A stretch of DNA of 64,000 nucleotides from NCBI GenBank assembly GCA_021648525.1, contig JAKISP010000003.1:1-64000 (forward strand). Reading direction: 5' to 3'. How positions within the stretch are numbered: the first letter of the stretch is position 1; the number at the start of each line of letters is the position of its first letter. Below, in pieces: positions 1 to 64,000 of this stretch. The notes under the pieces were generated by a model. It worked only from the letters and a program-made list of their open reading frames with translations. It was not told the DNA's origin and did not search any database. Position numbers and translations under genes: made by a program. The stretch is from Gammaproteobacteria bacterium (GTDB lineage: Bacteria; Pseudomonadota; Gammaproteobacteria; SZUA-140).

Positions 1-118
1 ATGCCAGTAACTGTGCACGTTTTAGCTTTTTCTTCTTCACTAGCTTGCCTGCTTGATTACAGCACACGACATGAAATACCTCTTTTGCCAAGTCTAGCCC
101 AACCGTAGTAATCTTCAT
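1..118 (-). CDS. IS110-family transposase, N-terminal fragment (cut by window edge)
   Basis: The first 39 codons of a gene run leftward out of the window from an ATG at 116-118. The product begins MKITTVGLDLAKEVFHVVCC and continues with a lysine-rich stretch. The segment VGLDLAKEVFHV is the typical start of IS110/IS1111 DEDD transposases (RuvC-like fold, first catalytic Asp in GLDLAK), which move an insertion sequence through a circular intermediate. An inverted repeat lies just upstream at 120-203. Only the N-terminus is visible, so intactness cannot be judged. Family assignment is from recognised sequence; subgroup (IS110 or IS1111) is open. Confidence 0.8.
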   Translation of the reverse strand, partial: MKITTVGLDLAKEVFHVVCCNQAGKLVKKKKLKRAQLLA

Positions 119-119
119 G

Positions 120-203
120 TGGTCTCCTCCTGCTTCTGTTTGACGGAATCTACACTCCCATCATGGCGCATTATGACGCCGATTAGGAGGTGGGAGGAGA
201 CCA
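120..203. repeat. inverted repeat upstream of the IS110-type transposase
   Basis: TGGTCTCCTCC at 120-130 is the exact reverse complement of GGAGGAGACCA at 193-203. The two 11-bp arms are 62 bp apart and the left arm touches the transposase start codon. It probably belongs to the end of the insertion sequence (subterminal repeat or guide-RNA-bearing end), but the exact terminus cannot be fixed from one side. Confidence 0.5.
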
Positions 204-338
204 TCTCATCGGGCTACTTGCTTGTTATATCAGTTTGTTTAAATATCCTGATACGAACTACGGTGGGCATGTATATGCTAATTACGCGGTTGATTACAGT
301 CCAGGAAAATACGTAATGGGTATTAATAAGGGGCAGGA

Positions 339-2345
339 TTAATGGGGTGAAGTTGAGTTTATTAGCAATAAATTGCCAGTGCCATCTCGCGTGCAACTCC
401 ACCCCTGATTAATAAAAGTAGTTGATACTGTTTCGGTGATCAGGGCTGGGCCGTGAAAGGCCTTTCCCCTGGTCAGCGAGTCGCGCGCAATAATACTAAC
501 GTTTGAGAATAGATCCCGAGGGTAAATTGATGTACTGTTGTCTGGTGTTTGCTCGGTAGTTAATGATGATAGTGCTATCGATGGCATTGGTCCGTGCAGT
601 CCTGTGCGTACGTTAACAAGTTCTATGTTGCAGTTGAGTCGGTGGCCATAGCGTGACTCATGTGTTTGATGAAAATTACTGATTGCGTCGTCTATTGAAT
701 GATTTGAAATTTTCCATGGAATATTCAACGTGCTTGATTGTCCTTGATAACAGAGATCAAGTGAGAGGCGAGTGGTGATCTCGGTCTGGTTAAGCCCTTC
801 CTGTTGTAGCGCTGTGATACCTTGTTGTTTTAATCGTTCAAACTGTTCGGTTATCTGTGCATCATCTAATGCGAGCAGTGGCTTATTCAGCGTGCGTGAT
901 AGTTGGCGTGCGCGTGGGGCGGTGAGCATGCCGAGTGCAGAGAGTACGCCGCCGTGGATCGGTACCAGTGCGCGTGTCATACCAAGTTTCTCAGCGAGTG
1001 CGCAGACATGCAGGCCGCCTGCACCGCCAAATGAGACCAGGGTGAAGTCGCGTGGGTCATGCCCTTGCTGTACTGAGATCACGCGCAGTGCCTGCGCCAT
1101 CTGTTCGTTGGCGATTTCGATGATGCCCTGTGCGGCCGCTTCAATCGATAAACCCAATGGTGTGGCGATTGTTTTAACCGCTGTCCGTGCCGCATCGGTG
1201 TTGAGCTTCATTTTGCCACCAAGAAAGGCGTCCGCCTGGAGTCGTCCCTGTACCAGGTTGGCGTCGGTGACGGTTGGCGCAGTGCCTCCCTTGCCGTAAC
1301 AGGCGGGGCCGGGGTGTGCGCCTGCGGATTCCGGGCCGAGCTGCAATAGCCCACCTGCATCGAGATAGGCGATGGAACCGCCACCTGCGCCGATGGTGTG
1401 CATATCGACCATCGGTACTGCGACAGGGTAGCGCCCGATCTTACCGTTGTTGGTGAGGGTAAGCTCTTCATCGGGGCGACTGTTGAGCATCGCGACATCG
1501 GTGGAGGTACCGCCCATGTCGAAACTCAGTAGTTTTTGCTGACCGCTTGCGGCTGCGGTGTAGCGCGCACCGGCCAATCCGCCAGCTGGTCCGGAGAGCA
1601 GCATGTTGACGGCCTCATTACCTGCGAGTGAAACATCAATGGTACCGCCAGTGCTTTGCATCACGGTGATATTGGCATTGGGCAGGCTATCGTTGAGTCG
1701 CTGCAGATAGGCTTGCACCAGTGGCCCGACCCATGCATTGAGCCAAGTGGTAATACCGCGTTCATATTCGCGGTACTCCGGCAGGATCTTTGATGAGCGT
1801 GAGATAAAGATGCCATCGGGGATGATTGCTTCAATCGCCTTCTCAAAACGATCATCGATAAACGAAAATAGCAGATTGATCGCCACCGCTTCTGGTTTTA
1901 GCCGTTCGATCTCTTTTTTTAGCAATGCCAGTTCGTCATCGCTTAAATCTTCCACCACAGAGCCATCGGCACCGAGTCGTCCTCCCGTTTCAAGACAGAG
2001 TTCACGTGGTACGGGTGGCGTGACTGGAGATGGGTGCCATGCGTAGAGTTGCTCGCGTGTCTGTCGGCCAATGGTCAGCATGTCACCCAGACCGTGATTA
2101 GTAATAAAGGCGGTACGTACCCCCTTGCCTTCGAGCGCAGCATTGGTGGCGACGGTTGAGCCGTGCACGATATTGAGCGGTTCATCTAACAGGCCGAGTT
2201 CAGTCACGCCCTGGATGATCGCCTCTTCCGGTGCATGAGGGGTGGATAGCACTTTATGGATCTTAAGCTGCTCGCCATCGAACAACACAAAGTCGGTAAA
2301 GGTGCCGCCGGTATCGACACCGAGCAATTGAGTGGTTAGTTTCAT
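339..2345 (-). CDS. hydantoinase A / 5-oxoprolinase-type ATPase (HyuA-like)
   Basis: A 668-residue protein of the hydantoinase/oxoprolinase A family (N-methylhydantoinase A, acetone carboxylase beta type). The N-terminal nucleotide-binding motif DTGGTFTD is at residues 11-18, followed by the HGSTVATNA and FDMGGTSTDVA segments of the actin-like ATPase fold. The family uses ATP to open or carboxylate small cyclic amides or ketones; the substrate here cannot be told. The usual partner HyuB is not adjacent in the visible sequence, so this is an orphan or its partner lies elsewhere. It is divergent from the ABC transporter genes starting at 2420, with 74 bp between. Confidence 0.85.
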   Translation of the reverse strand: MKLTTQLLGVDTGGTFTDFVLFDGEQLKIHKVLSTPHAPEEAIIQGVTELGLLDEPLNIVHGSTVATNAALEGKGVRTAFITNHGLGDMLTIGRQTREQLYAWHPSPVTPPVPRELCLETGGRLGADGSVVEDLSDDELALLKKEIERLKPEAVAINLLFSFIDDRFEKAIEAIIPDGIFISRSSKILPEYREYERGITTWLNAWVGPLVQAYLQRLNDSLPNANITVMQSTGGTIDVSLAGNEAVNMLLSGPAGGLAGARYTAAASGQQKLLSFDMGGTSTDVAMLNSRPDEELTLTNNGKIGRYPVAVPMVDMHTIGAGGGSIAYLDAGGLLQLGPESAGAHPGPACYGKGGTAPTVTDANLVQGRLQADAFLGGKMKLNTDAARTAVKTIATPLGLSIEAAAQGIIEIANEQMAQALRVISVQQGHDPRDFTLVSFGGAGGLHVCALAEKLGMTRALVPIHGGVLSALGMLTAPRARQLSRTLNKPLLALDDAQITEQFERLKQQGITALQQEGLNQTEITTRLSLDLCYQGQSSTLNIPWKISNHSIDDAISNFHQTHESRYGHRLNCNIELVNVRTGLHGPMPSIALSSLTTEQTPDNSTSIYPRDLFSNVSIIARDSLTRGKAFHGPALITETVSTTFINQGWSCTRDGTGNLLLINSTSPH

Positions 2346-2419
2346 AATAGGGTGAGTTAAACGATGTGCTATTCTATTCTATTTTGTATTGTTGTCGGTA
2401 TGAAAGTACTATATAAGCG

Positions 2420-3397
2420 ATGAGTATGGATAGTCTAATTACCGTTGAAAACCTCTATCGTTATTATGGTGAGCTGTGCGCGGTGCACGACCTCTGTTTT
2501 GAGGTGCGGCGCGGCGAAGTTCTCGGTTTTCTGGGGCCAAACGGTGCGGGTAAATCGACCACGATGCGCATCATCGGCGGTAACCTTGCACCCAGTGCTG
2601 GGCGGGTGCTGATCAATGGTGTTGATATTCTTGACCAGCCGGTACTGGCAAAGGCGGAACTCGGTTTCCTGCCTGAAACGCCGCCACTCTATCGTGACCT
2701 TACTGTTAATGAGTACCTTGTCTATTGCGCGCGCATTAACCGTATTCCACGCTCGCAGCAGCGAGCGGCAATCGACTCTGCCAAAGAACGCTGTGGCCTG
2801 ACGGAGGTAGGGCGACGTCTGATTGCGAATCTATCCAAGGGGTATCAGCAGCGGGTCGGTATTGCGCAGGCGATTATCCACTCACCATCGGTGGTGTTGC
2901 TGGATGAGCCAACGGTGGGGCTTGACCCCATTCAGATCCGTGAGATCCGCGCGCTCATCCGCGATGTGGCGAATGAGCATAGCGTGGTGCTCTCGACCCA
3001 TATTCTGCCGGAGGTGCAGTCGGTGTGTGATCGGGTGCAGATTATTAACCGCGGGCGACTGGTGTTGAATGAGTCGATTGAGCAGATGCGTGAAAAGTTA
3101 CAGGCCACCACGTTATTGATCGCGTTGCGCTCGATGCCGTCGATCAGTGAACTGGAATCCGTTGCCGGTGTGGCGTCCGTTGAGCTGGTTGAGGATGGGC
3201 GTGTGCGTATTGGTTATGGTGCAGAGAGCGATCCCTCTGATGCGATTGTCGAGCAGGCAGTGGCAAATGGATGGGGGTTGCATGAGTTGACCCCAGAGCG
3301 GATGACACTGGAGCAGGTATTTGTGGATATCACTAGCAGTGATGCCCACGCACATGGCGAGTCTGGCAAGCATGGCGGCAAAGGTGAGGCGGCATGA
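2420..3397 (+). CDS. ABC transporter ATP-binding protein (GldA/ABC-2 type)
   Basis: A 325-residue ATPase subunit. Walker A is GPNGAGKST at residues 39-47, the signature is LSKGYQQRVGIAQ, Walker B is VVLLDEPTVGLDP, and the switch histidine lies in STHILPEV. The C-terminal 100 residues are a variable extension ending in a His/Gly-rich tail. It energises the membrane subunit encoded immediately downstream (4-bp overlap at 3394). The set ATPase, ABC-2 permease, GldG-like protein and DUF4340 protein resembles the gldAFG arrangement found in many non-gliding bacteria. Cargo unknown. Confidence 0.9.
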   Translation: MSMDSLITVENLYRYYGELCAVHDLCFEVRRGEVLGFLGPNGAGKSTTMRIIGGNLAPSAGRVLINGVDILDQPVLAKAELGFLPETPPLYRDLTVNEYLVYCARINRIPRSQQRAAIDSAKERCGLTEVGRRLIANLSKGYQQRVGIAQAIIHSPSVVLLDEPTVGLDPIQIREIRALIRDVANEHSVVLSTHILPEVQSVCDRVQIINRGRLVLNESIEQMREKLQATTLLIALRSMPSISELESVAGVASVELVEDGRVRIGYGAESDPSDAIVEQAVANGWGLHELTPERMTLEQVFVDITSSDAHAHGESGKHGGKGEAA

Positions 3398-4152
3398 TCT
3401 TTACGATTGCTGGACGTGAATTGCGTGGATTGTTTTTGTCACCGCTGGCGTGGTCTATCCTCGCGGTGGTGCAGTTGATCCTTGCCTATATGTTTCTGGC
3501 GCAGATCGATTTTTTTATGCAGTTGCAACCGCGCCTACCGACCCTGCCGGGAGCGCCGGGTATTACTGAGATAGTGGTGGTGCCATTGTTCGGCAATGCG
3601 GCGATGATTCTGTTGTTGATTGTGCCGTTGATTACCATGCGCTTGATTAGTGATGAGCGCCGAAATCAAACATTGCCGTTGCTTTTTGCTGCGCCGATCT
3701 CAATGAGTTCAATTGTACTGGGCAAGTTTGTTGGGGTGATGACCTTTCTGTTAATTATGTTACTGATGATCTTGATGATGCCGTTGACGTTGCTATTAGG
3801 TAGCTCACTCGACTTTGGAGTACTGGCGGCTGCCACGCTTGGGTTGTTTCTGCTGTTGGCGAGTTTTGCGGCGGTGGGGTTGTTTATGTCATCACTCACC
3901 GCGCAGCCAACGATTGCGGCTGTGAGTACCTTTGGGGTGTTGTTGTTGCTGTGGATTCTGGATTGGGCGGGTAACAATGCGGATGGTGGGAACGGCAGCG
4001 ATGTGCTGGCGTATCTATCCATCCTGCGCCATTACGAGGCACTATTAAAAGGTGTTTTCAATAGTGCAGATGTCATCTACTACTTGTTATTTATTACGGT
4101 ATTCCTGGTCCTGTCGATTCGTCGGCTGGATGCAGAGCGGACACAGCACTAA
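3394..4152 (+). CDS. ABC-2 type transporter permease (GldF-like)
   Basis: A 252-residue integral membrane protein with about six predicted helices. It shows the ABC-2 pattern of a conserved cytoplasmic segment, LISDERRNQTLPLLFAAPIS (residues 84-103), between helices 2 and 3. It overlaps the ATPase gene by 4 bp and its stop codon overlaps the next start, so translation is probably coupled. It is the membrane channel of the GldAFG-like exporter. Substrate unknown. Confidence 0.88.
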   Translation: MIFTIAGRELRGLFLSPLAWSILAVVQLILAYMFLAQIDFFMQLQPRLPTLPGAPGITEIVVVPLFGNAAMILLLIVPLITMRLISDERRNQTLPLLFAAPISMSSIVLGKFVGVMTFLLIMLLMILMMPLTLLLGSSLDFGVLAAATLGLFLLLASFAAVGLFMSSLTAQPTIAAVSTFGVLLLLWILDWAGNNADGGNGSDVLAYLSILRHYEALLKGVFNSADVIYYLLFITVFLVLSIRRLDAERTQH

Positions 4153-5507
4153 TGAAAGTCACGCTTAAATCCCGCCGTTTGATGTTGTTGCAGAACCTGT
4201 TGTTTGTGGTGCTGTTTCTCGGTGCGATTGGTCTGGTTGGCTGGTTGAGTACCCAGTATAACTATCATGCAGACTGGACTGAGAATGGGCGTAATACGTT
4301 ATCGGAAACCAGTGTGGCGTTGTTGGGTGAGATCTCGCAACCGGTGGTGATCACCATTTTTGTGCGCGAGACACCGATGTTGCGCAAACATATCAGCGAG
4401 CTGGTGGCGCGCTATCAGCGTTATAAAGCAGATATTGAACTGAAATTTGTAAACCCCGATGCCGATCCGCAGCGGGTGCGCGAAATGAATATCACCACTG
4501 AAGGTGAGATGGTGATTGAGTCTGGAGGGCAGCAAGCGCGGACTAAACATATCTCGGAAGAGGGAATCAGCAATGCGCTGCAAAAGGTACTGCGTGGTGG
4601 TGAGCGTAAGATCGCTTTTCTACAGGGGCATGGCGAACGCGATTTTCTTGGGGCGGCAACCTACGACCTTGCTACCTGGGCGCAGCAACTTCAGGCGAAG
4701 GGCGCGCAGCTTTACGGCTTGAACCTGGCCAGCGAGGCAGTTGTGCCCGCTAACACCTCTCTGTTGGTGATTGCGGGGCCGCAGGCAGATCTGCTGCCAG
4801 CTGAACTGGTGGCAATACAGGGTTATCTCGATCGTGGCGGTAATTTGTTGTGGCTGGTGGATCCAGGCAAACTGTTTGGGCTGTCGGGGATTGGTAAGCA
4901 GATGGGGGTTGAGTTTCTATCGGGCACCATTATCGACCCCAATGTCTCACAGGTTGGGATGCAGCTGTTTGGTACCGATGATCCTCGGATGGTGTTGGTG
5001 GCGAGTTATGGTGCCCACCCGGTGGTGAGTGATTTTGACTTCAACACCCTGTTCCCGATGGCGCGCGGCATTGAGATTAGTGATGCTGGTGAGTGGCAGC
5101 CGGTGACATTGTTGAAGACGTTATCGAATGTCTGGGCCGAGAATGGTGAAATCGCAGGTAGTATCGGTTTTGATGCGGGTGATATTGCTGGGCCGCTAAA
5201 TCTTGGGGTGGCGCTCAGTCGTGAGGGTGATGATGCGCAGCAGCGCGTGGTGGTGATTGGCGATGGCGATTTTCTGTCGAACGGCTATCTTGGTGTGGGC
5301 GGCAATCTACAGCTGGCAATGAATATCGCTAACTGGCTGGTGAATGATGATACCTTGTTGTCGATACCGGCACAAAGTTCATCTGATATCACACTGGATA
5401 TGGATGAATTTGAGCTGGCGATGGTAGGGTTGGCCTTTCTAGTGGCATTACCGTTACTGCTACTTGGCAGTGGTTTTTTTATCTGGTGGCGACGTCGTCG
5501 TCGATGA
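4152..5507 (+). CDS. GldG-like ABC transporter auxiliary protein
   Basis: A 451-residue protein anchored at both ends: one helix near residues 14-33 and one near 427-445 followed by a WWRRRRR cytoplasmic tail. The large extracytoplasmic middle carries the ABC-type uncharacterised auxiliary domain seen in GldG (segment KIAFLQGHGERDF, then a glutamine-amidotransferase-like fold region). It follows the permease with a one-base overlap. It is thought to work with the GldA/GldF-like pair, though the role outside Bacteroidetes gliding is not established. Confidence 0.82.
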   Translation: MKVTLKSRRLMLLQNLLFVVLFLGAIGLVGWLSTQYNYHADWTENGRNTLSETSVALLGEISQPVVITIFVRETPMLRKHISELVARYQRYKADIELKFVNPDADPQRVREMNITTEGEMVIESGGQQARTKHISEEGISNALQKVLRGGERKIAFLQGHGERDFLGAATYDLATWAQQLQAKGAQLYGLNLASEAVVPANTSLLVIAGPQADLLPAELVAIQGYLDRGGNLLWLVDPGKLFGLSGIGKQMGVEFLSGTIIDPNVSQVGMQLFGTDDPRMVLVASYGAHPVVSDFDFNTLFPMARGIEISDAGEWQPVTLLKTLSNVWAENGEIAGSIGFDAGDIAGPLNLGVALSREGDDAQQRVVVIGDGDFLSNGYLGVGGNLQLAMNIANWLVNDDTLLSIPAQSSSDITLDMDEFELAMVGLAFLVALPLLLLGSGFFIWWRRRRR

Positions 5508-5515
5508 GGGTCTGA

Positions 5516-6307
5516 ATGCGCGCTCGCGGGTTATTGAATCTCCTGTTGTTACTAGTGGTGGTGGGGTTGGCTGCGTTGGCCTACCTGCGTCCGGGGCTTG
5601 ATGAACCGCTCCCGGCTACGCTCTCTCAGGCGCTGCCGGAACAGGTACAGCGAGTGAAAATTGAGCGGCCAGGACGAGAGACCATTACGTTTGTGCGCAG
5701 TGAGAGTGGTTGGCAATTAACGGCGCCGATCAGCTTACCAGCCAATCCATTTCGGATTGAGCCTCTGTTGCAATTACGCCGGGCGGAGAGTCATTCCAGT
5801 TTTCCGGCGGTTGAGGGGGCTTTGAGCCAATATGAGTTGTCGTCGCCACAGATCTGGTTATCGCTTGATGGTGAGCGTTACGCCTTTGGCGCTGTTGAAC
5901 CATTAAATGGTTATCGCTATGTGTTGCTGGGTCAAACCGTGCATCTGTTATCGGATCGGGTTCAACACTATTTGTTGATGTCGCCGTATGATTTTGTTGC
6001 GCTGGAGCTGCTTTCACCGCAAAGTGAGTTAGTTGAGGTGCGGTTTGATCATCGAGTCGTGAGCGATGAGCTTACGCTTGAGGCGTGGGGTGAGGCGCAT
6101 GCGCGGCGTGTATCGCGTTATGAAGTGCCGGATAGCGATGGCGAATCACTGACGTTAATCCTGAGTGATGGCTCGGCGTTGCCGTTAGATATCCTGTTAC
6201 GTGAGCCGGAGTTTATCCTGGGTGTACCTGAACGCGGAGTACGTTACCACTTCACTGAAGAAGAGGGCGAGCATTTGTTAGCAATGATAGAAGGTGAGGA
6301 TGCCTGA
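5516..6307 (+). CDS. DUF4340 domain protein
   Basis: A 263-residue protein with one N-terminal helix (about residues 6-23) and a soluble periplasmic part made largely of beta strands. The pattern matches DUF4340 proteins, which regularly follow gldG-like genes. It starts 8 bp after the GldG-like gene and overlaps mutM by 8 bp, so it sits in the same transcription unit. It is probably an accessory part of the transporter; no enzymatic motif is visible. Confidence 0.72.
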   Translation: MRARGLLNLLLLLVVVGLAALAYLRPGLDEPLPATLSQALPEQVQRVKIERPGRETITFVRSESGWQLTAPISLPANPFRIEPLLQLRRAESHSSFPAVEGALSQYELSSPQIWLSLDGERYAFGAVEPLNGYRYVLLGQTVHLLSDRVQHYLLMSPYDFVALELLSPQSELVEVRFDHRVVSDELTLEAWGEAHARRVSRYEVPDSDGESLTLILSDGSALPLDILLREPEFILGVPERGVRYHFTEEEGEHLLAMIEGEDA

Positions 6308-7115
6308 GTTACCTGAAGTCGAAACTACGCGGGCAGGCATTGAGCCACATCTGTTGAGGCAGCGTGTGGTTGGGGTAAAGGTCTATCAGCGCAAGTTGCG
6401 TCAGCCGGTGACGGCAGGATTGGCTGCGGGGCTGAAAAATAAAAAAATCCAGGCGGTTGAGCGCCGAGGAAAATACCTGCTACTGAAGAGCGAGAGTGGT
6501 ACCGCGATTATTCACCTTGGGATGTCCGGTAGTCTGCGCCTGGTTGATCAGAGTATACCGCTTGAAAAACATGATCATGTTGAGTTCCTGCTGGCGAGTG
6601 GGCAGTCGCTGCGTTATCGCGATCCGCGCCGTTTTGGGGTGGTGTTGTGGACGACGCACGACCCGTTGCAACATCCACTCATCATGAAGCTTGGAGTGGA
6701 GCCACTCGAAGATGAGTTCGATGTCGATTATCTCTATAAAATTATGCAGCAGCGCAGTGTTGCGATTAAACAACTCATTATGAATGGCCAGGTTGTCGTT
6801 GGTGTAGGCAATATTTACGCTAGCGAGGCGCTGTTTCGTGCCGGAATTCACCCGGCGCGCGCAGCGAAACGCATCTCACGCGCACGTTGTGAGCGACTGG
6901 TGGTCGCGATTAAGTCGGTGCTGGCGGCGGCGATCAAACAGGGTGGCACCACGTTACGAGATTTTTATAATGGTGCGGGTGAACCCGGCTACTTTAAGCA
7001 GTGTCTCCAGGTCTATGGTCGGGGTGGCGACGCGTGTGTGCAGTGCGGTGCGGTGATTCGGCAGATTGTGCAGGGACAGCGCTCCACCTGGTACTGTGGG
7101 CGCTGCCAGCGTTGA
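6300..7115 (+). CDS. mutM: formamidopyrimidine-DNA glycosylase
   Basis: A 271-residue base-excision repair enzyme that removes 8-oxoguanine and formamidopyrimidines and nicks the abasic site. The start ATG at 6300 is chosen because the mature protein must begin with catalytic Pro2-Glu3 (PELPEVETTR); the earlier in-frame GTG at 6294 would bury it. Other hallmarks are RRGKYLLL with the catalytic Lys, GVGNIYASE, and a C-terminal zinc finger with C-x2-C and C-x2-C pairs (CVQC and CGRC). It overlaps the DUF4340 gene by 8 bp. Confidence 0.96.
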   Translation: MPELPEVETTRAGIEPHLLRQRVVGVKVYQRKLRQPVTAGLAAGLKNKKIQAVERRGKYLLLKSESGTAIIHLGMSGSLRLVDQSIPLEKHDHVEFLLASGQSLRYRDPRRFGVVLWTTHDPLQHPLIMKLGVEPLEDEFDVDYLYKIMQQRSVAIKQLIMNGQVVVGVGNIYASEALFRAGIHPARAAKRISRARCERLVVAIKSVLAAAIKQGGTTLRDFYNGAGEPGYFKQCLQVYGRGGDACVQCGAVIRQIVQGQRSTWYCGRCQR

Positions 7116-7119
7116 GATA

Positions 7120-8583
7120 TTAGTTTAAGCCCTCTGCTTTAGTTATCGCATCGGCTGTCGGTGCGTGTGATGACGTGCCAAACGGATCTGCTGGGGTCTC
7201 TTCTTTGATGCGTATTACCACGCCCGCTTCCTGCAGCGACATCGTTTCTGCAATGCCGCTGAGTTCTGAGATGTTTTTACTGAGCCCTAAATTTGCCTCT
7301 AGCGTATGGTCAAAGATCAGGTGAGTGATCCCTTTAATGCTACTTAGAAATTCCGCGTTATCTTCAATAGCGTAGGGTAGCGGGAATACATCACGACGAG
7401 ACGCCAGCATGGTGCGTGCTGGCCATTGGCTGGCAGCTTGAAATGGTTTGTCTGGGTCTGCTGCTTCGGCGGCAAGTTGCTGGATGAGGTCGTCCGTGGG
7501 CGACAATAGCTCGCTGTGTAAAATCTGGCGATACTGCTTATCGGCCAGCATAAAAGTGCTGCTAATGATCATCAAAACAACCAGTACGATACCGCGCTGG
7601 CCCATCAGGCTCTGGCTGTTAAAGGATTGGTTGAAGGAGACCAGCAGTGCGAGGCCGCGATATAGTAGTAGTGCAATCGCAACCAGCGCCCATTCTGGGG
7701 TAGCCGCGGCCAGTCCAATGAGGGTTGCAAATAGTAGTGCGCTACCCATCAGGTCGTTAAACAGAAATGCGCGATCTTTGATGATGACGATGATGAGGAG
7801 TAGCATAACAATGAACCCGCTAATCCAGCCTGCCGGCCCACCAAATTCCACGGCCCCATTTTGCAGGGCGTTAGAGAGGGTGATGATCGGATTGCTAAAC
7901 CAGACGATATCTTTTTGCCAGCCGCTTTGAAAAGTCATGATTAGCGGAATGGCAATTGCCAGGCCAACCAGTATCTGTCTGCGCTGTTGCTTGTTCAGCG
8001 GGTCTCTGATCCAGAGCCATGCGAGCGCGAGCGCGTAGCCAAGACCCGCGGGGTGTAAACTCACCGCGGTGATCACAACCAGCAGTTGAATAAAGAACCA
8101 GCCGCCAAGTGGGCGTGGTTTGGCACGATAGGTGTTACTGACCCACAGGCCGATGCCGAATGTGAGTAGCAGCATTGGGCCTGTACCAACTGAGCTGATT
8201 TGAGTGATGGTCAGTGGGCAGATCAGCAGTAGTGCGGTGGACATCAGTGCCGATTCATGGTTTTCTTTGCGTGCCCAGTAATAGAGGAAGAGCGCGCCAA
8301 AAAATGCCAGCATAGCGGCAAATATTTTGGTGGCAAGGATGCTACCAGACCAGTAGATAGCGACGGGTAGTAGTAAAATGGCACGCATATCGGGCGTACC
8401 AAAAGTGGCGACCGGGTTTGCGATGCGATCGATAATCGACCAGAGAAAAATCAGCGCCTTTGCCGCGCCTTCATTGAGGCCGTATGGTGTCAGGTTAATG
8501 AGGTTAAATCCCCAGAAAAGAGCGGCAATCCAGATTGCGAGTATAATCAGCCTCAGGTATTTTTCAGGGATAGCGACGCGCAT
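7120..8583 (-). CDS. polytopic membrane protein, possible GT-C fold
   Basis: A 487-residue protein with about ten to twelve hydrophobic segments. The N-terminal part has a long first loop with an acidic position (LTPYGLNEGAAK) and a later FGTPD, loosely like PMT/ArnT glycosyltransferases. The usual DE motif is not clear and no confident family name can be given. The last 150 residues are soluble. It is convergent with mutM (4 bp between stops) and is transcribed alone toward it. Confidence 0.6.
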   Translation of the reverse strand: MRVAIPEKYLRLIILAIWIAALFWGFNLINLTPYGLNEGAAKALIFLWSIIDRIANPVATFGTPDMRAILLLPVAIYWSGSILATKIFAAMLAFFGALFLYYWARKENHESALMSTALLLICPLTITQISSVGTGPMLLLTFGIGLWVSNTYRAKPRPLGGWFFIQLLVVITAVSLHPAGLGYALALAWLWIRDPLNKQQRRQILVGLAIAIPLIMTFQSGWQKDIVWFSNPIITLSNALQNGAVEFGGPAGWISGFIVMLLLIIVIIKDRAFLFNDLMGSALLFATLIGLAAATPEWALVAIALLLYRGLALLVSFNQSFNSQSLMGQRGIVLVVLMIISSTFMLADKQYRQILHSELLSPTDDLIQQLAAEAADPDKPFQAASQWPARTMLASRRDVFPLPYAIEDNAEFLSSIKGITHLIFDHTLEANLGLSKNISELSGIAETMSLQEAGVVIRIKEETPADPFGTSSHAPTADAITKAEGLN

Positions 8584-8741
8584 GTTCTCTCCGGGTAAAT
8601 AAATTTGATATCAGACGATACTATATAGGCACCTGCGTTTAGCAAATCGTAGTGGCAGAGAACCCTCGCCGGTAGAAATAAAAAAAATGGTATTTAGTTC
8701 GAGCGGAGGGCCTGGTGACTTATTTCGATTTACGAGATTCT

Positions 8742-8771
8742 AAAAACAGAACACGCCCCATTGGGGCGTGT
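8742..8771 (-). terminator. rho-independent terminator
   Basis: ACACGCCCC and its complement pair around a short ATT loop (8751-8771). On the minus strand the stem is followed by TCTGTTTTTAG. It lies just downstream of the 25-residue gene at 8816-8893, so it most likely ends that transcript. Confidence 0.75.
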
Positions 8772-8815
8772 CTTCTATCTGCTTAACTTGATTCTACAAA
8801 TGTAGCCAGGAACCC

Positions 8816-8893
8816 TTAGTTAGCAAGCAGTAGAGGCATAAGTACAAATATACTCAAAACTATTACAATTGTTGCTGCTGGAAATGCGCCCAT
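8816..8893 (-). CDS. 25-residue single-helix membrane miniprotein
   Basis: A very short gene with a strong ribosome site (GGGAGGGG, 7 bases before ATG at 8891-8893). The product begins MGAFPAATIVIVLSIFVLMP and is almost wholly one hydrophobic helix. A terminator follows directly. Tiny single-helix subunits of this kind (for example CcoM or CydX) stabilise terminal oxidases. Its position at the edge of the oxidase region suggests a similar role, but no homology is claimed. Confidence 0.6.
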   Translation of the reverse strand: MGAFPAATIVIVLSIFVLMPLLLAN

Positions 8894-9414
8894 GATCAAT
8901 CCCCTCCCAATAAATATCTAAATTTTTAGCCTGATCTTACTTATATTCGTACCAGATCAAGCCTTCTTTTACTTAACTTAAGATGTAGAGAGTACCTGGG
9001 TTGCAAGGGTGATGTCAATAACTCTACACATCGTAGTTTTAGTCTGAAATGTTCGATTGTCAGCGCCTGGCGGTTAGTTTATATTACACGAGAGGATGGG
9101 GATCAGTACGTGGCAACTTTGACATGGTGCCGCGCTGAGCTTGCAATAATGATTTTTTTATCGGAATCAAAATTTAAGGGTATAGCGTGTGGGCATAGCG
9201 GGTTTTATCAGGTGCTCAGCAATTTAAAGGGATTTAGAGCTTGAACTAAATTGATTGGTCATGTTATATATCATCATCCTTGGGTATTCGACCAGACATG
9301 CAGTGCATGCATGGGATCGTCTACTTTAAGATTTTGGGGGGTATAATGCGCGAATCATTTAAGAATTCGTCGCAATTAGCACTATTTTTGAGGCTTTGTT
9401 AGGAGGGATTGGAA
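8894..9414. other. intergenic region between two divergent miniprotein genes
   Basis: No gene could be supported here. It must hold the promoters for the leftward 25-residue gene and the rightward 30-residue gene. A TATAAT is present at 9342-9347 with only a weak -35 (GTCTAC at 9319-9324), suggesting an activator-dependent promoter. AGGAGGG just before 9415 is the ribosome site of the next gene. No FNR-type TTGAT-N4-ATCAA box was seen. Confidence 0.4.
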
Positions 9415-9507
9415 ATGTTAGAGACACCAGCGATTGCAACACTGTACCTGCTTTGGTTTATCTTGGCTTTTGGCCTGGCGGCAGTAATGCTGAAAATGAA
9501 TTCGTAA
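9415..9507 (+). CDS. 30-residue single-helix membrane miniprotein
   Basis: Starts at ATG 9415 behind a strong AGGAGGG site. The product begins MLETPAIATLYLLWFILAFG and ends in a short basic tail (MLKMNS). It has one hydrophobic helix and no signal cleavage site. It is followed at 9641 by the c4-like cytochrome gene, probably on the same transcript ending at the terminator at 10413. Likely a small cytochrome- or oxidase-associated subunit; function inferred only from context. Confidence 0.6.
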   Translation: MLETPAIATLYLLWFILAFGLAAVMLKMNS

Positions 9508-9640
9508 AAAAAATAGCATTTAAGTTTAGCCGGATGACGTTTGATGGCGAGGGCCTGTTCGCACCTTCAAGTAAGATAGGTACGATAAATTCTCAAGATC
9601 ATCTGGAAAAAAATGTATAAAATTTGGGAGGGGTCTTGAA

Positions 9641-10375
9641 ATGCGTAGGTACTTAATATTGATGTCAGCCATGGCGTTTGTTGCAGGCACGCTTGCACCA
9701 ACAACGGCTATGTCAGCTGCTCAGTACTCGAAAGGGGATGGCAACGTCAACAATGGTAAAACCATCTTTGAACAGGGTAAGGGCGATGTTCCTGCCTGTA
9801 ATTCATGTCATGGTATGGACGGTGACGGGGATGACAACCTGGGCACACCGCGCCTGACTGGTCAGGGTTTTACATTCTTGCTGAAACAGCTGGAAGATTT
9901 TGCAACTGACAAACGTATGGATGAAACCATGTTTGTAATGAATGCCAATGCGAAAGGCATGAGTCCACAGGATCGTAGAGACGTGGCCACATATCTATCA
10001 CAGAAGCGTAATAGCTTTGCCGGTTCTGATCTTAAAGAACTGACTACTAATGGTGTTGCCACAGGTAAAACTAACTTCGGTAAGTCTTTGGTAGAAATTG
10101 GTAGTCCTGAGCTGTCCGCATGTAAATCATGCCATGGTCATGCGGGTCGCGGTGCACCACCGATTTATCCAGTGATTCTGAACCAACGTTATACTTACCT
10201 GGTCAGTCAACTGAAAAAGTTCCGTGATGGAAGTCGTGCAAATGACCCAATGGGCCAGATGCGTGCGATTGCCAGAAAAATGACTGATGATGACATTCAC
10301 AATGCAGCTGCATACCTGACGACGGCCAAAAATAGCACACCAGGTAACATCCACACGCCTTATACATTTCACTAA
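9641..10375 (+). CDS. periplasmic diheme cytochrome c (c4-like)
   Basis: A 244-residue secreted protein with a signal peptide ending around residue 26 (TTAMSAA). It has two heme c motifs, CNSCH at 53-57 and CKSCH at 161-165, each followed by a likely Met axial ligand (M107 in KGMSPQD and M214 in ARKMTDDD). The two-domain repeat is the pattern of cytochrome c4, an electron donor to cbb3-type oxidases. A strong GGGAGGGG site precedes the ATG and a terminator follows at 10413. Placement beside the oxidase cluster supports that role. Confidence 0.88.
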   Translation: MRRYLILMSAMAFVAGTLAPTTAMSAAQYSKGDGNVNNGKTIFEQGKGDVPACNSCHGMDGDGDDNLGTPRLTGQGFTFLLKQLEDFATDKRMDETMFVMNANAKGMSPQDRRDVATYLSQKRNSFAGSDLKELTTNGVATGKTNFGKSLVEIGSPELSACKSCHGHAGRGAPPIYPVILNQRYTYLVSQLKKFRDGSRANDPMGQMRAIARKMTDDDIHNAAAYLTTAKNSTPGNIHTPYTFH

Positions 10376-10412
10376 AAAGGTTTGTAGTAAAGAAATCGTA
10401 AAAATTGGAAGA

Positions 10413-10444
10413 AAGGGCGGGCAAATAAGCCTGCCCTTTTTTTT
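10413..10444 (+). terminator. rho-independent terminator after the c4-like cytochrome
   Basis: AAGGGCGGGC (10413-10422) pairs with GCCTGCCCTT (10429-10438) with one G-U pair and a 6-base loop, followed by a run of T to 10444. It ends the miniprotein/cytochrome c4 unit. Confidence 0.88.
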
Positions 10445-10508
10445 CTGTAAAATTTACACATATGAGCGCTGAATGGCGTCATTACTCTGAATTGGTAAAC
10501 TTTCTAGC

Positions 10509-11114
10509 ATGGCAAAAAAACAACCTCTAAAATCTGGTGAGAAAATATTGCTGGGTATATTTGGCGCATTCTTCTGCCTCGCTGCAATTGGCTATGTAGT
10601 GCTGGAAAGCGTTCGTCTGACATCTGATAAACCCATGTTCACACAGACGACATTTTTTAATTTTTCTAAAGAAGGGAAGGAGGGGCACGGCTATTACATG
10701 AAAGCAAACTGTAATGCCTGTCATCGTGCGCTACGTAGTGGTACCAGTATGGGGTTATCTCTGGATGGCGTTGGATCAAAAAGAAGTGTTGATTGGTTAG
10801 AGGCATTTTTATTAAACCCAGAGCAAGTTTATGAGGGTGCAACGATTGATCATGGCATTGGGAAGGAGGCAGGAAGGATCGTTTCCAGACTTTCTGAAGA
10901 TAAGATTAGGCCTATTGCTGTATTTCTTTCAGAACTAAAGGCTGTTGCTGGTTCTTCTGTTTCAAAGATACCCCCACCAGAGCGATCAGAGTTTATTGAT
11001 GGAATGGTGGGTGCCTGGGCGCCTGAAGGGTGGAAGGACAGGTATGAAGATGTGCGTGATCGAATTAAACGTGAAGAAGCGGAAGCCGAAGAGGACGTAG
11101 TTGATGCGCGATAG
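10509..11114 (+). CDS. membrane-anchored monoheme cytochrome c (paralogue 1)
   Basis: A 201-residue protein with one N-terminal helix (about 13-33) and a periplasmic heme domain with CNACH at residues 68-72. The overall form is NorC-like. It is clearly related to the cytochrome at 17907: both start with K-x-G-E-K before the anchor and share SLDGxGSxRxxxW after the heme. Unlike that paralogue, no Met-Pro axial-ligand motif is seen in the C-terminal part; H115 is a possible replacement. The C-terminus is rich in Glu and charged. It overlaps the following mini-CcoN gene by 11 bp, suggesting the two proteins form a pair. Confidence 0.82.
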   Translation: MAKKQPLKSGEKILLGIFGAFFCLAAIGYVVLESVRLTSDKPMFTQTTFFNFSKEGKEGHGYYMKANCNACHRALRSGTSMGLSLDGVGSKRSVDWLEAFLLNPEQVYEGATIDHGIGKEAGRIVSRLSEDKIRPIAVFLSELKAVAGSSVSKIPPPERSEFIDGMVGAWAPEGWKDRYEDVRDRIKREEAEAEEDVVDAR

Positions 11115-11649
11115 GCCCTGGACACATGAGCGAGAGCAGGATTATCGTAAATACACATTGTGGTTTATTTACGCCTGTGTGATCTACAGCATCATTGGTT
11201 TTTCATGGGGTGTTGTAGTGGGTATGTTTCCCGATTTAAGGGAGTTTATTAACCACCGTCCGCATGGTAATTTGATTATGCTGGGCCACGGCCATCTTAA
11301 TTTGTTAGGCTGGGTAGAGATGGCGATATTTGGCTCGATCTACTATATTATTCCTCGGCTAGTAAGGCGTCCTATTTATAGTTTTAAATTAGTAAAAATA
11401 CATTTCTGGATGCATAATTTTGGCTTGCTGGGAATGGTTGCCTCATTTGTAGCGGCAGGGGTGATGGGTGGGATCGCGAGTATGACAATGTCACCAGCTG
11501 AAACCAGTGCAATTGTACGCCCGATTATGATAACAGTCGGGATGTTTGGACTCCTCGTGCTAGTAGCAAATATTATCTGGGGATACAATATTTTCCGAAC
11601 ATGTATGGGATGGGAGAAAGATTATGTTAGAGATAGTGCGAAGGTTTAA
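11104..11649 (+). CDS. mini-CcoN: short heme-copper oxidase subunit I-like protein (copy 1)
   Basis: A 181-residue membrane protein with about four helices; ATG 11104 is preferred over TTG 11101 because it fits the GAGGA ribosome site. Segments GHGHLNLLGWVEMAIFGSIY (residues 61-80) and PIYSFKLVKIHFWMHNFGLL resemble the C-terminal third of CcoN, including the helix with His-x-His that binds hemes there. Candidate ligands are H62, H64, H100 and H104. It is far too short for a complete oxidase and has no copper-B site. Its gene overlaps the monoheme cytochrome gene, so a small membrane b-c cytochrome unit is plausible. A second such protein is encoded at 26609. Confidence 0.68.
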   Translation: MRDRPWTHEREQDYRKYTLWFIYACVIYSIIGFSWGVVVGMFPDLREFINHRPHGNLIMLGHGHLNLLGWVEMAIFGSIYYIIPRLVRRPIYSFKLVKIHFWMHNFGLLGMVASFVAAGVMGGIASMTMSPAETSAIVRPIMITVGMFGLLVLVANIIWGYNIFRTCMGWEKDYVRDSAKV

Positions 11650-12139
11650 TCGTTTTTTATTAATTGCGGGCATTACAACTGCTCTTTCTGCTTGTCTTAC
11701 AATCAGCGATACCACGCTCAGGGTGGGTGAACCGGCCCCTAGCTTAAAAACAAAAACACTTGCCGATGTTGATGGTGATTTTAGCCGTATTACGACCTAC
11801 CGCTATCCTGACGAACGGATGTATCAATACTCTATTGATGATGCACTAACACAAGGAAAGCCAGTAATTGTCGAATTTGCAACACCTGGCCACTGTACCG
11901 TGTGTGATAAGCAATTGCAGGTACTTAAAGGGATTTTGAACAAGTATGAATCAGAAATAATTATTGTTCATATGGATCAGTATCAGAATCCTGAGGCATT
12001 CATCGAATATAAGGTTACTGGTGATCCCTGGACATTTGTGATTGATAAAAATCAGAAAGTTGTTTTTAAGCGTGCAGGTCGCCTGCTCTACAATGAAATT
12101 GATCTTGCACTGCAGCCGCTGCTGGCCGCTCAAAGTTAA
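11624..12139 (+). CDS. thioredoxin-fold lipoprotein with CxxC
   Basis: A 171-residue protein with a lipobox LSAC (cleavage before C24), then a thioredoxin-like domain with HCTVC (C91 and C94) after the FATPG strand, and a cis-Pro-like region GDPWTFVID. It would be tethered in the periplasm and could reduce cytochrome c heme cysteines or handle copper for the oxidase, like TlpA or SCO-type factors; the choice cannot be made from sequence. GGGAGAAAG precedes the ATG, which lies inside the end of the mini-CcoN gene (26-bp overlap). Confidence 0.8.
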   Translation: MLEIVRRFNRFLLIAGITTALSACLTISDTTLRVGEPAPSLKTKTLADVDGDFSRITTYRYPDERMYQYSIDDALTQGKPVIVEFATPGHCTVCDKQLQVLKGILNKYESEIIIVHMDQYQNPEAFIEYKVTGDPWTFVIDKNQKVVFKRAGRLLYNEIDLALQPLLAAQS

Positions 12140-12157
12140 TTTACAGGAGTTTTTGTA

Positions 12158-12616
12158 GTGGCTAAGAAGCAGTACCAGGTTTCGCTTGTTCAAGATAAGA
12201 CCGGAATGTATTGGGATCTCGCGCTTTATGTCCCGACAGTCATTTTTCTAGTCTCTATTGCACTTAAGATGTGGTACACCGCAGATAAGAACTGGGCGTA
12301 TCTATTGATGTTTATGGCAACCTTCTTCTTGATGGCGGGTACAAATCGGATACTTAAATCCCGAATGATGCTGACTGGCTCATCTCCTATCAGTATTGAT
12401 GCAGATAAACAGCGGATTTTATGCGGTCTGCGCAGTGGCGAGCAGGTTGAGTTAGTAAAGGGTGTTAGATATTTTCCAGACTTCGCGGGCAAGAGCTTTG
12501 CTATTACTGGCTTAGACCTGAATGGCAAGAAATGCCAGTATGTATTTCATCGTGGGCAATTTGCCGATGTGGGTGAATATAAGGAGCTACGTGAATTCCT
12601 ACGGATCTATGGCTAG
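12158..12616 (+). CDS. unknown protein with two membrane helices
   Basis: A 152-residue protein starting at GTG 12158, 8 bases after AGGAG. Two helices lie near residues 24-43 and 47-66, followed by a soluble cytoplasmic domain of about 80 residues (beta-rich, with GLRSGEQVELVKGVRYF). No family was recognised. The domain resembles PH-like membrane-associated folds only loosely. It is the last gene of the transcription unit starting at 10509. Confidence 0.6.
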   Translation: MAKKQYQVSLVQDKTGMYWDLALYVPTVIFLVSIALKMWYTADKNWAYLLMFMATFFLMAGTNRILKSRMMLTGSSPISIDADKQRILCGLRSGEQVELVKGVRYFPDFAGKSFAITGLDLNGKKCQYVFHRGQFADVGEYKELREFLRIYG

Positions 12617-12666
12617 CCCTTCCCCATCGCGCTAAGCAGGTCGGATGATGGTGTTGCCGATTATCA

Positions 12667-12864
12667 TCAGCTGCCTCCAGTGCGCCGCCTAACAATATCC
12701 CACCCTAAAAAAGCCATAACAATTACTGTAATACCAAGCACGATAATGGTGATCATATCTTGAGTCTCTTCTTCTACGAGGCCGCCTACAAACATATGGA
12801 CGGTGTATGCCATTAGAAGTAGCGAGCTGATTGCTACAATTAAATAAATGATGGTTTCTTTCAT
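12667..12864 (-). CDS. small two-helix membrane protein
   Basis: A 65-residue protein on the minus strand with two hydrophobic helices separated by an acidic loop (LVEEETQDM) and a basic C-terminus (DIVRRRTGGS). It is convergent with the 152-residue gene. No family was recognised. Its composition and place in the cluster suggest a small subunit or assembly factor of the respiratory system. Confidence 0.5.
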   Translation of the reverse strand: MKETIIYLIVAISSLLLMAYTVHMFVGGLVEEETQDMITIIVLGITVIVMAFLGWDIVRRRTGGS

Positions 12865-13346
12865 TGTTGAGCCTTAGTTGATCCGTGTGTTTGTATTGAA
12901 AAACCAAACAAACTGAATCTTCATGATATATGAAATTGTCACCGCGATCACTAGCCGCTAGTCTATTTTAACTCGCAGTCGAGTGTATGAAAAAACAGAG
13001 CGCGAACAGCGTGTTATGTGACATGAATGGCAGTCAATAAAATGATGGTGGATTGCCTGGTTTTCCCGTGAAAAATAGAGTTAATCGCCTCTGAATATTT
13101 GTCACAAAGACCTTGACGGTATTGACTTACATGTGTCAATATCTTCGATCAAGTTCCCTGTCTCCTTGGTGAGTTTTTAGCCTCGGAACAGAAGTGTAAT
13201 TACCTGATCCGGAACAGTGGTTGGGGAATACTCTTGAAATTGAGAGTAAAGCGCATTTTATAGGGGGAGAGGAGAGGTGTGCGTATACACAAGCGATAAC
13301 TATCAATTGTACGTACGATAATAAAGATCGACATGGGAGGGTGGAG
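12865..13346. other. intergenic region upstream of the cbb3-like operon
   Basis: About 480 bp without a supported gene. It contains the promoter-like dyad listed at 13113-13142, a small palindrome TTTGTCACAAA at 13098-13108, and a purine-rich stretch GGGGGAGAGGAGAGG near 13263. The last is a ribosome-site-like sequence without a convincing gene behind it. The leader from the proposed promoter to 13347 would be about 200 nucleotides. Confidence 0.4.
13113..13142 (+). promoter_or_regulatory. candidate promoter with overlapping dyad, upstream of the oxidase operon
   Basis: TTGACG at 13113-13118 and CAATAT at 13137-13142 are 18 bp apart. Inside this lies TATTGAC-N8-GTCAATA (13120-13141), a 7-bp-arm dyad that covers the spacer and -10. 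This could be an operator. The spacing is not that of FNR or CRP sites, so the regulator is unknown. Confidence 0.4.
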
Positions 13347-13640
13347 ATGAAAAATAAATTGTCATTAGGCAATACCTTTTGGGTACTGCTAATTGCTGCA
13401 TTTACAACGGGCATGGGTAACGGAAGCGTGTTTGGCGCTGCTATGATGTGTGCTGTAGGTCGTGGTCCGTTTGAAAGTTGGGGCGGTTGGGGTATGGAAG
13501 CATACAACCCATCTACGTTCACTGGCTTTATTGACTGGGTAATGTTGGTCTTTGGTCTCGCGTTTGCGATTATTACTGGCCTGGCATTGCAGAAGCATGG
13601 CGCACTGGAAGCACGCGGACAGTCTAGCGGTACCTGGTAG
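13347..13640 (+). CDS. unknown two-helix membrane protein, first gene of the oxidase operon
   Basis: A 97-residue protein. ATG 13347 is chosen because GGGAGGGTGGAG lies directly before it; an upstream in-frame GTG at 13221 has no such support. Two hydrophobic segments are seen, one rich in Gly/Ala (FTTGMGNGSVFGAAMMCAVG) and one near residues 61-80. The sequence between them is Trp/Gly-rich. No family was recognised. It precedes a 29-residue gene and ccoN on the same strand with only short gaps. Confidence 0.6.
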   Translation: MKNKLSLGNTFWVLLIAAFTTGMGNGSVFGAAMMCAVGRGPFESWGGWGMEAYNPSTFTGFIDWVMLVFGLAFAIITGLALQKHGALEARGQSSGTW

Positions 13641-13704
13641 TATTTGTGTTTTTAGATTTAGTTTTAGACATTCGTTTTAAAGATTAAGTAGAAGGGGGAG
13701 TAAA

Positions 13705-13794
13705 ATGGCAACATTTGCAGGTGGGTGCGGAATTCTCTTAGCGATCTCGAGTATGTGGTTCTCTTGGTATCTACTGAACAAAACAACAGAGTGA
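13705..13794 (+). CDS. 29-residue single-helix membrane miniprotein
   Basis: Starts at ATG 13705, 5 bases after GGGGGAG. The product begins MATFAGGCGILLAISSMWFS and ends NKTTE after one helix. It lies between the 97-residue gene and ccoN and is probably cotranscribed with them. Very small subunits such as CcoQ or CcoM occur in cbb3 oxidases; this may be an analogue, though no sequence match is claimed. Confidence 0.6.
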   Translation: MATFAGGCGILLAISSMWFSWYLLNKTTE

Positions 13795-13860
13795 TAAAAG
13801 CATTAAATTCGGCCAGTTGAACTGAACCGAATAAATTGCGATTTATGGAGGAGAGGGTAA

Positions 13861-15270
13861 ATGCTAATTAAATATTTATTTGCAAAAAACGAAGATATCC
13901 CGGCAGGTTCGTCGTCGGTATTCTTTGGTTTTTCTGCAATTTTCTGGTTTGTTATAGGGACGGGGCTAGGTTCCTTCAATGCCGCTAAGCTGGCATTTCC
14001 AGACTGGGTAACTGGTTCGGAAATGTTTGCTTTTGGCCATATGCGTCAGGTGCACGTATTAGCTGTAATTCTTGGTTGGATTTCGATGGCATTCGCGATG
14101 ACCATGATGTACATGACGCCAGCATTGGGTAACACCAAGCTGTGGTCTGAGAAACTGGGGTTGTGGAATGCATTCATCTGGAACGTTGGTCTATCACTAG
14201 GTCTATTTCTATTATGGATGGGTATCACTTCTGGTCGTGAGTACTCTGACATTATCTGGCCTGTTGATCTGGCCATCATGTTTGGTGTTCTTCTCCCGCT
14301 AGGTATCAACGTCTGGATGACCATCGCACATCGTAGAACGCAGGGTATCTATATTACTAACTGGTTCTTTGGCGCATGCGTCTTTTTTATTATAGTCGTC
14401 TTTGCTGTTGGCCAATCTCCAGAGCTATTCAACCTGACCGGTTTGACTGAAGCTTATATGACGTTCTGGTTTGCGCATAACGTGCTAGGTTTGTGGATTA
14501 CACCGGTTGCTGCAGCGATTGCGTATTACACGATTCCAAAATTGACGGGTAACCCACTCTATTCTCATAGAATTGGTCACCTTCATTTCTGGTCAATCAT
14601 CGCGTTTTATTCAACACCTGCATCGCATCATCTGATGTCTGCACCACTGCCAGAATGGCTGAAGTCTTTTGCATCTGTAGAGGGTGTATTAATTCTGATC
14701 CCAGCAGTTGCTTTCGTAGCGAATATCCTGCTAACCATGAAGGGCAAATGGAGTATGTTTGTTGAGAATATTGAAACAAAATTCTCTATCACAGGTGTAC
14801 TGCTTGCAATTCCGTTGAACATGCAAGGTGGTTTCCAGCAAACTCGTGCAATTAACTGGTATATACATGGTACAGGCTGGATTGTTGCTCATGCTCATCT
14901 GGCACTATTGGGTATGTCTACATTCCTGGAAATCGCAGCGGTATACTTCGGTCTACAGCAGATCCTGAGAAGAAAACTGTACTCTCTGGCATTAGCTAAC
15001 TTCCATTACTGGTTTGTACTGATTGGATTCTGTATCTACTGGATCTCTATGACTATTGCTGGTCTGATTCAGGGCGCAGGTAAGATCTACGAAGTTCCAT
15101 ACATTGACGTAGTGGTTGCAGAGCATCCATACATGATCGCCCGTTGGGTTGGCGGTACGATGGTATTTACCGGTAACCTGGTATGGCTTTACAATATGTA
15201 TATGACCGCTCGTGAAGGAACCGTGGTTCCAGCCGGTCGTTATGCCCACGAGATGGCTTACGAACGCTAG
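13861..15270 (+). CDS. cbb3-like (C-family) heme-copper oxidase catalytic subunit (CcoN-like)
   Basis: A 469-residue protein with about twelve helices that resembles CcoN throughout (for example GREYSDIIWPVDLAIM). Expected ligands are present: H65 for low-spin heme b, H206, H256 and H257 for copper B, and H344/H346 (AHAH) for the hemes. Y250 (FWSIIAFYSTPASHH) matches the helix-VII Tyr that is cross-linked in cbb3 oxidases and absent from nitric oxide reductases, so oxygen reduction is the likely activity. One CcoN Glu position (TFEG) is Gln here (MQGG). GGAGGAGAGGG precedes the ATG. A stable hairpin separates it from the CcoO-like gene. Confidence 0.88.
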   Translation: MLIKYLFAKNEDIPAGSSSVFFGFSAIFWFVIGTGLGSFNAAKLAFPDWVTGSEMFAFGHMRQVHVLAVILGWISMAFAMTMMYMTPALGNTKLWSEKLGLWNAFIWNVGLSLGLFLLWMGITSGREYSDIIWPVDLAIMFGVLLPLGINVWMTIAHRRTQGIYITNWFFGACVFFIIVVFAVGQSPELFNLTGLTEAYMTFWFAHNVLGLWITPVAAAIAYYTIPKLTGNPLYSHRIGHLHFWSIIAFYSTPASHHLMSAPLPEWLKSFASVEGVLILIPAVAFVANILLTMKGKWSMFVENIETKFSITGVLLAIPLNMQGGFQQTRAINWYIHGTGWIVAHAHLALLGMSTFLEIAAVYFGLQQILRRKLYSLALANFHYWFVLIGFCIYWISMTIAGLIQGAGKIYEVPYIDVVVAEHPYMIARWVGGTMVFTGNLVWLYNMYMTAREGTVVPAGRYAHEMAYER

Positions 15271-15297
15271 AACATAGTTCGCAATCATCATACGTGT

Positions 15298-15334
15298 CCC
15301 TCTCACTTTGCAAGTAAATTGCAGAGTGAGAGGG
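15298..15334 (+). promoter_or_regulatory. long intercistronic hairpin between ccoN-like and ccoO-like genes
   Basis: A 16-bp stem with one G-U pair is formed by 15298-15313 (CCCTCTCACTTTGCAA) and 15319-15334, with a 5-base GTAAA loop. No T-run follows, so it is unlikely to be a full terminator. It may protect the 3' end of the upstream message or attenuate the downstream genes. Confidence 0.7.
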
Positions 15335-15365
15335 GATAAAAAAGATAAATGGGAGGGTATATAAC

Positions 15366-16322
15366 GTGGCATTTCAACAACATAAATTAGGGGCAGCGGC
15401 CATCGGGGGGATGCTTGGTCTCTCGATGACAATTACGCTGATGTTCCCAAGTTTTGACTTTCGTTCAGCGGAGTCAACATGGGTTGGTCTGGATAAATCA
15501 TTATCTAATGGTCGTGTTATTGGCTTTAGTTATGAAGATCCAACTGTAACGGGTGCGAACAAGCCGATTACCGTAATTTTGGACAAAGATCCAAAAACCG
15601 GTGAAAAGATTGATCCGCCAATGCGTGCATATGTATACGAACCGGGCGTACCATTTGCTCCGGCCGTGCGTCATCCTGCTAACACAGGGCCAACTGTAAG
15701 TCAGTTGAGCTTGAGCGTTGGTAAAATGGGTGAAGCAACTGAAGCACAGGGTGCAGTTTTCGCTATTAATCGTGGTGAAGTAAACGGTAAAGACTGGGAT
15801 TACATCGAAAACCTGACGGCACTTAAAGGCTGGACGCCAGCTGATACATTGCGCGCGGCTACAGACGAAAATACTCGTTACGTAGGTAAAGGTAAAACTG
15901 TATATATCACCGAGGGTTGCTGGTGGTGTCATACACTTCTGCCTGAGCAAACACAGGATTGGCAGATCTTTGGTGCACCTCCAATGCTAGGCGATTTCAA
16001 CGGTGAAATGCCTACCGCTTTTGGTTCTGATCGTAAAGCACCAGATATACTACACGTCGCTTCGCGTAACTCGTCAAGAGAATGGATGGATATGCATTTC
16101 TTCAATCCACGTCTTGTTCAGCCTAACTCTATCATGCCGCGTTTTGATTACCTTTGGGGTGAAACAGACGCACATGGTAATAAGATTGATTTCGACAAAT
16201 GGCGCACTGAATATAAAGAATACCGTGCTGGAACCAGGATCTATCCGCCTGAAATTCCAGAATATGCTGGTAATTCTGAAGTCCGCGCACTTGTCGACTG
16301 GATCTTAACGAGTCTTAAGTAA
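15366..16322 (+). CDS. CcoO-like monoheme cytochrome c subunit with long insertion
   Basis: A 318-residue protein from GTG 15366 (GGGAGGG upstream). One N-terminal helix (about 9-27) is followed by an unusual stretch of about 150 residues, then the heme domain with TEGCWWCH (C185-H189) and a likely Met ligand in NSIMPRFDYLW. CcoO proteins are normally near 200 residues with the heme motif soon after the anchor, so an extra periplasmic domain is inserted here. It would carry electrons to the CcoN-like subunit. Heme surroundings (RKAPDILHVASR, HFFNPRLVQPNSIMP) match CcoO. Confidence 0.85.
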   Translation: MAFQQHKLGAAAIGGMLGLSMTITLMFPSFDFRSAESTWVGLDKSLSNGRVIGFSYEDPTVTGANKPITVILDKDPKTGEKIDPPMRAYVYEPGVPFAPAVRHPANTGPTVSQLSLSVGKMGEATEAQGAVFAINRGEVNGKDWDYIENLTALKGWTPADTLRAATDENTRYVGKGKTVYITEGCWWCHTLLPEQTQDWQIFGAPPMLGDFNGEMPTAFGSDRKAPDILHVASRNSSREWMDMHFFNPRLVQPNSIMPRFDYLWGETDAHGNKIDFDKWRTEYKEYRAGTRIYPPEIPEYAGNSEVRALVDWILTSLK

Positions 16323-16340
16323 AATTGGGGAGAAATATTA

Positions 16341-16976
16341 ATGGCTATTAAATTTGACCAACCGTTCTACTCTCTCTCTGACGAGGCTGAGCAGAATAGA
16401 ATAATTGAACTTTGGGAGGCCGAGAAACACGGCGGTTTATGGGAAGGGAATAACCGCTTACCATTCCCATTGGTGCTTCTGATGGCTTTGATTATTTTGA
16501 CTGCGTTTTTGGTAACAATGCCTATTTGGGGGCAGCGTCCTACCGCACATGATTTTGTTGAGCATGTTGCACTAATGGATACCCCAGAAATCCAGGCGAT
16601 CGAAGATCCAGTCGCTAAGATGGCCAGAATCGATGAAATCGCATATCAAAGGGCTGATTCACGTGTAAAAGCATCGTTAGAACGCCATCCTATTAGTTGG
16701 GATGACCTTCTAAACATCGCCCCTGAAATCAAAGAAGCACAGGCATCTGGTAAATATCCTCTGGATTATTATTCAGTGTTAGCTGATACAATCGTCTTAG
16801 CTAATTTTGAAGGTAATCCTACTGCTGATGGTTCGCCTGAAAGAAAACAGCCCTGGTGGGATAAGGGATACACAATTGATGTATTCTATGTAACCTACTT
16901 TATTATCTTTGCTTTCTTTGTTTGTAAGCGCCTACCACATTTCAGTCGCAAGCCTGATATGTCAAACACCAAGTAA
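16341..16976 (+). CDS. unknown oxidase-operon membrane protein with R-[LI]-P...WGxRP segment
   Basis: A 211-residue protein with helices near residues 42-62 and 177-195 and a periplasmic middle of about 110 residues. It occupies the place where ccoP would be expected but has no CxxCH, so it cannot carry heme c. The first helix region (NRLPFP to MPIWGQRP) closely matches one in the protein at 25181 (HRIPYW to FPFWGVRP), so the two are related. GGGGAG lies before the ATG. Probably a structural subunit; function unknown. Confidence 0.65.
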   Translation: MAIKFDQPFYSLSDEAEQNRIIELWEAEKHGGLWEGNNRLPFPLVLLMALIILTAFLVTMPIWGQRPTAHDFVEHVALMDTPEIQAIEDPVAKMARIDEIAYQRADSRVKASLERHPISWDDLLNIAPEIKEAQASGKYPLDYYSVLADTIVLANFEGNPTADGSPERKQPWWDKGYTIDVFYVTYFIIFAFFVCKRLPHFSRKPDMSNTK

Positions 16977-16992
16977 TAATGGGAGAATTGTA

Positions 16993-17145
16993 ATGTTAGA
17001 TATTGATCACGGACCTACAGTCTTTGGTACTATTATTATATTTGTACTTATTCTGCCGGCATTATATGGCATCTTCTTTGTCGATAGTTACTGGAAGGAG
17101 CATAGAGATAATGCTTCTGAAGGTAGTGATGATGTTTTCAACTAA
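16993..17145 (+). CDS. 50-residue single-helix membrane protein
   Basis: Starts at ATG 16993 behind GGGAGAATTGTA; a longer reading from 16909 would overlap the upstream gene and is not favoured. The product begins MLDIDHGPTVFGTIIIFVLI, with one helix, then an acidic C-terminus. It is the last gene before the terminator at 17166, closing the ccoN/ccoO operon. The size and single helix recall CcoQ, but no clear homology is visible. Confidence 0.62.
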   Translation: MLDIDHGPTVFGTIIIFVLILPALYGIFFVDSYWKEHRDNASEGSDDVFN

Positions 17146-17165
17146 AGGTTCTTTTAGTTGAAAGA

Positions 17166-17194
17166 AAAGCCGCTCGTTAGAGCGGTTTTTTTTT
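17166..17194 (+). terminator. rho-independent terminator of the ccoN/ccoO operon
   Basis: CCGCTC (17170-17175) pairs with GAGCGG (17180-17185) across a GTTA loop and is followed by nine T. An A-run precedes it. Confidence 0.93.
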
Positions 17195-17196
17195 GA

Positions 17197-17259
17197 GCGA
17201 CAGTCAATTGTCAATGGGATATAATTTACAGTACTTTAGTATGGTACTGTTCGCGAACA
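17197..17259 (+). promoter_or_regulatory. promoter with palindromic operator-like sites
   Basis: GCGACA at 17197-17202 and TATAAT at 17220-17225 are 17 bp apart. Just downstream, ACAGTAC-N9-GTACTGT (17228-17250) and a perfect 12-bp palindrome TGTTCGCGAACA (17248-17259) cover the expected start site and early leader. This looks like a regulated promoter for the operon starting at 17276. The regulator is unknown. Confidence 0.55.
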
Positions 17260-17275
17260 AAAGTGTATTTATGAA

Positions 17276-17620
17276 ATGATTTTTGATTTAATTGGTAATA
17301 GTTCATTCTTGGCTAAGCTTTGGCTATATCTCAATGAGGCCATGTTTACGGTTCAGGAAGTTGCTGATAATAGGCTACTTGGAATTGATATGAGTATTGA
17401 GGGGCTGCGCTCTCAATCATTCAGTGTTGGTATATTTGTATTTTTAGTCATATCACTTATTTTCTTTTCGATGATAATTTATTTTTATTTACCTCGAGGA
17501 AAAGATAATAAAAACAAGTTAAAAACTGGCGAAAAGGTAATGTTTGGCGCGATAATATCAGGGATTTTTATCGCAATCGGAATGGGCTGGTTACAGCTTA
17601 TTGAAGGGTACTTATTGTAG
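17276..17620 (+). CDS. unknown two-helix membrane protein
   Basis: A 114-residue protein with helices near residues 51-72 and 89-107. Just before the second helix is KTGEKVMFG (83-91), nearly the same as the K-x-G-E-K-[VI]-x-[FL]-G that starts both monoheme cytochromes c in this region, so this protein may share ancestry with their anchors. No ribosome site is evident before the ATG. It begins the second respiratory operon (17276-20651). No family was recognised. Confidence 0.6.
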   Translation: MIFDLIGNSSFLAKLWLYLNEAMFTVQEVADNRLLGIDMSIEGLRSQSFSVGIFVFLVISLIFFSMIIYFYLPRGKDNKNKLKTGEKVMFGAIISGIFIAIGMGWLQLIEGYLL

Positions 17621-17629
17621 GGGTGGAAT

Positions 17630-17920
17630 GTGAAAGAATATATGCAATCATTGCCGGATGGCTGGACCATTTACTTATGGATGGTGGCAGCTGCCGGTAT
17701 TTTAATCGGAGCAGCATTTCTGCTCCGCTGGGGATTCAAAAACAACCAGTTTGATGAAGATATCAAATACGTTGTTTTTGATGATGACGATGTCGATAAA
17801 ATGAGCGATGAAGATTTTAAAAAATATAAAGAAGTAACGAAAAAACAGGAAAAACTACGCGAAGACGTATTGAAAAAACGGGCAGAGCAGAAGCTAGAAA
17901 AACAAAATGAAAAAAGGTGA
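17630..17920 (+). CDS. ccoS: CcoS-like cbb3 oxidase assembly protein
   Basis: A 96-residue protein from GTG 17630. One helix (about 13-34) is followed by RWGFKNNQFDEDIKYVVFDD, matching the CcoS hallmark of an aromatic/Gly, GQFDD-like and ILFDDD. CcoS is needed to place cofactors in cbb3 oxidase. Usual CcoS proteins are 50-70 residues; this one has an added charged coiled-coil-like tail rich in Lys and Glu. It overlaps the cytochrome gene that follows by 14 bp. Confidence 0.75.
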   Translation: MKEYMQSLPDGWTIYLWMVAAAGILIGAAFLLRWGFKNNQFDEDIKYVVFDDDDVDKMSDEDFKKYKEVTKKQEKLREDVLKKRAEQKLEKQNEKR

Positions 17921-18398
17921 AAAAGTAATTTTTGGTCTGGTCGGTTTAATTGCGATTGTATCCATTACCAATCAGGTATGGCAGACCGCAAATATTACTG
18001 AAGAAGATCCTGGAATCCCATATTACACGACGGCCTCTATAGAGCTGAAAAGCAAAGCGGGTAAGTTGTTGAGAGAAAATTCATGTAAAGAGTGTCATAA
18101 ACTTTTCTTTTTAAACAATCTGACTCAAAATGTTCCATCCCCATCGTTAGATGGTATTGGTTCACTGAGAGAAGAAGCGTGGTTTTATGATTATTTTTCT
18201 GCAGAAAATCCGCAGGAAATCATTCCATCAAGGTTAAAGGCTCGTTTTCAGATGCCTTCATTTTCGCATCTTCCTGAAGAGGAGCGTAGGGTGTTAGCCG
18301 CGTACATGGCGAGTCTTAAGGTAGAGGACTGGTATCTTGAAGAGACGCGGAAAGCAGCATATGAGAAACGTACCGGTGAAGCGTATCAACCTGAGTAG
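17907..18398 (+). CDS. membrane-anchored monoheme cytochrome c (paralogue 2)
   Basis: A 163-residue protein with an N-terminal helix (about 8-26) preceded by KKGEKVIFG, and a periplasmic heme domain with CKECH and the downstream SLDGIGSLREEAW segment shared with the cytochrome at 10509. A normal Met-Pro axial-ligand motif is present (ARFQMPSFSHLP). It is a likely electron carrier of the oxidase system. The gene starts inside the end of ccoS, so translation is probably coupled. Confidence 0.85.
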   Translation: MKKGEKVIFGLVGLIAIVSITNQVWQTANITEEDPGIPYYTTASIELKSKAGKLLRENSCKECHKLFFLNNLTQNVPSPSLDGIGSLREEAWFYDYFSAENPQEIIPSRLKARFQMPSFSHLPEEERRVLAAYMASLKVEDWYLEETRKAAYEKRTGEAYQPE

Positions 18399-18403
18399 AT
18401 ATT

Positions 18404-18892
18404 ATGTCGTTTAGATCCATCGTTAGAATGTCTCCCAAAGATATCGTATGGAGTATATTTGCTGTGCTCGTTGGTGCGGCAGTTATCTATGTCGGCGATC
18501 GCTTGATGGGAATAAGTTTAGAGGTGTTTTATGGCGTTCAGACATTTAACCCGATGTGGATCATTACTTTATTCTTTGTCCCATTTGTAGCGGGTGTTAT
18601 CGTTTCACTGATATTTGGCCTGGGGGGTAAAATATTAGCTTACTTCTCACCCATTATTGTCAGGGTGTATGAGTATAATGCAATCCATGACGTTCGATTT
18701 GATTTGCCAGACGGAGTGACGTTGTTACCAGTAGGTTACTGGATTCTGATAGTGATTCTGGCGGTTGAAGCTGCAGCGATTGGCGGTGTGATAGGTGAAA
18801 TTGTTAATAAGAAGGTTTATGGCCGTTCGGCCAAATCAAAACTCCACAAGCGTTACCAGAAAAAACAGAATGATTCATCAGATAACGTGTAA
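18404..18892 (+). CDS. unknown three-helix membrane protein
   Basis: A 162-residue protein with three hydrophobic helices (about 13-33, 48-78 and 107-132) and a Lys-rich C-terminus. No cofactor motif is visible and no family was recognised. It follows the cytochrome by 5 bp and precedes the SUMF-like gene, so it belongs to the same operon. Probably a structural or assembly component of the respiratory complex. Confidence 0.6.
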   Translation: MSFRSIVRMSPKDIVWSIFAVLVGAAVIYVGDRLMGISLEVFYGVQTFNPMWIITLFFVPFVAGVIVSLIFGLGGKILAYFSPIIVRVYEYNAIHDVRFDLPDGVTLLPVGYWILIVILAVEAAAIGGVIGEIVNKKVYGRSAKSKLHKRYQKKQNDSSDNV

Positions 18893-18930
18893 TTATTTTT
18901 CCTAATGATGACATAAGATACGTAGTAATT

Positions 18931-19986
18931 ATGAATATGATAAATAACCAGGTGCCTTTGAATGAAGAGCAGCGGATGATCCGCAAGCGTTATATTGGCG
19001 CGACCTTTGTGACATGCATTGTACTTTCTCTCGTTGGTGGAACAATTCACGTGCTGGAGCTTGGCTCTAATCGAATGCATGACATGCGTGATAAAGCGGG
19101 TATCGACCTGGCGGATGAGCATGACCATATTCGTGCGGCTGGTGAGGAGTTGTTCAGGCAGGTGGATTTTGAGTTTGGTGTTGAGCAACAGACGAGCTAC
19201 AAGATTGACGAAGCTGAAGCGCTTTTAACGCCAGAGCAGTGGGCGGAGGTTGATCAAACAATTCTGATACCCGCAGGTGAGTTTCTAATGGGCACAGATC
19301 GTAAGCAGTCGAATATTTATAATCGCCCACAACACAGCATTTATACAGATGCATATAGAATTGATAAATATGCGGTAACCAATGCGCAATACGCTCGCTT
19401 TGTCGCAGCAACGGGACATCGTCCACCGCTTGACTGGAAGGATGGACAAATTGCTGAAGGCAAGGAGCTTCATCCTGTAACGATGGTCTCATGGCAAAAT
19501 GCATCCGACTACGCGGCATGGGCTGGTAAACGCCTACCAACGGAAGCTGAGTGGGAAAAAGCAGCGCGTGGTACCGATGGAAGGCGTTGGCCCTGGGGTG
19601 ATACTATGGAGCCTGATCGACTCAATACCTATTATAACGTTGGAAGTACAACTGTTTATGATGCCTACCCAGAGGGCGTTAGTCCTTATGGTGTGTTTGA
19701 TATGGTTGGTAATGTGAGTGAGTGGACCTCCGATGATTTTACTGCCTATGAAGGCAGCGCGGCGCCTACCAATATATTTGTAGCGAAAAGGGCTAAAGAA
19801 CCGCGCCAGGGTGCTGCTAAGGCGATGAAAATGGCCGAATTTGAAGCGACGGACCTACCTTACAAGGTGCTACGTGGTGGCTCCTGGAAAGGAGACCCAT
19901 TCTCGACTGCTACATACCATCGAAACTATGCATGGCCGAATTTTGCATCTGATTTTTTCGGCTTTAGGTGTGCTCAAACACCGTAA
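18931..19986 (+). CDS. membrane-anchored SUMF/FGE-fold protein
   Basis: A 351-residue protein with one N-terminal helix (about 22-43), a helical linker, and a C-terminal formylglycine-generating-enzyme-type (SUMF1) domain: IPAGEFLMGTD, YAVTNAQYARFVAATG, RLPTEAEWEKAARG, FDMVGNVSEWTSD, VLRGGSWKGDPF and FFGFRC. The catalytic cysteine pair of true aerobic FGEs is not seen; the only Cys of the domain end is in GFRC. So a binding or structural role, as for NirV-like proteins near respiratory genes, is more likely than sulfatase activation. It would face the periplasm. Confidence 0.8.
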   Translation: MNMINNQVPLNEEQRMIRKRYIGATFVTCIVLSLVGGTIHVLELGSNRMHDMRDKAGIDLADEHDHIRAAGEELFRQVDFEFGVEQQTSYKIDEAEALLTPEQWAEVDQTILIPAGEFLMGTDRKQSNIYNRPQHSIYTDAYRIDKYAVTNAQYARFVAATGHRPPLDWKDGQIAEGKELHPVTMVSWQNASDYAAWAGKRLPTEAEWEKAARGTDGRRWPWGDTMEPDRLNTYYNVGSTTVYDAYPEGVSPYGVFDMVGNVSEWTSDDFTAYEGSAAPTNIFVAKRAKEPRQGAAKAMKMAEFEATDLPYKVLRGGSWKGDPFSTATYHRNYAWPNFASDFFGFRCAQTP

Positions 19987-20001
19987 TTTACAGGTCTTAA
20001 T

Positions 20002-20274
20002 ATGAAACGCATTTTATCTATCTTTTTTGTTGCCGGTCTCGCCGCAGCGCCTGCCGTCTGTTTGGCCGCTGACAGTTATCGTTGGTTGCATGTGACGATT
20101 GATACGCCATGGATGATCTTCCTTTTTTTACTGCCAATGGTGCTAATTCCTGCGATATTAATGGCTGTCCTTTACTGGAAATTTGCAGGTACGACACCTG
20201 AGTCTCGTAAAAGAGAAGAAGCCAGGCTAGCAGCCTCCAAAGATCGAGCAAAACAGAGTGAGTCGACTGATTAA
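20002..20274 (+). CDS. small secreted/membrane protein of the oxidase operon
   Basis: A 90-residue protein with a signal peptide (cleavage likely after VCLA-A, near residue 22), one helix (about 36-56, with several Pro), and a charged Lys/Glu/Arg tail on the cytoplasmic side. The form resembles small oxidase subunits with a cleaved leader. No family was recognised. Its stop codon overlaps the next gene's start. Confidence 0.58.
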   Translation: MKRILSIFFVAGLAAAPAVCLAADSYRWLHVTIDTPWMIFLFLLPMVLIPAILMAVLYWKFAGTTPESRKREEARLAASKDRAKQSESTD

Positions 20275-20651
20275 TGAAATTTTTATCTCGGGTTTCAATG
20301 CTATTTGTTTTGTTAACATCGGTGCTGCTCTCAAGCATGAGTACGTCTGTGCTTGCCGCCGATGAATCAGGTGCCGATAATTCTCATGCGGTACTCGCGC
20401 CTTTTATTGATAAAGAAGAAGTACTTGGTGAGGCGGTTGCGATTGATGATGAGCAGAAACATAAGATTCTATTTTACATGGGTGTTCTCTTATTAATATT
20501 AATCGTGACGACAGCTGTGATTGGTTTACGGATGGCGCTATTTGGTAAAAAACTTTTTGTACCGCATATGATTTCCGCAGGTTTTACGGTTTTCCTGGCA
20601 TTCGCGCATGCGGTAACCGCAATTGTCTGGTTTTTTCCCTTTAAACTGTAA
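20274..20651 (+). CDS. small membrane protein with signal peptide and two helices
   Basis: A 125-residue protein. A signal peptide (cleavage near SVLA-A, residue 28) is followed by an acidic periplasmic segment and two helices (about 63-84 and 97-118). His residues lie near the second (LFVPHM and FAFAHAV-like positions), which might bind a cofactor, though this is a guess. Last gene of the operon that starts at 17276; a weak hairpin follows at about 20658-20684. Confidence 0.58.
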   Translation: MKFLSRVSMLFVLLTSVLLSSMSTSVLAADESGADNSHAVLAPFIDKEEVLGEAVAIDDEQKHKILFYMGVLLLILIVTTAVIGLRMALFGKKLFVPHMISAGFTVFLAFAHAVTAIVWFFPFKL

Positions 20652-20781
20652 ATCTTCAACGCGCCTCCATGGCGCGGTTGATGTTTCCCTCTAGTCGCTG
20701 ATACCCTGGTTTATTTGCTCTAGCCCTTTTTTATGACGGGCTTGCAGTGGCAATTGTTTCAAAGGATAAGTGGGGTAAACT

Positions 20782-23409
20782 TTGTTGTATTCCATTCAAA
20801 AAAGAAGCGTATGGTGGGCCTGGTCGCTCGCGATCGTTTATGCAATGTCTGGTATGGCAGCACTCTCGTATGAGGTGTTGTGGGCGCGCATGTTATCGCT
20901 TCAGTTTGGCGTTAGCATCTTTGGTATTGTTGTTACCGTTTCTGCGTTCATGACGGGTCTGGGTGGTGGTAGCTTGCTTGGTGCGCGCTTCGTACAGACA
21001 TTACGTAACCCCCTTTTAATTCTTGCTTTACTCGAAGTCGCCGTGGCTCTGTTTGCCTGGTTTACACCACAGCTTTTTCAGGCGATTGATTTATGGATCG
21101 GAATGAGCGCAGAGGATGGTGGTCTGCTGCAGTGGTATGGACTCCAGGGGCTGGTTGTCTTTCTTGTTTTATTTATCCCGGCGTTTGCTTTAGGGCTTGG
21201 TTTTCCAATGGTGCTTGCAATGATCGTGGATAGTGACGTCTCGCTTAGTAAGGCCTATGCACTGAATACATTGGGTGGTGCGCTTGGTGCGTTAGTGCCG
21301 CTTGGGTTGTTACCACTATTTGGCTGGACGGTGTCGATTCGTCTTGTTGCGATACTAGGGTTTACTGTTGCCCTGATGATATTTCTACTTTCGCGTGGTA
21401 CCAAAGCAATACCTTGTGAGGAAAACGGTTCTCATACAACCACGCAATGGCTAGCGAGTCGTTATCTGCTTGCATACGCCGGGATTGGTGCGGCTGCGTT
21501 GATTCTTCAAGTAGCCTGGACGCGGCTCTTTGGCATGATTTTGTTGCGAACAGAATATGTGCTGGCGGTAATGCTGGCGATATTTTTAGTGGGTATCGCA
21601 TTGGGTAGCGCGTTGGTACGGCGGCATTCATCATCGAACTGGTTGTCATTATTACCTGTGATTGCTGCAACATTTGCGGTGCTGACGCTATGGGGTTTGC
21701 CTTACCTTGCTGAGTGGGCAGAGGATGCGCAGTATCAATCGTTATTTGATGCGCTATGGCGACAATCGCTTATATTGGCACTGCTGACACTACCGGTAAC
21801 ATTGGCGTTAGGCGCATGGCTACCGCTACTGGTTGCGTATCATCAGTCTGGCGAGCAGTCACAAAGCAGGTCGGTAGGTGCGCAGTTATACGGTGCAAAT
21901 TCGCTTGGTGCTGCATTGGGTGCACTTGCGACCGGCTTCATTTTACTACCACTTATCGGTGCGCCAGGCACCATTATACTGGCGGGAGTGATGTTGTTTG
22001 TTTGTGGCATGACCTGGGTTCAGTCAAGTCGGTTATGGTTGACGGGATTGTTGGTGATTGCGTTGGCGACACCGGTGATTCATTTACCAGCAGTGAATGT
22101 GTTGTTGCCACAAACACAGGTTGGCACCGAGGATCTTTATCGCCATGAAGATGCCGTCTCTATTACGCATGTGATTGAACGTCAGGATGGCCAACGCTTA
22201 TTGCTCGGAGACCTGCAGCGGATGGATGCTTCATCTGATCCCGCTGCGGTAGTTGCACAGATGAACCAGGCGCGCCTGCCATTATTGCTGCACCCAGCAC
22301 CATCATCGGTACTCTTTCTTGGCATTGGCACGGGTATTTCAGCCGCTGGCTCACTTCCCTATCCCGGTTTAATGCGTACTGGCGTGGAGTTATCTCAAGG
22401 AGCGATTGATGCTGCCTCTGAACTGTTTGAGCCAGTCAATGGCGGGGTCATGCAGCAGATGACTATTGTGCGTGATGATGCACGTCGTTTTCTGCGTGCT
22501 GATGGTGACCAGTATGATGTCATTATCGGTGATCTATTCCATCCTGATCTTGTTGGGCGTAGCGCGCTGCTGTCAGTACAGCAATTTGAACGTGCCAGCG
22601 AGCGCCTGAGTGACGGTGGGCTGTTTGTACAGTGGCTAGCGCTGAATCAATTTGATGCTCGTTCGCTGAGTATCGTGTTGCGTAGTTTCGAGCAGATTTT
22701 TCCGCAGGCAATGCTGTTTATTGATGGTTTCAGGGTTGGGATGGTGGGGCCAAAAGGTGAGTTTGGTGGGGCACCCGCGGTATTGGCTAACTTGAAGCGC
22801 CTGAGTGTTGAGCAGCAGGCAGCAGCGACCGGTGGCGAGGGGGGCTGGACCTGGCTAGGGCGCTTTTGGGGCCAGATTAACGAAGGGCAGGGGGTGGTGC
22901 AGGATGAATGGGCACCTCAACTGGAATATGCTTTGCCTCGACTGCGCTTTAGCGATGGGGGTGCCTTGCCTCAGTTACTCGCTTCCTTGCTGAATAAACG
23001 CCCATCACTGGATGAAGCGGTGACATTGCTGCAGATAGCAGATGATCAGCGAGAGCAATTTGAGCGTAGTTACGTTGCGACTGGATTAGCGGTACAGGGA
23101 TGGTTAGCATCGATCCAGGGTGATTCAAGTGAAGCGCAGCGCCTCATACGCTTTGCCTATGAGGCTAACCCGCAGGATCACTGGATTGGCTTTGATCTTG
23201 CGGATGCGATGTGGCAGACTTTTTCCGGGATGATGGCTCAGGGCAGAGATGAGCGCCAGTCATTGCAGGCGATTCTACAGGTACGCCCTGATCACGAGAT
23301 GGCATTGAAAGCGATGTGGCAGCTTGAGTTGCGAGAGGGCAATGTAGTACAGGCTGAGGAGTATCGTATGCAAATTAAGGCGATTAGCCCGCTAGGGCGT
23401 GATATTTAA
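20782..23409 (+). CDS. membrane protein fused to a spermidine-synthase-like domain
   Basis: An 875-residue protein, apparently starting at TTG 20782 (GGGG a few bases upstream; the start is uncertain). The first half has about fourteen helices in two similar blocks, like MFS-type SpeE-related membrane proteins. Residues near 500-680 form a Rossmann methyltransferase/aminopropyltransferase-like domain (VLFLGIGTGISAAG, YDVIIGDLFHPDL). A helical C-terminal tail follows. Several acidic residues used by true spermidine synthases are not evident, so polyamine synthesis is doubtful. It sits between two parts of the oxidase region and ends at a strong terminator. Confidence 0.72.
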   Translation: MLYSIQKRSVWWAWSLAIVYAMSGMAALSYEVLWARMLSLQFGVSIFGIVVTVSAFMTGLGGGSLLGARFVQTLRNPLLILALLEVAVALFAWFTPQLFQAIDLWIGMSAEDGGLLQWYGLQGLVVFLVLFIPAFALGLGFPMVLAMIVDSDVSLSKAYALNTLGGALGALVPLGLLPLFGWTVSIRLVAILGFTVALMIFLLSRGTKAIPCEENGSHTTTQWLASRYLLAYAGIGAAALILQVAWTRLFGMILLRTEYVLAVMLAIFLVGIALGSALVRRHSSSNWLSLLPVIAATFAVLTLWGLPYLAEWAEDAQYQSLFDALWRQSLILALLTLPVTLALGAWLPLLVAYHQSGEQSQSRSVGAQLYGANSLGAALGALATGFILLPLIGAPGTIILAGVMLFVCGMTWVQSSRLWLTGLLVIALATPVIHLPAVNVLLPQTQVGTEDLYRHEDAVSITHVIERQDGQRLLLGDLQRMDASSDPAAVVAQMNQARLPLLLHPAPSSVLFLGIGTGISAAGSLPYPGLMRTGVELSQGAIDAASELFEPVNGGVMQQMTIVRDDARRFLRADGDQYDVIIGDLFHPDLVGRSALLSVQQFERASERLSDGGLFVQWLALNQFDARSLSIVLRSFEQIFPQAMLFIDGFRVGMVGPKGEFGGAPAVLANLKRLSVEQQAAATGGEGGWTWLGRFWGQINEGQGVVQDEWAPQLEYALPRLRFSDGGALPQLLASLLNKRPSLDEAVTLLQIADDQREQFERSYVATGLAVQGWLASIQGDSSEAQRLIRFAYEANPQDHWIGFDLADAMWQTFSGMMAQGRDERQSLQAILQVRPDHEMALKAMWQLELREGNVVQAEEYRMQIKAISPLGRDI

Positions 23410-23431
23410 GGGTGTTTTAGGAATTTCAGAC

Positions 23432-23461
23432 GAAAAAAAACCCGGTATGCCGGGATTTTTT
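23432..23461. terminator. bidirectional rho-independent terminator
   Basis: CCCGG (23441-23445) pairs with CCGGG (23450-23454) across TATG. The stem is flanked by an A-run on the left and a T-run on the right, so it can end both the rightward 875-residue gene and the leftward 42-residue gene. Confidence 0.88.
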
Positions 23462-23483
23462 TATCCGTTGTCGGGGGACTGGC

Positions 23484-23612
23484 TTATTGGCCTTCACCGC
23501 GACGCTTGATAACATCTCTGAATGCAGTATCAGAAACTAGATACGAACCAACGATCAGAAATAAAAATATACCAAGTGGAATCAAAATGTTTACACCAAT
23601 TTGCTCAATCAT
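23484..23612 (-). CDS. 42-residue single-helix membrane miniprotein
   Basis: Minus-strand gene starting at ATG 23610-23612, with GAGGAGAGGG directly before it. The product begins MIEQIGVNILIPLGIFLFLI, continues through one helix, and ends in a basic tail (DVIKRRGEGQ). The terminator at 23432 follows. It is the fifth very short membrane protein of the oxidase region and may be a small subunit or assembly aid. Confidence 0.6.
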   Translation of the reverse strand: MIEQIGVNILIPLGIFLFLIVGSYLVSDTAFRDVIKRRGEGQ

Positions 23613-23653
23613 AGCCCTCTCCTCTAAAATATCTTGTTATTGTCAGGCCTGAT

Positions 23654-23790
23654 GTCCCCGCATCCGGGCCAGACCGAACGCTGACTATATCCAATCTACC
23701 ATCAAAACTCAATAGCTTATATCGATAAGAATGGGGGGGATGCGGGGACGGCGGCGAGAAAATGGCAGATGAAAATCACAGCTATTGAGT
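23654..23790. repeat. two interleaved inverted repeats (pseudoknot-type layout)
   Basis: GTCCCCGCATCC (23654-23665) is the exact complement of 23738-23749, and ACTCAATAGCT (23707-23717) is the exact complement of 23780-23790. The order A, B, A', B' cannot fold as nested hairpins but fits a pseudoknot in RNA, or two overlapping DNA dyads. The element lies in the 255-bp gap between the leftward 42-residue gene and ccoG. Function unknown. Confidence 0.6.
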
Positions 23791-23867
23791 CGAGCTAAAT
23801 AGCTATCTGAGGGCTAAACCGTCAGGTGGTGTGGTAAGCTTAGGTGGTTACGAGGAAGATATTTATT

Positions 23868-25181
23868 ATGAGTGCCAACGAAGCCTTGAGTAAAATCCCG
23901 GTTGTTTCCACGGGGTCAAAACAAGCAACCCCGCAGCAAGGGCTCTACTGGAAAAACCGCCTGGTTAGATTCGGTTTTATTGTGCTGCTGGTCCTGGTTC
24001 CTATGCTGGGTATCTTTCGTATTGATGTTTCTTCTGGTTTCGTCATTCTTGGGCGACAGATCTGGTTCGCTGATTTCTTTTTAGTCTTTGGTTTCTGGCT
24101 GACAGCGGCTTCTCTTCTGGTGGTTACGTATTCAATGCTGGGCACCGTTTTTTGTGGCTGGGCATGTCCACAGAATACCTTTTCTAGCTGGGCCAATAGC
24201 GTGACTGAAAAGCACCTGGGCAAACGTGCAGTGGTTGACTGGAATAACGAGGTGTCTGCGCGCATCGCTAACGCAAAAAACAAATGGGGCAACTGGGTGC
24301 TACTGAGCATTAAGATGTTGTTGGTTTCGATGGCGCTGGCACTGATCCCGATGCTCTATTTTAATTCGCCGGGGGCCGTCTGGTCATTTGTCACACTCCA
24401 GGAGGATGATCGGCTCGCGGGTTCATTGCACTGGATCTATACCGTTTTTGTTTTTATCGCGTTGGTGAATCTTGCGGTGATTCGCCACTACATGTGTCGC
24501 TACATGTGTATCTATCGCATATGGCAGTACCTGTTTAAAACACGTGATACCCTTCATGTTGAATATGATGAGAGCCGCGCGAGTGAATGCGAAAAATGTA
24601 ACTACTGTGTGACCTCTTGTATGGTGAGTATCGATCCGCGCCAAACTAAAACGTTTGACAGTTGTACTAACTGTGGTGAATGCATCTCTGCCTGTAATAC
24701 ATTGCAAGAGAAAAAAAATAGTGTGGGGCTACTGAGGCTTAAATTTGGTAAACGCAAAAACCGAACGACAGCTGATACAGTAATGATGACCAGTGGTAAG
24801 CAGCGTGCAGTATTAATTACACCAATTTTCCTACTGGGGCTTAGTCTATTTATATGGGGGTTGTGGTCGTACCAGCCATATCAGTTGACTGTCTATCGCG
24901 CTGAGATACTGCATGGTCAGCAGGTCTTAAATTATCGTGTGAATATTGCGAATAAGATCTATGATGAAAAATCGTTGACGATCGAAGTTGAGGGCTTGCC
25001 TGAATCGATGTATTCATTAGAAGCGACAGATGTCACGTTTGAGTCCGCGGGGCGCCAAGATGTCAATTTGAAACTTAGCGACGCTTTGCCAAAAGGTCTG
25101 GTAACATTTATTGTGCGAGTGACGGCCGAAGATGGCTGGACTGCGCATTACCGAATACAGCATTTAGTGGACCGGGGGTAA
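23868..25181 (+). CDS. ccoG: cbb3 oxidase accessory protein CcoG (RdxA/FixG type)
   Basis: A 437-residue membrane iron-sulfur protein. ATG 23868 is chosen because GAGGAAGA lies 8 bases before it; the longer GTG form is unsupported. Five or so helices surround the motif GTVFCGWACPQNTF. Two [4Fe-4S] clusters are indicated by CEKCNYCVTSC and CTNCGECISAC. A C-terminal Ig-like domain follows the last helix. CcoG proteins reduce cupric copper or otherwise assist cbb3 assembly. It overlaps the next gene by one base. Confidence 0.92.
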   Translation: MSANEALSKIPVVSTGSKQATPQQGLYWKNRLVRFGFIVLLVLVPMLGIFRIDVSSGFVILGRQIWFADFFLVFGFWLTAASLLVVTYSMLGTVFCGWACPQNTFSSWANSVTEKHLGKRAVVDWNNEVSARIANAKNKWGNWVLLSIKMLLVSMALALIPMLYFNSPGAVWSFVTLQEDDRLAGSLHWIYTVFVFIALVNLAVIRHYMCRYMCIYRIWQYLFKTRDTLHVEYDESRASECEKCNYCVTSCMVSIDPRQTKTFDSCTNCGECISACNTLQEKKNSVGLLRLKFGKRKNRTTADTVMMTSGKQRAVLITPIFLLGLSLFIWGLWSYQPYQLTVYRAEILHGQQVLNYRVNIANKIYDEKSLTIEVEGLPESMYSLEATDVTFESAGRQDVNLKLSDALPKGLVTFIVRVTAEDGWTAHYRIQHLVDRG

Positions 25182-25618
25182 TGATGAGTAATGATTCCAA
25201 TAAGAATGAGACACTTGAGCCAATCAAGGAGGCTGAGTGGGGTAAGATTGGCAATGACCAAATGGGCTATGGCAGTGAGGAAGAGCGCTATGCTAAGCGT
25301 GGTCTTGAAGACTGGGAAATGGTCGAAAAGATGGAAACCTCAGAGCATCGGATCCCATACTGGTTTTTTGCACTCTTTGGGGTGTTGTTGTTAGTGGCGG
25401 TTGGTTTAACTTTTCCTTTCTGGGGCGTTCGTCCAGGTTATGAGCGTTCGTGGTTTGACTGGGGGATTCCAATCGGCGTTGCATGGTGTGTGACGATGGC
25501 CGGTGTTATCTACTACATGGTGGATTACCGTCATCGAGACAGCGATGCCAGGGCCGACCAGGCGCGTAAAGAAGCTGAGTTAGATAGCCTGTTGCGTAAC
25601 GACAAAAAAGACCTGTAG
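25181..25618 (+). CDS. unknown two-helix membrane protein related to the 16341 protein
   Basis: A 145-residue protein with a charged, hydrophilic N-terminal half and helices near residues 59-79 and 92-113, then a charged tail. The segment HRIPYW to FPFWGVRP parallels NRLPFP to MPIWGQRP in the oxidase-operon protein at 16341. The gene starts at the ccoG stop (ATGATG; the second ATG is equally possible). No cofactor motif. It may play in a second complex the part the other plays with CcoN/CcoO. Confidence 0.6.
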   Translation: MMSNDSNKNETLEPIKEAEWGKIGNDQMGYGSEEERYAKRGLEDWEMVEKMETSEHRIPYWFFALFGVLLLVAVGLTFPFWGVRPGYERSWFDWGIPIGVAWCVTMAGVIYYMVDYRHRDSDARADQARKEAELDSLLRNDKKDL

Positions 25619-25653
25619 TTAGATATCAATTTAAGCCAATTCAGAGAAGTGAT

Positions 25654-26088
25654 ATGTTTGTTAGTGCAAAAAAACGGATGATGAAAATCGCTAGCCTGTT
25701 GCTGGTATTGCCGCTGCTGTTAGTCGGGTGTGTTGGTGGTGAAGATACAATGGAGTTGCCTACGAAACAGTGGGGTGATATCCATGTAACGGTGCAGACG
25801 CGTCCGCCAAAGATAAAGGCGGGAATGATCGAGTTTATGGTGCTGGCCGCGACTAAGGGGCGTAAGCCAGAAAATGAACTGGTAGTCTCATTGCGAATGG
25901 AAGGTTCTCAAAAGTGGCGTCAGGCGATTCAGGATGGCTTTCTTGGGGTTTATCGACGCGTGGTTCAGGTGCGCGATCCCGCCAGGGATGTGCTAGCGGT
26001 AAAATTAAGAGTTAAAAAGTCAGATAAAGAGAAAATACTTTATTTCCCACTCGCGTTGCAGCAGCCAACAAACACGGAGAGCGAGTAA
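25654..26088 (+). CDS. small lipoprotein, possibly CcoH/YtkA-like
   Basis: A 144-residue protein with a lipobox (LLLVGC, Cys near residue 26) and a beta-rich domain of about 100 residues (QDGFLGVYRRVVQVRDP). The start could be ATG 25654 or the internal ATGATG at 25678. The fold pattern loosely recalls YtkA/FixH-type periplasmic domains found with ccoG, but no firm family match is made. It ends the ccoG transcription unit and is convergent with the 26112 gene. Confidence 0.55.
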   Translation: MFVSAKKRMMKIASLLLVLPLLLVGCVGGEDTMELPTKQWGDIHVTVQTRPPKIKAGMIEFMVLAATKGRKPENELVVSLRMEGSQKWRQAIQDGFLGVYRRVVQVRDPARDVLAVKLRVKKSDKEKILYFPLALQQPTNTESE

Positions 26089-26111
26089 GCAGCCTGGTCG
26101 CGCCAGGTTAT

Positions 26112-26612
26112 TTATTTTCTTTTAAGACCGGGTGCATCGACCCAGTGGCGTAATAGCATAATTCTATCATTGCCCTCTGTTCTCATGCAGTTAGGGCAGT
26201 TTAAGTGACTGATGTAGAGCTCTTTGGGACGCTTACCTGATTCAATCAGGCCAATCGACATCTCACGTACTGGTATCTGTACGGTACTCATGTTGCCTTT
26301 GTGAATCTGTACCCGCACGTTAAAGGGGCCTGGCAGAAAGCTGATACGGCGTGATGCTGAACGGTTATGCGTCAGCAGGCGGATACGTTGGCCGCGGAAC
26401 ATGCCGGAACGGGTCAGTGACAGGCCTGGCCATTTTTCTTCTAATTCCAGGTTTTCAATCTCAGTCTGCTGTCGCTTTGCGTAAAGTTCATAGGCGATCG
26501 GCATATGCAAAAAGCATGAGGTCGGCATGGTGTGAATGCATTGGCCTGCCAGGTCGATATCCTGGTTATGCCACTCAGGGGATTCACTCGGACAGCCGCA
26601 TTCACGAATCAT
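26112..26612 (-). CDS. unknown soluble protein with several Cys/His clusters
   Basis: A 166-residue protein without signal or membrane helix. It has conserved-looking metal-binding candidates: CGCP near the start, then H..D...GQC.H and TSCFLH, and CPNC near residue 140. No family was recognised. It overlaps the upstream mini-CcoN gene by 4 bp (ATGA), so the two are translated together. The cysteines suggest metal handling or an iron-sulfur or zinc site, which is inference. Confidence 0.55.
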   Translation of the reverse strand: MIRECGCPSESPEWHNQDIDLAGQCIHTMPTSCFLHMPIAYELYAKRQQTEIENLELEEKWPGLSLTRSGMFRGQRIRLLTHNRSASRRISFLPGPFNVRVQIHKGNMSTVQIPVREMSIGLIESGKRPKELYISHLNCPNCMRTEGNDRIMLLRHWVDAPGLKRK

Positions 26613-27136
26613 GGCTTTTGATAGGACTTTTTGATGGTCGCAAAGACGTTGAAAAAGAACACCCAGAAGCCAACGCCCATGATGGTCGAGATGGTGGCGA
26701 TCACGGGTTTGAACAGCTGGTGCATTTCGTCCATTCCTTCCAGGTCACCGGCGAGTAGCAGATTTCCCTCCAGGACGCCGAAGGTCATCAGCGTGGTGTA
26801 AAAACCGAGCAGCCCAATGGCTGTCCACCAGAAGGTGTGGAAGACCAGGCGGCGGGACCAAAGTGCGACGCCGGTAATTTTAGGCAGCATATAGTAGGTG
26901 GCCGCCATACAGAGAGTGACTACGCCGCCAATCAGATTCATGTGGGCGTGGGCGAGCGGATCAATCATATGTCCCGGGCCGCCGTATGGGCTGCCAATGG
27001 AGTCTAGCCACTCACGTACCGGTGGCTGGATCTGCCACACGCCATGTATCGTGCCGACCATTAAACAAAAGGTAGAAAAAAACAGAAACTTAATAAGGTC
27101 GCGGTCTTCCGGGTATGCAATTGGCTGTGTTGTCAT
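26609..27136 (-). CDS. mini-CcoN: short heme-copper oxidase subunit I-like protein (copy 2)
   Basis: A 175-residue protein with about four helices. PLAHAHMNLIGGVVTLCMAA (residues 60-79) and ITGVALWSRRLVFHTFWWTA resemble the CcoN C-terminal third, with H63, H65 and H100 at heme-ligand-like positions; H31 and H56 are extra candidates. It has the same size and layout as the 11104 protein but is clearly diverged from it. The transposon has inserted about 120 bp upstream of its start and may have changed its expression. Confidence 0.68.
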   Translation of the reverse strand: MTTQPIAYPEDRDLIKFLFFSTFCLMVGTIHGVWQIQPPVREWLDSIGSPYGGPGHMIDPLAHAHMNLIGGVVTLCMAATYYMLPKITGVALWSRRLVFHTFWWTAIGLLGFYTTLMTFGVLEGNLLLAGDLEGMDEMHQLFKPVIATISTIMGVGFWVFFFNVFATIKKSYQKP

Positions 27137-27255
27137 CTAATGTAAGTCTTTGATTTTTATTTCATTACATATGCGAGCAGGTGATTTTACCTGCTACGCT
27201 TGGTATTTTTTTGAGCGCTAAGTCTATCTAATTCATGGGGGGGGCGCAATCGAAG

Positions 27256-27283
27256 CCCATTTTGGTAGTGGCTCAGTTTGAAA
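27256..27283. repeat. left target duplication and terminal inverted repeat of the transposon
   Basis: CCCATTTT at 27256-27263 is one copy of the 8-bp target duplication. The element begins with GGTAGTGGCTCAGTTTGAAA at 27264-27283, the exact complement of the right end. Confidence 0.95.
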
Positions 27284-27327
27284 TTTATTAATTTTTGATG
27301 CTTGAGCGGTCATGCTAGAATATGGGC

Positions 27328-27573
27328 ATGGCTAAGAACCCAAAAAGACCCCGTGACGCAAACCAGCTTGCCAAGTCTATCGTAGACCTGACTACTGGTG
27401 CGGTCGAGGAAGAGCCGCCAGAGGGCTTAGGAGGCAAAGACCCCGCCGCCGTTGCCCTAGGTCGGAAAGGCGGACTGAAAGGCGGCAAGGCTCGTGCTGA
27501 GAAGCTGACCGCCGAAGAACGGTCAGAGATTGCAAGAATAGCAGCATCGGCCCGATGGAAAAAATCAGACTGA
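27328..27573 (+). CDS. small basic KGG-type protein
   Basis: An 81-residue protein beginning MAKNPKRPRDANQLAKSIVD. The C-terminal half has GKDPAAVALGRKGGLKGGKA and an AEERSEIARIAASARW-like helix, a pattern found in many short bacterial proteins near mobile elements. An ATG at 27322 is possible, but 27328 fits the family. A candidate promoter (TTGATG at 27295-27300, TAGAAT at 27316-27321) leaves almost no leader. It may bind nucleic acid; function unknown. Confidence 0.68.
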   Translation: MAKNPKRPRDANQLAKSIVDLTTGAVEEEPPEGLGGKDPAAVALGRKGGLKGGKARAEKLTAEERSEIARIAASARWKKSD

Positions 27574-27589
27574 GGCTGCAAAAACCAAT

Positions 27590-28063
27590 CTACGCCGCAT
27601 CGTCGATAGACTCCGCATGCTGCATCTCAAGAACGTCATCAGTAAAATCTAAAACCACCTGTATTGGCTCAATTGTTGAGTTTTTATCATTATAATAATC
27701 AACATCAGTTTTTAGCTGATGGCAATCTCCAACAACTTGCTTTCTACGCTGCGCAAACGCTTTGACCATATGATCCCTTGGCGCGGTGTCGATATCTGCC
27801 CATAGATACAACTGCTTCCCATTCTTGCTGTATTTCACTACATGCTTTGTTCTTACTCTTCTACCTTTGACATCTGTTTTATATTCTTCCCTCAACGCTT
27901 TGGCCAAATCATCTGCGCATTGACCAATAATGTCTATCGGCCTTGGTTTCCATAGTCCATTATGGACGGCCCATTCAGCGACATTGTGTTTTGTTGCTGG
28001 AGTAGGCATCCCAGAAGATTCGTATTGCGCCCATATTTTTTGCATTTGCTCTGAATATGTCAT
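27590..28063 (-). CDS. unknown transposon passenger protein
   Basis: A 157-residue soluble protein without membrane helix or recognised motif. It is rich in charged residues, with a basic middle (GRRVRTKHVVKYSKNGKQLY). It follows the HigA-like gene by 9 bp on the same strand, so it is probably the third gene of the toxin-antitoxin operon. It could be an accessory component of that locus or an unrelated passenger. Confidence 0.55.
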   Translation of the reverse strand: MTYSEQMQKIWAQYESSGMPTPATKHNVAEWAVHNGLWKPRPIDIIGQCADDLAKALREEYKTDVKGRRVRTKHVVKYSKNGKQLYLWADIDTAPRDHMVKAFAQRRKQVVGDCHQLKTDVDYYNDKNSTIEPIQVVLDFTDDVLEMQHAESIDDAA

Positions 28064-28072
28064 AACAATTCC

Positions 28073-29188
28073 TTAAAGTTCAGTGGGTGCAACTTCACCC
28101 CAGCCATCAACTATTGCGCTCTTTACGATATGACCTCGAATTGGCACCAAATGCTTTCTAAAAGTGTGCCACTTCTTCGTTCGGTTATGTATTTGGCCAA
28201 CTACTAGTCCTGGATGCACCTCTTGTAACGAAGCGAAGGCAATAACATCCTTATCAGAAATATAAGGGGCTTTTCTTAGATAAAAAGAATTCATCTTTTC
28301 TTGATTTACACAAAAGTTTGCACCTGCAAGATTAGCCACTTTTTCGTCTTCGTCTTCGAATTCTTTTTCTTTGCCAAGTTCGATATCTATAATTTCGTGC
28401 TCTTTCCCGTGTTCGCGAATTACGTGCTCAAGCTCATGTCTCAGGACAAACCAAAAGTTATCAATGCGATCATGGAGAGTGGTCATCCCAACAACTGGTG
28501 AACTTTCGTCGAGCCAAAAACATACACCATCAATTTTTGATTTGGGCAAAGCCTCAACGACCGCAAAGCGTATACCGCATTCGGCAAGCAAGCGAGGCAC
28601 ATGCCTTATTTGCTCAGGTTCATTTCTAAGGTTCTTCAGTTTCTCAACAAGATTGAGTACGCTTTTTTTACTGTACTCAGGTACTACAATTTCTTTTGCT
28701 ATCTGGCGCACCCGAAAGAGCCAAACCAATTGTTCTACTGGCATTTCGCTATACAATGTGGCTTTTGCCGCATGCGCAAGTTGCGGCGTTTCGTCAATGC
28801 TTTCAACTTCAAAAAATCGACTAAGCTGCGCCTCCATTAAACAAACATCATCCGTTTCTTCAATCCAGCCTCGACTAGACATAAGCTTCAGAGGGTAGCG
28901 CTGTAGCTTAGCCCGTTTTTCTATTTCTTTACTTGGCTCATCAGCCCTGGATAACTCATAAATTTTCTGAAGATTATTGAGAAACTCAGGGGATACAGAA
29001 AATGCCATGCCAAGAGACTTGGCCATATCTGGACTTATCCCCTTCTTTTCATTAACGAGCAAGTTTACAGACTGAACTGTGCAGCCAAGGATATAAGCTA
29101 GATCAATCTGCGACCATTCACGCGCCTCTAGCTCTTCGCGAATGAAAGAGCCGGGGTGATCTATCCATTTTTTATCTGATAAAAACAT
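28073..29188 (-). CDS. HigA-type antitoxin fused to an ImmA/IrrE-like metalloprotease domain
   Basis: A 371-residue protein. Residues about 12-75 are a helix-turn-helix of the HigA/XRE type (REWSQIDLAYILGCTVQSVN). The C-terminal half is an ImmA/IrrE (M78) domain with the zinc-peptidase motif H251-E-L-E-H255. In such loci the HTH part represses the operon and neutralises the toxin; the protease part may control stability. It lies 15 bp downstream of the HigB-like gene. Confidence 0.8.
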   Translation of the reverse strand: MFLSDKKWIDHPGSFIREELEAREWSQIDLAYILGCTVQSVNLLVNEKKGISPDMAKSLGMAFSVSPEFLNNLQKIYELSRADEPSKEIEKRAKLQRYPLKLMSSRGWIEETDDVCLMEAQLSRFFEVESIDETPQLAHAAKATLYSEMPVEQLVWLFRVRQIAKEIVVPEYSKKSVLNLVEKLKNLRNEPEQIRHVPRLLAECGIRFAVVEALPKSKIDGVCFWLDESSPVVGMTTLHDRIDNFWFVLRHELEHVIREHGKEHEIIDIELGKEKEFEDEDEKVANLAGANFCVNQEKMNSFYLRKAPYISDKDVIAFASLQEVHPGLVVGQIHNRTKKWHTFRKHLVPIRGHIVKSAIVDGWGEVAPTEL

Positions 29189-29203
29189 ATTGGCCCCTCT
29201 AAA

Positions 29204-29497
29204 TTAATGATAATCTTCAATTGACAAAATTGTGGCGGTCATGGGATCGGATGCCGTATTGAGAGTAAAAATGATTCTCCACTTTTTATTCACCCTAATT
29301 GATTTTTGACCCTTTCGTTTACCCTTCAAGCTTTCGTAATAAAAGCTTCTGAAGTTAACTAAATCTCTTTCATCAGTTGCGGCTGACAACCTCACCAGCT
29401 GTCTTCGCGCGCCTTGAATTACGTTTATTGGCAGCCATGGAGCGGGAGTGTCTTCAGATATCTGTTCAAGTTTTTTGTTAGCAAATTCGACCCTCAT
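29204..29497 (-). CDS. HigB-type (RelE/ParE superfamily) toxin
   Basis: A 97-residue protein starting MRVEFANKKLEQISEDTPAP, with a C-terminal KGQKSIRVNKKWRIIF segment typical of HigB mRNA-cleaving toxins. ATG 29495-29497 is chosen over an upstream ATG at 29522-29524, which would lie in or above the promoter spacer. The toxin gene precedes the antitoxin gene, the usual higBA order. It would act on translating mRNA in the cytoplasm. Confidence 0.78.
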   Translation of the reverse strand: MRVEFANKKLEQISEDTPAPWLPINVIQGARRQLVRLSAATDERDLVNFRSFYYESLKGKRKGQKSIRVNKKWRIIFTLNTASDPMTATILSIEDYH

Positions 29498-29503
29498 TGG
29501 GGA

Positions 29504-29532
29504 ATTATAGTACAACGACGGCACTCAATCAA
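29504..29532 (-). promoter_or_regulatory. promoter of the HigBA-type operon
   Basis: On the minus strand TTGATT (29527-29532) and TATAAT (29504-29509) are exactly 17 bp apart. Only six bases separate the -10 from the toxin ATG, so the message would start at or next to the start codon and lack a ribosome site. Confidence 0.7.
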
Positions 29533-29570
29533 ACCGCATTAATGTATGCAGTTAAACTGAACGATAATGC

Positions 29571-29598
29571 TTGACAGAATTGATCGGTCAAGTATAAT
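29571..29598 (+). promoter_or_regulatory. consensus promoter of the transposase gene
   Basis: Perfect consensus hexamers TTGACA (29571-29576) and TATAAT (29593-29598) are 16 bp apart, and seven bases later comes the transposase ATG at 29606. A TTGAC...GTCAA dyad (29571-29590) overlaps the spacer and could be an operator. The transcript would be leaderless or nearly so. Confidence 0.75.
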
Positions 29599-29605
29599 GT
29601 TCATT

Positions 29606-30490
29606 ATGAATCAGCTAGGCATCAAAAAACGCGCTCAAATCCTCCATATGCTGGTAGAGGGTAATAGCCTACGCGCTACGGCTCGCATGGCTGATGTTTC
29701 CCGCAACACCGTAGATAAGCTACTTCGTGATGTTGGCGCTGCGTGTCTTGCCTACCAGGATGAATACCTGCGCAACCTACCGTGCAAGCGTGTTCAGTGT
29801 GATGAAATTTGGTCTTTCGTCTACTCAAAGCAAAAGAACGTCCCAGAAGGTATGGAAGATGACGCGGGTGATATCTGGACGTGGGTATCGATTTGCTCAG
29901 ATACCAAAATCGTTCCATGCTGGCACGTAGACAACCGTGGCGCTGCTGCTGCAAAGAGCTTCATGGATGACTTAGCCGGACGTTTGGCTAATCGCGTACA
30001 GCTCACCACGGACGGTCACAAAGTCTATGTTGATGCGGTCGAAGGTGCCTTTGGTGCTGATATTGATTATGCAATGCTGGTTAAAATCTATGGCGGTGAT
30101 AAAGGTCAAGAAAAGCGCTACAGCCCTGCTAGTTACGAAGGCGCGAAGAAAACCAGAATCACAGGCTCACCAGATAAAGCGCATATCTCAACCAGCCATG
30201 TAGAACGCCAGAATCTTACAATGCGTATGAGCATGCGTCGATTCACCCGCCTGACTAACGCTTTCTCAAAGAAAATCGATAATCACATGCATGCTATCAG
30301 CCTGCATTACATGTACTATAACTTTGGTCGCATTCACCAGACTTTGAGGGTTACACCAGCTATGGAAGCCGGTGTTTCAGATCACGTTTGGACACTAGAA
30401 GAAATTGCAGGGCTTGTTCCAGACGAAGAACCAAAGAAACGCGGCCCATATAAAAAAAATAATATTCCTTTTATATCAACGATATACTGA
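29606..30490 (+). CDS. DDE transposase of the 4-kb element (IS1/IS1595-like)
   Basis: A 294-residue protein beginning MNQLGIKKRAQILHMLVEGN. An N-terminal helix-turn-helix (ATARMADVSRNTVDKLL) is followed by a DDE core with D66 (VQCDEIWSFV), D136 (TTDGHKVY) and E200 (SHVERQNLTMR). ATG 29606 is used because it matches the family's usual start; upstream ATGs lie inside the promoter. It cuts the 20-bp ends at 27264 and 31324. The 8-bp duplication fits this type. Confidence 0.88.
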   Translation: MNQLGIKKRAQILHMLVEGNSLRATARMADVSRNTVDKLLRDVGAACLAYQDEYLRNLPCKRVQCDEIWSFVYSKQKNVPEGMEDDAGDIWTWVSICSDTKIVPCWHVDNRGAAAAKSFMDDLAGRLANRVQLTTDGHKVYVDAVEGAFGADIDYAMLVKIYGGDKGQEKRYSPASYEGAKKTRITGSPDKAHISTSHVERQNLTMRMSMRRFTRLTNAFSKKIDNHMHAISLHYMYYNFGRIHQTLRVTPAMEAGVSDHVWTLEEIAGLVPDEEPKKRGPYKKNNIPFISTIY

Positions 30491-30549
30491 AATTCGCCGA
30501 TATAATACTAAGTGATTTATCCCTTGATTTAAGGTATATTTGACAAAGT

Positions 30550-30993
30550 ATGACTATTTCTTCTTTATCCGCCGCCAAAGCGCTATGCGAACTATCCGAG
30601 TGGAAGTTCTCGAATCTTGTTGTTCAAAAAATACTGTATATCGCCCACATGGTGCATCTTGGCAAGTATGACGGGTCTCCACTAGTCGATGAGAGCTTTG
30701 AAGCGTGGGACTATGGCCCCGTGCTACCTACTGTATATAGGCGAGCAAAGCCTTTCGGGGCGAATCCAGTTAAAAATGTTTTTCGTGGCATTTCAAATAC
30801 AACGGATGGAACAGAGCTTGCCATTCTGACTGAAGCGGTCAATAAATTATCAAACTCACGCCCCGGTGATCTTGTCGCAATGACACACCGGGATGGTGGG
30901 GCGTGGGCTAGATTTTACAACCCTCAAGTCAAAGGAATCATCATACCTAATTCGGCAATCATTGATGAATACAAAGGGCTAATCAATGTCTAA
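30550..30993 (+). CDS. Panacea-domain (SocA/DUF4065) antitoxin-like protein
   Basis: A 147-residue protein with the Panacea domain hallmarks: KILYIAHMVHLGKYDGSPLV, FEAWDYGPVLPTVYRRAK and a later LVAMTHRDGGAW. Panacea domains act as versatile antitoxins that neutralise different toxin partners encoded beside them. The next gene starts 8 bp before this one ends, as in PanAT pairs. The upstream TATATT at 30535-30540 leaves a very short leader. Confidence 0.82.
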   Translation: MTISSLSAAKALCELSEWKFSNLVVQKILYIAHMVHLGKYDGSPLVDESFEAWDYGPVLPTVYRRAKPFGANPVKNVFRGISNTTDGTELAILTEAVNKLSNSRPGDLVAMTHRDGGAWARFYNPQVKGIIIPNSAIIDEYKGLINV

Positions 30994-31300
30994 TGGGTTT
31001 GATCAGATTATTTCGGCAAAAGGAACGGTAAAAGATCAGCAAATAGAAAAACTTGAAAACGAACTTCAACGTGAAAAAGAAGGCCGCCAAGAAGACCGTT
31101 TTGTTGCGCTACTAATCACCGTAATGATTATTGATTTGGCAGCATTTCCAAGCATGGAAAGCTGGGGCGGCCCGGTGTCAATATTGATCATTCAGTTGTT
31201 TTTGCTAATCGTCGCTGCGAACCGAATGGGCGTTGATGTAATTGTCACTTGGCTGGATAAAATATTGAATGCAGTATCCCCTGACAGCAAGCCAAAATAA
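30986..31300 (+). CDS. small membrane protein, candidate toxin partner of the Panacea protein
   Basis: A 104-residue protein with a charged coiled-coil-like N-terminus (about residues 10-40) and two helices (about 42-57 and 63-81). It overlaps the Panacea gene by 8 bp, so coupling is likely. Known Panacea partners include membrane-active toxins, so this could be one; equally it might only anchor the antitoxin. It ends just inside the right end of the transposon. Confidence 0.6.
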   Translation: MSNGFDQIISAKGTVKDQQIEKLENELQREKEGRQEDRFVALLITVMIIDLAAFPSMESWGGPVSILIIQLFLLIVAANRMGVDVIVTWLDKILNAVSPDSKPK

Positions 31301-31304
31301 TATT

Positions 31305-31332
31305 TTTCAAACTGAGCCACTACCCCCATTTT
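31305..31332. repeat. right terminal inverted repeat and target duplication of the transposon
   Basis: TTTCAAACTGAGCCACTACC at 31305-31324 is the exact complement of the left end, and the second target copy CCCATTTT follows at 31325-31332. Insertion lies 3 bp beyond the ggt stop codon. Confidence 0.95.
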
Positions 31333-31335
31333 CAG

Positions 31336-33018
31336 TTATTTGATAATAGACGCTTGTCCGTTACCACGTGGGTCGCTGGCGGCCATGACCCTGTTTTGGG
31401 CGCGGTCCCACAGGATTGCCTGCATGTTGCCGTAATTACGGTTGCGTTCTTTTAATTGATGCCCCATTGCTTTTAGTGCTGAAATTGTTTTTTCATCAAA
31501 TATGCCTGGTTCAAAACTAAGCTGGTCGGGCAGGTATTGATGATGAAAACGCGGTGCGTTGACCCAGTCGTAAGGTGTCTTATGAGCGGCGAATTCGAGT
31601 GCAGCGAGCAGCACCATGGTGATAATACGGCTGCCACCGGGAGTGCCGAGGATGGCGATGCGATTGTCATCTTCCAGAAAAGTGGGTGACATGCTGGAGA
31701 GCGGGCGCTTGCCTGGTGCGATCTCGTTGGCGCGGTTGCCCACTAGCCCGTAAACATTGGGGATGCCAGGCTTGGAGGAGAAGTCGTCCATTTCGTCGTT
31801 CAGTAGTACACCAGTACCGGGTGGCACAAAAGCGGCGCCAAACGGGTAGTTGATCGATAGCGTTGCGGCGACCCGGTTGCCATCGCGGTCGAGAATAGAA
31901 AAATGGGTGGTATCGGTACCTTGTCGATTATCTGCAATGCCGGGTAACTGGCTGCTGGGTGTCGCCTTGCTGGGATGGATGGTGCTGGCGAGTCCTGCGG
32001 CGTAAAAGGGGTGGCTGAGGCGCTCGACTGGCACCGAGACAAAGTCTGTATCGCCAAGGTATTCTGCACGGTCGCGGTAGGCACGGCGCATCGCTTCGGT
32101 AATCAGGTGAATGCGAGTGACGCTCTCTAGTTGATCAAGCGAATAATTTTCGAGGATCTGAAACATCGTCGCCAGTGCGATGCCGCCTGAGGAGGGTGGT
32201 GCAGCCGAGGTGATCTCAATATTTTTATAGCGCGATTTTATTGGTGTTCGCTCTTCTATTTTATATTGCGTTAAATCATCTAATGTCCAGATGCCCCCGG
32301 CGGCGCGTGTCCCTTCTATCAGTCGTTTGGCTACCGGCCCGCTGTAAAAGCCTGCAGCACCATTATCGGCCATGGCCTGTAGCGTATTGGCAAGGTCTGG
32401 TTGTTTAATGATGTAGCCAACATCGGGGGCTTCATTATTGTGCAGAAAAATTGCGGCTGCAGCGGGTGATTGTTGCATTGCTCTGAGGCGAAAGTTGATC
32501 AGGCGTTGATAACGCTTATCGACAGCAAAACCGTTGTGTGCGAGCGCAATAGCGGGTGACAGGCTTTGGCTGAGTGGTAGCGCACCGTATTTATTGGCGA
32601 GGTGTTCAAGTGCCGCGGGTACACCGGGAATACCCGCTGCGAGTGGCCCGTTGATCGACAGCTTTGGGATGATGTTGCTTTTTCGGTCCAGGTACATGTC
32701 ACGATGGGCCGACAGTGGTGCCCGTTCGCGACCATCGAGCATGGTCTGAAATCCGTCGGATGCGCGATGCAGCAACCAGAAACCGCCGCCGCCGAGGCCT
32801 GAACCGGCAGGCTCAACGACCGCTAATGCTGCAGTGACCGCAATCGCGGCATCAAAGGCGTTGCCGCCCTGATTGATGATGGTGATACCCGCTTTGGTGG
32901 CAAGTGGATGAGCAGAGGCAATTGCCGCCGCGGGTGGTTTAGAAATCTCAGTAGCCGCCACTGTCAATGGTGAAAAGATGATTAGTGTTGCAGTGAGCAG
33001 TAGTCTTCGGTAGCGCAT
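31336..33018 (-). CDS. ggt: gamma-glutamyltranspeptidase
   Basis: A 560-residue periplasmic enzyme that transfers or hydrolyses the gamma-glutamyl group of glutathione. The start at 33016-33018 is chosen because it gives a proper signal peptide (MRYRRLLLTATLIIFSPLTV, cleavage near VAA-T); the longer reading overlaps the ferredoxin gene. The maturation site and Thr nucleophile lie in TDTTHFS (about T370), and GGSRII and LNDEMDDFS segments are present. The transposon has inserted 3 bp after its stop, probably removing its terminator from it. Confidence 0.93.
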   Translation of the reverse strand: MRYRRLLLTATLIIFSPLTVAATEISKPPAAAIASAHPLATKAGITIINQGGNAFDAAIAVTAALAVVEPAGSGLGGGGFWLLHRASDGFQTMLDGRERAPLSAHRDMYLDRKSNIIPKLSINGPLAAGIPGVPAALEHLANKYGALPLSQSLSPAIALAHNGFAVDKRYQRLINFRLRAMQQSPAAAAIFLHNNEAPDVGYIIKQPDLANTLQAMADNGAAGFYSGPVAKRLIEGTRAAGGIWTLDDLTQYKIEERTPIKSRYKNIEITSAAPPSSGGIALATMFQILENYSLDQLESVTRIHLITEAMRRAYRDRAEYLGDTDFVSVPVERLSHPFYAAGLASTIHPSKATPSSQLPGIADNRQGTDTTHFSILDRDGNRVAATLSINYPFGAAFVPPGTGVLLNDEMDDFSSKPGIPNVYGLVGNRANEIAPGKRPLSSMSPTFLEDDNRIAILGTPGGSRIITMVLLAALEFAAHKTPYDWVNAPRFHHQYLPDQLSFEPGIFDEKTISALKAMGHQLKERNRNYGNMQAILWDRAQNRVMAASDPRGNGQASIIK

Positions 33019-33076
33019 AGGATGAGTAAGTACCGTGGTTGGTGGGGCTCGCCTGGGCGAGGGGTGTGCTGTCAGG

Positions 33077-33355
<279 letters not shown>

Positions 33356-33383
33356 TTAAACGTACTGTTTTACAGCGCTAATT

Positions 33384-33863
33384 TTAGCGCATTTTGTCGC
33401 AAAGCGCAGTCTCGATCCTGGGGTGCACAAACTCAGAGACATCACCGCCGAGCGATGATATTTCACGCACCAGGCTTGATGACAGATAGCTGTATTTTTC
33501 AGCGGGCATTAAAAAAAGCGTTTCAATATCGGCTGCCAGTTTACGGTTCATTCCTGCAAGCTGGAATTCATATTCAAAATCGGAGACGGCACGTAGGCCA
33601 CGGATGATCACACTGGCCTGTTTTTCACGTGCAAAATCGACTAGCAGCTGGTCAAAACCGCACACCTCGATATTATTGATCCCATTGAGAGCGATCTGCG
33701 CCAGTTTGATCCGTTCATTCGCGCTGAATTGGGGTGTCTTACCGGGATTGGTCGCGACCGCGACAATGATGTGATCAAATAGTCGTGCGGCACGTTGTAC
33801 CAGGTCGCTATGGCCATTGGTTAGTGGGTCGAATGTGCCGGGATAGATTGCTATTTTGCCCAT
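33384..33863 (-). CDS. coaD: pantetheine-phosphate adenylyltransferase
   Basis: A 159-residue nucleotidyltransferase of coenzyme A synthesis, making dephospho-CoA from ATP and phosphopantetheine. The family motif [12 protein letters not shown] is at the start, with the later [19 protein letters not shown]. Length is normal for CoaD. Its product is the substrate of CoaE, encoded at 49577. Confidence 0.96.
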
Positions 33864-33935
33864 GATTAATGTTCCGTGGCGTTAGTGAATTGTTCAATTT
33901 AAGGCTATATTTTAACAGGCTGCAGGATCAAGCCC

Positions 33936-33963
33936 AATAGGTTTGCTTTCGGGCAAACCTATT
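33936..33963. repeat. perfect 11-bp hairpin in the coaD-rsmD gap
   Basis: AATAGGTTTGC pairs with GCAAACCTATT around TTTCGG. No T-run follows on either strand, so a terminator role is weak. It may be a repeat or a message-stability element. Confidence 0.55.
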
Positions 33964-34054
33964 AATTCATGAATACGCATCTTGAACCCCCAATACGCCA
34001 CAACGGCATTACAATTCTTGCCAACAGACTCGCTGCGGTGTGCCTCCCTGGGTA

Positions 34055-34699
34055 TTACCAACGATTCACGTATTGCTGCGGCAAATCTTGATCTCCACTT
34101 CTGTGCTCATCATTAATAGAGATGCTCTTTAAGTTGTCGCGAATGGCGAGTGCGTAACAGACCTTGCCGCTCTGTTTTTCACGATGCACCTGCCAGTCTG
34201 CGGGCAGTTGAGGGGGTGGTGACCCCTTTGCGCGCTCCATATAAATCTGTGCGTGTGGTGCAAGCCAGCCGTTTGATTCCAGTTGCGAGCAGTAACTTTC
34301 AAGGCTGTTAGCCTCAAATGGCGGGTCGAGAAAAATGATATCGAATGGCTGTGCAGGTCGTTTCAGGTAGTTGTTCGCATTGCACTGTTCGATCTGTGCG
34401 GCATCTGTTTTTAGCCGCGTTGCATTGGTGCGAAGTTGTTGCGTGACGGCGCTGCTCTGCTCAACCATTACCACTTCGCTTGCACCGCGCGAGAGCGCTT
34501 CAAAACCGAGTGCGCCGCTGCCGCTGAAAAGGTCGAGGCAGCGTGCATCCGTAATTGATGTTTGTAGCCAGTTGAAAAGCGTTTCGCGAATTCGATCTGG
34601 CGTTGGGCGCACGCCGGGTTCTGTGGCGAAGTCGATTTTACGACCTCGCCACGAACCGCCAATGATGCGCAGCTGGCCTGCTTTACTGTTACTCGCCAT
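34055..34699 (-). CDS. rsmD: 16S rRNA m2G966 methyltransferase
   Basis: A 214-residue Rossmann methyltransferase. It has RIIGGSWRGRKI, RPTPDRIRETLFNWL, the SAM-binding LDLFSGSGALGFEALSRGA and the catalytic DPPF. It methylates G966 of 16S rRNA. The C-terminal 25 residues are an unusual tail. It directly follows the M16 peptidase genes on the same strand (5 bp gap), the common order in gammaproteobacteria. Confidence 0.94.
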   Translation of the reverse strand: MASNSKAGQLRIIGGSWRGRKIDFATEPGVRPTPDRIRETLFNWLQTSITDARCLDLFSGSGALGFEALSRGASEVVMVEQSSAVTQQLRTNATRLKTDAAQIEQCNANNYLKRPAQPFDIIFLDPPFEANSLESYCSQLESNGWLAPHAQIYMERAKGSPPPQLPADWQVHREKQSGKVCYALAIRDNLKSISINDEHRSGDQDLPQQYVNRW

Positions 34700-34704
34700 T
34701 CTGT

Positions 34705-36051
34705 CTACTCAAAGCCGGTTGCGGCCTTCGTCTCAGGTAGTGGTGCACCCACTGTAATGGTAAACATTTTGTCGGGATGCACGCGGCGTTTAAAGGCATC
34801 TTTGATCTGTTCGATGGTGACCGCATTGATGTGATCGTTATAGGTATCGAGGTGATCAAGCGGCAGGCGATAGAAGCCGATGTTGCCAAGGTAACCGAGG
34901 ATTTTGCTGTTGCTCGCAATGCGCAGTGGGAAGCCGCCGGTGATATTGCGTTTAGCGGCTTCGAGTTCCTCTGTTGTCGGGCCGTTATCAATGAATTCCT
35001 GCAGCGTGGCAAACATCACTTTAATCGCATCACTTGCCTGATCATTACGTGTTTGTAGCCCCATCAAGAATGGGCCCGCTGCGCGCATCGGTGAGAAAAA
35101 ACTATAGGCGCTGTAGGCCAGGCCACGCTTATTACGAATTTCATCACTGATGCGTGAGGTGAGTCCGCTGCCGCCAAGGATGTGATTGCCGACATAAAGT
35201 GCAAAGTGGTCAGGGTCATCGCGGGTCATACCGGGGTGGCCGATCGATATGTGTGTTTGTGTTGATGGGTGATCGATAGTGATCATGGCCCCTTTTTCGA
35301 TTGCGGCGGGTGGCACAACGCGTGGTGATGCTTTTCCCGCAGCCAGCCCTTTGGTGAGCTGAGTGGCAATTGCCTCTACGGCAGCACGGTCCAGGTCTCC
35401 TACGATGGCGACGACTGCATTTTTAGCGACGTAGTACTGTTGGTAATATTGAACCATGTCATCGCGGGTCAATACGCTTACGCTCTCTTTAAAGCCGAGA
35501 GAGGGGGCGCTATAGGGGTGATCGCCATAAAGAGCCTTAAAAAAAGCCTTGTCGATGATCGATTGCGGAGATTGAAGCTGTGACTGAATGGCAATTAATG
35601 TCTGTTTTTTATTGCGCTCAAAACTTTCGGCAGGGAATGATGGATCGCTCAGGGTGAGGGCAAACAGTTCAAGCGCGGGTGTTAACAGTGCCGGGTCGGT
35701 GAGACTGCGTAGCTTCATCAGCGCCATGTCACGATAAGAGCCGGTGCCAAATTCTGCGCCAAGGCTATCAAACTGTTCGGCAATCTGGTCGGCATTCAGT
35801 TCACCGGCACCTTCATCAAGCAGTGAATTGGTGAGATGGGCAACCCCTTTTTTATCGTGATCGCGGGCGCTACCGGCATCGAAGGTGAATTGAATGTCGA
35901 CCATCGGCAGGCCCGGTGCGGCAACAAAGTAGATACGCGCACCGTTATCCGTTGTCCAGTGTTGGATAGTTGGGGTGGCATGAGCAGACATTGCCATCAG
36001 CGCAAAGAGAGACGCCAGCAGCCCGGAAAATAAGTGTTTAAATGTTTGCAT
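34705..36051 (-). CDS. M16 family zinc-peptidase-like protein, non-catalytic partner
   Basis: A 448-residue periplasmic protein with a signal peptide (MQTFKHLFSGLLASLFALMA, cleavage near AHA). ATG 36049-36051 is chosen for that reason. The position of the HxxEH motif is degenerate (GVAHLTNSLLDEG), so it lacks the zinc site. Such proteins pair with an active M16 subunit, here the gene just upstream at 36110. Substrate unknown. Confidence 0.88.
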   Translation of the reverse strand: MQTFKHLFSGLLASLFALMAMSAHATPTIQHWTTDNGARIYFVAAPGLPMVDIQFTFDAGSARDHDKKGVAHLTNSLLDEGAGELNADQIAEQFDSLGAEFGTGSYRDMALMKLRSLTDPALLTPALELFALTLSDPSFPAESFERNKKQTLIAIQSQLQSPQSIIDKAFFKALYGDHPYSAPSLGFKESVSVLTRDDMVQYYQQYYVAKNAVVAIVGDLDRAAVEAIATQLTKGLAAGKASPRVVPPAAIEKGAMITIDHPSTQTHISIGHPGMTRDDPDHFALYVGNHILGGSGLTSRISDEIRNKRGLAYSAYSFFSPMRAAGPFLMGLQTRNDQASDAIKVMFATLQEFIDNGPTTEELEAAKRNITGGFPLRIASNSKILGYLGNIGFYRLPLDHLDTYNDHINAVTIEQIKDAFKRRVHPDKMFTITVGAPLPETKAATGFE

Positions 36052-36109
36052 GGTGTACGCTAGTCTCTCTGGGTTGTTGATCGTCTGGGCGATTGTTTTG
36101 CGGTTGATA

Positions 36110-37486
36110 TTAACGGCCATGACCACCACCTCCGCTCATGCGGCGTTTTCTGGTCTCGAGGTCTAGCGGTTGTGGGAGCAGTGTTGCGATGGTGAGGTTG
36201 TCATCAATCAGGTATTTTTTCGCCACTTGCTGAATCTGCTCGGGGGTGATGGCACGAATGCGTTCAACATAATCGTCGAGTATTTTCCATGATAGGCCAA
36301 CCGTCTCAAGGATGCCGATCTGCATCGCCTGGTAATAGATCGAGTCGCGTTGATAGACATCAGCGGCGACCACCTGGGCTTTGATGCGTGCCAGTTCCTC
36401 TTCGCTGGCTAACTCATGATGGAGGCGCTGTACCTGTTCGCGGATCGCGAATTCCAGTGTTTCAACTGTCTGTCCTTGCGCTGGGGTGCCGCTGAAACTT
36501 AGTAGGTCATTATGTAGTCCGGTCATGCCGTAGCTAGTACCGATGTTGGCGGCGATCTGTTTTTCGCGCACCAGGAGCTTTTCAAAGCGTGCACCCTTGC
36601 CGCCATCGAGTACTGCTGCCAGCACTTCCAGGGCGTAGGGTTCCCACGAGTCCTCGGGGGTTAGTGTGGGTACTTTGTAACCCATCATTAGATAAGGCAG
36701 TTCTGCCGGGGCTTTAACTAGCGCCCGTTTTTCACCTTTCTGAGCTGCTTCGATTCTTGGTTTGGTGGTGGCCACTTTACCGCGTTGATGTACCCCATAA
36801 TATTTTTTTGCCATCTGATAGACTTCATCGGCATTGACATCACCCACGACGACAAGTGTTGCATTGTTGGGTGCGTACCACATTTCGTACCACTTTCTAA
36901 GGTCGTCATTATTCATGTTTTCGAGATCATTCATCCAGCCGATCACTGGATTGCCATAGGGGTTGTTCATAAATGCCGTTGAGGCAAACTGTTCATAGGT
37001 GAGTGATTTAGGATTATCTTCAGTGCGCAGGCGGCGCTCTTCCATTACCACCTGTATCTCTTTGGCAAACTCATCATCGAGAAGCTTGAGGTTGCGCATG
37101 CGGTCGGCTTCCATCTCGAAGCTCACTTCAAGGCGGCTCTTTTCCAGTTGCTGAAAATAGGCGGTGTAATCACGCCCGGTAAAGGCATTTTGATTACCGC
37201 CATTTTCACTGATGATGCGTGAAAACTCACCAGGGGCATGTTTCTCCGTACCCTTGAACATCATGTGCTCCAGCACATGGGAAACGCCCGTGATGCCGTT
37301 GTGCTCGTAACTGCTGCCGACCTTGTACCACACCTGGGAAATCACCACGGGAGCGCGATGATCCTCTTTAATAATCACCTTGAGCCCGTTGTCGAGGGTG
37401 TACTCATGTACAGCGGGGTTATTACCCGCCCACACGGTGACAGAGATGAGGCTAGCGCAGAGCGCCACCAAAGACTTTTTCAACAT
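36110..37486 (-). CDS. M16 family zinc peptidase, catalytic
   Basis: A 458-residue periplasmic peptidase. ATG 37484-37486 follows AGGAACC and yields a signal peptide (MLKKSLVALCASLISVTVWA). The inverted zinc motif HVLEH is in GVSHVLEHMMFKG, and the distal Glu lies in FEMEADRM. It is paired with the inactive homologue downstream, 58 bp away, probably as a heterodimer. It is divergent from ftsY. Confidence 0.9.
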   Translation of the reverse strand: MLKKSLVALCASLISVTVWAGNNPAVHEYTLDNGLKVIIKEDHRAPVVISQVWYKVGSSYEHNGITGVSHVLEHMMFKGTEKHAPGEFSRIISENGGNQNAFTGRDYTAYFQQLEKSRLEVSFEMEADRMRNLKLLDDEFAKEIQVVMEERRLRTEDNPKSLTYEQFASTAFMNNPYGNPVIGWMNDLENMNNDDLRKWYEMWYAPNNATLVVVGDVNADEVYQMAKKYYGVHQRGKVATTKPRIEAAQKGEKRALVKAPAELPYLMMGYKVPTLTPEDSWEPYALEVLAAVLDGGKGARFEKLLVREKQIAANIGTSYGMTGLHNDLLSFSGTPAQGQTVETLEFAIREQVQRLHHELASEEELARIKAQVVAADVYQRDSIYYQAMQIGILETVGLSWKILDDYVERIRAITPEQIQQVAKKYLIDDNLTIATLLPQPLDLETRKRRMSGGGGHGR

Positions 37487-37629
37487 ATTAGGTTCCTTGT
37501 GTTGGTTAATGCCCATACAATGCCTGTAATAATGATACGATCACTATTTAGCATAACGAAAGTGTCGACCTTTGTAATGTGTTCGATAGCCTAAAATTCA
37601 ACCCGGTAATAACTGTAAGATTTTGATTT

Positions 37630-38610
37630 ATGTTTGGATTCGGAAAAAGTAAGCAAAAAGAGAAAGAAGAGACGAAGTCGCCGGGGATGTTTGGCCGCCT
37701 GCGAGATCGGTTAACGCGTACTCGCGCCAGTCTGGTTGGTGGTCTTGGCAATCTGATGATGGGCCGCAAAGAGATTGATGACGAAGTGCTGGAGGAGCTG
37801 GAGATGATGTTGCTCACCGCCGATGTCGGTGTCGACGCCACCCAGCAGATTATCAATGACCTCACTGAGCGGGTGTCGCGCAAACAACTGGGTGATAGTG
37901 GCGCGCTCTACGCCGCATTGCGCGAGGATATGTTGAAGATACTCGCACCTGCTTGTCAGCCGCTGGTGTGTGATGCAGAGAAACAGCCCTATGTGATCTT
38001 GATGGTCGGCATTAACGGTGTCGGTAAAACCACCACTATTGGCAAATTGGCGAAGAAATTTCAGGCCGAAGGTAAGTCGGTGATGCTGGCAGCCGGTGAC
38101 ACTTTTCGTGCAGCGGCAGTGGAGCAGCTACAGGTGTGGGGTGAGCGTAATAATATTGCGGTGGTGGCCCAGCCGCGCGCCTCAGATCCCGCTTCGGTGA
38201 TCTTTGATGCGATGGATTCAGCGCGTTCCAAAGGGGTGGATATCCTGATCGTCGATACTGCGGGTCGTCTGCATACTCAGACCAATCTGATGGAAGAGTT
38301 GAAGAAGATTCGCCGTGTATTGTCGCGTCATGATGAAAGTGCACCACATGAAGTGATGCTGGTGGTTGATGCCGGTACCGGTCAAAATGCGATTACGCAG
38401 GCAGAGCAGTTTCACAAAGCGGTTGGTCTGACGGGTCTCACGTTGACCAAGCTTGATGGCACGGCCAGGGGGGGAGTGCTGTTTGCGATTGCCAGTAAGC
38501 TGAATGTACCGATCCGTTTTATCGGTGTCGGTGAAGGGATAGAAGATCTGCGCCCCTTTGATGCGGAGGAATTTGTTGACGCGCTCTTTGGTGAAGAGGC
38601 TTCACAGTAG
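37630..38610 (+). CDS. ftsY: signal recognition particle receptor
   Basis: A 326-residue SRP GTPase that docks ribosome-SRP complexes at the inner membrane. It has a short basic N-terminus (no long acidic A domain as in E. coli), the N domain, and the G domain with GINGVGKTTTIGKLA, DTFRAAAVEQL, DTAGR and TKLDGTARGG. It heads the ftsY-ftsE-ftsX-rpoH group. Confidence 0.96.
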   Translation: MFGFGKSKQKEKEETKSPGMFGRLRDRLTRTRASLVGGLGNLMMGRKEIDDEVLEELEMMLLTADVGVDATQQIINDLTERVSRKQLGDSGALYAALREDMLKILAPACQPLVCDAEKQPYVILMVGINGVGKTTTIGKLAKKFQAEGKSVMLAAGDTFRAAAVEQLQVWGERNNIAVVAQPRASDPASVIFDAMDSARSKGVDILIVDTAGRLHTQTNLMEELKKIRRVLSRHDESAPHEVMLVVDAGTGQNAITQAEQFHKAVGLTGLTLTKLDGTARGGVLFAIASKLNVPIRFIGVGEGIEDLRPFDAEEFVDALFGEEASQ

Positions 38611-38631
38611 GCGGTTAAAAAGGTTTTAGTT

Positions 38632-38652
38632 CCTTCTCCTTTTGGGAGAGGG
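38632..38652. repeat. small palindrome between ftsY and ftsE
   Basis: CCTTCTCC and the following GGAGAGGG pair with one G-U base pair around TTTTG. Such sequences often recur as short dispersed repeats, but no second copy was identified here. Confidence 0.35.
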
Positions 38653-38696
38653 GGCAGCGATTAGCGATGTAATACGATGAGATGAAGTGAGCACTC

Positions 38697-39380
38697 ATGA
38701 TCCATTTTGAGAATGTCGGTAAGCGATACGCTGAAGGAGGCGAGGCGCTGAGTGGGATCAACCTGCAGCTAGATGCGGGCGAGATGGCCTTTCTCACCGG
38801 TCATTCCGGGGCGGGAAAAAGCACGATGTTAAAACTAATCGGGCTGATTGAGCGCGCCAGTTATGGACAGGTGATTATCAACGGTAAAAATTTTTCTAAG
38901 TTGGGGCGGCGGCATATCCCCTATGTACGCCGCGACATTGGTATCATTTTTCAAAACCATAAACTTCTGAATGACCGCACCGTGTTTGATAACGTGGCGC
39001 TGCCGTTGGTGATTGCTGGCCAGCCGCATCGTGATATTCAGCGCCGTGTTCATGCGTCGCTTGATAAAGTCGGTCTGCTTGATAAAGAGCGTATGTTGCC
39101 GTTGTCGCTGTCGGGTGGTGAGCAGCAGCGAGTTGGTATTGCGCGTGCGGTGGTCAATAAACCACCGCTGCTGGTGGCGGATGAGCCGACCGGTAATCTT
39201 GATCCCGCGCTCTCTGCCGAGATCATGAATCTCTTTGCCGAGTTTAATCAGGTGGGAGTGACGGTGTTGATCGCCAGTCATGATATCGATCTGATTAACC
39301 GTATGGATAAGCGTGTACTGGTGCTGGATAAGGGGCGATTGATCGATGGTGCTGGTGAACAGGGCGAGGTGCTACAGTAA
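38697..39380 (+). CDS. ftsE: cell division ATP-binding protein
   Basis: A 227-residue ABC ATPase that with FtsX activates peptidoglycan hydrolases during division. Walker A is GHSGAGKST, the signature is [14 protein letters not shown], and Walker B is [13 protein letters not shown]. The gene abuts ftsX (shared A of TAATG). Length and motifs are normal. Confidence 0.96.
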
Positions 39381-40411
39381 TGGCACGTCAGGCAACGCGT
39401 CGCTCGCCGCGTCGCTCAGCAACACGTGTCACGTCGACTGATGCCGTACCGAAACGTGGCACCAGTACGGTTCGTCGCCCACGTGGCAAAGGGTGGCTTC
39501 GCGGTTATTTTAAAGGCCATTTTCAGGCGCTTTTTCTGAGCCTTGGGCGCGTTAGTCGTAACCCGCTATCGAGTTTGATGACCATTGCTGTGATCGGTAT
39601 TGCACTCGCACTGCCTGCTGGACTACATGTTGTATTGAAAAATGTTCAGGGCGTTAGCGCCGGTTGGGAAGATGCGGTGCAAATTTCGCTCTTTTTAAAT
39701 CAGAGTATTGAAGCTGCAGAGGCGAGACGTCTCGTCGAAAAAATTAGTGCAATGCCGTCGATCGAAGAGGTAGTTCATGTCACTCCACAGCAGGCGCTGG
39801 GCGAGTTTCGTCAATATTCTGGTTTTGGTGATGCGCTTGAAGTACTCGATGAAAATCCACTGCCCAACGTGTTGCTGGTGCGTCCGATAAAGGAGGCCAG
39901 CGAACCGCTGATGGTGGAGTTATTGCTGCATGAGCTGCGCAGTCTGCCATCGGTTGAAATGGCACAGCTCGATATGGAGTGGCTTAAGCGACTCTACGCG
40001 ATTATGGCGATTGGCGAACGTGGGGTGCTGGTGTTAGCGGTGTTGCTGGCGTTGGCGGTACTGTTGATTGTTGGCAATACAATTCGTCTGGCGATTCAGA
40101 ATCGCCGCGATGAGATTGAGGTACAGAAGTTGATTGGTGCAACGGATGCCTTTATTCAACGCCCATTTTTATACAGTGGTCTGTGGCAAGGAATGCTGGG
40201 GGCGGTGATGGCGTGGCTGCTCGTCACCCTTTCGTTGTGGTTGCTGCATGGCCCGGTGCAACAGCTCTCGCTGCTCTATAACAGTAACTTCTCCCTTGGT
40301 TCGCTGGAGCCTGTGGGTATTTTGGTGGTGCTGGTGGCCGGTGGTTTACTCGGTCTGCTAGGTGCGTGGCTGGCAGTGGGGCGCCATTTGCGAGATATTG
40401 AGCCGACCTGA
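39380..40411 (+). CDS. ftsX: cell division protein, permease-like partner of FtsE
   Basis: A 343-residue membrane protein. A long, very basic Arg/Thr/Ser-rich cytoplasmic N-terminus (about 50 residues) precedes four helices with a large periplasmic loop between the first two. The conserved NTIRLAIQNRRDEIEVQKLI segment follows helix 2. It transmits ATPase cycles of FtsE to murein hydrolase activators. Confidence 0.93.
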   Translation: MARQATRRSPRRSATRVTSTDAVPKRGTSTVRRPRGKGWLRGYFKGHFQALFLSLGRVSRNPLSSLMTIAVIGIALALPAGLHVVLKNVQGVSAGWEDAVQISLFLNQSIEAAEARRLVEKISAMPSIEEVVHVTPQQALGEFRQYSGFGDALEVLDENPLPNVLLVRPIKEASEPLMVELLLHELRSLPSVEMAQLDMEWLKRLYAIMAIGERGVLVLAVLLALAVLLIVGNTIRLAIQNRRDEIEVQKLIGATDAFIQRPFLYSGLWQGMLGAVMAWLLVTLSLWLLHGPVQQLSLLYNSNFSLGSLEPVGILVVLVAGGLLGLLGAWLAVGRHLRDIEPT

Positions 40412-40414
40412 TTT

Positions 40415-40443
40415 TTAACTCATTGAATTATAAGGTGTATAAA
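40415..40443 (+). promoter_or_regulatory. candidate promoter of rpoH
   Basis: TTAACT (40415-40420) and TATAAA (40438-40443) are 17 bp apart. The expected start near 40450 lies just upstream of the CIRCE operator at 40477, a place where a bound repressor would block transcription. Confidence 0.5.
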
Positions 40444-40476
40444 AGTTATCCCCGCTTGCGGGAACTTATTTAGAAA

Positions 40477-40503
40477 TTAGCACTCTTACTATTGGAGTGC
40501 TAA
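40477..40503. promoter_or_regulatory. CIRCE operator (HrcA site) upstream of rpoH
   Basis: TTAGCACTC at 40477-40485, nine bases, then GAGTGCTAA at 40495-40503: a perfect match to the CIRCE consensus in both arms. CIRCE is bound by the heat-shock repressor HrcA. It lies 39 bp before the rpoH start, implying that HrcA controls sigma-32 synthesis. Confidence 0.95.
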
Positions 40504-40542
40504 GATGTAATGAGTGTTATCTTAATGAGAGGGTATTAAGTG

Positions 40543-43041
<2,499 letters not shown>

Positions 43042-43044
43042 GGA

Positions 43045-43824
43045 TCATTGCTCTTTGATGAACTGTTTGATTAAATTAGTGACGTGTTCGTTGTGCGATA
43101 AAAAAGGGGCGTGGCCGGCACCGTCGATAATTTCTAATCGTGCATCAGGCAGTAGCGGTAACATCTGCCTGGCTGCTTTTGGTCGAGATAATGTATCGCG
43201 TTTGCCAAAGATCATTAATGTTGGCTGGGTGATTTTTGAAAGCTGATCTCGCAGGTCGACTTCCCGCAGTATTTTCAGGCCACCCTGCAGTGCGGCCGGG
43301 TGAGGTGTTTCGTTTGAATTCATCAGTTCACGCAGTCTGCGACGTATTACGCGACTCTCATCGCTGCCCATTATCTGTAGCGCAATAAAGCGTTGTAGTG
43401 TTTGTTGAGTATTGTTATTTAATGACTCAGAAAACCCCTGTAAAATTTTTGTTGAAATCGCATGACGCCAGTCATCATCGTGCACAAAGCGGGCGATGCT
43501 AGCGACGAGGATTAGCTTTTTAATTTTTTGTGGATGGCGCAGTGCAATCTGCATCGCAACCATTCCGCCGAGTGACCAGCCAATGAAATTCCCCTGTTTG
43601 GGTAGAGTTTCTGCAATCTGGTCTGCAAGTGTTTCAATATTGTAATCATCGGCTGGCATTGGGCTGTGCCCGTGGCCGGGCAGGTCGATGCAATTAACCT
43701 GTGCGTTGTTTGCTAATGTGTGAGCGGTCTCCTGCCAGATCGCAGCGTTAAATCCCCAGCCATGCAGCAGTGCGATGTGTTCGCCGCTATCGCCACTTTT
43801 GATGCTGTTAATATTATTTATCAT
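43045..43824 (-). CDS. bioH: pimeloyl-ACP methyl ester carboxylesterase
   Basis: A 259-residue alpha/beta hydrolase that removes the methyl cap from pimeloyl-ACP. The nucleophile elbow is GWSLGG, the acid Asp lies in [10 protein letters not shown], and the His in [10 protein letters not shown]. It overlaps bioF by 11 bp. Confidence 0.93.
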
Positions 43825-44992
43825 CGTGTTTAATCACGCTGTCGAGCACTGACAATAGTTGCTCGATATGTTGCTCGCTGTGATTTGCTGAGAAGGCAAT
43901 GCGTAATCGTGCAGTGCCATCGGGTACTGTTGGTGGTCGGATTGCACTAATCAAAATTCCCTGTTGTTGCAGTGCTTCGCTGATGTACATTGCTTCACAC
44001 GAGTCACCAATCAACAGCGGCTGTATTGGTGTGGTTGATGGCATTAGGTTTAGCCCCAGTTGTTGTGCGCCACTGCGAAATCGTTTGATTAATGTTTGCA
44101 GGTGTTCTCTGCGCCACGCTTCAGTCGCTATTAATTTAAGACTGGTCAATGTCGCATGTGCGATGGCCGGTGGTAGTGCTGTGGTATAGATATAAGTGCG
44201 CGCCCGCTGAATCAATGTTTCAATTAGCTCGTCGCTACCGGCGACAAATGCCCCCGAGGTACCAAACGCCTTGCCGAGTGTGCCCACTAATATCGGCACG
44301 TTATCATTGTTGAGTCCGAAGTGCTCAATACAACCCCGGCCATGTTTGCCTATCACGCCGATGCCATGGGCATCATCAACCATCAATATTGCATTGTGCC
44401 TGGACGCTGTTTTAACCAGCTGTGGTAGCGGTGCGATATCACCATCCATACTGAAGACGGCATCGGTAATAATAAAGGAATGGTGGTGATTGGATTTTTC
44501 GAGGCGCTTGTTTAGCGCTTCGGTATCATTATGTGGGTAGCGCCGCATTGTTGCACCGCTGAGTTTTGCGGCATCCATCAGTGACGCATGGTTAAGGCGA
44601 TCTTCATGAATCACATCTTGTTTGCCTGATAGCGCGCTGATTGTGCCGAGGTTTGCCATATAGCCGCTGGAGAAGAGTAGTGCGCGTGGCCGCTGGGTAA
44701 ATTCAGCAAGTGCCTCTTCGAGTGCATGGTGTGCGTAACTATGTCCGGTGATCAGATGTGATGCACCGCTGCCGACGCCATAACGTTCGGCACCTTTTTT
44801 TAGTGCTTTGACCAATGCGGGATGATTGGCGAGACCAAGGTAGTCGTTGCTGCAAAACGACAATAAGGGTTTGCCATCGCATTGCAGCTCAACACCCTGA
44901 GGGCTATCGATCACCTTGCGTGACCGATAGAGAAGTTGCTCTTTTTGTTGTGTTAGCCCAGATGTTAGCCGGGCAGTGAGATCGAATGCCAT
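43814..44992 (-). CDS. bioF: 8-amino-7-oxononanoate synthase
   Basis: A 392-residue PLP enzyme joining pimeloyl-ACP and alanine. ATG 44990-44992 ([10 protein letters not shown]) is chosen because it matches the usual length; a GTG at 45050-45052 inside bioB would add 20 unconserved residues. Landmarks are [25 protein letters not shown] and the PLP lysine in [11 protein letters not shown]. Confidence 0.95.
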
Positions 44993-45011
44993 TGCAGCAG
45001 GTCGATTTGAT

Positions 45012-46034
45012 TTAGACGGTGATTGCGCTGCGGCGAGTCTGGGTATCTTCACGTGCGGTAAGGTGCAGATCCTGAATCATCTTGATGTCCTGCTCAACCT
45101 TGCGCCCGCTGGTGGTGAGGTAGTCGCCAATCATCACCCCGGAGGCACCCGCCATAAAGATCATTGATTGCATGTCGCCAAGAAAATGGCGACCACCGGC
45201 GATGCGAATTTCAGCCTGTGGCAGCATGTAACGGAACACAGCAATGCTCCTGAGAATCTCCTGTGGCACCATTGTGGTTAGCTCTGCCATCGGGGTGCCA
45301 TCCTGTGGATTGAGGAAGTTGAGCGGCACTGATTTAACATTGTTCTGGCGTAGTGTTTCGGCCAGCTCAACACGTTGTTCCAGTGACTCTCCCATGCCAA
45401 GAATGCCACCGGCGCAGACGCGTAGCCCCGCTTCGGTGGCGTGGCGGATGGTGTCGATATTTTCCTGATAGGTGTGGGTGGTGCAGACGTTATCAAAAAA
45501 ACTTTCGGCGCATTCGAGATTATGGTGGTAGTTTTCCATTCCCTGTTCTTTGAGCATCTCGGCGGTTTCGCGGTCGAGCGCGCCGAGGCTAGCGCAGCGT
45601 CCGATTTCGCTATGTTTTTTTAGTTCGCTGAAGTATTCCTTTAACTGATTGCGTTCTTTGTCTGAGCGAACGCCCCAGCCTTTGGAGACGACGCCGAAAT
45701 CACTCGCACCCCATTCGCGTGCCTGTTTCGCCTGAGCCACTAGCGTTTCCGATTTAATGTAGTCGTAAACGGGTGCTTTGGTCTCTTTATGGTGGCCGCT
45801 TTGGGAACAGAACGAGCAGTTTTCGGAGCAGTTGCCAGAGCGAACATTCGAAATGGCGCACACTTCGACTTTGTTGCCGCGGAAGTGGCGGCGGATGCGG
45901 TCGGCACCTGCCATCAACCAGGTGAGGTAGTCGTCATCAAGATTGATCATCCAGCGTCCTTCATCGGCTGTCATTTCGCCACCCTTAAGGATGCGCTGGG
46001 TGATCTCGTCGATGCAGTTGTAGTTCTCGCTCAT
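45012..46034 (-). CDS. bioB: biotin synthase
   Basis: A 340-residue radical SAM enzyme that inserts sulfur into dethiobiotin. The SAM cluster motif is CSENCSFC (in [16 protein letters not shown]), with downstream [11 protein letters not shown] and [10 protein letters not shown]. First gene of the biotin operon, divergent from comF, a common gammaproteobacterial arrangement. Confidence 0.97.
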
Positions 46035-46121
46035 GCTGGCTCCAGAATTGATGGGGATTGTACTATTTAATAAAGGGTGTAAATATTGAGGGGTAGCGCA
46101 GTCGCTGTCAACTTCCAGGGA

Positions 46122-46832
46122 ATGGAGATGGTTAACAACTGTCTAAAAATTATACATAACTATCTGCTGCCCTCAGTTTGTGTCACCTGTGGTCAGGAGG
46201 CGGGAGGTGTGCTGGATCTGTGTCAGGGCTGTCTCGCGGCCATGCCCTATTTGGGACATGCATGTCGACGATGTGCTTTACCGTTGGCGACGTCTGGCGT
46301 TTGTGGCAGTTGCCTGCAAGTGCCTCCGCCGTTTGAGCAGACCTTTAGCCTGTTCCGTTATGCTCATCCGATTGATCATCTGATTCAACAGCTCAAATTT
46401 AATCGACGGCTGGTGAATGCGCGTTTGCTGGGGGCACTGATGGGGGAATCGCTGCAGCAGCAGGAACAGCGATTGCCAGACCTGATTGTGCCAGTGCCAC
46501 TACATCGGCGACGTTTGCAGACGCGCGGCTATAATCAAGCGGTCGAACTGGCGCGACCGGTGAGCAAGTTGCTCGGAGTGCCGATGGCATTTTCTTGTTG
46601 CCATCGCACCCGAGAAACTGCGGTGCAATCTGATCTGTCTGCAAAACAGCGTCGTTCCAATATTAAAGGTGCTTTCGAGGTGGATGGTGCGTTAACCGGT
46701 AAACATGTGGCGATTATCGATGATGTGATGACAACGGGTAATACTGTGACAGAGCTAACGCAAATTATGCGGGATAGTGGGGTGCAAAAAATAGATATAT
46801 GGGTATGCGCACGTGTCCCCTGGTTGGGTTGA
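46122..46832 (+). CDS. comF: ComF family phosphoribosyltransferase-like protein
   Basis: A 236-residue protein with N-terminal zinc-type cysteine pairs (CVTCGQ, LCQGC, CRRC, CGSC) and a C-terminal phosphoribosyltransferase-like domain with PVPLHRRRLQTRGYNQ and the PRPP motif IIDDVMTTGNT. ATG 46122 or 46128 may be used. ComF proteins take part in DNA uptake in several bacteria, probably near the membrane. Confidence 0.9.
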   Translation: MEMVNNCLKIIHNYLLPSVCVTCGQEAGGVLDLCQGCLAAMPYLGHACRRCALPLATSGVCGSCLQVPPPFEQTFSLFRYAHPIDHLIQQLKFNRRLVNARLLGALMGESLQQQEQRLPDLIVPVPLHRRRLQTRGYNQAVELARPVSKLLGVPMAFSCCHRTRETAVQSDLSAKQRRSNIKGAFEVDGALTGKHVAIIDDVMTTGNTVTELTQIMRDSGVQKIDIWVCARVPWLG

Positions 46833-46908
46833 TTGTGTGGCTGTGGTAGATTGAGGCCAATTGGTCATTGTTCTGGCTCAAATGGGCCGAATGTTAAGGA
46901 GTAAATGA

Positions 46909-47490
46909 ATGTTTAAGTGTTACACCACCTTATTTTCAGCTGCGATAATGTTGATGTCTACATCGATGGTAAAGGCTGATGCACTGGATCTTAATTTGAA
47001 CAACGATAGTGTTCAACTGCTTTATATTTCACCGTTTACGAGTGATTCTGGTCTTGGTGGCGCGAATCTGGAAGTCGGTATGATTTATACTGAGGCGGAC
47101 GATTATCTCGGTATTGTTGGGTTAGATATCAGGGGTGAAGCGGGTAGCGGTTCACCAGGTTTAGTGGCGGGTGTGGGTGTTCGAGGTTATGGGATTGGCA
47201 TCGATACCGTGGATATTGGTGCGCTAGCGATTGGTGGGTTGTTGCAGTATTCCCCGCCTTCAATGAACCGTTTGAGTATTGTCGGTCAGGTTTTTTATGC
47301 GCCTGAGATTTTGACATTTATGGATGGCAAAAATATGCAGTCTGCTGAATTCAGAGTCGAGTATAAAATTTTGACTCAGGCGACTGTTTATCTGGGTTAC
47401 CGCGATATTGAAGCTGATTTAGATGCTGTTGGTGGCGGCAGTGTTGAAATTGATAATGGCGGGTATCTTGGTCTGCGTTTTATGTTCTAG
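46909..47490 (+). CDS. YfaZ-like outer membrane protein
   Basis: A 193-residue protein with a signal peptide (cleavage near VKA-D, residue 23) and alternating beta strands ending in the aromatic terminus GLRFMF expected of an outer-membrane barrel. The pattern fits the YfaZ precursor family. TAAGGAG precedes the ATG. Function unknown. Confidence 0.75.
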   Translation: MFKCYTTLFSAAIMLMSTSMVKADALDLNLNNDSVQLLYISPFTSDSGLGGANLEVGMIYTEADDYLGIVGLDIRGEAGSGSPGLVAGVGVRGYGIGIDTVDIGALAIGGLLQYSPPSMNRLSIVGQVFYAPEILTFMDGKNMQSAEFRVEYKILTQATVYLGYRDIEADLDAVGGGSVEIDNGGYLGLRFMF

Positions 47491-47524
47491 GACTGGTGCT
47501 TCTGACGACCCTTTTTTATTCATT

Positions 47525-48484
47525 TTGAACACTTCTCGGCAACATATTGTGGCGGCGGCAATCGTTCGCGATGGCAAGCTGTTGCTGGCGCGTCGCCATG
47601 TTGAAGCGCACCAGGGTGGTTTGTGGGAATTCCCTGGCGGAAAGGTAGAGTGTGGTGAGGATGTGCGCACTGCTCTGGCGCGTGAACTTGATGAGGAGTT
47701 GGGTATCACGCTTGAGTCGGCAAGGCCGCTGATTAGCGTGCCGCATGATTATCCCGATAAATCGATTTTGCTGGATGTGTGGCGTGTCGATGGTTTTTCA
47801 GGTGATGCCCATGGTAGAGAAGGGCAGCCGCTCATGTGGGTCGCGATTGATGAGTTGCAACAACATGACTTTCCTCGGGCAAACTTACCGGTGATTACCG
47901 CTATGCAGTTGCCCGCTCATTATTTGATTACGCCTGACCCTGTGAAAGAGGGTGATCAATTTTTGAAGCGCCTGGAAGTCTCACTGCAAGCGGGTGTACG
48001 TCTGGTGCAGTTGCGGGCTAAATCACTGGCGAGGCCTGCGTACTGCGCGCTTGCCGTTGAAGTAAAGGTTTTGTGCCGTCGCTATGAGGCGAAGCTGTTG
48101 CTGAATGGCTCGGCTGATATGGTGTTAGCGGTGGGGGCAGATGGCTTGCATCTCTCGGGAGACGAGTTGTCATCATTGAATAATCGCCCGCTAGGGTGTG
48201 ATTATAAGCTCTCGGCTTCTTGCCACGATGCGGCTGAATTAAAGCAGGCGAGTGATGTCGGCATCGATTTTGCGGTGCTTTCGCCAGTGATGCCGACTAA
48301 TACGCATCCGGGGGCTGAAACACTGGGTTGGCAGCAGTTTGAGTCGTTGCTGGAAGCTAGTCAAGTACCTGTTTATGCGCTTGGTGGAATGATGCTGGCT
48401 GATTTGGCAACGGCACAGAATGCTGGTGCGCAGGGGGTTGCTGCGATTGGTGCTTTATGGAATTTGGAAAGTCTTGAGGTTTAA
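47525..48484 (+). CDS. Nudix hydrolase fused to thiamine-phosphate-synthase-like domain
   Basis: About 319 residues if TTG 47525 is the start; the frame continues open upstream into yfaZ and no ribosome site is clear, so the start is uncertain. The N-terminal half is a MutT-type Nudix domain with GGKVECGEDVRTALARELDE and EELGI; the C-terminal half is ThiE-like (RLVQLRAKSL, GLHLSGDEL, ALGGM). This two-domain protein is common in gammaproteobacteria near yacG. It probably cleans oxidised nucleotides; the ThiE part is of unclear role. Confidence 0.88.
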   Translation: MNTSRQHIVAAAIVRDGKLLLARRHVEAHQGGLWEFPGGKVECGEDVRTALARELDEELGITLESARPLISVPHDYPDKSILLDVWRVDGFSGDAHGREGQPLMWVAIDELQQHDFPRANLPVITAMQLPAHYLITPDPVKEGDQFLKRLEVSLQAGVRLVQLRAKSLARPAYCALAVEVKVLCRRYEAKLLLNGSADMVLAVGADGLHLSGDELSSLNNRPLGCDYKLSASCHDAAELKQASDVGIDFAVLSPVMPTNTHPGAETLGWQQFESLLEASQVPVYALGGMMLADLATAQNAGAQGVAAIGALWNLESLEV

Positions 48485-48487
48485 CTG

Positions 48488-48667
48488 TTAGCGATCATGG
48501 ATATCGGTCTCTTCATCGGGATGAATTTGTGTTGTCCCTGGAATGCGGTGTTCTTCATCACTCCATTTCCCCAGATCGATCAGCTGGCAGCGTTCACTAC
48601 AGAATGGGCGCCAGTGCGTGCTTGACCATTCAATCTGTTTGTTGCAGGTAGGGCAGTTAACGTTCAT
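48488..48667 (-). CDS. yacG: DNA gyrase inhibitor YacG
   Basis: A 59-residue zinc protein beginning [20 protein letters not shown], with cysteines at 5, 8, 23 and 27 (CPTC, then FCSERC) and the family segment [11 protein letters not shown]. YacG binds GyrB and inhibits gyrase. It lies 11 bp after zapD on the same strand, the usual pilus-coaE-zapD-yacG order. Confidence 0.93.
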
Positions 48668-48678
48668 TCGGTAAAGCG

Positions 48679-49443
48679 CTAGATTGCACAGGTGGTGAGA
48701 ATAAAAGCGATATCTTGCGATGATTGAGTCGGACGATCCTGGAGGTTGGTGCTCATAAAACGCACCGTGAAGCGATGTTTACCGCCACTAATTTCAGCGA
48801 AGCAGGGAATATTTTCTGGCATGGTGACGCGAATTAATTGAAACGGCGCGCTGGTTTCCAGGGTACGCTGGAAAAAACCCGATTCGGCAATCTCGTTAGT
48901 TGAGGTGGCACTGTCACGAATGAGTTTTAGTATCAGGCTGATGGAGGCGCGGATATCATCGAAGTTTGATATCCACAGCTGCAGGTCTTTCAGGCGTTTC
49001 TCTGCAGAGCGCTCCAGCCAGTAGTGATAGCTAGGCAGGTCAAAATCACAACTACCACCGGAAATACTGCTGCGTTGCTTGATGCTGCTGAGGAACTCAT
49101 TTTGGCGAAGCTGATGACCAATTTGCCCCTGAGCGCCGTGAAGCAGGTCGACTAAGCGATCAATTTCATCGAGCAGTGAAGTCAGCATTGTCGTATCAAC
49201 ACCGGGTGTCTGTTCAAGTCGAGCGAGCCCAGTGCTGATGCGTTCTAGCTCCATAATGACTTCGGTTTTCAGATCCGATCGGCTGAATATGTTCAGAACA
49301 TCTAACAGGGTGGCGAGTGTCGCCCGGCTATCCCATGCAGCATCACGAGGCAGTGTATGGTCGATCTGTTGAAAAAGAAAATCGAGTCTTAAAAAGAGGC
49401 GAATTCTCTCATTCAATGGTTGTTCGTATGTGGTTTGCCTCAT
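48679..49443 (-). CDS. zapD: cell division protein ZapD
   Basis: A 254-residue protein of the ZapD (DUF1342) family. Recognised segments are [19 protein letters not shown] near the start and [15 protein letters not shown]. ZapD bundles FtsZ filaments at midcell. It is placed between coaE and yacG as in related genomes. Confidence 0.92.
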
Positions 49444-49576
49444 TTTTTCCGACTGAGCTAATAAGTAGTTTTACTTTGTTTTACAGATTACTGAATACTA
49501 AGGACTTTTACTGTCCCTCTAAGGCCTCTATCGGCTCCATTGTCTATCACCTTAGGTCGAATGGCAAATTAGCTTG

Positions 49577-50176
49577 TTAAGATGCCTGGCTATATGCCAG
49601 GTATTTTTGGTGTAACCCGGCAACTTGTTGTTTTAGTTCTTCTAAGCTGCCATCGTTGTGAATGACCTCATTGGCAGCGGCGAGCCGCTGGTCACGTGAA
49701 GCCTGTGCTGACATGATCGCAGAAATCTCGTTTTCTGTTTGATTGTCACGCAGGGTGACTCGGGCGAGTTGAGCGGACTCAGGTGTGTCGACAACAAGAA
49801 TGCGATTTGATATTCCTTGCTGGTTGCTTTCAATCAGCAGTGGGATGACGATGATACAGTAAGGTGCAGTGAGTTCTGAGAGCTGACGTGCCACCTCTTT
49901 TCGGATCAGTGGGTGAAGGATTGACTCTAGTTGTGCTTTTTTTTCTGCATTTTGAAAGATTATCTGACGGAGTTTTGCTCGGTCAAGCGAGCCATCAGCA
50001 GAGAGGATGGTAGGGCCGAACTGATTAGTGATTTCACCTAGTGCGGCGCTGCCTGGTGCGACAAGCTGGCGCGCAATGATGTCGGTATCAATAATCGGGG
50101 TGCCGAGGGCTCCAAATAACTGACTAACGGTGGATTTTCCGCTGCCAATCCCTCCGGTGAGTGCGACAACTAACAT
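49577..50176 (-). CDS. coaE: dephospho-CoA kinase
   Basis: A 199-residue kinase for the last step of coenzyme A synthesis. P-loop GGIGSGKST at residues 8-16, DTDIIARQLV and the lid region RVTLRDNQTENE are typical. It follows the prepilin peptidase gene, as in Pseudomonas. Confidence 0.95.
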   Translation of the reverse strand: MLVVALTGGIGSGKSTVSQLFGALGTPIIDTDIIARQLVAPGSAALGEITNQFGPTILSADGSLDRAKLRQIIFQNAEKKAQLESILHPLIRKEVARQLSELTAPYCIIVIPLLIESNQQGISNRILVVDTPESAQLARVTLRDNQTENEISAIMSAQASRDQRLAAANEVIHNDGSLEELKQQVAGLHQKYLAYSQAS

Positions 50177-50213
50177 GGATGACAGGTGGCCTTTATTGAA
50201 TTAAAGACCCTAT

Positions 50214-51089
50214 TTAGGGGGAGATACTCATCGTTGTCAAATATGTCTGAATGATTTGATCGCCCCATAATAGTGTGATCCAGCCGGCAGTGGCGAGATA
50301 GGGGCCAAATGGAATGGGAATGTTTTTATCACGACCGCGTACCACGATCAGGGTGATGCCGACGATAGCACCGACTATTGAGGAGAGCAGGATGATGGGC
50401 AGCACGGCTTGCCATCCTAACCAGGCTCCCAGCATGGCCAATAATTTGAAATCGCCATGCCCCATACCCTCTTTACCCGTGGTTAATTTGAATAAAATAT
50501 AGACTGACCAAAGACTTAGATAGCCCACTAGCCCACCAATAATAGCCGATGCTGGGTCGGTGAAAACACCGGTGAGGCTAATCCCAAGGCCCAGCCAGAG
50601 AAAAGGGAGTGTGATGCTATCGGGTAGTAGTTGATGATCAAAATCGATCACGGTGAGCGTGATAAGTGCCCATGTGAGTAGCAGTGCTGCTGCGGCCTCC
50701 CAGGTTGGGCCGAAATGCCACGCGACGGCAATTGATAGTAACGCAGTCGTGGCCTCGATAATGGGATAGCGCGCCGGAATTTTGATGTCGCAATCACTAC
50801 AGCGACCTTTTAAAAATAGATAGCTGAGTATTGGGATGTTCTCGGTGGCCTTAATCTCATGATTGCACTTTGGGCAGTGAGAGTTGGGGGTGACTAGATT
50901 GAATGGTTTATCTGTTTGTTCATCAGTCTGGGTGATTTCAAGTAATTCATTGCATTGGCTGAACCACTCTTTTTCCATCATGATGGGAAGGCGAAGGATA
51001 ACAACGTTAAGAAAGCTGCCGATCAACAGGCCGAGAATGGCTATTACTGATATAAAGGCCGTAAGGTTTTCGTTAAACAAGAGCAGCAT
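50214..51089 (-). CDS. pilD: type IV prepilin peptidase / N-methyltransferase
   Basis: A 291-residue inner-membrane aspartic peptidase with about eight helices. It cleaves and methylates type IV prepilins. The zinc tetracysteine has the pairs CPKC and CSDC; the catalytic Asp lie in DFDHQLLPD and GHGDFKLLAMLGAW. Third pilus-assembly gene of the operon. Confidence 0.95.
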   Translation of the reverse strand: MLLLFNENLTAFISVIAILGLLIGSFLNVVILRLPIMMEKEWFSQCNELLEITQTDEQTDKPFNLVTPNSHCPKCNHEIKATENIPILSYLFLKGRCSDCDIKIPARYPIIEATTALLSIAVAWHFGPTWEAAAALLLTWALITLTVIDFDHQLLPDSITLPFLWLGLGISLTGVFTDPASAIIGGLVGYLSLWSVYILFKLTTGKEGMGHGDFKLLAMLGAWLGWQAVLPIILLSSIVGAIVGITLIVVRGRDKNIPIPFGPYLATAGWITLLWGDQIIQTYLTTMSISP

Positions 51090-51129
51090 GATTTTTTATT
51101 TAAGTTCCGTTAGGGGTTTAGTCTGTCGG

Positions 51130-52353
51130 CTAAACGACTTCTCCCATCTTGAAAATGGGGAGATACATAGCAACGACCAGGCCGCCTACGATAACACCCA
51201 GGAATGCCATGATCAGCGGTTCTAAAAGACTGGTAAGGCCATCAACAGCATCGTCGACCTGTTCTTCGTAAAAATCGGCGACTTTGGATAGCATACTATC
51301 AATAGAGCCGGCCTCTTCGCCAATCGCAACCATCTGAACGACCATGTTGGGGAACAGTCCTGATTGCTTCATCGTTATGTTGAGTTGGTTACCCGTTGAT
51401 ATTTCATCGCGCATTTTTAAAATGCCAGTGGTATAGACCGAGTTGCCTGCAGCACCCGCTACGGTGTTCATGGCTTCAACAAGTGGTACGCCAGCAGCGA
51501 ACATGGTGGCAAGTGTTCTAGCAAAGCGAGCAATGGTTGCTTTTGTGATAATAGGGCCGATAATGGGTGCTTTAAGAACAACCTTGTCTAGTATTTCGTT
51601 GAATTTTTTTGAGCGCTGTTTTGCCAGTTTTATCACATGGAATATAATGCCGAGAACAATTAATGCTGCCCACCACCACTCTTGAGCTAGTTTAGATAAC
51701 TGTACCACTAACATTGTCAGGGCTGGCAGATCAGCGCCAAAATTATTGAACATATCTTCGAATTGCGGTACGACAAAGATTAACAGGATGGCCGTGATAA
51801 TGAAGGCAACCACAATCACTGCAAGTGGATAGAAAAGCGCTTTCTTGATTTTGCCTTTCATCGATTCAGTTTTTTCTTTATACGTGGCAATTTTTTCGAG
51901 TAGTGTTTCAAGGATACCCGCATGTTCGCCCGCGGTGACAAGATTGACGTAGAGAGAGTCAAACTGAAGCGGGTGTTTTGCAAGAGCATCCGCAAAAGTG
52001 TTGCCACCTTCTACATCCGCCTTAATCGCCATAATCAGTGTCGACATTGCAGGGTTATCATGCCCTTTGCCGATGATATCGAAAGATTGCACTAAGGGTA
52101 CGCCAGAGGACATCATCGTAGACATTTGTCTGCTGAAAAGGGCGATATCCTGGGGAGTGATTTTTCCTTTCCCCACCCCGCCGAAAAGTGACTTTGGCTT
52201 CTTTTTGACTTTTTTTGGGGTGATGCCCTGGCGACGAAGCTCGGCTTTCACTAATGCAGGGGATATGCCGGCTATTTCACCGCTGACTCTGGTGCCTTTT
52301 CGGTCGGTGCCTTCCCACAGAAAAGTGTCTTTGCGCTTAGTTTTAGTGGCCAT
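51130..52353 (-). CDS. pilC: type IV pilus inner membrane platform protein
   Basis: A 407-residue protein of the GspF/PilC family with two homologous cytoplasmic domains and three helices. Conserved segments are QDIALFSRQMSTMMSSGVPL and ARFARTLATMFAAGVPLVEA. It forms the platform on which PilB drives pilin assembly. Confidence 0.96.
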   Translation of the reverse strand: MATKTKRKDTFLWEGTDRKGTRVSGEIAGISPALVKAELRRQGITPKKVKKKPKSLFGGVGKGKITPQDIALFSRQMSTMMSSGVPLVQSFDIIGKGHDNPAMSTLIMAIKADVEGGNTFADALAKHPLQFDSLYVNLVTAGEHAGILETLLEKIATYKEKTESMKGKIKKALFYPLAVIVVAFIITAILLIFVVPQFEDMFNNFGADLPALTMLVVQLSKLAQEWWWAALIVLGIIFHVIKLAKQRSKKFNEILDKVVLKAPIIGPIITKATIARFARTLATMFAAGVPLVEAMNTVAGAAGNSVYTTGILKMRDEISTGNQLNITMKQSGLFPNMVVQMVAIGEEAGSIDSMLSKVADFYEEQVDDAVDGLTSLLEPLIMAFLGVIVGGLVVAMYLPIFKMGEVV

Positions 52354-52368
52354 TTGAATTTCCTGAGA

Positions 52369-54087
52369 TTAATCTGAGGTGACGATACGATTGAGTTCTT
52401 CCAGGCTGAGGATGCCTTGCCTGATCTTGATGAGTCCTGATGCATGAAGGTCGTTAACGCCCTCCGCTTTTGCCAGGTCTGCCAGTTGTATTGCATTGCC
52501 ACCTTCCATGATGAGCTTTCCCATTGCCTCTGATATTGGCATCACCTGGTAGATACCGACTCGACCTTTGTAACCATTAGTGCATTGGTCGCATCCCACC
52601 GGACCAAAAATAGCCAGGTCGTTAAGCTCCTCTTCCTTGAAACCCTCTTTTAACAAGGCTTCCTTGGGGAGGTCAAGCGGCTGTTTACAGTGGCTGCATA
52701 AACGGCGCCCTAGTCTTTGTGCAATGATTAAACTCACGGCTGAGGCGATGTTAAAGGGTGCGATGCCCATGTTGATCAGGCGTGTTAATGTCTGTGGCGC
52801 ATCATTGGTGTGAAGCGTGGAGAGAACAAAGTGACCGGTTTGTGCTGCTTTGATGGCAATCTCACCGGTTTCAATATCTCGAATCTCACCCACCATAATA
52901 ATATCGGGATCCTGGCGAAGAAATGCTTTCAGTGCTGAGGGGAAAGTGAGGCCTGCCTTGGGGTTTACATTGACCTGATTAATGCCTGAGAGACCAATTT
53001 CAACGGGATCCTCAGCGGTTGAAATATTGCGATCATCCGTGTTTAGAATATTAAGCGCGGTATAAAGTGAGACTGTTTTACCGCTACCGGTTGGCCCTGT
53101 CACCAATACCATGCCATAAGGCTTGTGGATTGCGTCCATAAAGAGTTTTTTCTGATCTTCTTCATAACCCAGCGCATCAATCCCTAGCTGGGCACTACTG
53201 GGATCAAGAATACGCATCACTATCTTTTCACCGAACAGTGTGGGGCAAGTGCTGACACGAAAATCGATCGCACGTGTTTTTGATAGCTTCATCTTCATAC
53301 GCCCATCCTGGGGAACGCGGCGTTCAGAAATATCCAGTTGAGAAAGCACTTTTATGCGTGCTGAAATCTTTCTTACCAATGTGATAGGGGGGTTGGCAAC
53401 TTCCTGCAGGATACCGTCAATACGAAAGCGTACGCGGTAGACCTTTTCATAGGGTTCGAAGTGAAGATCTGACGCGCCTTTATTAATAGCATCTAATAGC
53501 ACTTTATTAACGAAGCGGACAACGGGCGTGTCATCGACTTCTGTTTCATCTCCATCCTCTCCAGCCGCGTCTTCTTCGCCACTTGAAATATCGATGTCGT
53601 CCAGATCGGTATCATCCAGGTCATCCATTGAGGTATCTTGTTCATTTAAGACGGTTTCGATGACCTTGGCTAGCTTATCTTCTTCAACCAGGATTGCTTC
53701 CGCATTGGCACCGACGTTGAATTTAAACTCATCTAGTGCATCTTGATTGGTTGGATCTGAAACGGCAACAAAGAGTCGGTTGCCACGTTTAAATAACGGC
53801 AGTGCATTGTGTTTCAGGATCATCTTATGGTCGACCAGGCTGGTCGCGGCAGATTCGAGATCCATGCTGTTTAAATCAAATATTGGTGTGCCAAATTCGT
53901 GTGCTGCCGCATGGGCGATGGCGCTGCTATCTAAAATTTCTTTTTCAACAAGATAGCGCACAAGCGGGGTTTTCTTTTTTGCAGCCTGCTCATGAGCTTC
54001 GATGGCTTTATCTTCTTCTAATAAGCCATCCAGCACCAATTTTCTAGCCAGGCCACTGAGATTTGTACTGGTTGATGGTGTGCTCAT
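52369..54087 (-). CDS. pilB: type IV pilus assembly ATPase
   Basis: A 572-residue extension motor. N-terminal GspE-type domain, then an unusually acidic linker (Asp/Glu-rich, about residues 155-187), then the ATPase core with GPTGSGKTVSLYTAL, the Asp and His boxes, and LRQDPDIIMVGEIRD. A zinc site is indicated by CSHC and CDQC. It powers pilus polymerisation with PilC. Confidence 0.96.
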   Translation of the reverse strand: MSTPSTSTNLSGLARKLVLDGLLEEDKAIEAHEQAAKKKTPLVRYLVEKEILDSSAIAHAAAHEFGTPIFDLNSMDLESAATSLVDHKMILKHNALPLFKRGNRLFVAVSDPTNQDALDEFKFNVGANAEAILVEEDKLAKVIETVLNEQDTSMDDLDDTDLDDIDISSGEEDAAGEDGDETEVDDTPVVRFVNKVLLDAINKGASDLHFEPYEKVYRVRFRIDGILQEVANPPITLVRKISARIKVLSQLDISERRVPQDGRMKMKLSKTRAIDFRVSTCPTLFGEKIVMRILDPSSAQLGIDALGYEEDQKKLFMDAIHKPYGMVLVTGPTGSGKTVSLYTALNILNTDDRNISTAEDPVEIGLSGINQVNVNPKAGLTFPSALKAFLRQDPDIIMVGEIRDIETGEIAIKAAQTGHFVLSTLHTNDAPQTLTRLINMGIAPFNIASAVSLIIAQRLGRRLCSHCKQPLDLPKEALLKEGFKEEELNDLAIFGPVGCDQCTNGYKGRVGIYQVMPISEAMGKLIMEGGNAIQLADLAKAEGVNDLHASGLIKIRQGILSLEELNRIVTSD

Positions 54088-54174
54088 AACTATCTGGATT
54101 AATAGGGGTTATTGTCTCATTGAAACTATCGGCCAGGCTTGCTAATTATTTAGCTGTAGCGAATAAGGTGTTAT

Positions 54175-55689
54175 TTAGTGGTTAATATGGTTTTCTAGCG
54201 AGAGACTAGCATTAAGGCGTTTTTTTTGATGGTCGTGTTCAGATGAGCATACTTTCCCTTGTTGCCAGAATCTGGGAATAAATTGAGCGGTGGTCGGCTC
54301 GTGAAGCGCGATGGTTTTTTCAGGGGAGGGGCTTTGATTGATGCCGATAACAAGTAAACTAATACTGAGTATCACGATGCCTGGAAACAGCGTGTTGGTG
54401 ATGTTTGATTTTTTTATTTGAGGGTGAGAAGAGAGGTGTATGCCTATCATCCAGCCGATGATAAGAACCATCATTGTTTGGCTGACCGGCATCACGATCA
54501 CGCCGCTAAACAGCGAGTGGGTAGTTCCTGCTATCAATGATGCAAAAAGCGCAATACGTATGTTGAGGGATTTGGTGGTTTCTTCAGTAGTCTGAGATTG
54601 ATTATCTCTTTTTATCCAAAAATATAGCCCGTATAGAAAAATAAAAAGCGTAATAAAGGCGGCGGGCAGTCCCCATTCTGCTGCTATTTGAAGGATTGAA
54701 TTATGTGGGTGGGCCGCGATGAAATTTTGTGGATCACAAGCGTAATGCATGGGCCCGATGCCGAGCAATGGATTTTGCTGGATAAAGAGCCATGAGCGTT
54801 CCCATAGGTAGAACCTGGCGTTGACACTCGATAACCGCGTGATGGGGGTGTCGCTGATGTCGGTCGTTAGCATGAGTGGCACGATATAAAAAAGTAAGGT
54901 ATAGAGCGCAACCCCTGTTATGGCTGCGATAACCTGTAATTTTATCCACGTGATGGCATGTTTTTGATAGATGGTTAGTGAGGCGATCATCGCGATTGTT
55001 ATCGCCAGCATGGTGCCGCGAGATCCAGAGATCAACAATAATAGCCACCAGCAGGCACTCATTAACAGTATGCCTGCACAGTATCCCTTGTGCTTTTGTG
55101 CATAGAGAATGAAAGGCAGTACGATGAGTGGTAACGTCCAGCTCTGCAGTTGATTAAAAAATCGGATATTTGAAAAGCCTAAAAATAGGTCGTGAGGATG
55201 CCAGTGATTGTTTGAGGTGATGGCTGCCGTGTATGCGGTGAGTACTGACGTGCTCTGTATTAATACCAGGGCTATGATGCTGAACAGTATGATTTTCTGG
55301 CACTCATTGGGGGCGGCGATGTATGCCGCTGCAATGGATAAACATGCGATAAATAAAAGTGTGAATTGCCCGGTTTCTATCATGGAAAGGAATGGGTAAT
55401 CCGCATTGATGCTGGATAGTATGCCAATGAGTAACAGTAAAAAAAACAGGTTCTTTATAGTGCCAAGAAGTTGATTTAACACCGTGTGAATGTTGTTTCG
55501 AAACAGGGTCGCTGCGCAGATTGCCAGGAAAATGAGCAGGGTGATCTGGAAAAATCGACTTTCGTTATAAGGCCCTAAGTTGTTAATAAAATCAATATTA
55601 CTGGTTGAAAAAATAATGTACAAACAGCATAGGCTAACGGTTAAAATCCCTGATAATCGTTGTGTTGGTGTTTTATTTGAACTTTGCAT
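54175..55689 (-). CDS. O-antigen-ligase-like protein, probable pilin glycosyltransferase (TfpO-type)
   Basis: A 504-residue membrane protein with about twelve helices and the Wzy_C/WaaL loop (NPLLGIGPMHYACDP, then AAHPHNSILQIAAEWGLPA). Such proteins move a lipid-linked glycan to an acceptor in the periplasm. The gene sits between pilA and pilB, where Pseudomonas tfpO/pilO encodes the pilin O-oligosaccharyltransferase. The pilin here ends in Ser, the residue type modified in that system. Function is inferred from position and family. Confidence 0.72.
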   Translation of the reverse strand: MQSSNKTPTQRLSGILTVSLCCLYIIFSTSNIDFINNLGPYNESRFFQITLLIFLAICAATLFRNNIHTVLNQLLGTIKNLFFLLLLIGILSSINADYPFLSMIETGQFTLLFIACLSIAAAYIAAPNECQKIILFSIIALVLIQSTSVLTAYTAAITSNNHWHPHDLFLGFSNIRFFNQLQSWTLPLIVLPFILYAQKHKGYCAGILLMSACWWLLLLISGSRGTMLAITIAMIASLTIYQKHAITWIKLQVIAAITGVALYTLLFYIVPLMLTTDISDTPITRLSSVNARFYLWERSWLFIQQNPLLGIGPMHYACDPQNFIAAHPHNSILQIAAEWGLPAAFITLFIFLYGLYFWIKRDNQSQTTEETTKSLNIRIALFASLIAGTTHSLFSGVIVMPVSQTMMVLIIGWMIGIHLSSHPQIKKSNITNTLFPGIVILSISLLVIGINQSPSPEKTIALHEPTTAQFIPRFWQQGKVCSSEHDHQKKRLNASLSLENHINH

Positions 55690-55707
55690 GTCCTGATATG
55701 AGGTAAT

Positions 55708-55747
55708 AAAAAATCCTGCCCTATCAAAATATAGAGCAGGATTTTTT
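55708..55747 (-). terminator. rho-independent terminator after pilA
   Basis: AAAAAATCCTGC (55708-55719) pairs exactly with GCAGGATTTTTT (55736-55747), a 12-bp stem with T-run in both directions. It ends the pilA message and separates it from the downstream pilus genes. Confidence 0.93.
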
Positions 55748-55776
55748 AGTTGACTAATGTAAATTAGCGACTGTTG

Positions 55777-56259
55777 CTAGCTAGCACCCTTCACGAATTT
55801 GGTACATGCTGCGTCTGCAGTAACCGGTATCCATTGCACCTGGCCAGCGGCGGCATTTACTACAGGCCTGATGTCAAAGGTGCAGCCGCCCAATTCAGCC
55901 CCCTGATCGTCGATATTAATACCTGTAGCTGCTAATGTGACAGTGGAGCCGTATTTGCTAGCTGGCATGGCGGTGATGCCGTAAGGAGCCAGGTCAGCTA
56001 TTGCATCACATGAGCCAAATAAACCACCGTTATCAGTGATGCACTCGCCAACAGCTAATTTTACTCCGGCGATGTTTGATAACTCATCGCCCCATTTAGC
56101 ACGTGTGATGTAATCCTGGTAGGCTGGAATGGCAATCGCGGCCAAAATACCGATAATCGCGACCACAATCATTAACTCGATGAGTGTGAAGCCCTGTTGC
56201 AGGGATTTTTTCATATCGAGTTTCATGCTGCTTAATGTGCCTGGTTGTAATTTTTTCAT
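55777..56259 (-). CDS. pilA: major type IV pilin
   Basis: A 160-residue prepilin. ATG 56257-56259 follows AGGAG by 8 bases. The processing site is [18 protein letters not shown], with Glu5 conserved, giving a mature pilin of 137 residues. The leader would be 23 residues, longer than the usual 6-7; a start at an internal Met (MKKSLQQG) is possible but lacks a clear ribosome site. Four Cys are present, with two near the C-terminus able to form the pilin D-loop. The last residue is Ser. Confidence 0.93.
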
Positions 56260-56354
56260 TGCTGTTCTCCTGGGTGTGATAATCATTAGCGCTTCTGGCG
56301 TTGCCCTTTAACTCTCCATGCACAGGAGATATGCTTGCCTCGCACATTGGTATC

Positions 56355-56370
56355 TGCATGCACCGTGCCA
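56355..56370 (-). promoter_or_regulatory. sigma-54 promoter of pilA
   Basis: On the minus strand TGGCACGGTGCATGCA has GG and GC exactly 12 bp apart as in the -24/-12 consensus. It lies about 95 bp before the pilA start. PilS and PilR, the matching sensor and activator, are encoded immediately upstream. Confidence 0.88.
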
Positions 56371-56572
56371 AACTTTAGTTTTTTGTGGGGTGTGGGTGGA
56401 TTCCGCTGTTTTGGCTGTCAACTTGTGATGGTGGTCACAAAAAGCAGTGGTTTTGTTCTGCATTACGAGAGATTGACTGGGGATTTCAGGATGATTAGTT
56501 GCGCATTTTGCGCAAAATATGCGCTTAATGAGCAGTGGTTGATTAGTTGAGCTATTGTTGGAGAGGTGAAAT

Positions 56573-57925
56573 TCACAGTCCTAATTTTTTCATGCGGTAA
56601 CGTAGCGCACCAAATGAAATGCCGAGCATTTTTGCTGCTGCGGTTTTGTTATATTTGCTCTGTTCAAGGGCCTTGACGATGGTTTTCTTTTCGATATTCC
56701 CGAGTAGTGGATCAAGGGACTGATTGTCTGTTACTTGTGGTGCAGTGGCTGGAGGAGCGGCTTGTTCTAGTGGCGAGTTGTGTACTAATTGTAGGTCTTC
56801 GACACGAATAGTCTCTTTCTCGCACAAGGTCATCGCGCGTTCCAGGATGTTTTCCAGCTCTCTGACGTTGCCTGGAAAATGATATTGTTGAAGTGACGAG
56901 AGGGCATCAGTATCAATGGCGGGTGTGCTGGCACCGTTATCAAGCGCTAGTTTTTTTAATATATGGTCGATGAGTGGTGGAATATCTTCAGTGCGTTCCC
57001 GTAGCGCTGGCATGTGGAGTTCGATCACGTTGATTCGGTAAAATAGATCTTGCCGGAATTGCCCTTCCCTGACGAGTTGAGATAGATCTTTATGGGTGGC
57101 GCTAAGGATGCGTACATCAACCCTGGTTTCCTGATGTGCACCGACGGGTCGAACTGCTTTTTCCTGGATGGCTCGCAGCAGCTTGACCTGCATATGAAGT
57201 GGTAAATCGGCCACTTCGTCCAGAAACAGCGTGCCACCATCTGCGGCCTGGAAGAGGCCATCTTTATTGGTGGTTGCACCGGTAAAGCTGCCTTTTATGT
57301 GGCCGAAAAATTCGCTTTCCACTAATGCCTCAGGGATTGCGCCGCAATTGACCGGGATAAAGTCTTTGTCTGCCCTGGCCCCTTGTTCATGTATCAGGCG
57401 AGCGGCAAGTTCTTTGCCAGTACCTGATTCGCCGCTGATATGTACTGGGGCCTGGCTGCGCGCCAATTTTCTAATGGTCGTTCGAGTGTTTTCTATTTCA
57501 GCGGAATTGCCTAGCAGTGTGAGTGCGGCTTCTGGTGTGTTTTTTTGCTGTTTTGGGCTGAGCTTAAGTGCGGTGGTGACCAGTGAGCGTAACATCCCTA
57601 AATCCACCGGTTTTGATACAAAATCAAACGCCCCTGCTTTTAGCGCGAGAACGGCGGATTCCATGTTTCCATGGGCGGTGATGACGGCGGAGGGGACTTC
57701 AGGGTGGCGCTCCTGTATGAATTGCACAAGCTCGATACCGTTACCATCTGGCAGTTTCATGTCAGTGAGACACAAGTCGATGTCAGGGTGTTGTAACAGC
57801 ACGGCTTTGGCTGCGGTGACAGAGTCTGCGGTATGGCAGTCGATTCCCATTCTTAACAGGGTCAGTTCCAGCAGTTCGCAGATATCAGGTTCATCGTCTA
57901 CTACAAGGGCGGTTGGTTGGCTCAT
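56573..57925 (-). CDS. pilR: sigma-54-dependent response regulator
   Basis: A 450-residue NtrC-type activator. Receiver domain with phosphorylatable D55 (CLTDMKLPDG), AAA+ domain with GESGTGKELAARLIH and the sigma-54 contact loop GSFTGA, and a C-terminal Fis-type helix-turn-helix. It is expected to activate the -24/-12 promoter of pilA. Its start lies one base after the pilS stop. Confidence 0.95.
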   Translation of the reverse strand: MSQPTALVVDDEPDICELLELTLLRMGIDCHTADSVTAAKAVLLQHPDIDLCLTDMKLPDGNGIELVQFIQERHPEVPSAVITAHGNMESAVLALKAGAFDFVSKPVDLGMLRSLVTTALKLSPKQQKNTPEAALTLLGNSAEIENTRTTIRKLARSQAPVHISGESGTGKELAARLIHEQGARADKDFIPVNCGAIPEALVESEFFGHIKGSFTGATTNKDGLFQAADGGTLFLDEVADLPLHMQVKLLRAIQEKAVRPVGAHQETRVDVRILSATHKDLSQLVREGQFRQDLFYRINVIELHMPALRERTEDIPPLIDHILKKLALDNGASTPAIDTDALSSLQQYHFPGNVRELENILERAMTLCEKETIRVEDLQLVHNSPLEQAAPPATAPQVTDNQSLDPLLGNIEKKTIVKALEQSKYNKTAAAKMLGISFGALRYRMKKLGL

Positions 57926-57926
57926 A

Positions 57927-59549
57927 TTAAATTACCTGTCGTCTCCTGGGGTCGGCAAAGGTGATGCGAAAGCAGCTACCCCTGATAGTATCTGGGCTAG
58001 CATCTGGAATATAATGAAGGTGGGCCTGGTTGGACTCACATAGTTCGCGAGAGATGTATAGCCCAAGGCCTGAGCCATTAGCGGCGGTGGTGAAAAATGG
58101 TTCAAAGATGTGTTCGGCAAGTGCCGTCTCTACCCCTTTGCCGTTGTCGATGATTTCAAGGTAGGGGATGTTGGATTCTTTAACGATTCCTGCCTGTAGC
58201 CATAGTTGGGGCAGACTGTCCTGGTCGCCATGGTGAAGCCCATTTTGACAGAGGTTTAGTACAACCTGTTGTAGTTGGCTGTCATCAAAGCGAATGATAT
58301 TGACCTCATCGGTTGGTGTGTGGTGTATCTGAGAATTCAGCACGTCTTCATTAAGGCAAAAGTCATCTACAAATGATGCAAGCCATTGATTGAGATCAAT
58401 CTCTTCTGGACTAGAGCGATCCCGTCGGTTTAGTTGCATGATGTTTTCAATAATCGTATTGACTCGTTGAGAGTGGTTCTGGATGATTTCAGTGAGGCGT
58501 ATTTCGCTCTTATCGAGGTTTGATGATTCTGCGAGTAGTTGCCCTGCATGGCTAATTGCGCCCAGTGGATTGCGAATTTCATGGGCGATACTGGCGGTCA
58601 GGTGGCCGAGAGAGGCCAGTTTTAATTGTTGTGCCTGTTGAGCAATAGCGGCCATATCTTCAAGAAAGATAAGTGTGCCTGAGTCATTATCTTTTCCCAG
58701 GTGGGCAAAGCGAGGCATGATGCTGGGGGCGCTTTCTGATGATTTAAAGGGTTGTGGCTCATCGTTTGGGTGGGTCCACCAATGTTCGACCTGGCGCATA
58801 AGCGGGACTGATAATTCGCTAATCGTCGCTTCATTTGATCGTTTTTCACCTAACAGGTTACGAGCAGAGGCGTTGATAAGGTGGATTTTTTTGTGGTGGT
58901 CGATCACTAAAATACCGGTTTGCATGCGCTGGATGATGTATTCAGTTAGTTGTGCCATGCTGGCGAGGTCTACGCCGCGTTTTTCAGCAAGGGCCTCACT
59001 TTCGTGTAGTCTTTTTGCTAATGCTTGAGCAAGGATGGCGGTCGCGAAGAGGCTGGCACCCAGCAGGCCAGCCTGGGTGTAATTAGTGTCCCATATTGGG
59101 TTACTCCATGAAGTGTAGATCTGCTCGGATAGTAGTGCGATAGTCGCAATTGAGGCGATTAAAATGGCAGCTCGACCAAAGATCAGGAGGCTTCCACCGG
59201 CGACAGCGATGACGAGTAGTATCCCTATGCCGCTTCCAATGCCACCGCTTGCGTGCATGAGGAGGGTGATGATGGCGATATCGACAAGGACATGAGCGTA
59301 AACCTGAGATTTAAAGTGCGGTGCCTGTCTTTTGATCGATATGACATTTAAAAGGCCTACAATGAGATAGACAATGCTAGTGGTGTAGAACAGGTTGAAG
59401 TTGCTGGAGCCTAGCGGATATGGGATTGAGTCCGAATAGCAGAGAATAGAGGCCAGGCCTGCGAGCGTAATGCGATACAGATTTAACAGACGCAGGGGAA
59501 ACCACATCTGTGTATTGACTGTCTGCCTGGTTTTGCTGTTACTCAGCAT
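57927..59549 (-). CDS. pilS: pilus two-component sensor kinase
   Basis: A 540-residue histidine kinase with six N-terminal helices, a PAS-like region (IQRMQTGILVIDHHKKIHLI), the H-box HEIRNPLGAISHA, and an ATPase domain with LVVLNLCQNGL-like N-box, DNGKGV and GSGLGLYI. It phosphorylates PilR. The order pilS-pilR upstream of pilA is standard. Confidence 0.94.
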   Translation of the reverse strand: MLSNSKTRQTVNTQMWFPLRLLNLYRITLAGLASILCYSDSIPYPLGSSNFNLFYTTSIVYLIVGLLNVISIKRQAPHFKSQVYAHVLVDIAIITLLMHASGGIGSGIGILLVIAVAGGSLLIFGRAAILIASIATIALLSEQIYTSWSNPIWDTNYTQAGLLGASLFATAILAQALAKRLHESEALAEKRGVDLASMAQLTEYIIQRMQTGILVIDHHKKIHLINASARNLLGEKRSNEATISELSVPLMRQVEHWWTHPNDEPQPFKSSESAPSIMPRFAHLGKDNDSGTLIFLEDMAAIAQQAQQLKLASLGHLTASIAHEIRNPLGAISHAGQLLAESSNLDKSEIRLTEIIQNHSQRVNTIIENIMQLNRRDRSSPEEIDLNQWLASFVDDFCLNEDVLNSQIHHTPTDEVNIIRFDDSQLQQVVLNLCQNGLHHGDQDSLPQLWLQAGIVKESNIPYLEIIDNGKGVETALAEHIFEPFFTTAANGSGLGLYISRELCESNQAHLHYIPDASPDTIRGSCFRITFADPRRRQVI

Positions 59550-59645
59550 GGTCGTTGGTGTTTTTCTATTCTATGTGGACTATTTAAGCTATCGTCATTC
59601 AGATTGTTTTTATTAAATTTCTATTTTTCCTGTATCCTGGTTTTT

Positions 59646-60251
59646 ATGAAAAATGCGTTGATTTATCTCGTTTCTCAGTCACCACGTCGGCGTGAATTGT
59701 TGTACCAGATTGGTGTTGAGCATGAGGTGCTTGTGGCTGATATCGATGAAACGCCGTCTGTTGGCGAGGTGGCAGAGTTGTATGTGACCCGTATGGCATT
59801 AGAAAAGGCACGTGCGGGGCGGGCAAGCCTGTCTGTGATCGATAAGCCGCTGTTGGCGGCGGACACCTCGGTGGTGGTTGATGATGAGATTTTAGGTAAG
59901 CCGCTTGATGAGGCGGATGCGTGTGCGATGCTGCAGCGCCTCGCTGGGCGAACCCATCGGGTGATCAGTGCGGTGGCGCTGGTTGATGAGGCGATTGAGG
60001 TGAGTCGTTTGAGTGTCAGTCATGTCGCATTTCGTGATATCAACGATGAAGAGATACGTGCTTATTGGCGCAGTGGCGAGCCTGCGGATAAGGCGGGTGG
60101 CTACGGTATTCAGGGGGCTGGCGCATGCTTTATCGAGCGACTTGAAGGGAGTTATTCGGGGGTGATGGGGTTACCACTGTTTGAAACGGCGGCTTTGATG
60201 CGCGATTTTGGGATTCAACTGCCAATTTTTAGTGCTAATACCCACAAATAG
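59646..60251 (+). CDS. maf: Maf-family nucleotide pyrophosphatase
   Basis: A 201-residue protein. ATG 59646 is used because the family begins shortly before SPRRRELL; the upstream in-frame TTG is unsupported. Other motifs are DETP, AADTSVVVDDEILGKP and YRNTGEPxDKAGxYG-like GEPADKAGGYGIQG. Maf proteins hydrolyse non-canonical or excess nucleoside triphosphates and affect septation. It precedes rng as in E. coli (yhdE). Confidence 0.92.
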   Translation: MKNALIYLVSQSPRRRELLYQIGVEHEVLVADIDETPSVGEVAELYVTRMALEKARAGRASLSVIDKPLLAADTSVVVDDEILGKPLDEADACAMLQRLAGRTHRVISAVALVDEAIEVSRLSVSHVAFRDINDEEIRAYWRSGEPADKAGGYGIQGAGACFIERLEGSYSGVMGLPLFETAALMRDFGIQLPIFSANTHK

Positions 60252-60352
60252 AGCGCTAAAGCCCTCTTCTGGTGATGTTTCTTGTGCGTAATAAGGGGTA
60301 GACTCTGTCGGCTACAGATATATAGTTCGCGGCCTTGGTGGAAAAATGACCC

Positions 60353-61834
60353 ATGAGTGATGAAATACTGGTAAATGTGACGCCACAGGAGACGCGTGTG
60401 GCGGTGGTTGAAAATGGTCTGTTGCAGGAGATCTATATTGAGCGTAGCTGTAAACGCGGTCTGGTGGGGAATATTTATCATGGTAAGGTGAGTCGGGTAT
60501 TACCGGGCATGCAGGCGGCGTTTATTGATATTGGGCTTGATCGTACCGCCTTTTTACATGTTTCGGATATTCAGTTGCCTGAACGACTTGCGCTGGATGA
60601 TGAAAATGCTGGTGCAAAACCGGATGTGCCGATTGAATCGCTGCTACGCGATGGACAGAAGGTGATGGTGCAGGTGTTCAAGGATCCGCTGGGCAGTAAG
60701 GGTGCTCGCCTGACGATGCAGATCAGTATCCCTTCGCGTTATCTTGTTTTTATGCCGTCAATAACACACATCGGTATTTCACAAAAAATCGAGGATGAGG
60801 CAGAGCGGTTGCGACTGCGTACGATACTTGAGTCGGGGGTGGACGATGAAGGTGGTGGCTTTATCGCGCGTACCGCGGCAGAAGGGGCTGAGGAAGGTGA
60901 AATCCTCGAAGATATGGCTTTTCTACGCAAACTGTGGTCGTCGGTACAGCGGCCAGAGCAGTCCACTAAACCGAATAATATCGCGGTGCTGTATGAGGAT
61001 TTGCCGTTGGTGCTGCGCATGTTGCGTGATGTGCCTGCGGCACAAATCGACAAGATCCGCATTGATTCGCGCGAGGCCTATCAACGTGCGCTTGAATTTG
61101 TTACTCAATTGATTCCTGAACTGGTGCCGCGTACAGAGCATTATCCGGGTGAGCGTCCGATCTTTGATCTCTATTCTGTTGAGGATGAAATTCAGAAGGC
61201 GCTGGATCGTACGGTGCAATTGAAGTCTGGCGGTCACCTTTGTATTGATCAGACTGAAGCGATGACTACCGTTGATGTCAATACCGGTGCCTTTGTGGGG
61301 CATCGCAACCTTGAAGAGACTATTTTTAAAACTAACCTTGAGGCAGCTCAGGCGATTGCGCGTCAGCTGAAGTTGCGTAACCTGGGGGGTATCATCATCA
61401 TCGACTTTATTGACATGATGGAAGAAGATCATAAAAAGCAGGTGTTGCGTGCATTGGAGCGAGGTCTGGAAAACGATCGCGCGAAGAGCTTTATTTGCGA
61501 CGTCTCACCGTTGGGGTTAGTGGAGATGACGCGCAAGCGCACGCGTGAAAGTCTTGGGCATATTCTGTGTGAGCCCTGCGCTGTGTGTGGAGGAACCGCA
61601 TCAGTGAAAACGCGTGAGACCGTCTGTTATGAAATTTTTCGTGAGTTGATGCGTGAGGCGCGCCAGTTTGATGCTACCCGATTTCTTGTGCTGGCCTCTC
61701 AGGAGGTGGTGGATGTGCTGCTGGATGAGGAATCGACCAGTGTCGCGGAACTGGAAGAGTTTATTGGTAAGCCGATCCAGTTGCAGGTTGAGATGCTGTA
61801 TACCCAGGAGCAATTTGATGTGGTGTTGATGTAG
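60353..61834 (+). CDS. rng: ribonuclease G
   Basis: A 493-residue endoribonuclease. An S1 domain lies near residues 35-125 (GNIYHGKVSRVLPGMQAAFI), followed by the RNase E/G core with catalytic Asp residues in TVDVNTGAFVG and IIIIDFIDMM, and the zinc-link-like CEPCAVCGG. It matures 16S rRNA ends and turns over mRNA. Length is normal for RNase G. Confidence 0.96.
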   Translation: MSDEILVNVTPQETRVAVVENGLLQEIYIERSCKRGLVGNIYHGKVSRVLPGMQAAFIDIGLDRTAFLHVSDIQLPERLALDDENAGAKPDVPIESLLRDGQKVMVQVFKDPLGSKGARLTMQISIPSRYLVFMPSITHIGISQKIEDEAERLRLRTILESGVDDEGGGFIARTAAEGAEEGEILEDMAFLRKLWSSVQRPEQSTKPNNIAVLYEDLPLVLRMLRDVPAAQIDKIRIDSREAYQRALEFVTQLIPELVPRTEHYPGERPIFDLYSVEDEIQKALDRTVQLKSGGHLCIDQTEAMTTVDVNTGAFVGHRNLEETIFKTNLEAAQAIARQLKLRNLGGIIIIDFIDMMEEDHKKQVLRALERGLENDRAKSFICDVSPLGLVEMTRKRTRESLGHILCEPCAVCGGTASVKTRETVCYEIFRELMREARQFDATRFLVLASQEVVDVLLDEESTSVAELEEFIGKPIQLQVEMLYTQEQFDVVLM

Positions 61835-61877
61835 TCAATGTTGGACTCTGCATGTCAGGTTACCTAAAAAACATATC

Positions 61878-64000
61878 GTGATACGTACCACATTAAATCA
61901 CTGCTGGCTAGTGGTAGCCATCACCATTATGGTGCTGGCGCTGCTGGTCAGTGGCGCGCGCCTGCTACTACCTTATATGAGCACCTTCCACCTCCAGATT
62001 GAAGAGCGTATCAGTCAGGCGGTCGGTGCTACCGTCGAGGTGCGCTCGCTTGATGCCTCGTGGCATGGTGCTGGCCCGCAGTTGAAGCTGCGTGGCGTAC
62101 GCGTATTGAGTGGTGAGATGGAACTGCTCAATTTTGAGAGCGGCCGCATCGGGCTCAATCTTTTGCAAAGCCTGCGTCATCGTTCGTGGCAGTTAGGTGA
62201 TCTGGTTGTCTCGGGTGTTGAACTGGAGATTATGCGTGATGAAGCTGGAAAAATCAGCGTGACTGGTTTTGCAGTAGATCCGCCGACTGACTTAAATGAT
62301 GAGCAGGTAGCGCATAAGGCTACCGATGAACAGGCACTGTTAAGCTGGTTATTTTCTCAACCGCGGATGATGGTTGAGTCAGGTGAAATTAACTGGCGTG
62401 ACATGATGCTGGATGGGCGTGAACTGCTCTTTACAAATGTCGACTTTGAGTTGCGTAATCAGGGGCGACGGCATCAGTTAAGTGGTGAGGTTGAACTTCC
62501 TGTGCACCTTGGTCGAACGCTCTCTTTTGCACTGGATATCGAAGGCGATCTAGCAGATGCTAATAATGACTGGGAAGTTCTTGGTTACGTCGAAGGTGAT
62601 GAGTTGCAAATTGCACAATGGCTAGAGGGACGAGAGCCGTCAGGTGTTCGTGTTGATGATGGCCAGGTTGAAACACGTTTGTGGTTTGAATGGCGAAATG
62701 GTGCCATGCAGCGTGTTGATGGTGAGTTGTCGTTACGACAGCTGTTGTTGACACCGATTCAGAGTGCTGCTGCTGATGACACGCGTGATCCAATGAGGAT
62801 CGACCTGGTATCTGGTGCATATGCATGGCAGAAAAATGCGCTGGGGTGGTCGTTTAGCATCAATGATTTTATGTTGGGGCGGGAAAATAGAATGTGGCCG
62901 CCCAGTCAGCTTAGCATTGCGGTATCAGGTGAATTTGGTGGTGAGCAGGTGATTGAGGCGACGCTCGGTTATGCGGAGATCAATGACCTGAATGCGTTGT
63001 TAGTGATGAGTGATGCGATTGATGAATCGCTGCGATCGCAGTTGCGATCATTTGCGCCTGGCGGTGTATTGAGGGATGGCTATCTTCATTATCGACGTGG
63101 CTTTGTTGGTGAAGAGAAGCGTTATGTATTAACCAGTCAATTTGACAATATTGGAATTACTGCGCAGAGCAGGCTGCCCGGTGGACAAGGGCTTGATGGG
63201 TCGATTGCACTCGATAATAGCGGTGGTGTTATTTTCCTGGATAGCAAAGACGCGACATTATTGATGCCTGAGTTGTTTCGTGAACCGCTCGCTGTTAATG
63301 CACTACAGGGGGAACTCTACTGGCAACTGAATGAGCAGGGTTGGCAGCTTGAAAGTCGCGCACTGAAGTTGCAGAACAGTGATGTGGCGCTGTTGCTGGA
63401 TTTAGCGCTAAAAAAAGGTGAGTCCGCGCCTGAGATTGCATTGCTAGCTGAGTTTGAGGCTGCCAGTGTTGCTAATGTTTCACATTATCTACCGGTGGGA
63501 ATTATGTCGGATCCGCTGATTAAGTGGCTGGATCAGGCGATTGTGAATGGCAATGCTTCTGTTGGACAGGCGATTTTTTATGGGCCGCTTGATCGCCATT
63601 TCCCTTATGACAAAAGCGATGGTCTGTTCGATATTCGCTTTAATCTCATGGATGGCATCCTTGACTATGCACCGGGATGGCCGCGGCTAGAAGAGATAGA
63701 GGCTGAGCTGATTTTTGCAGGTAGCGGCATGGAGATTAATGCCGTGGCGGCCAAAAGCCTGGATGCTGATGTGACGCAAGTGTCGGTGCGTATTGAGGAC
63801 TTTCGTGCACACCCTGTTTTGTTGGAGATTGATGGTCAGGCACAGGGGCGCTCCTATGATGCGTTGGATTTTGTTAAACGCAGCCCTTTGTATGAGCTTT
63901 TTGGTGACTTTGTTGATGAAGTTGAAATCGCTGCCGGACGTAGCAAATTAGACCTGTCGATTAAATTACCACTGGCAGATCAACCTGCAACAGTGGACGG
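61878..64000 (+). CDS. yhdP: YhdP family AsmA-like protein (3' end beyond the window)
   Basis: An open frame from GTG 61878 to the window end, at least 707 residues. A single N-terminal helix (about 11-32) is followed by a large beta-rich region (QAVGATVEVRSLDASWHGAG, DVDFELRNQG) as in YhdP/DUF3971-AsmA2 proteins, which are thought to carry phospholipids between the membranes. It follows rng as in related genomes. The full protein usually exceeds 1,200 residues, so the rest lies outside. Confidence 0.88.
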   Translation, partial: MIRTTLNHCWLVVAITIMVLALLVSGARLLLPYMSTFHLQIEERISQAVGATVEVRSLDASWHGAGPQLKLRGVRVLSGEMELLNFESGRIGLNLLQSLRHRSWQLGDLVVSGVELEIMRDEAGKISVTGFAVDPPTDLNDEQVAHKATDEQALLSWLFSQPRMMVESGEINWRDMMLDGRELLFTNVDFELRNQGRRHQLSGEVELPVHLGRTLSFALDIEGDLADANNDWEVLGYVEGDELQIAQWLEGREPSGVRVDDGQVETRLWFEWRNGAMQRVDGELSLRQLLLTPIQSAAADDTRDPMRIDLVSGAYAWQKNALGWSFSINDFMLGRENRMWPPSQLSIAVSGEFGGEQVIEATLGYAEINDLNALLVMSDAIDESLRSQLRSFAPGGVLRDGYLHYRRGFVGEEKRYVLTSQFDNIGITAQSRLPGGQGLDGSIALDNSGGVIFLDSKDATLLMPELFREPLAVNALQGELYWQLNEQGWQLESRALKLQNSDVALLLDLALKKGESAPEIALLAEFEAASVANVSHYLPVGIMSDPLIKWLDQAIVNGNASVGQAIFYGPLDRHFPYDKSDGLFDIRFNLMDGILDYAPGWPRLEEIEAELIFAGSGMEINAVAAKSLDADVTQVSVRIEDFRAHPVLLEIDGQAQGRSYDALDFVKRSPLYELFGDFVDEVEIAAGRSKLDLSIKLPLADQPATVD

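Follow-up and report, generated by a model that had tools for sequence, protein, structure and literature searches.

The rpoH gene of a gammaproteobacterium of the SZUA-140 lineage is preceded by a perfect CIRCE, the predicted binding site of the repressor HrcA, which is superimposed on a sequence with the organization of a sigma-E promoter. The two signals probably constitute a composite element: to judge from sequence comparisons, HrcA would repress rpoH, the gene coding sigma-32, by covering the sigma-E promoter whose -10 lies in the operator. The overlap with this promoter is the new part of the finding and its assignment to sigma-E is strongly suggested by the sequence. The CIRCE at rpoH had been recognized in an earlier note on this DNA and stands, while the promoter underneath it was overlooked there. 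The window, i.e. the whole 64-kb stretch of DNA analysed, features the following elements in this region:

40461 to 40467, + strand: predicted sigma-E -35, GGAACTT (GGAACT with at least 5/6 matching bases is found at exactly the same -16 offset in 61/108 regions)

40477 to 40503, + strand: CIRCE operator, predicted HrcA site, a perfect match to the consensus TTAGCACTC-N9-GAGTGCTAA

40484 to 40488, + strand: predicted sigma-E -10, TCTTA, located in the CIRCE left half and spacer, 16 bp after GGAACTT

40527 to 40533, + strand: likely ribosome-binding site of rpoH, GAGAGGG, identified by sequence inspection

40540 to 41415, + strand: rpoH (sigma-32), an open reading frame with start GTG at 40540 or ATG at 40543 and domains Sigma70_r2 and Sigma70_r4

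The operator sequence at 40477-40503 is TTAGCACTC-TTACTATTG-GAGTGCTAA and agrees with the consensus at 18/18 bases. Its end is separated by 39 bp from the rpoH ATG, as the earlier note had it, or by 36 bp from the in-frame GTG. When up to 3 mismatches are allowed, the window has no other CIRCE. Dinucleotide shuffles of the window (n=100) yield a mean of 0.04 matches at that threshold; a chance origin of the one perfect site is excluded. The open reading frame found 3' of the CIRCE has Pfam matches to Sigma70_r2 and Sigma70_r4, its product has RpoH-like relatives throughout Gammaproteobacteria (tblastn and protein searches) and is 84-96% identical to RpoH of nine congeners. The preceding genes, which we take from recognition of their ORFs to be ftsY, ftsE and ftsX, give the order ftsY-ftsE-ftsX-rpoH that is annotated in E. 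coli K-12. On the opposite strand, positions 41384-46034 carry genes that, from recognition of their ORFs, we take to be bioD, bioC, bioH, bioF and bioB and that are convergent with rpoH; the end of the bioD-like gene overlaps the rpoH 3' end.

The source genome (3.36 Mb, 76 contigs, 99.91% complete) codes for a single HrcA of 349 amino acids (PF01628, E 6e-64) that matches also HrcA_DNA-bdg (PF03444; 25.2 bits versus a cut-off of 21), and hrcA is followed by an ORF that, from recognition, resembles grpE. A whole-genome scan at up to 3 mismatches gives three CIRCEs, all perfect, which correspond to hrcA-grpE, groESL and rpoH: one separates hrcA from a nadK-like gene in divergent orientation, and the others lie 5' of groES and 5' of rpoH. 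The earlier note had suggested a search of the genome for hrcA and further CIRCEs, and held that a genome devoid of hrcA would speak against control of rpoH by HrcA; one hrcA gene and two other perfect CIRCEs are present. The hrcA CIRCE (L001 1370-2530, contig C42 of source genome G000) thus adjoins a divergent gene that we take to be nadK-like from recognition of its ORF, so that HrcA could also act on nadK.

The association of CIRCE with rpoH extends across the class. The sample comprises 168 Gammaproteobacteria genomes, mostly one per family, of which 158 have rpoH at threshold; the counts cover 152 upstream regions belonging to 150 genomes, while eight further genomes with rpoH, four of them hrcA-positive, are outside the count. 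A CIRCE with up to 3 mismatches is found 5' of rpoH in 103/113 regions of hrcA-positive genomes versus 5/39 of hrcA-negative ones (Fisher p about 1e-19, which is overstated owing to the kinship of the genomes, a relatedness that makes the p-values of all class comparisons too small). Those 103 sites are perfect in 55 cases and carry one mismatch in 33, two in 9 and three in 6. None of the class regions has 4 or 5 mismatches, and the 152 shuffled regions all have at least 5; these shuffles, like those for sigma-E promoter counts and rpoE upstream regions given below, preserve base composition only. The rarity of an rpoH CIRCE implied by the earlier note is not borne out by this survey, in which it is the usual layout in the hrcA-bearing Gammaproteobacteria of the sample. 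The arrangement seems to be ordinary within the class yet under-recognized.

Closer relatives give a similar picture. Within the genus the rpoH CIRCE occurs in 10/10 genomes, nine perfect and one with 1 mismatch, and of the 36 nearest genomes with an rpoH hit, source genome included, 28 have it next to rpoH (places matched by hand in both sets). Named loci fetched by RpoH similarity, and hence biased to near relatives of the window RpoH, have a CIRCE with up to 2 mismatches upstream in 58/67 cases. Among them are Ectothiorhodospira, Thioalkalivibrio, Thiothrix, Thiolinea, Candidatus Thiomargarita and a mussel methanotroph symbiont, as well as two loci whose records bear the names Sterolibacterium and Bordetella; the Bordetella record is a metagenome bin and probably misnamed. 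Both sets of relatives and the class sample have members in common (e.g. the named loci L034, L035 and L038 share hrcA positions with G009, G003 and G007). The cultured relatives Ectothiorhodospira haloalkaliphila, Thioalkalivibrio denitrificans and Thiothrix lacustris have the same layout, with both the rpoH CIRCE and hrcA. In 23 named genomes checked, hrcA is found in 15/15 with the rpoH CIRCE and also in 5/8 without it, showing that hrcA does not depend on rpoH as a target. The 18/18 operator, the hrcA gene in the genome and a site whose conservation tracks hrcA are the features expected of an HrcA/CIRCE regulon member. The link between the HrcA and sigma-32 circuits put forward in the earlier note is thus well supported by comparison, with hrcA present, the genus uniform and the class divided according to hrcA.

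Several regions that depart from this pattern have particular features. Two of the ten hrcA-positive regions without CIRCE are second rpoH copies: genomes G051 (L284, L289) and G179 (L257, L279) have two copies each with a CIRCE at one of them (1 and 3 mismatches). G035 is one of the five hrcA-negative genomes with an rpoH CIRCE, and its assembly may be incomplete at hrcA, since the congener G168 in the same sample has the gene.

The aligned rpoH CIRCEs of the named loci have in common a GGAACT(T) sequence that starts 16 bases upstream of the operator, and the third base of their spacer is an A. Sigma-E promoters consist of a GGAACTT-type -35 and a TC..A -10 separated by about 16 bp, and in the window positions 40461-40488 have the format and spacing of a sigma-E rpoH promoter. 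In the CIRCE-bearing class rpoH regions (n=108), GGAACT with at least 5/6 matching bases is found at offset -16 from CIRCE in 61, at -17 in 10 and at -15 in 3, against a median of 0 over offsets -70 to -6 and a minor peak of 6 at -31. The motif lies within -18 to -14 in 75/108 rpoH CIRCEs versus 0/24 groES and 0/16 hrcA CIRCEs, controls taken from relatives in which 6/24 groES and 9/16 hrcA sites belong to the genus. An A at the fifth -10 position, which is the third spacer base, is present in 69/74 regions with the -35 and in 17/34 without (Fisher 8e-7). The hrcA CIRCEs have T and A at the same spacer places in 15/16 and 11/16 cases, with no GGAACT, so the spacer is not diagnostic by itself.

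A strict sigma-E-type promoter is found in 80/103 CIRCE-bearing regions of hrcA-positive genomes versus 4/103 shuffles, a count that is not independent of the operator because CIRCE supplies the 'TC' of the -10; the signals independent of the operator are GGAACT and the spacer A. The -10 overlaps CIRCE in 67 of those 80 promoters (offsets -14 to -17). In the other geometry the whole promoter is positioned just upstream of CIRCE, including six cases at -31 and two at -32, and CIRCE would then cover the start site. Bound repressor would block the sigma-E-type promoter in both geometries. Regions of hrcA-negative genomes that lack CIRCE have a sigma-E-type promoter in 8/34 cases.

The presence of the -35 follows that of rpoE, which was assessed with TIGR02939 (121/168 genomes at E <= 1e-60, 118 above the curated cut-off). 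The -35 stands beside CIRCE in 75/96 regions of rpoE-positive genomes versus 0/12 of rpoE-negative ones (p 1.3e-7, kinship ignored), and anywhere between -45 and -14 in 86/96 versus 1/12. CIRCE-bearing rpoH regions without a -35 at this place amount to 33/108, of which 21 are rpoE-positive. RpoE is encoded in the source genome (321.6 bits), where the neighbouring gene that follows rpoE codes for an RseA_N domain and TGAACCA-N16-TCGTA precedes rpoE. The upstream regions of rpoE in relatives have nGAAC-N16-TCNNA in 15/29 cases versus a mean of 0.3 and a maximum of 3 in shuffles, by a rule relaxed after the source-genome sequence was known and with congeners accounting for 9/15 matches; a stricter rule gives 8/29 versus 1 in shuffles. 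Genome-wide enrichment of the strict sigma-E motif was not found (7 places versus 20 for the reversed control), the short exact motif making this a weak test, and such enrichment does not define this single promoter. Owing to this result and to the 21/96 rpoE-positive regions without an overlapping -35, the sigma-E reading stays at the level of strong suggestion.

In E. coli K-12 the rpoH upstream region contains GAACTT-N16-TCTGA, the format of its sigma-E-dependent promoter P3, and the window has the same format and spacing (GAACTT, 16 bp, TC..A). The two regions differ in the operator: there is no CIRCE at E. coli rpoH, with 12-14 mismatches at the same register, while that of the window is perfect. 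In Salmonella, rpoH is listed with a known sigma-E-dependent promoter (PMC4577112). HrcA and CIRCE control groESL and dnaK operons in Bacillus and other bacteria (summaries in PMC545781 and PMC3989490). The operator and repressor are the same in the source genome, which has both the groES and the hrcA-grpE sites. The promoters differ, the groES CIRCE following a sigma-70-like one (TTGAC in 21/24) while the rpoH CIRCE overlaps the sigma-E-type one.

A perfect CIRCE 5' of rpoH, at position -51, was predicted computationally in Geobacter sulfurreducens together with CIRCEs at hrcA-grpE-dnaK-dnaJ and groESL (Rodionov et al. 2004, PMC545781), and the idea of a CIRCE before rpoH is therefore not new. 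The regulons of the remaining genomes in that paper's Table 8 do not contain rpoH. G. sulfurreducens is a deltaproteobacterium whose rpoH CIRCE is perfect like that of the window, while the passages of PMC545781 covered here describe no sigma-E promoter there. Within the part of the literature covered, no mention was found of the sigma-E overlap or of a CIRCE-rpoH rule across Gammaproteobacteria; the novelty of both is provisional. Any earlier rpoH CIRCE cases would most likely be in the regulon paper of Permina and Gelfand 2003.

The components established by comparison, namely the operator, hrcA, rpoE with its RseA-like neighbour, the promoter-like sequence with its spacing, and a conservation that tracks hrcA and, separately, rpoE, suggest how rpoH might be controlled. 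In the circuit that we infer from them, HrcA would bind CIRCE in the resting cell and mask the -10 and the start region. HrcA activity requires the GroE chaperonin, as found in Bacillus. Heat or protein damage would titrate GroE and lead to release of HrcA, and rpoH would be derepressed jointly with hrcA-grpE and groESL. Full rpoH transcription would also require active sigma-E, governed by the envelope RseA pathway. With HrcA positioned over a sigma-E promoter, sigma-32 synthesis would depend on a signal from the envelope together with relief from HrcA, a gate of the form 'sigma-E active AND HrcA inactive' in which GroE would exert negative feedback.

The conserved bases at the other end of CIRCE allow an alternative, in which HrcA represses only a sigma-70-type promoter contained within CIRCE (TTAGCA-N18-TAAnAT) and GGAACTT belongs to a separate promoter barely affected by HrcA. 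Its hypothetical elements in the window are:

40477 to 40482, + strand: possible sigma-70 -35-like sequence TTAGCA, matching TTGACA at 4/6 bases and 18 bp before TAAGAT, from inspection

40501 to 40506, + strand: possible sigma-70 -10, TAAGAT, spanning the right end of CIRCE and the three bases that follow it

A sigma-70 promoter may thus have TAAnAT as its -10 and the start of CIRCE as its -35; its transcripts would begin near 40513, and those of the sigma-E promoter shortly downstream of TCTTA. The final T of TAAnAT is present in 96/108 rpoH CIRCEs versus 2/24 groES and 6/16 hrcA CIRCEs and is conserved above every sigma-E position outside the operator. The sigma-70-like TTGAC that precedes groES CIRCEs in 21/24 cases shows furthermore that HrcA usually works on sigma-70 promoters. 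The -35 consensus of sigma-70 is TTGACA, however, and the -35-like TTAGCA is merely what the operator consensus dictates. The fixed distance of the sigma-E -35 to CIRCE, exactly -16 in 61/108 regions, is left unexplained, and a repressor sitting on the sigma-E -10 could hardly spare that promoter. Exclusive action on a sigma-70 promoter is unlikely.

It is far less probable still that the inverted repeat acts as RNA, with a hairpin of the rpoH leader setting mRNA stability or translation and HrcA being irrelevant. CIRCE is palindromic and the E. coli rpoH mRNA is subject to translational control as a sigma-32 thermosensor. Against this role, the rpoH site tracks hrcA (103/113 versus 5/39), and in 30/108 rpoH sites the third left-half base is a G, which breaks pairing with no matching change opposite. 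The leader would also lack the full repeat if transcription starts within or after CIRCE. The one fold computed, for the RNA between an assumed start at 40513 and position 40762, is not more stable than those of shuffled sequences (z -0.64, 51/200 as good). Least probable of all is a fortuitous or vestigial CIRCE without effect on rpoH: hrcA is indeed retained in 5/8 named genomes that lack the site at rpoH, but the window shuffles exclude chance and the conservation of the site alongside hrcA over about 100 family-level samples points to selection.

The heat-shock response is usually taught as run either by HrcA repression or by sigma-32, or by the two in parallel. Control of rpoH by HrcA at a sigma-E promoter, the reading favoured here, places them in series, with the sigma factor gene apparently transcribed under the control of the repressor at an envelope-responsive promoter. 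If this is correct, most hrcA-bearing Gammaproteobacteria control sigma-32 transcriptionally through the chaperonin-dependent HrcA, the E. coli scheme is an unsafe model for them, and its simpler wiring may be the exception among relatives. A tentative scenario is that sigma-32 synthesis in ancestral Gammaproteobacteria strictly required two stress sensors to agree at the overlapping promoter and operator, with sigma-E signalling damage to the envelope and HrcA signalling that free chaperonin was scarce. Lineages like that of E. coli could then have retained the sigma-E promoter after losing both HrcA and its operator, and shifted chaperone feedback to sigma-32 translation and stability, which would make the textbook circuit a derived one. 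The system offers a test of regulatory feedback that moves from DNA to protein after loss of a repressor.

CIRCE remnants were sought at the expected register in seven hrcA-negative genomes with the sigma-E promoter (G073 left out), giving 9, 10, 12, 9, 12, 6 and 9 mismatches, to be read against random registers that peak at 12 and with a bias due to the shared TC. The rpoH operators of G085 (L220), G087 (L239) and G117 (L240) look decayed by eye, with a damaged half-site or altered spacing, and stand beside a sigma-E-type promoter; hrcA was not detected in G085 and G087 and was detected in G117.

Two variations of the rpoH operator were also observed. Locus L205 of genome G029, in which rpoE was not detected, has tandem CIRCEs separated by 5 bp 5' of rpoH. 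The right half-site reads GACTGCTAA in 13/58 rpoH CIRCEs of the named loci (e.g. L047, L060, L063, L078-L080, L086, L092 and L093), and the C at the base that distinguishes this variant is found in 10/108 class rpoH CIRCEs, 0/24 groES and 0/16 hrcA CIRCEs. Half-sites of the GACTGCTAA type are perhaps a weakened operator adapted to rpoH.
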